Part shown: in pieces, positions 1-21,822 of the stretch
Position numbering within the stretch: the stretch's first letter is position 1
How the letters are laid out: every line of letters begins with the position of its first letter
IMG/VR virus record: IMGVR_UViG_3300042400_000624
Location: 1-21,822 of that record
DNA from: a virus
DNA: 21,822 nucleotides
Reading direction: 5' to 3' (one strand)
Program-made: the position numbers and the translations under genes
Notes under the pieces: model-generated
Database searches by the model: none
What the model was told of the DNA's origin: nothing
Seen by the model: the letters and a program-made list of their open reading frames with translations, nothing else

Positions 1-1
1 T

Positions 2-154
2 GAAGATAAATTTGCTGTAAATGTTGAGGCAAATATCCGAAAATTGGGTTATTCTGTTCAAGTCATTGGTTGTGGTAATCACTGGACACCATTTAATGGT
101 CGTGCTCCGATTCAACGTCAGAGTCACTTCTGGGTAGAAGCGAAAATATTTTAA
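2..154 (+). CDS. 3' end of a gene of unknown function (5'-truncated)
   Basis: An open frame runs from the window edge to a TAA at 152-154, giving the last 50 residues of a protein. The tail contains GCGNHWTPFNGRAPIQRQ and ends WVEAKIF. I do not recognise a family. Stop placement just before the first cassette promoter matches the neighbouring gene-promoter-gene pattern, which supports it being coding. Confidence 0.6.
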   Translation, partial: EDKFAVNVEANIRKLGYSVQVIGCGNHWTPFNGRAPIQRQSHFWVEAKIF

Positions 155-174
155 TAAAGTTCTACCGAAAGTGC

Positions 175-203
175 TTGATTCCTTTCAACAGTTTTGGTAT
201 AAT
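175..203 (+). promoter_or_regulatory. Class I cassette promoter P1
   Basis: TTGATT (175-180), 17-nt spacer, TATAAT (198-203), preceded by AAAGTGC and followed by the conserved AACTTATACTTAAT. The transcript then carries a GAGAGAGAG ribosome-binding site (223-231) five bases before the ATG at 236. Confidence 0.85.
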
Positions 204-235
204 AACTTATACTTAATAAAAAGAGAGAGAGAAAA

Positions 236-466
236 ATGAATCCATTTAAATTAGACGAATATCAATTACAACTCCTGATTGATGAATCAGAGGGAATATT
301 AATCGGTATTGAAGAAGCCAAATTATTTAAACGAAAGACCGAAAATTATGCTGCTGTTTATTCTGTAGTCTGGAGAGACGATGGATCATATCCTGATGAA
401 GAAAGTTTGAAAGGACAAGTTTTTATTACTTACAAACCGAATGGCGATTTAATCGCAAAAATATAA
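236..466 (+). CDS. Small phage protein, unknown function (76 aa)
   Basis: Single-gene cassette behind promoter P1. The ATG at 236 follows a GAGAGAGAG ribosome-binding site. The protein is mixed acidic/basic with an N-terminal stretch likely helical and a C-terminal half likely beta (VYSVVWRDDG, GQVFITYKPNG). No signal peptide, membrane segment or known motif is visible. The stop lies ten bases before the -35 box of the next cassette. Confidence 0.75.
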   Translation: MNPFKLDEYQLQLLIDESEGILIGIEEAKLFKRKTENYAAVYSVVWRDDGSYPDEESLKGQVFITYKPNGDLIAKI

Positions 467-475
467 TAGAAGTGC

Positions 476-504
476 TTGACTCAAGGATGGGTCTCTGTTA
501 TAAT
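476..504 (+). promoter_or_regulatory. Class I cassette promoter P2
   Basis: TTGACT (476-481), 17-nt spacer, TATAAT (499-504), then AACTTATACTTAATT and a GAGAGA site (525-530) before the ATG at 538. Confidence 0.85.
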
Positions 505-537
505 AACTTATACTTAATTGAAACGAGAGAAACGAAA

Positions 538-735
538 ATGACTAAAACTGAAAAACGTGAACAACTGTTAAATGATACTTTGGCATTTGTATTGGCTGGC
601 GGTGAAATAACTTCTGTCAAACCCAAAAAAATAACCATCAAAACTCCTTGCCGTGGCAAAACTGCCAATTCCTTTATAACTGGTGGAAGTTGTCCGACTT
701 CTAAAATCAGTTCTCTTTACCATTCAACTTTCTAA
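538..735 (+). CDS. Small basic phage protein, unknown function (65 aa)
   Basis: The frame is open from 472, but the first 22 codons are the promoter and leader, so the ATG at 538 after GAGAGA is the start. The N-terminus (MTKTEKREQLLNDTLAFVLAGG) is probably helical and the middle is lysine-rich (VKPKKITIKTPCRGK). No family recognised. It is followed by a structured non-coding stretch with tRNA-like elements. Confidence 0.65.
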   Translation: MTKTEKREQLLNDTLAFVLAGGEITSVKPKKITIKTPCRGKTANSFITGGSCPTSKISSLYHSTF

Positions 736-744
736 CAAGACTTT

Positions 745-779
745 ATCCTTCTTTGCAAAAAAGTAGACAAGGATGTCTA
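745..779 (+). other. Competing hairpins upstream of the tRNA-like element
   Basis: TAGAC (764-768) can pair with GTCTA (775-779) around a 6-nt loop. Alternatively ATCCTT (745-750) can pair with AAGGAT (769-774). These two folds exclude each other. They fill the gap between the 538 gene and the tRNA-like element. Function unknown. Confidence 0.3.
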
Positions 780-783
780 ATTT

Positions 784-919
784 ATTCTTATCGTCTAGTT
801 GGTTAGGACACTCGAGTTGAGAAACGTGGAGTTCAACTCCCACTGTAGAAATATGTACATCGTCTAGTCGGTCAGGACACTCTAAACTGAGAAACATAGG
901 TTCAAATCCTATTAAGAAT
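784..919 (+). ncRNA. Tandem degenerate tRNA-like element
   Basis: Two units resembling tRNA-Glu sit 69 nt apart. Each has TCGTCTAG..GG(T/C)..AGGAC (D-arm, from 791 and 860) and a T-arm. Unit 2 has a perfect T-stem and 7-nt loop (ATAGG TTCAAAT CCTAT, 896-912). Unit 1's T-stem (826-843) pairs only with a bulged A830. Both have only 16-17 nt between D- and T-arms, so the anticodon arm is reduced to CTC/GAG with a 5-6 nt loop and cannot be a normal anticodon arm. The only perfect 7-bp acceptor stem pairs ATTCTTA before unit 1 (784-790) with TAAGAAT directly after unit 2's T-stem (913-919). So this is either a decayed duplicated tRNA or a composite tRNA mimic. It is unlikely to be a decoding tRNA. 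Confidence 0.5.
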
Positions 920-927
920 ATCATCAA

Positions 928-1134
928 ATGAGATTTAAAATGAAAATGATACAATTAACACAAGATATAAAACATACCACAAGAACTGGAAAGCCACATT
1001 TGTATTGGATAGCAGTCGATAAGATTGAGTTCATAACTGATCGACAAGAGAATAATTCAACTGTTTTTGTTAATGGACAACAATTATTTGTAACCGAATC
1101 AGCGAAAGAAATTACCGATTTAATGTTCAATTAA
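928..1134 (+). CDS. Small phage protein, unknown function (68 aa)
   Basis: Starts nine bases after the tRNA-like element. In-frame ATGs at 928, 940 and 946 are all possible. GAGA at 929-933 would serve the 940 start best. Composition is beta-rich (LYWIAVDKIEFI, STVFVNGQQLFV), ending in a short helix (ESAKEITDLMF). No recognised domain. No promoter of its own is evident, so it may be co-transcribed with the tRNA-like element from P2. Confidence 0.6.
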   Translation: MRFKMKMIQLTQDIKHTTRTGKPHLYWIAVDKIEFITDRQENNSTVFVNGQQLFVTESAKEITDLMFN

Positions 1135-1169
1135 TCGATAATGCAATTTTGTATAAGAGGATTGTATAA

Positions 1170-1364
1170 ATGAAAGTTAAAACCGCAACTTCAATCACCA
1201 CTTCAATCACCCCAGAAAAATGGTACGAGGTGATTGACCTAGAAGTTCATTATTCTTCTGGACCATTTTGTGGTTGGATTATTGACGATTTTGGACTCAA
1301 ACAATTTATCATGTTGTCTAAAAAAAGTAATTTTATAGGAGATATTTGGCAACAAAGTGCTTGA
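1170..1364 (+). CDS. Small conserved-type phage protein (64 aa)
   Basis: ATG at 1170 follows AAGAGG (1155-1161). It looks like a small beta-barrel-type protein (KWYEVIDLEVHY, CGWIIDDFGLKQFIMLSKKS). I recall similar WYEVID..WIIDD..G sequences among phage hypothetical proteins but cannot name a family. Its TGA stop (1362-1364) lies inside the -35 box of the next promoter (TTGACT, 1361-1366). Confidence 0.7.
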   Translation: MKVKTATSITTSITPEKWYEVIDLEVHYSSGPFCGWIIDDFGLKQFIMLSKKSNFIGDIWQQSA

Positions 1365-1389
1365 CTCCTCCAGATGGATTTGTTATAAT
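1361..1389 (+). promoter_or_regulatory. Class I cassette promoter P3
   Basis: TTGACT (1361-1366), 17-nt spacer, TATAAT (1384-1389), followed by AACTCATACTTAAT and GGAGAGAG (1409-1416). The -35 box overlaps the stop codon of the upstream gene. Confidence 0.85.
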
Positions 1390-1419
1390 AACTCATACTT
1401 AATAAATCGGAGAGAGAAA

Positions 1420-1623
1420 ATGGCAAGAGAAGTTAAAAAGAATTGGTTTGAGACTTTAAATTCGGCATTAGAAGCCGAGAATCTCAACGAGATGTGGCCA
1501 TTAGGACTGAACTTAGGTTATGGCGAGACCGCAAGATTTACGACCGACTGTGGTCGCTTAATCTCCGTCTATCGTGAGACTAATGGGATGTACGAAAGAC
1601 CAGTTCATTATAAAGTTAAATAA
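1420..1623 (+). CDS. Small phage protein, unknown function (67 aa)
   Basis: The frame is open upstream, but that part is promoter and leader. The ATG at 1420 after GGAGAGAGAAA is the true start. Features are MAREVKKNWFETLNSAL (helix), then ETARFTTDCGRLISVYRETNG, which looks beta-rich. Not recognised. Single-gene cassette. Confidence 0.7.
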   Translation: MAREVKKNWFETLNSALEAENLNEMWPLGLNLGYGETARFTTDCGRLISVYRETNGMYERPVHYKVK

Positions 1624-1636
1624 ATTTAGAAAGTGC

Positions 1637-1665
1637 TTGACTCAAGGATGAGTCTTTAGTATAAT
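1637..1665 (+). promoter_or_regulatory. Class I cassette promoter P4
   Basis: TTGACT (1637-1642), 17-nt spacer, TATAAT (1660-1665), AACTTATACTTAAT, then the longest GA repeat (from 1685) before the ATG at 1699. Confidence 0.85.
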
Positions 1666-1698
1666 AACTTATACTTAATAAAAAGAGAGAGAGAGAAA

Positions 1699-1989
1699 AT
1701 GATAGAATTTACACAAGGTTGGGATAATGCATTTTTCGGTGCTGAAAAATTTCAGGACGGTTCAGAGCCTTATTATTCTAATAATGATTTTGGAACCCTA
1801 ATTTTAGATAAAACTGGAATTAGTTTATACGATTTTAATTTAGAAACAGACGAAGATTTAGAATTTAGACAGGTTTTCGATTTAACTTCAGAATCAGCTA
1901 AATTTATAATAGAAGGAATAGAACTTTTAAACGACGATCAAATTGGTTTTTGGTTAGAAAATTTTAAAAATAATTCTGAATTAATTTAA
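1699..1989 (+). CDS. Small acidic phage protein, unknown function (96 aa)
   Basis: Strongly acidic, asparagine-rich protein with aromatic patches (FTQGWDNAFFGAEKF, DEDLEFRQVFDL, IGFWLENF). Its charge would suit a DNA-mimic or host-protein inhibitor, but that is only a guess. The ATG at 1699 follows GAGAGAGAGAG. Own promoter P4. Confidence 0.75.
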   Translation: MIEFTQGWDNAFFGAEKFQDGSEPYYSNNDFGTLILDKTGISLYDFNLETDEDLEFRQVFDLTSESAKFIIEGIELLNDDQIGFWLENFKNNSELI

Positions 1990-1996
1990 AAACTGC

Positions 1997-2025
1997 TTGA
2001 TTCCTAACACCAATCCAGTTATAAT
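1997..2025 (+). promoter_or_regulatory. Class I cassette promoter P5
   Basis: TTGATT (1997-2002), 17-nt spacer, TATAAT (2020-2025), AACTTATACTTAAT, then GAGAGAG (2045-2051). The upstream block reads AACTGC instead of AAGTGC. Confidence 0.85.
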
Positions 2026-2059
2026 AACTTATACTTAATAAAAAGAGAGAGAAAATAAA

Positions 2060-2311
2060 ATGTCAATATTATTAGCAGCGTTACAATCTAAACAATTTTC
2101 ATCATCAGCTTCAGTAAACGAGGATGATGTACGAACTGGGTCTGTAGTCGTAGTTCGTTCAGGCTTCGGCTCTGAATCTCCTGAAACTGTAACTGTCCTA
2201 GGATTTGAATACGACGGTAAAAATGGTCAGGCGACCATCGATTATACCGATAAATCGGGCGAAGGACGCTGGGCTTATTTAAACCAAATCCAACGTGTAA
2301 TTAGTTACTAA
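2060..2311 (+). CDS. Small phage protein with SH3-like pattern (83 aa)
   Basis: After a serine-rich N-terminus (about residues 1-22) comes a beta-rich part (VRTGSVVVVRSGFG, ETVTVLGFEYDG, GQATIDYTD, GRWAYLNQIQRVI) that looks like a small SH3/KOW-type barrel. This assignment is by pattern only. Own promoter P5 and GAGAGAG site. The stop codon sits in an AT-rich hairpin (TTACTAA 2305-2311 / TTAGTAA 2316-2322). Confidence 0.7.
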   Translation: MSILLAALQSKQFSSSASVNEDDVRTGSVVVVRSGFGSESPETVTVLGFEYDGKNGQATIDYTDKSGEGRWAYLNQIQRVISY

Positions 2312-2349
2312 TTTTTTAGTAAAGTCAAGCACTTTTTAATTTAAAAGCA

Positions 2350-2422
2350 GACTGTTCCCTCTTCGGTGTAAGCGGACAGGTCACACCGCAAATTATCCAA
2401 GATTGGTAAAAATGAGATAATT
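2350..2422 (+). ncRNA. Structured intergenic segment with possible pseudoknot
   Basis: This segment is more GC-rich than its surroundings. GACTGTTC (2350-2357) can pair with GGACAGGTC (2374-2382, one bulge). CGGTGT (2364-2369), inside that loop, can pair with ACACCG (2383-2388), giving an H-type pseudoknot if the first stem is limited to its inner five pairs. A further stem joins AATTATC (2391-2397) and GATAATT (2416-2422). I cannot match it to a known riboswitch. It may be a small RNA or the leader of the 2498 genes, although promoter P6 starts downstream of it. Confidence 0.35.
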
Positions 2423-2436
2423 AATGTTAAAAGTGC

Positions 2437-2465
2437 TTGACTCCTAACACCAGTTCTAGTATAAT
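2437..2465 (+). promoter_or_regulatory. Class I cassette promoter P6
   Basis: TTGACT (2437-2442), 17-nt spacer, TATAAT (2460-2465), AACTTATACTTAAT, then GAGAGA (2485-2490) before the ATG at 2498. Confidence 0.85.
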
Positions 2466-2497
2466 AACTTATACTTAATAAAACGAGAGAAAATAAA

Positions 2498-2647
2498 ATG
2501 ACTTTAGAAGATAAATTGGTAAAATATTCATACGAAGCTGCAACTGAGCAAGAATTACGAGAAGCGTTCGAAGATCAAATGTATTTTTATATCAGCAAAA
2601 TGACTGAGTTAGAAAAACAACAAATGTTAGAAGATTTTGAGGATTAA
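2498..2647 (+). CDS. Small acidic helical protein (49 aa)
   Basis: ATG at 2498 after GAGAGA and promoter P6. It encodes 49 residues, MTLEDKLVKYSYEAATEQEL at the start and ending QQMLEDFED. Highly acidic and probably all-helical. No known family. The next gene starts two bases after its TAA, so the two are likely translated together. Confidence 0.65.
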   Translation: MTLEDKLVKYSYEAATEQELREAFEDQMYFYISKMTELEKQQMLEDFED

Positions 2648-2649
2648 TA

Positions 2650-2832
2650 ATGAATTCAACGTTATTAGACGAAAACTTAGTTGAATCCGAAGTCGATGAT
2701 ATAGTTGGTGAATTGTATAAAGCGATTGAACAATTGAAGGAATATGGCTTATGTGAGATTTATCTAGGTCAATACCATAAATTAACAATAAATCCGCTGA
2801 AGCAAGAATTGTTAGTTGATTATGAAAATTAA
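2650..2832 (+). CDS. Small acidic protein, unknown function (60 aa)
   Basis: Begins two bases after the preceding stop and is likely translationally coupled, because no independent ribosome-binding site is obvious apart from GAGG at 2639-2642. Acidic N-terminal half (ENLVESEVDDIVGELYKAI), then a short beta/helix part. Second gene of the P6 cassette. Confidence 0.65.
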   Translation: MNSTLLDENLVESEVDDIVGELYKAIEQLKEYGLCEIYLGQYHKLTINPLKQELLVDYEN

Positions 2833-2842
2833 AAAAAAGTGC

Positions 2843-2871
2843 TTGACTTATAACACCAGTTCTGATATAAT
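2843..2871 (+). promoter_or_regulatory. Class I cassette promoter P7
   Basis: TTGACT (2843-2848), 17-nt spacer, TATAAT (2866-2871), AACTCATACTTAATT, then GAGAGA (2894-2899). Read-through from here would also transcribe the hairpin RNA at 3211-3555. Confidence 0.85.
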
Positions 2872-2905
2872 AACTCATACTTAATTGAAACAAGAGAGAA
2901 TAAAA

Positions 2906-3178
2906 ATGAATAATCACCCAAACTGGACTAGAATTGATTGTAACTCAAATGGTTGCCCACGTTATGTTTGTCACTTCTTATTGCTTAATACCAGAGAAGA
3001 AAAATATGGTTCTCGGTATTACAGTGTAGAAGAAAAATATGCCTTGGCTCTAAAGCGTTCTAGACCATTCAAAGGCAAAAAGTTCCATAATAAACAATTC
3101 GGTGGTGGGATTGTATTTGCGACTTATGACATTGATGGTTTGATTGATAGAATCGGTGATGCAGTTAGTGCTTGTTGA
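2906..3178 (+). CDS. Small basic phage protein with clustered cysteines (90 aa)
   Basis: ATG at 2906 after AAGAGAGAATAAAA. Cysteines at about 12, 17 and 22 (C-x4-C-x4-C) with a terminal Cys90, and a basic, glycine-containing centre (KRSRPFKGKKFHNKQFGGG) that could contact nucleic acid. There is no fourth nearby ligand to make a clear zinc finger. The last codons (AGTGCTTGTTGA) resemble a decayed copy of the cassette promoter's upstream block. Confidence 0.7.
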   Translation: MNNHPNWTRIDCNSNGCPRYVCHFLLLNTREEKYGSRYYSVEEKYALALKRSRPFKGKKFHNKQFGGGIVFATYDIDGLIDRIGDAVSAC

Positions 3179-3210
3179 GTATAAATGAATTGATCGTTTG
3201 TAAAGTTTTT

Positions 3211-3555
3211 GGAAGCAAGGCTGCCTCAAAATGTTGATTGAATTCAATAAGTGCTTGGTCTTGCTTCTAACTTGAATAATAAAATCATTGATCTACCAGT
3301 CATAGGTGACTCTCTCCACCGATTGATTGGGTGTGATCTGGTTTGTTATAAATCGTTTGATATACGTCCTCTCTCACGTGTATTAGGCGATTGTTGTACC
3401 CGACTCAGGATAAGTCTCTCTCCTTATCTCTGAGTCACCTATTCTTTTCCATCATCATGAACGATGATGTGGTTCATTGGATCATTGTATGTGATTCGAT
3501 TAAACTCTTTGTGTTCCTTGACTCTCTCCTCGGAGTACAAAGTGTTTGATCGAAC
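3211..3555 (+). ncRNA. Multi-hairpin RNA displaying four CUCUCUC loops
   Basis: This non-coding stretch folds into consecutive hairpins. F: 3211-3220 with 3259-3268. A: 3290-3338, inner stem GGTG/CACC, loop ACTCTCTC (3309-3316). B: 3351-3367 with 3376-3392, 17 bp including four GU, loop CCTCTCTC (3368-3375). C: 3402-3414 with 3423-3436, 13 bp and one bulge, loop TCTCTCTC (3415-3422). D: 3450-3456 with 3463-3469, loop ATGAAC. E: 3495-3517 with 3532-3554, 22 bp and one mismatch, loop containing ACTCTCTC (3521-3528). Every long hairpin (A, B, C, E) shows CTCTCTC, complementary to the GAGAGA(G) ribosome-binding sites of cassettes P1-P7. GU wobbles within the stems argue for an RNA rather than a DNA function. 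No independent promoter or terminator is certain. It may be processed from P7 read-through, and TATAAATG at 3180-3187 is a weak late-promoter-like match. Confidence 0.7.
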
Positions 3556-3596
3556 AATGAATATCCCTTATTTCTTACGAAAGTTCAACAAAGTGC

Positions 3597-3625
3597 TTGA
3601 TTTCTTCCAACAGTCTTGTTATAAT
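3597..3625 (+). promoter_or_regulatory. Class I cassette promoter P8
   Basis: TTGATT (3597-3602), 17-nt spacer, TATAAT (3620-3625), AACTCATACTTAATT. The leader differs from P1-P7: it has AAAAGGCAAACAAA before the ATG and no GAGAGA. Confidence 0.85.
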
Positions 3626-3654
3626 AACTCATACTTAATTAAAAGGCAAACAAA

Positions 3655-3873
3655 ATGAATACAGAACAATTAATCTTTATGATGGAAAGTATCGCTGGGC
3701 AAGCTCGTTCTGAGGGACAATTTTGCAAATTTGATCCTGTTCTACCATCAATAGACATAAATGGTGTGTATTATTTCCAAGAATGGCAAGCAGAGGAATT
3801 ATTAGAAACTGTTCCAGAAGGAATTTCTGTTGAAGATTATCTATTATATGTAAGTCAAAGTTGGGGTGAATAA
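3655..3873 (+). CDS. Small acidic phage protein, unknown function (72 aa)
   Basis: ATG at 3655 with AAGG nearby as ribosome-binding site. Acidic, with VYYFQEWQAEELLETVPEG and a C-terminal SVEDYLLYVSQSWGE. Not recognised. Followed one base later by the 3875 gene in the same cassette. Confidence 0.7.
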   Translation: MNTEQLIFMMESIAGQARSEGQFCKFDPVLPSIDINGVYYFQEWQAEELLETVPEGISVEDYLLYVSQSWGE

Positions 3874-3874
3874 C

Positions 3875-4021
3875 ATGAAAGTAAGTGAATTGATTGAGAA
3901 ATTAAAAGAAATGAATCAAGATGCAGAAGTTTCATTTGATGAAGGTGGTTGTTATTATGATATAGATAATGCCTCTGCTGATTATGAATATGTTGTTTTA
4001 TCTGGTAAAAAAGTTTATTAA
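3875..4021 (+). CDS. Small phage protein of the MKVSELIEKLKEM type (48 aa)
   Basis: ATG at 3875, one base after the preceding stop. 48 residues: an N-terminal helix (MKVSELIEKLKEMNQDAEV), then SFDEGGCYYDIDNASADYEY and a basic end. This N-terminal motif is common among short hypothetical phage proteins I recall, but no function is known to me. Its TAA abuts the next promoter. Confidence 0.7.
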   Translation: MKVSELIEKLKEMNQDAEVSFDEGGCYYDIDNASADYEYVVLSGKKVY

Positions 4022-4027
4022 AAGTGC

Positions 4028-4056
4028 TTGATTTCTTCCAACAGTCTTGTTATAAT
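4028..4056 (+). promoter_or_regulatory. Class I cassette promoter P9
   Basis: TTGATT (4028-4033), 17-nt spacer, TATAAT (4051-4056), CTCATACTTAATT. From AAAGTGCTTG to the leader it is nearly identical to P8, including the spacer, which suggests recent duplication. The leader has GGAG, not GAGAGA. Confidence 0.85.
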
Positions 4057-4081
4057 AACTCATACTTAATTGGAGAATAAT

Positions 4082-4378
4082 ATGTCAACTGTATGTAATT
4101 TAAAATTAACATCTAATCAAATTGCTTCTATCATTGCTCAATCAAACTTCTCTAATGAAGAATTAAAAGCAATTCAACAAACTGTTAAAGACCGTGCTGA
4201 GAAGAATAACTTAGTAACATTGGTTGATATCAATGTTGGTGATAACATTCAATATTCTGGACCACTTGGTGGTATTCGTAAAAGTAAAGTGTTTGGTGTT
4301 AGTCCAAAGTTTGTTACTGTAAAATACAATGGTGTATTGATTTCTGTTAATCGTTCAAAAATTATACAAGGAGAATAA
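4082..4378 (+). CDS. Small phage protein with beta-barrel-like C-terminus (98 aa)
   Basis: ATG at 4082 is preferred over an in-frame TTG at 4070 because GGAG (4072-4075) lies correctly before it. Residues 1-45 are probably helical (LTSNQIASIIAQSNFSNEELKA is part of this), and residues 50-98 look like an SH3/KOW-type barrel (VGDNIQYSGP, KSKVFGVS, FVTVKYNGVLISV). The domain call is by pattern only. The next ATG overlaps almost directly. Confidence 0.75.
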   Translation: MSTVCNLKLTSNQIASIIAQSNFSNEELKAIQQTVKDRAEKNNLVTLVDINVGDNIQYSGPLGGIRKSKVFGVSPKFVTVKYNGVLISVNRSKIIQGE

Positions 4379-4379
4379 T

Positions 4380-4559
4380 ATGTCAATGATCGCTTATGAA
4401 GTCTATGAAAATCAAAATTACATAGACACAGTCTACTTTACAAAAGATTGTGATGAACAATACATCAAGGATACCTTAATAAATCACGATGGATATCCTG
4501 CTAACATTGTATTGCAAGATATTGGTATCGAGGGAGAAACTGATATAAATTATTATTAA
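4380..4559 (+). CDS. Small phage protein, unknown function (59 aa)
   Basis: ATG at 4380, with AAGGAG at 4368-4373 inside the end of the previous gene. 59 acidic residues, MSMIAYEVYENQNYIDTVYF at the start. Not recognised. It ends just before promoter P10. Confidence 0.65.
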   Translation: MSMIAYEVYENQNYIDTVYFTKDCDEQYIKDTLINHDGYPANIVLQDIGIEGETDINYY

Positions 4560-4565
4560 AAGTGC

Positions 4566-4622
4566 TTGATCTTCTGGAGCTGATAAGGTATAATAACTCA
4601 TACTGAAATTCTAAAGAATTTC
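4566..4622 (+). promoter_or_regulatory. Class I promoter P10 with leader hairpin
   Basis: TTGATC (4566-4571), 17-nt spacer, TATAAT (4589-4594), AACTCATACT. Unlike the other cassettes, the leader then holds a hairpin: GAAATTC (4605-4611) and GAATTTC (4616-4622) around a TAAA loop. The hairpin sits about where transcription begins, so it may stabilise the 5' end of the six-gene mRNA or act as an operator. Confidence 0.75.
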
Positions 4623-4648
4623 TTCCTAATAAAAAAAGAGATTATTTG

Positions 4649-4954
4649 ATGATTGAACCATTAGATTTTAGCAAATACGAAGTTCCAGAATTCCCACATT
4701 TTTTCACAGAAAATCAATTGGAAGCCATAGTGGAATGGCATCAGATCAATGATTCTGTTACTAAGGAATTCAGAGCAGACCTTGAAGATTACTTGATGAA
4801 TTATTTAGCAATAGAGTTGGGTGAAGAGTCTATTCATCTCTCTAAGATTAGAAAATTGGTTGAGATAGCAATGGATTATGTGGAAGATTATGATGAGGTT
4901 GTAAACCTTGCTGTTAAGATGTTACCTTTATTACAGGCAGATAAATTATGTTAA
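4649..4954 (+). CDS. Acidic helical phage protein (101 aa)
   Basis: First gene of the P10 operon. ATG at 4649 with AAGAG upstream. Predicted all-helical and acidic (NQLEAIVEWHQIND, KEFRADLEDYLMNYLAIELGE, MDYVEDYDEVVNLAVKML). No family recognised. It overlaps the next gene by 7 nt. Confidence 0.7.
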   Translation: MIEPLDFSKYEVPEFPHFFTENQLEAIVEWHQINDSVTKEFRADLEDYLMNYLAIELGEESIHLSKIRKLVEIAMDYVEDYDEVVNLAVKMLPLLQADKLC

Positions 4955-5268
4955 AAATAGATACAATGTGTCAGTTACGGTTGGATATGGGATATGATAT
5001 TGCCTTAAAGGTAGCATCAATGGAGACCATTCAATTATCGACAAAGATAAAGAAAAAGGATATGGTGGTAGGTGCCTTTGGAGCTAAACTGATTAGGAAA
5101 TTTAATCGGGCATATTGGACTATGACACCCGAAGAATGCGAGGAAATATTAAAGATTTTGGAGACCTGCCAAGCATATGAACAAAGGCAGGATATGGATG
5201 GTCTTGGTGGTTGTGTTATGATGAGTTTATATGATACATTAAAACTTGAAGGTGTAAAGTTTAACTGA
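4948..5268 (+). CDS. Phage protein, unknown function (106 aa)
   Basis: Overlaps the previous gene by 7 nt and the next by one base, so it is translationally coupled. Probable helices plus a basic middle (IKKKDMVVGAFGAKLIRKFNRAYW) followed by MTPEECEEILKILE. The cysteines are not arranged in a known motif. Function unknown. Confidence 0.7.
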   Translation: MLKIDTMCQLRLDMGYDIALKVASMETIQLSTKIKKKDMVVGAFGAKLIRKFNRAYWTMTPEECEEILKILETCQAYEQRQDMDGLGGCVMMSLYDTLKLEGVKFN

Positions 5269-5495
5269 TGCTAAATCTTATTGAATCTAATCAACCTATG
5301 TCACCAGAACAAAAGATTAAGGAGTTGTATGTAGGTCGTGTTGTAGAATACCATAGACCACATTACCCAGATAGCATTTTGTATGTTCATATAGTCAGAT
5401 TTCGGGAGATGTGTGGATGGACATTAGGAACAGGTATTGTAGTGAATAATCTTGGTAGAGAACATACAATATCATTAGAGGAAATAAAATTATGA
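5268..5495 (+). CDS. Small phage protein with SH3-like pattern (75 aa)
   Basis: TGATG overlap with the upstream stop. Beta-rich composition after residue 20 (VGRVVEYHRP, ILYVHIVRF, WTLGTGIVVNN, EHTISLEEI) suggests a small barrel. Pattern-based only. Confidence 0.65.
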   Translation: MLNLIESNQPMSPEQKIKELYVGRVVEYHRPHYPDSILYVHIVRFREMCGWTLGTGIVVNNLGREHTISLEEIKL

Positions 5496-5740
5496 AAGTT
5501 TATGTAGTAACTGCATATCGGTGGGGTAATAGAGAATCCCATAGTTATGTTGTAGGTGCATTTGATAATGAAGAAAATGCAATCAAAGAAGCCAAACTTG
5601 AAACAGAATGGAGAGGTGGTAAATATGAATGTGAAGTTCGTTCAATGGAATTAAATGAATCATTGAAATATAAGAACTATGATGTTGTATTGGCATTACC
5701 AAAACCCGTTTTGGAGTTGAAGAATGAACGAAAAGATTAG
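5492..5740 (+). CDS. Small conserved-type phage protein (82 aa)
   Basis: ATGA overlap with the previous gene. Pattern of strand-helix-strand: VYVVTAYRWGNRESHSYVVG, then DNEENAIKEAKLETEWRGGKY, a layout familiar from short phage proteins of unknown function. The last codons contain a 20-bp sequence (5709-5728) repeated at 6237-6256, including a ribosome-binding site and ATG that begin a decayed copy of the 6015 gene (MNEKI). Confidence 0.7.
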   Translation: MKVYVVTAYRWGNRESHSYVVGAFDNEENAIKEAKLETEWRGGKYECEVRSMELNESLKYKNYDVVLALPKPVLELKNERKD

Positions 5741-5752
5741 AGGCAAATGATT

Positions 5753-6010
5753 ATGGTAGAAGAAGAATATGTAAATTTTACAGAAGATGTTTGGAATAAC
5801 ATTAAGGTTTTAAAAGATAAAGAAGCAATTGAAATGCTTAGATTGGTCAATGAATCAATTGAAGCAGTGACTAAGTGTGCTAAACAATCTCAAAAAATAA
5901 GTCACAATAAGCATATAGAGGATAAGTATAAGTCTGCTCTATTTGAGTTAGAATTGAACCGCACTTATGCTGAATCCTTTTTAGTTAGAGTTAAAGCAAT
6001 TGGGAGATAG
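5753..6010 (+). CDS. Helical phage protein, unknown function (85 aa)
   Basis: ATGs at 5747 and 5753 are in frame. GAGG at 5740-5743 is better spaced for 5753. Predicted long helices (WNNIKVLKDKEAIEMLRLVN, HIEDKYKSALFELELNRTY). Could form a coiled coil. Not recognised. Confidence 0.65.
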   Translation: MVEEEYVNFTEDVWNNIKVLKDKEAIEMLRLVNESIEAVTKCAKQSQKISHNKHIEDKYKSALFELELNRTYAESFLVRVKAIGR

Positions 6011-6014
6011 AAGA

Positions 6015-6248
6015 ATGAACGAGAAAATTTATGATCTTGCTGAACAGGCTGGCTTTGAAAATGGTCACCAAGATCGTTATGGAAACTCATACTCGTATGA
6101 ATTGGAAAAGTTTGCTGAATTGATTGCGAAGGAAATTCTCAATATATCGGATGAAGTCATTACCCTTAGCGATAGCCCAGAATGGTTGATATGTGAAAGA
6201 TTGGGCATCAACCATGACTGGCGAAGACAAGATAATTTTTGGAGTTGA
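6015..6248 (+). CDS. Small conserved-type phage protein MNEKIYDLAEQAGF (77 aa)
   Basis: ATG at 6015 follows GGGAGA, and an upstream TTG at 6000 is less likely. The sequence IYDLAEQAGFE..ELEKFAELIAKEI matches a short family I recall as hypothetical proteins in many phages. No known activity. It ends with a tryptophan-rich tail (HDWRRQDNFWS). Confidence 0.7.
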   Translation: MNEKIYDLAEQAGFENGHQDRYGNSYSYELEKFAELIAKEILNISDEVITLSDSPEWLICERLGINHDWRRQDNFWS

Positions 6249-6251
6249 AGA

Positions 6252-6275
6252 ATGAAAATAATAATCGGTAATTAA
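6252..6275 (+). pseudogene. Start of a gene cut off at the endonuclease boundary
   Basis: A good ribosome-binding site (GGAG, 6241-6244) and ATG at 6252 lead into only seven codons (MKIIIGN) before a TAA that falls at the edge of the endonuclease gene. This looks like the 5' remnant of a gene interrupted when the endonuclease arrived. Confidence 0.35.
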
Positions 6276-7018
6276 TCAGGTAATCTAATACACAACCAAC
6301 CTTTATAGTGTTTTCTTTTACCTCTAGATACTTCAGACATAGAACTGTTGTGCAAATTATTCTTTTTACAAAATGCAGATAAACTACAAATTTGAAATTG
6401 CTCACCCTCTGGAGAAGTTACCAAATAATTTTTACCATTTGCTAGGGAAAGTTTTAATAGATGTTCGTCTGATCTGGTTGGCATCTTGGTTCCAAGTTTC
6501 ATAGAACTTATTTTTTTGTTGATAGTATCTTGTTGTTCTTGTGTTCTTTCTGATATGGTATTTTGTCTTTTTAATTCTCTATCAGCTCTTTGCTCATTTG
6601 TAAAAGATGCCCAAGCATCTAAAGAACTGGTAATTCTCGTTGGGCTAATTTTTCCATAATTAGGATGGTCTTCACCTTTTTTACCGTACATATGATTACC
6701 CGATCCTGATAATGCACCAGTTAATCCATTTTCAGGAATAAGATTAGCCCATTCTTTGGATTCTACTATGTTATATTCTTCAGAAAAAAACAATGCAAAT
6801 TCAGTTAGCAGTTCTTTATTGGTGTATAATTCAGAAACCCATAAAGTAACCACATGCTCTTTGCCATATTTTTTGATGTGTCTGGTCCAATATTTACCTG
6901 AACCTAGATATTTGTATGGATCTCTGTTGGTTTTACCAAAGTATTTTAATCCAGTAACAGAATGTTGCTTAATATAAAGATAAGTTGGTGCTATGGTATA
7001 AATAGTTGTGCTGGTCAT
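6272..7018 (-). CDS. GIY-YIG homing endonuclease with NUMOD DNA-binding motifs
   Basis: The start at 7018 is chosen because AGGAGT lies just upstream on the minus strand. An upstream in-frame ATG (7084) lacks this. The N-terminal nuclease domain (residues ~10-100 of 248) has the GIY-like TYLYI (12-16) and KYFGKT (25-30), GSGKYW (39-44), a catalytic-type Glu near 73 and Asn92 (WANLIPEN). NUMOD3-like repeats follow (GNHMYGKKGEDHPNYGK, ~108-123), then a NUMOD1-like helix-turn-helix end (ICSLSAFCKKNNL, GKRKHYKGW). This is the layout of T4 Seg-type free-standing homing endonucleases. It is opposite to its neighbours and lies between an operon and its probable terminator, as expected for an insertion. 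Confidence 0.9.
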   Translation of the reverse strand: MTSTTIYTIAPTYLYIKQHSVTGLKYFGKTNRDPYKYLGSGKYWTRHIKKYGKEHVVTLWVSELYTNKELLTEFALFFSEEYNIVESKEWANLIPENGLTGALSGSGNHMYGKKGEDHPNYGKISPTRITSSLDAWASFTNEQRADRELKRQNTISERTQEQQDTINKKISSMKLGTKMPTRSDEHLLKLSLANGKNYLVTSPEGEQFQICSLSAFCKKNNLHNSSMSEVSRGKRKHYKGWLCIRLPD

Positions 7019-7051
7019 TATAGACTCCTGTTTATGTAGAAAATGATTAGA

Positions 7052-7089
7052 GCCAATAGATATTTGCAGTATCGTGATTGGCATTTTTT
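7052..7089 (+). terminator. Rho-independent terminator of the P10 operon
   Basis: GCCAAT (7052-7057) pairs with ATTGGC (7077-7082), with further inner pairs (GATA 7059-7062 / TATC 7070-7073), and is followed by TTTTTT (7084-7089). No plus-strand gene immediately precedes it. It most plausibly terminated the P10 operon before the endonuclease inserted. Confidence 0.55.
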
Positions 7090-7094
7090 ATTGC

Positions 7095-7123
7095 TTGACT
7101 TATAACATTATTCGTTATATAAT
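7095..7123 (+). promoter_or_regulatory. Class I-like promoter P11
   Basis: TTGACT (7095-7100) preceded by TTGC, 17-nt spacer, TATAAT (7118-7123). The downstream sequence (AGTATTTATAC) diverges from the other cassettes. It drives the 7158 gene and probably the following ones. Confidence 0.75.
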
Positions 7124-7157
7124 AGTATTTATACAAATTGAAAATTGGTGAAGAAAC

Positions 7158-7796
7158 ATGAAAATATATATATCAAATTATACCTCACATTGGATTTCTC
7201 CTTTCATAATCCTAGAGAAGTTCTTTTGTTGGCGTAAAGGCTACGATGCCTATAAAAACCAACCACCAAAATGGTTACAAACTTTATGCGAATGGAATCA
7301 AAAGTTTTTGGATACAGTTCATCCTAGAATAAATTATATAAAGATTGATCGTTGGGACACATGGAGTATGGACCATACATTGGCTCCAATTATTTTGCCA
7401 ATGTTGAAAGAATTGAAAGATTCTAAACAAGGTGCTCCTTATGTTGATGATTTTTTAGTCCCAGACGAACTAAAGTCAATGAATGCTCCAAGATGTGAGA
7501 ATGAATGGGACACTGATGATAATTGGTTCAAGAGATGGGATTGGTGTTTGGGAGAAATGGTTTTTGCATTTGAAAGTTTGATTAATGATGACTGGATGGA
7601 CAAGTTTAAGACTGGCGTATCAGATATAACTTGGGTTGAATCTGATGAAGTATATGAAGGCGATACTTGTTGGGAAATGAAACACGGAGCAAAGCATACT
7701 CAAAAATATGATTGGGATGGAATGAAGATATATGAAGCCAGAATCCAAAATGGATTTGAACTATTCGGGCGGTTCTATAGAAATTTGTGGAGTTGA
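7158..7796 (+). CDS. Conserved phage protein of unknown function, Trp-rich (212 aa)
   Basis: ATG at 7158 follows GGTGAAGAAAC. The protein is rich in Trp and Asp, with characteristic blocks IDRWDTWSMDHTLAPIILPM, GAPYVDDFLVPDEL, WDTDDNWFKRWDWCLGEM and a terminal FELFGRFYRNLWS. I recall homologous hypothetical proteins with WSMDHTLA and WDWVLDEM blocks in many large phages. Function is unknown. No signal peptide or membrane segment. Confidence 0.8.
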   Translation: MKIYISNYTSHWISPFIILEKFFCWRKGYDAYKNQPPKWLQTLCEWNQKFLDTVHPRINYIKIDRWDTWSMDHTLAPIILPMLKELKDSKQGAPYVDDFLVPDELKSMNAPRCENEWDTDDNWFKRWDWCLGEMVFAFESLINDDWMDKFKTGVSDITWVESDEVYEGDTCWEMKHGAKHTQKYDWDGMKIYEARIQNGFELFGRFYRNLWS

Positions 7797-7797
7797 T

Positions 7798-7971
7798 ATG
7801 AAATTTGCGTTATTGATGTTGATAAGTTGTATTATCGGTGTTGCCTTATGGTGTATTTTGGGCATTACATTAGAACAATATGGTGTATCTAATCTATGGT
7901 TTATGGTGGCAGGATATTGGTTCTATCCAGTATTTAGTTTTCTCAATGAAAGAATTATGGGTAATTTATGA
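7798..7971 (+). CDS. Small two-TM membrane protein (57 aa)
   Basis: Start ATG at 7798, after GGAG (7789-7792), overlapping nothing. The same frame is open upstream but lies inside the previous gene. Two hydrophobic segments: LLMLISCIIGVALWCILGI (~5-23) and LWFMVAGYWFYPVFSFL (~33-49). Not recognised. First of three small envelope peptides leading to the porin. Confidence 0.65.
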   Translation: MKFALLMLISCIIGVALWCILGITLEQYGVSNLWFMVAGYWFYPVFSFLNERIMGNL

Positions 7972-8066
7972 AAAAATTAAACTTATTCATCTTAAAATGT
8001 GCGGTATGGGTATCAACAGTTGCCCTATTTGTTCTTGTAATCAGAGTTATTGAGGATATGCAATAA
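7968..8066 (+). CDS. Single-TM peptide (32 aa)
   Basis: ATGA overlap with the previous stop. MKKLNLFILKCAVWVSTVAL, then LFVLVIRVIEDMQ, is one membrane helix with a basic N-terminus. Coupled to the next gene by TAATG. Confidence 0.55.
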   Translation: MKKLNLFILKCAVWVSTVALFVLVIRVIEDMQ

Positions 8067-8239
8067 TGTGGATTCTACTATTATTAGTTGTAAGTATTAA
8101 TGATGCTTATTCGCCAGATGCTACAATTCAAGTTCCTATTAAAACAGAAAAGGAGTGTAAACAAGCAGTAACAAATATGACATATTGGTCTAAACTTAAC
8201 AATTACCGAATAACCTCTGTATGCAAAAAATTATATTAG
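8066..8239 (+). CDS. Small secreted or membrane peptide with two cysteines (57 aa)
   Basis: TAATG overlap at 8066. The N-terminal WILLLLVVS is a hydrophobic, signal-like segment. The remainder (DATIQVPIKTEKECKQAVTN, RITSVCKKLY) carries two cysteines about 22 residues apart that could form a disulfide in the periplasm. It overlaps the porin start by 19 nt. Confidence 0.55.
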   Translation: MWILLLLVVSINDAYSPDATIQVPIKTEKECKQAVTNMTYWSKLNNYRITSVCKKLY

Positions 8240-9822
8240 CATTACTATTAGTATCAACAAATGCTCTTGCGATGGATCTATATGTAGATTCAAAAACTAA
8301 ACAAATTTATGCAGAACCTGGACCAAACCGAGTTCTTATGGGTTCATTCGAAAAGGTATCAACCGAACCAGTAGCAACTAAATCCGAAGTAAAGGCAATA
8401 AGAGAAGAATTAGAGTTAAAGAATAATGAAATAAAAGCCTTATCAGAGTTTGCTGCAGAAGCAAATGGTCCAGAGTCAGCACATCTTAGTTTGAAAGATG
8501 GGATTCATATGGCTACAAAGGATGGTAATTTTACTGCTGGCATCAATGGTCGTATGCAAATTGATTCTCAGATTAATGAGCAAACATTACCTAATGCATA
8601 TCAAGGCATTTATGCTTCTCCAACGGGAGTTCCAGTTACATTAAACAATGGCGCTGGATTAAGACGAGCAAGAATTGGTGTTGAAGGAACGTTCTTTAAG
8701 AAAACCGATTATAAATTTGAATATGATTTTACAAGAGGTAATGGATTAAATGCAGGTGGTATAACAGATGCGTATATTAGATACAACTTTACCAAACCAT
8801 TCTCAGTTAAGGTTGGTGCCTTTAAAGAGCCGTTCAGTTTAGAAGAAGCAACAAGTAATAGGTATACAACATTCATTGAACGTAACATGGCGGTTAATAC
8901 TTTTGTTGATAACCTTAACACATATAAAGTAGGTATTGGTGCTAATTATGCGGTTGATAGATGGCAGATTGGTTCATCGTTTCAAACAGAAGGTGTAGGT
9001 GGATATAACAATGCTTATGGTAGCAATTCATTAACTGGCAGTACAGGAAGTGCTGTTAATACAAATGGTGGTGTGAATAGAAACGGTGGTGGTGGTGATA
9101 CTTCATGGGAAGCAAACACTAGAATATCTGGTACTCCTTGGATGTCAAGTAAAACTAAATTCCTTCATATAGGTACTTCAGGTTCTTATATTTCTATCAA
9201 CAACAATTACACAGGCAACGGAACTTATAATAATGGTGGTGTAATCTTTGCTAATGGTGTTGGTGGTAACGTAGATCGTACTGCTATACTAAACACTGGT
9301 AACTTAACATCAGGTAAAGATGGTGCAAAAGGATCACATCAAGCAAGTACACTTACTAGATTTGGTGGAGAATCTGCTTTAGTATATAATGCATTCTCAA
9401 TGCAAGGTGAGTATATACAAACTAATGTATCTGGAACAGGATACGATAATGCTGTATTAGATGGTTATTATGGTTATGCAACATACTTCTTAACAGGTGA
9501 ATCTAGGAATTATAAAGCAAAAACTGCTGCATGGGATAGAATCAAACCTAATAGAAACTTTGATATGAAAGGTGGATGGGGAGCATGGGAAATTGCGTCT
9601 GGTTATGATTATATGAATTTGAATTCTGGTGGAGTAAATGGTGGTAGAGCATCAACTGTTAAATTTGGATTGAACTGGTATCCACATTCTCATCTTAGGG
9701 TAATGACAGATTATGTACACGTTCTTGATATAAATACAGCGAGTGTTTCTAATTCAACATCAAAGGCGTGGAATGATGCTTCACTAGATATGGTAGAAAC
9801 TAGATTCCAAGTAGATTGGTAA
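8221..9822 (+). CDS. Outer-membrane porin of the phosphate-selective O/P family
   Basis: 533 residues with a clear signal peptide (MQKIILALLLVSTNALA, cleavage near 17/18), a short charged coiled segment (~55-80) and a 16-stranded-type barrel. Family hallmarks: FTAGINGRMQID, GLRRARIGVEGTFF, DYKFEYDFT, ITDAYIRYNF, FSVKVGAFKEPFSLEEATSN, then ATYFLTGESRNYKAKTAAW and GGWGAWEIASGYDYMNL. The terminal VETRFQVDW ends in an aromatic residue, as BAM-inserted barrels do. It is longer than typical OprO/OprP (about 440 aa), mainly through Gly/Asn-rich loops (~255-360). No strong ribosome-binding site precedes the start, so coupling to the overlapping 57-aa gene is likely. Substrate (phosphate or other anion) is inferred from the family only. 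Confidence 0.9.
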   Translation: MQKIILALLLVSTNALAMDLYVDSKTKQIYAEPGPNRVLMGSFEKVSTEPVATKSEVKAIREELELKNNEIKALSEFAAEANGPESAHLSLKDGIHMATKDGNFTAGINGRMQIDSQINEQTLPNAYQGIYASPTGVPVTLNNGAGLRRARIGVEGTFFKKTDYKFEYDFTRGNGLNAGGITDAYIRYNFTKPFSVKVGAFKEPFSLEEATSNRYTTFIERNMAVNTFVDNLNTYKVGIGANYAVDRWQIGSSFQTEGVGGYNNAYGSNSLTGSTGSAVNTNGGVNRNGGGGDTSWEANTRISGTPWMSSKTKFLHIGTSGSYISINNNYTGNGTYNNGGVIFANGVGGNVDRTAILNTGNLTSGKDGAKGSHQASTLTRFGGESALVYNAFSMQGEYIQTNVSGTGYDNAVLDGYYGYATYFLTGESRNYKAKTAAWDRIKPNRNFDMKGGWGAWEIASGYDYMNLNSGGVNGGRASTVKFGLNWYPHSHLRVMTDYVHVLDINTASVSNSTSKAWNDASLDMVETRFQVDW

Positions 9823-9842
9823 TAATTAAATAGGAGAAATAA

Positions 9843-10619
9843 ATGTTAAAACTTGAACAACTGAAAAAGATTTGCCCGAACAATAAACAACCTGAAGCAT
9901 TACTTGAGGTTCTTAATAAAGTTCTGCCAGAATATGAAATCAATACCAAGAAAAGAGTTGCTGCTTTCTTGGCGCAATGTGGTCACGAATCTGCTCAGTT
10001 TACAGCATTGAAAGAAAACTTGAACTATTCTGCTGAAGGTCTATGTAAAGTATGGCCAAAAAGATTTACTTCTTCTGCTATGGCAAAACCGTATAATCGT
10101 AATCCAGAAAAGATTGCTAATAAAGTATACGCTGATCGTATGGGTAATGGTTCAGAAGCATCAGGTGAAGGATTCAAGTTTCGTGGTCGTGGATGTATTC
10201 AATTGACTGGTAAAGATAACTATTCAAAATTTGCTAAATCAATAGGCAAATCATTAGATGAAACTGTTGCATATTGTGAAACGCTTGAAGGTGCTATTTG
10301 TTCAGGTGCTTTCTTCTGGCAAACAAATAAACTAAATCAATTCTGTGATTCTGGGGACTTTACTACATTAACAAAACGTATTAATGGTGGTACTATTGGT
10401 TTGAAAGATCGTCAACACCATTATGATATCGCAATGAGTGTAATTGATGAAGACGTATTTGCTAAACCAGTTCCTGTTGCAGTTGTTGCTCCTGCTGTCG
10501 CTGCAGCAATTGTTGCTCCTATTGTTGTTGAAGAAGTAGCAATTCCTGATGAACAAGCTGAAGAAAAGAATGACGATTGGCTTGATGATATTGGTAACTT
10601 TTTCTCTAATTTATTCTAA
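9843..10619 (+). CDS. GH19 (chitinase-like) endolysin with hydrophobic C-terminal tail
   Basis: Cleaves peptidoglycan at lysis. Residues ~1-205 form a GH19 lysozyme-type domain: catalytic Glu49 in GHESAQF, Glu58 nearby, GEGFKFRGRGCIQLTGKDNY (109-128), and FFWQTNKLNQFCDSGDFTTL with RINGG. TAGGAGAAATAA precedes the ATG. Unusually, a tail of about 55 residues follows: an Ala/Val/Pro segment (~208-233, PVAVVAPAVAAAIVAPIVV is part of it), an acidic stretch and an amphipathic end (DDWLDDIGNFFSNLF). The tail may anchor the enzyme to a membrane. There is no N-terminal signal. Confidence 0.88.
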   Translation: MLKLEQLKKICPNNKQPEALLEVLNKVLPEYEINTKKRVAAFLAQCGHESAQFTALKENLNYSAEGLCKVWPKRFTSSAMAKPYNRNPEKIANKVYADRMGNGSEASGEGFKFRGRGCIQLTGKDNYSKFAKSIGKSLDETVAYCETLEGAICSGAFFWQTNKLNQFCDSGDFTTLTKRINGGTIGLKDRQHHYDIAMSVIDEDVFAKPVPVAVVAPAVAAAIVAPIVVEEVAIPDEQAEEKNDDWLDDIGNFFSNLF

Positions 10620-10628
10620 GGTTATACT

Positions 10629-11030
10629 ATGAAAAAACTATTATTGATTACATTATTTGCAACTTTATCTGGTTGTGCTTTACTTGATGCGTATAATATG
10701 GCAGGATTTGATTCTAATGAGTATCAATTAGCAACTGAAATTAGATCAATGGCAGAAGTATCTGTTAAAGATTGTGGTGATGGCGTTCTAATGAGACCTA
10801 ATGTTGATAGTCTATTATATGTAGCGACTGAGTTTAAGAATTATACTTCAAGTATTCCGCATAATGAAGAAGCATCTAGTATGTCTAAGTCTTTATTGGA
10901 CGAGGTTCAAGGAATGTCTGAACGATATAACACTACAAACCCATCACTAGCATATTGTAAAACTAAAATGAGTATTATTGAAAGATCTGCTAAAACCATA
11001 CAATTCGTATTAGGAGTTAAACCACGATGA
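10629..11030 (+). CDS. Lipoprotein, unknown function (133 aa)
   Basis: N-terminus MKKLLLITLFATLSGCALL carries a lipobox (LSGC, Cys16). The mature part is helical with three further cysteines. Position right after the endolysin suggests an outer spanin or a protein that modifies the envelope. It is longer than typical o-spanins and lacks a visible partner inner spanin. It overlaps the next gene by four bases. Confidence 0.75.
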   Translation: MKKLLLITLFATLSGCALLDAYNMAGFDSNEYQLATEIRSMAEVSVKDCGDGVLMRPNVDSLLYVATEFKNYTSSIPHNEEASSMSKSLLDEVQGMSERYNTTNPSLAYCKTKMSIIERSAKTIQFVLGVKPR

Positions 11031-11296
11031 ATATAAATGAAGTATTAAACTCATTAAATGGATTTGATGCAAAAGAAAATGATGAGTTGGAAACTATTGC
11101 ATCAACTGTTGCTGATTTATCTGAATTATATAAAGATAATCAAATCACTGATTCTGAATATCAAGAATTATTGAAAGATTTACAATTAGAAAAATCTATC
11201 ACAGTGGATGCTTCTGATTTAAATGCAAAAGCGCAATTGAAATTTATTATTGATACTGCAATTACTATTGCCGCTACAGCAGCCAAAGCGATATAA
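11027..11296 (+). CDS. Small acidic helical protein (89 aa)
   Basis: ATGA overlap with the lipoprotein gene. Acidic helices (NDELETIASTVADLSELYKD, DSEYQELLKDLQLE) end in a hydrophobic alanine-rich helix (FIIDTAITIAATAAKAI), which could associate with membrane. Function unknown. It is directly followed by the cyclase start. Confidence 0.7.
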   Translation: MNINEVLNSLNGFDAKENDELETIASTVADLSELYKDNQITDSEYQELLKDLQLEKSITVDASDLNAKAQLKFIIDTAITIAATAAKAI

Positions 11297-11297
11297 T

Positions 11298-13346
11298 ATG
11301 AAGAAACTACTCTTATCCCCTTGGATGGCATTACTCACATTATGTTTAATCGTAGGGTTAAGAGTAGTTGACCCAACATTTGTAGAGAGTATTCGATTAA
11401 GATATTTTGATACTCTCTTAACACAAGACATTCAACAATCAGATATAACATTAGTAAACATAGATGATGCAACACTCAAACAAAAAGGACAGTTTCCATT
11501 CCCACGGAAAGAATACGCAACGCTTGTACGGGACTTATATAGCAGGGGTGCTGGTCTTGTCGTTCTGGGTATTTTTATGCCTGAGCACGATAGGTTTGCT
11601 ACAGATGATGTCTTAACTCAAGTATTTCAAGAGTATCCAGTAGTATTACCTCAAACTGGTACTAATGATACATTTGAAGAAACTTATAAACCATTTAGAC
11701 CTGGAGTATCAATAATTGGTACTGGTGATGTAGGAGTTAAATATGAGAACATACTTCCAAACATACAAGTATTCAATGATAGTGCTGCTGGTGCTGGTGT
11801 TGTTAACACACTCCCAGAAATTGATGGCGTTACAAGAAGAATCCCAATGGTGGTCTCTTCCAAAGGATTATTGTATCCGAGTCTCAGTCTCGAAACCCTG
11901 CGAGTTGCATCAAATGACCCATCATTCCAAGTTAAAGTCAATGAAGGATCAATCGAAGCAGTCAGAATTCCTCAGTTCGGAAAAATACAAACAGACAACC
12001 TCGGTAGAATTTGGGTTAAACCCTCGAGATTTAGAGAATTTTCATCCGTCAATTTACCAGATGACTTTAAAGGGGCAATCGTTATTGTTGGGCTCACAGC
12101 AAAAGGGCTCAATAATCCCGTTGCAACTTCTAATGGAGCAGTCTTTCCTCATTACGTTCAGGCATCAGTATTAGAAACTCTTATAAAAGGTATAAATATA
12201 TCGAGACCTGATTATGCCGATGGAGTAGAAATCCTTGCTGTACTCATTCTTTCAATTATATCAATAACGTTAGCAAGGTGGAAATATGGAATTCTTATAT
12301 TTTGTGGCATCATTGGTTCTATTTACCCTATTTCTAATTATCTATATACCAGTCTATATTATCTTTTCGACATTACAATACCTATATTCGCTCTTGTTGC
12401 GGTTTATGGGCACACCTACACAGTCAAATTCCTAACTGAGTTAAGTCAAAAACTTCAAATCAAAAAACAATTTGGTTCTTATGTTTCTCCAGTAATGGTT
12501 GAAAGATTACAAAAGAATCCTGAACTGATTAAACTTGGCGGAGAACGAAAAGAACTTTCAATTGTAATGACAGATCTTAGGGGATTTACCACTCTCGGTG
12601 AATCTTATGGTGATGATGTAGAAGGTCTTACCAGTATTATGAACGATTATATGACCGCCATTTCTGAACCAGTATTAGAGAATGATGGTTGTCTTATTAA
12701 ATTCATTGGTGATGCTAGTTTACATGTTCATGGTGCTCCACTTGATGACGAATTTCATGCCAAAAATGCTGTCAAAACTGCATTAGAAATGATTGCTGCT
12801 GTAGATGGTTTTAATGAATCATTAATAGCAAAAGGTAAACCAATTATCGGTATGGGTGCTGGTGTTAATACTGGACAAACACTAATAGGTAATATCGGTT
12901 CTAAATCTAGATTTGGTTATGATGTATTAGGAGATTCAGTATCTACTGCGGCAAGATTAGAAGGTCAAACCAAATCTTATGGTGTATTATTAATCATTGG
13001 TCCAGAAACTGCTAAACTGGTTAAAGATGATTACTTTGTTATTAAGTTAGATAATATTGCTGTTAAAGGTAAAACTGTTGGATTAGATATTTACACAGTA
13101 TTACAACCAGATAGATATAATAAATTGGAATTTGCAAATGCTAGAACTGTTCATAAGAAAATGTTTAAACATTATTGTAAACAAGAATGGGCATATGCTG
13201 ATACAATGTGTATGGATTTAATTGGATCGTTTAATGGCGAATTAGATTACTATTATGAGATGATGCGTAAAAGAATTGCAGGATATATGACTGATGATTC
13301 TTTCCCAAAGAACTGGAAGGGTACATTTGTAGCAACAAGCAAGTAG
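11298..13346 (+). CDS. CHASE2-domain class III adenylate cyclase
   Basis: 682 residues from the ATG at 11298. Upstream in-frame codons lie inside the previous gene. Order: N-terminal TM (~7-23), extracytoplasmic CHASE2 sensor (~25-300, with YFDTLLTQDIQQSDITLVNI), three TM helices (~308-378), cyclase domain (~415-600), and the conserved CHASE2-cyclase tail (YYYEMMRKRIAGY, WKGTFVATSK). Metal Asp426 (VMTDLRGFTTL) and Asp472 (KFIGDAS), adenine-selecting Lys468 and Asp542, and transition-state Arg553 are present. The usual Asn at 549 (VNxAAR) is Ser (SVSTAAR), possibly a subfamily trait. It would make cAMP from ATP at the inner membrane in response to an unknown periplasmic cue. A FecR-domain protein, a common neighbour of such cyclases in bacteria, is encoded in the facing operon. 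Confidence 0.92.
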   Translation: MKKLLLSPWMALLTLCLIVGLRVVDPTFVESIRLRYFDTLLTQDIQQSDITLVNIDDATLKQKGQFPFPRKEYATLVRDLYSRGAGLVVLGIFMPEHDRFATDDVLTQVFQEYPVVLPQTGTNDTFEETYKPFRPGVSIIGTGDVGVKYENILPNIQVFNDSAAGAGVVNTLPEIDGVTRRIPMVVSSKGLLYPSLSLETLRVASNDPSFQVKVNEGSIEAVRIPQFGKIQTDNLGRIWVKPSRFREFSSVNLPDDFKGAIVIVGLTAKGLNNPVATSNGAVFPHYVQASVLETLIKGINISRPDYADGVEILAVLILSIISITLARWKYGILIFCGIIGSIYPISNYLYTSLYYLFDITIPIFALVAVYGHTYTVKFLTELSQKLQIKKQFGSYVSPVMVERLQKNPELIKLGGERKELSIVMTDLRGFTTLGESYGDDVEGLTSIMNDYMTAISEPVLENDGCLIKFIGDASLHVHGAPLDDEFHAKNAVKTALEMIAAVDGFNESLIAKGKPIIGMGAGVNTGQTLIGNIGSKSRFGYDVLGDSVSTAARLEGQTKSYGVLLIIGPETAKLVKDDYFVIKLDNIAVKGKTVGLDIYTVLQPDRYNKLEFANARTVHKKMFKHYCKQEWAYADTMCMDLIGSFNGELDYYYEMMRKRIAGYMTDDSFPKNWKGTFVATSK

Positions 13347-13354
13347 GAGGAATT

Positions 13355-13426
13355 ATGTGGGAAACACCAACTTATATTGATATTCGTTTAGGATTTGAAG
13401 TAACTTGTTATATTTTAAATAGGTAA
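13355..13426 (+). CDS. pqqA: PqqA, precursor peptide of pyrroloquinoline quinone
   Basis: A 23-residue ORF beginning MWETPTYIDIRLGF, then EVTCYILNR. It aligns without gaps to bacterial PqqA (for example, Klebsiella MWKKPAFIDLRLGLEVT...). It keeps the cross-linked Glu15 and Tyr19 in E-V-T-x-Y, the conserved Trp2, Pro5, Asp9-x-Arg11-Leu-Gly13 and the NR ending. The ribosome-binding site is nearly ideal (TAGGAGGAATT) and starts within the cyclase stop codon. PqqE joins Glu and Tyr to form PQQ, the cofactor of methanol and other quinoprotein dehydrogenases. No other pqq gene is in the window, so host PqqB-E would be needed. Confidence 0.9.
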   Translation: MWETPTYIDIRLGFEVTCYILNR

Positions 13427-13431
13427 TTAAA

Positions 13432-13464
13432 ATACTGCGCATAGTTTTATATTATGCGCAGTAT
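13432..13464. terminator. Bidirectional terminator between convergent operons
   Basis: ATACTGCGCATA (13432-13443) and TATGCGCAGTAT (13453-13464) form a perfect 12-bp stem with a 9-nt loop between the ends of the pqqA and holin operons. U-tracts are weak on both sides, but position and symmetry fit a shared terminator. Confidence 0.75.
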
Positions 13465-13473
13465 AATCTATAC

Positions 13474-13845
13474 TTACTCTTTAGTTTCAGCCATTTTCTC
13501 TTTTGTTCTACCAAAAGCAGTAATACCGATAATAGCACCCATTGATAGGTGATATAAACCACCACCTTGTAATGTAACTGCTTGCCACATCTCTAAATGT
13601 TGACCAGGATTCATATACTGAAGTACGTTATAAAGAATCGGACCAACCATAAAGTCAAATAAACAAATAGCCATATAACTAATTGCCATCATCGGACGCC
13701 ATTTAGAAGTCATAAAATCTTCTTTTGGAGCAGGTGCAGGTGCAGGTACTGGGTCTTTTGTTAAATCTATCATTGGTTCTATTTCCTTTTTAATTGCAGG
13801 TTGTCTTGGTTTTCTCGGTTTTTTAACTATCACTTCTTCTGCCAT
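13474..13845 (-). CDS. Holin, 3-TM/GTA-type family
   Basis: 123 residues. A basic/proline N-terminus (KKPRKPRQPAIKK; PAPAPAPKED) is followed by SKWRPMMAISYMAICLFDFM (TM, ~47-70) and LQGGGLYHLSMGAIIGITAF (TM, ~92-112), ending GRTKEKMAETKE. The WRP..ICL.DF and LQGGGLYHLSMGA..G..AFGR blocks match a holin family I know from T4-like marine phages and gene transfer agents. It would permit endolysin release at lysis. AAGGAG before its ATG is formed by the last codons of the FecR gene. Confidence 0.8.
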   Translation of the reverse strand: MAEEVIVKKPRKPRQPAIKKEIEPMIDLTKDPVPAPAPAPKEDFMTSKWRPMMAISYMAICLFDFMVGPILYNVLQYMNPGQHLEMWQAVTLQGGGLYHLSMGAIIGITAFGRTKEKMAETKE

Positions 13846-13846
13846 T

Positions 13847-14908
13847 CTATTCTCCTTGTTTAATTATAATAGTGTTAGATGTAGATGATAAATTACTCAC
13901 ATTAACTTTTGTCCCATCTTGTATCATTGTTATGTTATAACCCTCTTCTTTATTAATTAATAATGTAGCCTTTTGATTCACAGTTCTTTGGACTTGCCAA
14001 TTAGATTGCTTGTCTATTGTTAATACTTGATTATTAGCATTATATCCTGCTCTAAATAACGACACAATCGCGGAAGGATTATCAAGAGCATTAGACAAAT
14101 AATCTACCAACAATAAATCGGCATTTAATACATCAGCATATTGTTCATATGGATCATAAAACACTTTTACAGATAATACATCTAAAGTTAGTCCATTAAA
14201 ATCTAATGCTGATCCCGAATTATTATCTTCAATTAATTTCTCAACAATCTCTGCAGGTGGTTGTACAATCATCATATTACTAATAGACGATTCACTAATA
14301 GACAATAATACAGGACTTAATGGCTTAACTTCATTAGATGACACTAATGTTGCCTGAAATGCCTGATTCAATACAACCGAACCTACAGATGTTTGAACCT
14401 CTATCTCTCCTACTGTCCCATCAATATTGGGAAGTAATATTACCATTGACTTCCCAATTTCGTCTACTGTCATAGTAAATGCTGTACCTCTAACTGCTAT
14501 AGTTGCAGTTGGAGTGTTAATTGCAACATTTTTGTTATTGGCGTGTGCTATATTACCAGACGCATATCTTACAGTTCCTATAGCACATTTCAATGCTAAT
14601 TTACCAACACTTTTATTATTAGGATCATAGACAAAATCATCTATGACTAATTTACTATTCTCAGTTACTCTAACTTGAGTATCATCTTCAAAAGATATAC
14701 CAACAACACTATTGGCAGTCTCAACTACATCCATTGACTCAACACTAAAATCTTTCTTTGATTCTAATGCCTTTTTCTCTCTGGTAATAGAAGCATTACC
14801 TGTTTGTTCAGTTACTTTTCCAATACCAGCATTAATGTTGGGTGATTGAAACAGTAGCATTATCCCCAGACAAATTAAGAATAGCCGAATTTGGATTTGT
14901 AGTTCCAT
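13847..14908 (-). CDS. Secreted FecR-domain protein
   Basis: 353 residues with signal peptide MELQIQIRLFLICLGIMLLF, cleaved near NINA (~27). The FecR domain (~30-155) shows GKVTEQTGNASITREKKAL, VVETANSVVGISFEDDTQVRV, NSKLVIDDFVYDP, GTVRYASGNIA and TPTATIAVRGTAFTM. No transmembrane anchor or anti-sigma N-terminus is present, so it is not a canonical FecR signal transducer. This soluble periplasmic type is commonly found next to CHASE2 cyclases. Its first 77 nt overlap the curlin gene's end in another frame, encoding the signal peptide there. It could be the ligand or partner of the CHASE2 sensor across the terminator. Confidence 0.88.
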   Translation of the reverse strand: MELQIQIRLFLICLGIMLLFQSPNINAGIGKVTEQTGNASITREKKALESKKDFSVESMDVVETANSVVGISFEDDTQVRVTENSKLVIDDFVYDPNNKSVGKLALKCAIGTVRYASGNIAHANNKNVAINTPTATIAVRGTAFTMTVDEIGKSMVILLPNIDGTVGEIEVQTSVGSVVLNQAFQATLVSSNEVKPLSPVLLSISESSISNMMIVQPPAEIVEKLIEDNNSGSALDFNGLTLDVLSVKVFYDPYEQYADVLNADLLLVDYLSNALDNPSAIVSLFRAGYNANNQVLTIDKQSNWQVQRTVNQKATLLINKEEGYNITMIQDGTKVNVSNLSSTSNTIIIKQGE

Positions 14909-15539
14909 CTTGGGTTATCTCTATGGTATTATAGTTTCCAATATTGGATATGGCGATAGAATGACCATCAGAATTAGAAGTACCGCCAGCGCCAATCTGA
15001 GTAGTTGTGATTTCATTATTAGAACCTATTATAGAAAAAGTATCGACAGTAAATGTGCTATTAATATTGCTTGTTAATAGGTTATTATTACCTGTCATTG
15101 TTAAATTGTAATTGTAGTTACTAGAATTATTTGTGGAACCTATATTCATTACTGTTGAGTTAGTATTACCAGTAATATTCATATTCAAAGTTCCAGTATC
15201 AGTTCCCATAGAACCCATATTCAAAGCACTTGAGTTACTATTACCTGTTTGAGTGATATTAGCAAGAGTATCACCACCATAAATCATACCAGTTAAAGCA
15301 TTGTCAATACCATCTTGTATAATGGTTGCTAATATAGTATTTCCGTCAATTTGAAAAGATGGTGCTGAAACTGAATCTGGATCACCAACTTTGTTATTAG
15401 AACCTGTTTGTGTAATAGTCACAACAGAATTATTTGCATTAGTTTGGTCGATGTAGACGGAATTACCGCCACTATCTGCCAATGAAGAACTTATCATACA
15501 AGATATGATAAGAACTAAAATACTTCTTAAGATGTTCAT
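14832..15539 (-). CDS. Curlin-like amyloid subunit (CsgA/CsgB type)
   Basis: 235 residues with signal peptide MNILRSILVLIISCMISSSLA. The mature protein is built of Gly/Asn/Ser/Thr/Gln-rich curlin-like repeats: NSVYIDQTNANNSVVTITQT, GSNN, TLANITQTGNSNSSAL, SIAISNIGNYNTIEITQDG and a terminal NATVSITQH. These alternate beta-forming and GxNN turn elements as in CsgA/CsgB. The central repeats drift to Met/Asn-rich forms (NMNITGNTNSTVMNIG). It would be exported through the CsgG encoded just upstream and polymerise at the cell surface. CsgA and CsgB roles cannot be separated from sequence alone, and only one subunit gene is present. Confidence 0.85.
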   Translation of the reverse strand: MNILRSILVLIISCMISSSLADSGGNSVYIDQTNANNSVVTITQTGSNNKVGDPDSVSAPSFQIDGNTILATIIQDGIDNALTGMIYGGDTLANITQTGNSNSSALNMGSMGTDTGTLNMNITGNTNSTVMNIGSTNNSSNYNYNLTMTGNNNLLTSNINSTFTVDTFSIIGSNNEITTTQIGAGGTSNSDGHSIAISNIGNYNTIEITQDGTTNPNSAILNLSGDNATVSITQH

Positions 15540-16328
15540 TTATTCTTCCCTGTTAAAATGTTTTGAAAACCTCCATAATGATTTCTGTTCACCTTTAATA
15601 ATTAATTCTTCTACTGCCAAATCTAAAGCAGATTTCAATGCGTATATACCTGCTTCAGTTTTTGTAGCACCAATTTCACTTTCGAATGATTGAGTTCCAG
15701 TATCAAAGAATTTAAAAACAGCAACTCCTGCTGTATAACTTAATATAGTTTTTTGCACATTCACTGTAAGTAAAACTTCTCCAGTTTGTGTACTGATTGC
15801 TCTTAATGAAACAGTCACCATATCTTCCTGATATTGTGTGTCTGGTCCAATTCCCATATAACGAAGACCTATACCACCTGTTCTTATATTAGTATCATAC
15901 GATACAATAGCACCCTCTAATATCATACCAGCATATAAAATAGATCCAATTTGCGCGGGATCTTTTACTTCATCTCTTGCTGATCTAATCAACTGTCTTT
16001 CTTTTAAAAGATTATCTAATCCAACTCTTTCAACTACTCTAAACCACATACCATTACCAGCATCTTCAAGTGCCTTCAATAATATTGATTCACCACCTTG
16101 TGTTACGGCAGTAGAAAATTTTGCAATATTAGCAGATTCTTTTCTCTGACCAGTTTTATCTAAAAATGAATAGACCGCAACAACTACTTTACCGTCTTTT
16201 GGAGGTGGTAGTGTTGTTGTACGTTTCTCTTTAACAGCCAATAATTCTGGTTCATTGGTCCAATAATTAAAGGGTGTCAGCCAAGTAGAACATCCAGTTA
16301 ATAAAAAACATAATAGTATAATACGCAT
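15540..16328 (-). CDS. csgG: CsgG, curli secretion channel lipoprotein
   Basis: 262 residues, close to E. coli CsgG (277). Lipobox LTGC with Cys13. Then DGKVVVAVYSFLDKTGQRK, WFRVVERVGLDNLLKERQLI, ILYAGMILEGAIVSYDTNIR, GGIGLRYMGIG, YQEDMVTVSLRAISTQTGEV and VNVQKTILS, all typical CsgG blocks. CsgG forms a nonameric outer-membrane pore for unfolded curlin. It starts one base into the CsgF stop and is followed immediately by the curlin gene, so the three are clearly one unit. Confidence 0.95.
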   Translation of the reverse strand: MRIILLCFLLTGCSTWLTPFNYWTNEPELLAVKEKRTTTLPPPKDGKVVVAVYSFLDKTGQRKESANIAKFSTAVTQGGESILLKALEDAGNGMWFRVVERVGLDNLLKERQLIRSARDEVKDPAQIGSILYAGMILEGAIVSYDTNIRTGGIGLRYMGIGPDTQYQEDMVTVSLRAISTQTGEVLLTVNVQKTILSYTAGVAVFKFFDTGTQSFESEIGATKTEAGIYALKSALDLAVEELIIKGEQKSLWRFSKHFNREE

Positions 16329-16783
16329 TAGAATGTAAAACTCCCTACAGGTATTACTACTTGTGTTACATTACCTGTCAAATTGTCGGTAATTGATAAG
16401 GATATTTCATCTGCAGATTTATTGTATTGTATAGTATTCCCTTCAATAGTTACTGTACCACTATTTTGTGGATTCTCACCAAATAAATTATTAATCAATT
16501 GTGTTGATAGTTGAGCATAAACACGACTTTCAAAGTTATTCATAAACTTTTGGAGATTCGTATTTTTAGATGCTGCTGCCGCATCTGCCGCAAGTTTGGC
16601 GGCATCTCTAGTTTGTTGATCTTTTTGTGATTGTAATGCTTGTTTCCTAGTTGTTTCGGTATTCTCTATTGTTTGTACGTGCAAAGAATATCCTATACCA
16701 TTAAATGCAGGTGATTTGAAAGCAAAACTTTGTTCTGCTTGAACATTGCTTGATATGAATAATAGTAAGATTAGAATTCTCAT
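16328..16783 (-). CDS. csgF: CsgF, curli assembly factor
   Basis: 151 residues with signal peptide MRILILLLFISSNVQA. The mature N-terminus EQSFAFKSPAFNGIGYS matches the CsgF segment that inserts into the CsgG pore (…Y.F.NPxFGG in relatives). Helical middle (RKQALQSQKDQQTRD; LAADAAAASKNTNLQKFMNN), then a beta end (GTVTIEGNTIQYNKSADEIS; TQVVIPVGSFTF). CsgF couples secreted subunits to the outer membrane. It overlaps the 87-aa gene by 4 nt upstream. Confidence 0.92.
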   Translation of the reverse strand: MRILILLLFISSNVQAEQSFAFKSPAFNGIGYSLHVQTIENTETTRKQALQSQKDQQTRDAAKLAADAAAASKNTNLQKFMNNFESRVYAQLSTQLINNLFGENPQNSGTVTIEGNTIQYNKSADEISLSITDNLTGNVTQVVIPVGSFTF

Positions 16784-17043
16784 TCTGACTCCTTTTGCTT
16801 TTGGGCATTCTCCCGCATTTGTAACACAGTGTTTAGTTTTGCTGTGAGTCTAAGTAAATCATTATCAAGTAACCGTATTCTGTCAATCAAGGTTATCAAT
16901 TCCTTTGATGCTTCGCCCAATACTGGATTAATTTCTTCAATAGTAAATGACCAAACATACTTTACCATTCGTAGCATATAACCTGCTGCGATAATAGGAA
17001 ATCCATATTTGTTTATAAGATCTGCTATTTGTGTTACGTCCAT
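16780..17043 (-). CDS. Holin-like single-TM protein, third of three related (87 aa)
   Basis: N-terminal amphipathic part and TM (YGFPIIAAGYMLRMVKYVWSF, ~14-34), then a charged helix (LITLIDRIRLLDNDLLRLTA, KLNTVL). The TM-plus-heptad layout resembles small phage holin-like proteins and the two genes upstream. Four-base overlap with CsgF. It could insert in the inner membrane and support curli export or lysis. Role unknown. Confidence 0.65.
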   Translation of the reverse strand: MDVTQIADLINKYGFPIIAAGYMLRMVKYVWSFTIEEINPVLGEASKELITLIDRIRLLDNDLLRLTAKLNTVLQMRENAQKQKESE

Positions 17044-17327
17044 TAATCTCTCCTTGCATCATTTTTGCCATCCATTCTGGATATTCTATCCAAATCTGGT
17101 CTAAGTCCTAATACCGAAGATATAGTAACATCAATCTTAATAAGTTCATGAGAACACGTTTTAACTCTGTTTTCCAATGCCATCACAATACTTGCTAATG
17201 TTTTAACTGAAGTAATGACATCACCTAATACAAATTTAAGTGCAGTAAAAATAAAAGCACCCAGTACACAACTACCAAGAATTGGAGTTAATGTATCAGA
17301 GAAAAATTTGATATATTCTGGATTCAT
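17043..17327 (-). CDS. Holin-like single-TM protein, second of three related (94 aa)
   Basis: TM at ~14-34 (ILGSCVLGAFIFTALKFVLG), then helix (SIVMALENRVKTCSHELIKI, DVTISSVLGL). The ENRVK...ELI.I....SSVL ending aligns with the other two copies. One-base overlap with the downstream gene and four with the upstream gene. Confidence 0.65.
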   Translation of the reverse strand: MNPEYIKFFSDTLTPILGSCVLGAFIFTALKFVLGDVITSVKTLASIVMALENRVKTCSHELIKIDVTISSVLGLRPDLDRISRMDGKNDARRD

Positions 17328-17767
17328 TTCTTGAGTTTCTCCACTTTCTCAATAACTTTAGTGGCATCGTCGACTACTTCTTGTGCTTTGTCCACAGCAT
17401 CAGAAATCTTCTTCATTAAACCAGACTGTTTCTTAGGTGGTTCAGAAGGTGGTTTTGGTACGGCAGTCGGAGGTGGTGTTTCTCCATTACTATTCATTAC
17501 TGCCGCAACTTGATGATGAACCTTTAAGGGAAGCGAATCTACATCAAGTGAATTAGATACCAGTTTATCCAACTCCAACACATCAATGTTCATTTGACGA
17601 CATCTACCATCCATTGACTTAATGAGTCCTATAATTTTCTTAATTGATTTTACTACGGATCCAAGCACTAAAGAAATTGCTTGCATGATGAACCATCCAC
17701 ATACCACGGCAAGTGCTATGGGGAATCCACACTGTTGAACAAGACTAAAAAAGTCAAAGTTAGGCAT
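17324..17767 (-). CDS. Holin-like single-TM protein with long tail, first of three related (147 aa)
   Basis: TM at ~13-36 (CGFPIALAVVCGWFIMQAIS), then IKSMDGRCRQMNIDVLELDK with SNSL, matching its two paralogues. It has an extra C-terminal half: a proline linker (GETPPPTAVPKPPSEPPKK) and a charged coiled coil (KISDAVDKAQEVVDDATKVI). First gene of the curli operon. The candidate late promoter on the minus strand ends 32 nt before its ATG. Confidence 0.65.
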   Translation of the reverse strand: MPNFDFFSLVQQCGFPIALAVVCGWFIMQAISLVLGSVVKSIKKIIGLIKSMDGRCRQMNIDVLELDKLVSNSLDVDSLPLKVHHQVAAVMNSNGETPPPTAVPKPPSEPPKKQSGLMKKISDAVDKAQEVVDDATKVIEKVEKLKK

Positions 17768-17798
17768 TCATATATCCATATATTATTTTTCCTTACTG

Positions 17799-17807
17799 TA
17801 TTTATTA
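17799..17807 (-). promoter_or_regulatory. Candidate late promoter of the curli operon
   Basis: On the minus strand the sequence is TAATAAATA, one change from the T4 late consensus TATAAATA, 32 nt upstream of the first ATG. The same nonamer occurs at 18172-18180 before the HAD gene. AT-richness makes chance matches easy. Confidence 0.35.
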
Positions 17808-17816
17808 AAATAAAAC

Positions 17817-17844
17817 TTTACTTTTACTACAGATATAGTATAAT
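17817..17844 (+). promoter_or_regulatory. Class II promoter Q1
   Basis: AAAATAAAAC then TTTACT (17817-17822), 16-nt spacer, TATAAT (17839-17844) and AAGTCATAAATTA. This class shares TATAATAA with class I but has a different -35 and upstream block. Confidence 0.8.
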
Positions 17845-17875
17845 AAGTCATAAATTAAATTATGAGGAAATTGAA

Positions 17876-18097
17876 ATGATTAAAACAATTGTAGATAATG
17901 GTCAACCTTGGACTGTTAAAGTAGAAAATGATAAAATTAAATTCTATTATGGAAAAACAGTTTATGACCAATTTGTAGATTCTTATTATATTGAAACAAT
18001 CTTAAAAGGTAAAGGTCATGGTTTGATCTTAGATTTAGGAATACCTGAATTAAGCATTTCATTTGAAGGTATGAAAGAAATTAGAGAATGGTTGTAG
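17876..18097 (+). CDS. Small phage protein, unknown function (73 aa)
   Basis: ATG at 17876 after GAGGAAATTGAA; the frame upstream is promoter. Beta-rich: MIKTIVDNGQPWTVKVEN, KIKFYYGKTVYDQF, IETILKGKGHGLILDLG, ending in a helix (EGMKEIREWL). No family recognised. Confidence 0.7.
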   Translation: MIKTIVDNGQPWTVKVENDKIKFYYGKTVYDQFVDSYYIETILKGKGHGLILDLGIPELSISFEGMKEIREWL

Positions 18098-18126
18098 TTC
18101 CATAAATTATTGAGAGAAACTATATT

Positions 18127-18174
18127 ATGAATAAAAACGATATTATCAAACTTTTAACTACCAAATGGGGTTAA
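18127..18174 (+). CDS. Possible 15-aa peptide
   Basis: GAGAGA (18112-18117) precedes an ATG that opens only MNKNDIIKLLTTKWG. It may be a truncated gene or a leader peptide. The ribosome-binding site is the only support. Confidence 0.25.
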   Translation: MNKNDIIKLLTTKWG

Positions 18175-18180
18175 TAAATA
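18172..18180 (+). promoter_or_regulatory. Candidate late promoter of the HAD gene
   Basis: TAATAAATA lies 30 nt before the preferred ATG at 18210, the spacing expected for T4-type late promoters, and is identical to the element before the curli operon. Confidence 0.35.
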
Positions 18181-18209
18181 AGTAAATGTTAACCAACGAA
18201 GTAAAAAGA

Positions 18210-18827
18210 ATGAAAACATTTAAGGAATATATCTCAGAGGAAGAAAATAAACTTGGTAGACTCAGTATTTTTGATATTGATGATACTTTGTTTCATACCA
18301 CTGCTCAAATTGCTGTAATGAAAGATGGTAAAGTTGTACAAAGGTTGTCCAATCAGGAGTTCAATACTTATGAACTGAAGGATGGAGAATCATTTGATTT
18401 TGGTGAGTTTAGAAGTGCTGAAAAATTTAACAAAGAGTCAAAACCTATATCAAGAATGCTAGACAGAGCAAAAGCAATATTATCTCATTCTGCCAGAAAT
18501 CCTCTTAGTAGAGTTATTGTTGTCACCGCAAGAGCAGATTTTGACAATAAACATATATTTTTAGATACATTCAAAAAACATAGATTTGATATAGATAAGG
18601 TTAGAGTAGAACGTGCAGGTAATATAGGCGATATTGAATCAACAGCAACCAAAAAATATGTTATTATCCACAATTACCTTAAAACTGGTAAGTTTGACCG
18701 CTGTAGCCTTTTTGATGATGCGATGAGTAATCTTAGAGAATTTCTCAAGTTGAGAAAAGAGTTTCCAAATATTAAATTTGAAGCATATTTCGCTGATGCC
18801 AATGGAGGAATTAAGTTAATAAAATGA
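18210..18827 (+). CDS. HAD-superfamily phosphatase-like protein with capsid-targeting-like N-terminus
   Basis: The start at 18210 is preferred over 18186 because it begins MKTFKEYISE, almost the T4 internal-protein capsid-targeting peptide (MKTYQEFIAE) that the prohead protease removes after I/L-x-E. The 205-residue protein then shows HAD motif I FDIDDTLF (Asp22, Asp24), motif II VVTAR (~98-102), a Lys-containing segment (STATKKYVII) and motif IV SLFDDAMSNL. The fold predicts a metal-dependent phosphohydrolase, possibly nucleotide-directed. Substrate unknown. It overlaps the next gene by 4 nt. Confidence 0.85.
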   Translation: MKTFKEYISEEENKLGRLSIFDIDDTLFHTTAQIAVMKDGKVVQRLSNQEFNTYELKDGESFDFGEFRSAEKFNKESKPISRMLDRAKAILSHSARNPLSRVIVVTARADFDNKHIFLDTFKKHRFDIDKVRVERAGNIGDIESTATKKYVIIHNYLKTGKFDRCSLFDDAMSNLREFLKLRKEFPNIKFEAYFADANGGIKLIK

Positions 18828-19198
18828 AAACATTTAAAGAATTTAAAGAAGATTGTAATTGTTGGAAAGGGTACAAACGTGTTAAAGGAACAAAACCGTG
18901 TGCACCCAAGAGTTGTGTAAAAGAAGAAGAACTTTCTGAATATGCGATTGATGCTAAAGGTCATAAAAGTTCAGAAGGTGGGTTGACTCAAAAAGGAGTT
19001 GATGCTTATAATAGAGAAACTGGAAGTCATTTACAAATGGCAGTAACAACTCCTCCTTCTAAGTTAAAACCTGGAAGTAAAGATGCCAATCGTAGAAAAT
19101 CATTTTGCGCTAGGATGTCTGGGGTAGATGGTCCAATGAAAGATGAAAAAGGCAGACCGACTAGAAAAGCATTAGCATTAAAAAAGTGGAATTGTTAA
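18824..19198 (+). CDS. DUF6321-type phage protein with capsid-targeting-like N-terminus
   Basis: 124 residues starting MKTFKEFKED, parallel to the HAD protein's N-terminus. The body is cysteine/lysine-rich: CNCWKGYKRVKGTKPCAPKSC, then GGLTQKGVDAYNRETGSHLQ, AVTTPPSKLKPGSKDANRRK, SFCARMSGVDGPMKDEKGRP and a terminal LALKKWNC. These blocks match the DUF6321 family that I know from marine phages. Function unknown. Basic character fits a DNA-bound virion protein. ATGA overlap with the HAD gene. Confidence 0.85.
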   Translation: MKTFKEFKEDCNCWKGYKRVKGTKPCAPKSCVKEEELSEYAIDAKGHKSSEGGLTQKGVDAYNRETGSHLQMAVTTPPSKLKPGSKDANRRKSFCARMSGVDGPMKDEKGRPTRKALALKKWNC

Positions 19199-19206
19199 AA
19201 TAAAAC

Positions 19207-19255
19207 TTTACTTTTTCTTTTAACTAATTTATAATAAGTCGTAAATTAGTTAAAA
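19207..19255 (+). promoter_or_regulatory. Class II promoter Q2 with palindromic operator
   Basis: TTTACT (19207-19212), 17-nt spacer, TATAAT (19230-19235). TTTTAACTAATTTA (19218-19231) is repeated inverted as TAAATTAGTTAAAA (19242-19255), a perfect 14-bp dyad spanning the -10 box and probable start. This looks like an operator. GAGAG follows as ribosome-binding site. Confidence 0.75.
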
Positions 19256-19264
19256 GAGAGTTAA

Positions 19265-19369
19265 ATGAACAAAGAAATATTAAAACCAATCACTGATATG
19301 CTTTTAAGCATCCCCGTTGTAAACCTATTAATTATCCCATCTGTTATAACTATTTTAGATTTAATGTAA
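19265..19369 (+). CDS. Small hydrophobic peptide (34 aa)
   Basis: ATG at 19265 after AAAAGAGAG and promoter Q2. MNKEILKPITDMLLSIPVVN, then LLIIPSVITILDLM: mostly one membrane-compatible segment with an internal proline. The next promoter starts immediately after, so this is a one-gene cassette. Confidence 0.55.
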   Translation: MNKEILKPITDMLLSIPVVNLLIIPSVITILDLM

Positions 19370-19377
19370 AATAAAAC

Positions 19378-19406
19378 TTTACTTTTAAATTTAGATATAT
19401 TATAAT
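19378..19406 (+). promoter_or_regulatory. Class II promoter Q3
   Basis: AAAATAAAAC, TTTACT (19378-19383), 17-nt spacer, TATAAT (19401-19406), AAGTCGTAAATT, then AAGAGAGA before the ATG at 19439. It has only a degenerate version of the Q2 dyad. Confidence 0.8.
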
Positions 19407-19438
19407 AAGTCGTAAATTGATAAAAGAGAGAATATATT

Positions 19439-19630
19439 ATGAGTAACAAAATCGTAGAAAAATACAAAGCAATGCCAATCGAAGACCTTTTTGGTGAATT
19501 CTCTGATTGGTTCAAAGACGTCAATGGCGTCCGTCCTCGTCATATTGCTCCAACTGATAGAGATTCTATCATTGCTTGGATTATTAACGAAGTAGTTTTT
19601 GATGATCCTGCTTATTACCAAGAGGTGTAA
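19439..19630 (+). CDS. Small conserved-type phage protein with WFKDVNGVRPRH motif (63 aa)
   Basis: ATG at 19439 after GAGAGA. Residues ~20-34 (DWFKDVNGVRPRHI) match a motif (W.KDV.G.RPR) that I recall in many short phage proteins, with flanking helices (NKIVEKYKAMPIEDLFGEF; RDSIIAWIINEVV). Activity unknown. It leads a chain of overlapping genes to the window end. Confidence 0.75.
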   Translation: MSNKIVEKYKAMPIEDLFGEFSDWFKDVNGVRPRHIAPTDRDSIIAWIINEVVFDDPAYYQEV

Positions 19631-19632
19631 CT

Positions 19633-19797
19633 GTGAACATTAAAAGATACGAAGAACTAGCAGAAATTCAAAAACACGACTTATTGACGTTAGAAGAACA
19701 AGAAGAGTATATTGCTATTTGTACTGAAATTCTGTATGATTTAATGAAGAACAATAAAGATATTAATGATGTATTATGCCGATTGAGGAATAGATAA
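19633..19797 (+). CDS. Small helical protein with GTG start (54 aa)
   Basis: GAGG (19622-19625) precedes GTG at 19633, two bases after the upstream stop. 54 residues: NIKRYEELAEIQKHDLLTLE, then EQEEYIAICTEILYDLM. Probably a helical hairpin. TAATG joins it to the next gene, which supports this frame. Confidence 0.55.
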   Translation: MNIKRYEELAEIQKHDLLTLEEQEEYIAICTEILYDLMKNNKDINDVLCRLRNR

Positions 19798-20006
19798 TGG
19801 CGATTCAAAAAGCGACTATAAGTATAATCAAATCAACTATATTAACTGCTACGATATCTGTATTGTTTGGAGCAGTTATTGGTTCTAGTGTAATGTATCA
19901 GTATTTAAAAACTGACCATTTTAAAATCCACAAAACCAACATAGGTATGATGATATTTATAAAAGATAAAATTTATAACCTGAGTGAAATGAGGGCAATG
20001 AATTGA
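19797..20006 (+). CDS. Small single-TM membrane protein (69 aa)
   Basis: TAATG overlap with the previous stop. One TM (ILTATISVLFGAVIGSSVMY, ~15-34), then a short basic tail (KTDHFKIHKTNIG). Not recognised. Confidence 0.65.
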   Translation: MAIQKATISIIKSTILTATISVLFGAVIGSSVMYQYLKTDHFKIHKTNIGMMIFIKDKIYNLSEMRAMN

Positions 20007-20227
20007 AATTAATCATTCAAAAACACATACAATTTTTTGAGAAACACCCGCAGTTACCAGATTGGTTGTTTAGTAGAGATAATGTCATACTATCCCAGAC
20101 TATTAAGTTGGACGAAGACCATATGAAAGAACTATTGGTTTTCCTTGAACGATATTCTGAGTTTGATGTTGAGTTGTTAAAGGTAACTATTGTCCCATTT
20201 GAAGACATCCTATTGGAGTATTCTTAG
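20003..20227 (+). CDS. Small phage protein with TTG start (74 aa)
   Basis: TTG at 20003 overlaps the upstream TGA (20004-20006) and has GAGGG (19991-19995) at correct spacing, so the rare start is credible. Contains IIQKHIQFFEKHPQLPDWLF and a long helix (DEDHMKELLVFLERYSEF). Function unknown. Confidence 0.6.
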   Translation: MKLIIQKHIQFFEKHPQLPDWLFSRDNVILSQTIKLDEDHMKELLVFLERYSEFDVELLKVTIVPFEDILLEYS

Positions 20228-20418
20228 TGGCAACTCTTACAATTTATATCAATTCAATAAGTGTTCATAATGAAAAGTATTATTATAAAGGAGATGGTAC
20301 TGGTGAGTTTGAAGTAATTGCTGATTCTTTAGATAGACCACAATTACTCCATTCTTATAAAGATTATTTAGAAGATCAATTAGCATATGTAGAAGATATA
20401 ATAAGTGGAGTTATGTAA
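20227..20418 (+). CDS. Small acidic protein with GTG start (63 aa)
   Basis: TAGTG overlap gives a GTG start at 20227, with GGAG a little upstream. Beta then helix: TLTIYINSISVHNEKYYYKG, YKDYLEDQLAYVEDIISGV. Not recognised. Confidence 0.6.
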   Translation: MATLTIYINSISVHNEKYYYKGDGTGEFEVIADSLDRPQLLHSYKDYLEDQLAYVEDIISGVM

Positions 20419-20673
20419 ATGAAAAGATATAATCATGATGGCGTTCCTATGCCAATGGTAGAGGACAAAGATGGATACTGGGTTACATATGAAGACTATA
20501 ACCGAAGTATGCTTGATAACAATAAATTGGTAGAAAAATCTTGGAGAGCAAGAGATACTCAATCTTTGATCAATGATGAAAAGGTAGAGAAACTGCAAGA
20601 CATTATTGTAGGTTTATCTATCGCTTTATTTGCTGCAGTTGTTACATTATTGTTTATTTGGATGAGGAATTAA
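20419..20673 (+). CDS. Tail-anchored protein of the MKRY family, copy 1 (84 aa)
   Basis: ATG directly after the preceding stop. N-terminal motif MKRYNHDGVPMPMVED, DGYWVTYEDYNRS, then a short charged helix and a C-terminal TM (IIVGLSIALFAAVVTLLFIW, ~62-81). The N-terminal RY..MVE..DG.WV.YEDY motif is widespread in small phage proteins I recall. Two relatives follow downstream. Confidence 0.7.
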   Translation: MKRYNHDGVPMPMVEDKDGYWVTYEDYNRSMLDNNKLVEKSWRARDTQSLINDEKVEKLQDIIVGLSIALFAAVVTLLFIWMRN

Positions 20674-20674
20674 T

Positions 20675-21085
20675 ATGACTTCGCCAGATAACTGGGGTGA
20701 TTTATTACATCCTATTTTAGCTACTACAGTTGCATCAAATATAAGTGGATCAACTATAGGTGTTAATGCTATAGGCAACGCTACTGGACCTCTGCCTCCA
20801 GCAAATGGTTCAAGTTATACCGAAGCAAAACCATTCACTGTTGCGCAAATTAAAGGTGAGATGGTTACTGTAGAGTTAAATGGTAGTAAGTTATGGCATA
20901 ATGGTGTTACTGATGATGGTATCAAAATACAATTAATGCAAGACCTATTAGAGAAACTGATGAAAAGTAATTGTATTGAGTTTACTAAACAAACTGATCC
21001 TAATACTATGGATTATATATACAGAGCAAGAATCTTTGCAGTACCTAATACTGATGTTCAAATAATAAGAACGGTGATAAAATGA
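20675..21085 (+). CDS. Phage protein, unknown function (136 aa)
   Basis: GAGGAATTAAT precedes ATG at 20675. The N-terminus is Ser/Gly/Asn-rich (TTVASNISGSTIGVNAIGNA) with a proline-containing linker. The C-terminal part (AKPFTVAQIKGEMVTVELNG, IQLMQDLLEKLMKSNCIEFT, YRARIFAVPNTDVQII) looks like an alpha/beta domain. No signal peptide. It sits between two MKRY-family copies. Confidence 0.7.
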   Translation: MTSPDNWGDLLHPILATTVASNISGSTIGVNAIGNATGPLPPANGSSYTEAKPFTVAQIKGEMVTVELNGSKLWHNGVTDDGIKIQLMQDLLEKLMKSNCIEFTKQTDPNTMDYIYRARIFAVPNTDVQIIRTVIK

Positions 21086-21384
21086 GAAGATACAATCAAA
21101 AATATATTGGAATTGGACCAATGATAGAATCTTTATATGGTCAATGGGTTAAACACGATGAGTATGAGAGTATTTTAGAAACGAGAGAAATTAAGAATTT
21201 AATTGTCATTAAAGACCTTAACATAGAAATTGAGGATTTACAATCTGAATTACAGCATACTAGTGATGATTTAGAAGATTCAAGACGTAGAGGTTTTAAA
21301 CTGTTTACATTATTGGTTATATCAACTACTTTAAATTTAATCACTGTAGCAGTGGTTACTCTAACTATGATGGGGAAAATATGA
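21082..21384 (+). CDS. Tail-anchored coiled-coil protein of the MKRY family, copy 2 (100 aa)
   Basis: ATGA overlap upstream. MRRYNQKYIGIGPMIESLYG, QWVKHDEYES, a coiled coil (~32-72; NIEIEDLQSELQHTSDDLED) and a C-terminal TM (LFTLLVISTTLNLITVAVVT, ~75-94). Same plan as copy 1 with a longer coil. Confidence 0.7.
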   Translation: MRRYNQKYIGIGPMIESLYGQWVKHDEYESILETREIKNLIVIKDLNIEIEDLQSELQHTSDDLEDSRRRGFKLFTLLVISTTLNLITVAVVTLTMMGKI

Positions 21385-21791
21385 AAAGATATTTTAGTAG
21401 TTTTATGGGAATGAAAGAATCCGAAAACGGAGAATGGGTTGAGTATTCCTTATATCTCTCGGAAAGAAGGTTGTTAGAAGAAATTGCTAAATCTAGACTT
21501 GAAACGATTCACGAACGTAATGAAGAAATAATTACATTAAAGCAAGAACTGGATACCTTAGAACAAGGTTATGTAGGTTTACGAGATGAAATTAGTAGAA
21601 TGGAGGGTCATATTTATTCATTAGAAGAAATATTAGAAAAGAAAGAAGAACATATCGATCTGTTAAGCAATACTAATGATAAATTAACTGGAGTTTCTAA
21701 ACTTAGCGACGTAAAAACGGATCTATTTATATTCTCAATCTCATTAAATGTATTACTTTTATTATCTAGTATAGTATATTTTATAAAATAA
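21381..21791 (+). CDS. Tail-anchored coiled-coil protein of the MKRY family, copy 3 (136 aa)
   Basis: ATGA overlap upstream. MKRYFSSFMGMKESENGEWV, EYSLYLS, a long coiled coil (~28-100; NEEIITLKQELDTLEQGYVG, EEILEKKEEHIDLL) and a C-terminal TM (LFIFSISLNVLLLLSSIVYF, ~115-134). Longest of the three. Coil length differs between copies while both ends are kept. Confidence 0.7.
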   Translation: MKRYFSSFMGMKESENGEWVEYSLYLSERRLLEEIAKSRLETIHERNEEIITLKQELDTLEQGYVGLRDEISRMEGHIYSLEEILEKKEEHIDLLSNTNDKLTGVSKLSDVKTDLFIFSISLNVLLLLSSIVYFIK

Positions 21792-21794
21792 ACC

Positions 21795-21822
21795 TTTACT
21801 TTTTAAATTAGATGCTTTATAA
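21795..21822 (+). promoter_or_regulatory. Class II promoter Q4 (cut by window end)
   Basis: AAATAAACC, TTTACT (21795-21800), 17-nt spacer, then TATAA at 21818-21822 where the window ends. Spacing matches the other class II promoters. Confidence 0.65.

Follow-up and report, generated by a model that had tools for sequence, protein, structure and literature searches.

A putative phage RNA with repeated CUCUCUC hairpin loops complementary to the ribosome-binding sites of early genes

The locus and its small genes

The record IMGVR_UViG_3300042400_000624 represents a bacterial virus recovered from environmental DNA, and the whole stretch analyzed here, referred to as the window, comprises 21,822 bases. 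Small genes in series fill its first 4.6 kb. Most of them have very short leaders, and most follow a strong promoter with the pattern AAGTGCTTGAYT-N17-TATAATAACTYATACTTAAT. We refer to these genes as early, a presumptive assignment based on their sigma-70-type promoters, small size and clustering. The virus is probably a T4-like myophage, because its set of CsgF, CsgG, curlin-repeat, FecR and CHASE2 proteins is also found in phage Melnitz and partly in HTVC008M. This set occupies positions 11295-17043 of the window, where the curli (type VIII) secretion genes, encoding CsgG, CsgF, curlin-repeat and FecR-domain proteins, lie on the minus strand and a CHASE2-adenylate/guanylate cyclase gene lies on the plus strand. 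A counterpart of this set is annotated in Melnitz, a Methylophilales phage, and partly in HTVC008M, a Pelagibacter phage.

Within the block of small genes, positions 853-920 match the Rfam tRNA model with 31.7 bits, barely over the threshold, and ARAGORN makes no call there. The stretch directly before this match (790-860) looks similar by eye, and positions 790-920 may hold degenerate tRNA-like copies. Further downstream, positions 2906-3178 encode a small TreK-like protein (Pfam PF24229, Staphylococcus phage terminal-repeat protein), with its closest relatives in the Aeromonas phages PhAER-4 and 4L372D. This gene lies directly 5' of the RNA segment described below.

A segment with four CUCUCUC hairpins

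The heptamer CTCTCTC occurs four times on the plus strand of the window, at 3310-3316, 3369-3375, 3416-3422 and 3522-3528, always inside the putative RNA. The other seven matches to the motif are GAGAGAG on the plus strand, and every one of them lies in a gene leader, just upstream of an ATG. The chance expectation for both strands of the window is 1.5. The region 3270-3580 folds with -103.4 kcal/mol (z = -7.8), a value that none of the shuffled sequences equaled. In this fold, all four CTCTCTC copies are placed in 8-nt hairpin loops of the type N-CUCUCUC, with mean unpaired probabilities of 0.96-1.0. Of the 305 seven-base windows in the segment, only 8 are contained entirely in hairpin loops, and the probability that all four copies would fall into loops by chance is therefore about 5e-7.

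The four predicted hairpins, all on the plus strand, differ in their stems. The first (W1, 3296..3330) has 11 bp with an internal loop and presents the loop ACUCUCUC with the motif at 3310-3316; an outer extension of its stem pairs too. The second (W2, 3351..3392) has 17 bp and the loop CCUCUCUC (motif 3369-3375), the third (W3, 3402..3436) has 13 bp and the loop UCUCUCUC (motif 3416-3422), and the fourth (W4, 3495..3554) has 22 bp and again the loop ACUCUCUC (motif 3522-3528). A fifth hairpin near 3450-3473 does not carry the motif. An earlier note, made from the sequence of the window, had pointed out four CTCTCTC loops on long stems. Its loop positions are exact on the plus strand and all fall in hairpin loops of the fold, and its coordinates for W2-W4 match ours, while the stem of the first hairpin is shorter than it gave.

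We assign the whole putative RNA, which the fold z-score supports, to 3283..3570 on the plus strand, with the 5' end set by a candidate promoter and a provisional 3' end, which gives a length of about 290 nt, compared with about 450-500 nt in the relatives. This candidate weak promoter (3255..3283, plus strand) has AAGTGCTTGGTC as its -35 region, as in the early promoters of the phage, and AATAAA 17 nt downstream. It was read by comparison with the other promoters of the phage, and a promoter scan of the window did not call it. The RNA has no clear terminator within the window, and Rfam returned no match to it at E values up to 1.

The same kind of RNA in two further lineages

Searching with the promoter pattern led to lineage A, which consists of the closely related records IMGVR_UViG_3300020704_000002 and 3300031813_000066 and has several small proteins in common with the window. 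The RNA of lineage A, identical in 500 of 500 bases between the two records, lies directly 3' of a gene for a T4 nrdC.10-like ATPase; it starts about 30 nt after the stop codon, with no obvious promoter of its own. It displays five CUCUCUC hairpins and one small CUCUCC hairpin, and ends in a good intrinsic terminator, GACCGGA...UCCGGUC followed by UUUUUUU. Lineage B (IMGVR_UViG_3300044641_007991) encodes a copy of the ATPase that is 53% identical to that of lineage A, and its RNA has four CUCUCUC and two CUCUCC hairpins. Its 3' end shows a moderate, terminator-like GACCTGC...GCAGGTC hairpin with a U-rich tail. A terminator hairpin with a U run is good in lineage A, moderate in lineage B and absent in the window.

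The loop motif in all three lineages is NCUCUCUC(C) or CUCUCC. Each CUCUCUC copy lies in a hairpin loop (4/4 in the window, 5/5 in A and 4/4 in B, 13/13 in total), with mean unpaired probabilities of 0.85-1.0 across the lineages, and from the share of seven-base windows in loops, the chance of this arrangement is about 9e-8 for A and about 4e-6 for B. The loops of the window and lineage A have 8 nt, once 9, and are closed by a G-C or U-A pair, while those of lineage B range from 7 to 10 nt with complementarity kept. In the 20 kb around the RNA of lineage B, CTCTCTC occurs nowhere else on the RNA strand. When the two strands were compared, the RNA strand folded with z-scores of -8.9 (window), -9.6 (A) and -10.9 (B), against -2.5, -5.2 and -7.5 for the complement, which is worse throughout. 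The numbers of G-U pairs in the RNA strand and the complement are 13 versus 3 in the window, 13 versus 10 in A and 11 versus 11 in B.

In a comparison anchored on the loops, no hairpin resembled one of another lineage clearly above the within-lineage background. A covariation test on homologous stems is thus impossible, because the stems are unrelated between the lineages and the two copies of lineage A are identical. We instead stacked seven hairpins chosen for their 8-nt loops and counted them as independent members of one type. In this stack of independent hairpins, as distinct from aligned homologous stems, 84% of the cells pair, versus 47% in shuffles, every one of the 10 stem positions varies on either side, and all shuffles and all slid versions have lower covariation scores. 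Stems that are unrelated and yet paired, together with loops that are the same, form the pattern expected from selection on the loop sequence and on stem pairing. The proposal of the earlier note that the loops are under selection is supported by the three lineages, in which the same loops top unrelated stems. The note had also said that a lack of compensatory changes, or coding in related phages, would speak against its idea. Compensatory changes are found when the stems are compared as independent hairpins, as opposed to aligned homologues, and the translated reading frames of the three RNAs have nothing in common beyond chance-level short matches. For the RNAs of A and B, Rfam finds unrelated families only, all of them weak and below threshold. 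With a stable fold, a strand bias and no conserved coding, the segment is apparently a structured non-coding phage RNA, as the note had assumed.

The array was found in three independent lineages in our searches. A blastn search of the region against phage records returned no match, and among the matches listed from viral and genome collections, there was no array of stable loops on varied stems outside these three. The best other viral candidates with triplets of CTCTCTC, among the matches listed, appeared by eye to be CT-rich low-complexity or repetitive sequence. Phages DLP_6 (Stenotrophomonas), TS9 and PhAER-4 (Aeromonas), Melnitz (Methylophilales) and HTVC008M (Pelagibacter) contain scattered CTCTCTC copies and no hairpin array; the one cluster in Melnitz was rejected, as it is inside an annotated gene.

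GAGAGA leaders as candidate targets

The ribosome-binding sites of many of the small genes are complementary to the loops. On the plus strand of the window, they read GAGAGAGAG at 223..231 (gene start 236), GAGAGA at 525..530 (538), GGAGAGAGA at 1409..1417 (1420), GAGAGAGAGAG at 1685..1695 (1699), GAGAGAG at 2045..2051 (2060), GAGAGA at 2485..2490 (2498) and GAGAGA at 2894..2899, the last preceding the TreK-like gene (start 2906) directly 5' of the RNA. An eighth site, GAGAGA at 19426..19431, precedes a gene starting at 19439 for which no early promoter was seen. The leaders named in the earlier note were recovered for the most part, with GAGAGAG before the ATGs at 236, 1420, 1699 and 2060 and GAGAGA before those at 538, 2498 and 2906 on the plus strand; one further gene, if its leader is 4566-4649, has only GAGA.

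An ATG follows GAGAGA after 2-14 nt in 15/18 cases in the window, 37/43 in A and 14/18 in B, counting overlapping copies and only ATGs that open at least 35 codons. No other ordering of these six bases ranks above GAGAGA as a start-site motif, and most rank far below. The RNA strands of the window, A and B contain 8, 25 and 12 distinct GAGAGA leaders, respectively, nearly all in the block of the RNA; the neighboring 20 kb contain one in A and one in B. All seven promoter-led window genes before the RNA have such leaders. After the RNA, at 3597-4650, there are three promoter-led genes with the same promoter type, and their leaders do not contain GAGAGA.

Simple duplex energies take no account of the strain that arises when an 8-nt loop pairs along its whole length, nor of what it costs to displace the ribosome. 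By this measure, the loop binds the GAGAGA leaders at -10.5 (window), -10.2 (A) and -11.7 (B) kcal/mol, and the 16S tail, a standard one that may not be that of the host, binds them at -4.8, -5.2 and -6.8 kcal/mol. The loop surpasses this standard tail, again possibly unlike the host's, for 41 of 41 GAGAGA leaders, while for the leaders of other genes the 16S tail is on average the stronger partner. With a longer 16S tail (CACCUCCUUUCU; that of the host may differ), the difference becomes smaller but persists (in the window, -6.9 versus -9.4). The start-site positions of GAGAGA and these duplex energies agree with the claim of the earlier note that the loops complement many small early genes at their ribosome-binding sites. 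Sites of this GA-rich kind are also present in phages where no such RNA was found.

Loops and leaders differ together

The leaders of lineage B differ from the others. All 12 of its GAGAGA leaders contain GGAGAG, and five larger loops of its RNA leave CUCUCC unpaired, while most leaders in the window and lineage A do not have the extra G and the loops there end at CUCUCUC. The leaders of lineage B pair at -12.0 with their own loop versus -8.9 with the loop of the window and A; the longer B loop is not disfavored by the leaders of the window and A.

The leaders of a fourth phage, IMGVR_UViG_3300027741_000242, contain GAGAGAGGAG. A single intergenic hairpin (L460:3517-3556) shows CUCCUCUCUC in its large loop, the exact complement of these leaders, with the first C of the loop motif paired in the fold, and a terminator-like hairpin follows. 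The leaders bind this loop at -22.0, and they also bind the 16S tail well (a standard tail, which may not be that of the host). As a single hairpin recognized post hoc, this case is suggestive of a further match between loop and leader.

Discussion

We consider that the observations are best explained by a multi-loop antisense RNA that would occlude the ribosome-binding sites of early genes, a reading that we regard as clearly more probable than its rivals combined. The RNA is probably a switch that would turn down many viral genes at once, because the loops are retained in two other lineages whose stems are quite different. According to this model, a non-coding phage RNA would expose the CUCUCUC loop in several identical copies, on stems that are rigid and free to vary, and each loop would pair about 6-8 nucleotides with the GAGAGAG or GGAGAGA ribosome-binding site of one small early mRNA. 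Such pairing would cover the Shine-Dalgarno site and block 30S binding, and as the RNA accumulates, the whole early set would be switched off together. Moreover, the motif is present in the leaders of the ATPase genes of lineages A (adjacent to the RNA) and B (about 900 nt upstream), as it is in that of the TreK-like gene of the window. Negative feedback is plausible because these upstream genes have tagged leaders, through which the RNA could act on them. The parts of this model that we infer from sequence are that a discrete RNA is transcribed, that it pairs with the leaders in the cell and that it represses them, as well as the direction and timing of the repression.

The main alternative, which we consider unlikely, is that the RNA acts as a general anti-Shine-Dalgarno sequence on host mRNAs, causing their shut-off, and that the GAGAGAG leaders of the phage soak it up or are tuned against it. 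CUCUCC also complements host ribosome-binding sites of the GGAG type, and the leaders of lineage B and the fourth phage contain GGAG, those of the fourth also binding the 16S tail well. The leaders of the window and lineage A, however, are poor partners of the standard 16S tail and excellent partners of the loops. As they fit the loop better than the ribosome, the phage leaders are favored as the dedicated partners of the RNA. Somewhat less likely still, the loops may bind a phage or host protein, with the complementarity to the leaders being incidental or indirect. Protein-sponge RNAs such as CsrB and RsmY also carry repeated identical loops on variable stems, and the loops of the window and A, nearly uniform in size and closing pair, would suit such a decoy array. 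If the protein were one that reads GAGAGAG, its decoy should nevertheless carry GAGAGAG itself and not the complement; in addition, the loops of lineage B vary from 7 to 10 nt with complementarity maintained, and from lineage to lineage, a different loop goes with a different leader.

We give slightly less credence to an ordinary structured 3' untranslated sequence or DNA-level element whose CT-rich loops reflect the GA/CT bias of these phages. The position of the lineage A RNA, shortly after the ATPase stop codon and without an obvious promoter of its own, would be compatible with this view. Bias, however, would not be expected to place 13 of 13 copies in loops; moreover, neither the window nor the 20 kb around the RNA of lineage B has CTCTCTC on the RNA strand outside the RNA, and when measured against shuffles, the RNA strand of each lineage folds better than the complement, with the G-U count of the window (13 versus 3) pointing the same way. 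It is very improbable that the segment encodes a protein and that the hairpins are by-products. Open reading frames of 52-64 amino acids do cross it, but none resembles one of another lineage beyond chance-level short matches, and the stems diverge completely while their pairing is kept.

The closest known relatives in design of the proposed antisense RNA are the rhizobial small RNAs alpha-r14 and NfeR1 ('cuckoo' RNAs), whose redundant motifs silence mRNAs by acting at the ribosome-binding site (PMC10746234; PMC7143759). As in the phage RNA, several hairpins expose the same anti-Shine-Dalgarno motif unpaired on hypervariable stems. However, the rhizobial motif is CCUCCUCCC, which is absent from the phage loops of the three lineages, where CUCUCUC(C) is found instead, and the rhizobial targets are the ribosome-binding sites of bacterial genes, whereas the RNA described here is phage-encoded, has 4-6 loops and is matched to an unusual leader of the phage's own early genes. 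Rfam gives no cuckoo-family match to the window RNA, although release 15 may lack that model. The phage RNA would thus work like alpha-r14/NfeR1 without being a member, because the motif differs and no family match is found. S. aureus RNAIII and Listeria LhrC also pair C-rich loop motifs with G-rich Shine-Dalgarno sites to block translation, LhrC through three redundant sites (PMC4132741). These regulators act in bacterial stress responses or virulence and use a UCCC seed, which differs from that of the phage loops (CUCUCUC or CUCUCC), and they have no sequence or gene context in common with the phage RNA. Among phage systems, the c4 antisense RNA of P1 and P7 uses complementary loops to block translation around a ribosome-binding site of an mRNA of the phage itself (reviewed in PMC12197685). 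It acts on the ant mRNA, in contrast to the one repeated seven-base code for many genes proposed here. The earlier note knew of no described phage RNA of this kind, and in the open-licence literature we likewise found no phage RNA of this multi-loop design; the bacterial alpha-r14/NfeR1 RNAs are nonetheless very similar, and closer than the RNAIII type with which the note had compared it.

In T4, early-gene control follows protein routes through RegA and RegB. A T4-like phage that silences its whole early set with one RNA reading a seven-base tag at the start codon would add an RNA route beside them. The RegB endoribonuclease cuts GGAG in early Shine-Dalgarno sites, including that of its own mRNA (PMC3014915). 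The phage-wide inactivation of many early mRNAs at the Shine-Dalgarno sequence would be alike in both cases, but RegB is a protein nuclease that cuts, whereas the RNA is proposed to mask. Early-gene shut-off by such an RNA, with multivalent loops that could bind several mRNAs simultaneously, would thus be a counterpart to RegB. We are evenly divided on the broader proposition that dozens of early genes are tagged by one leader motif (GAGAGAG, GGAGAGA or GAGAGAGGAG) and silenced through it by one RNA, with loop and leader co-evolving. If it holds, it would be a rare case in which the seed of a small RNA and the leaders of its regulon are seen to co-evolve, and the portable principle would be that the stems are free, the loop is fixed and one tag serves many genes.

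A separate stretch of the fourth phage, L460:600-860, is non-coding and structured and contains nine copies of CTATGC (630-833), with GCATAG being rare. It may be a further loop-motif RNA that uses another code.
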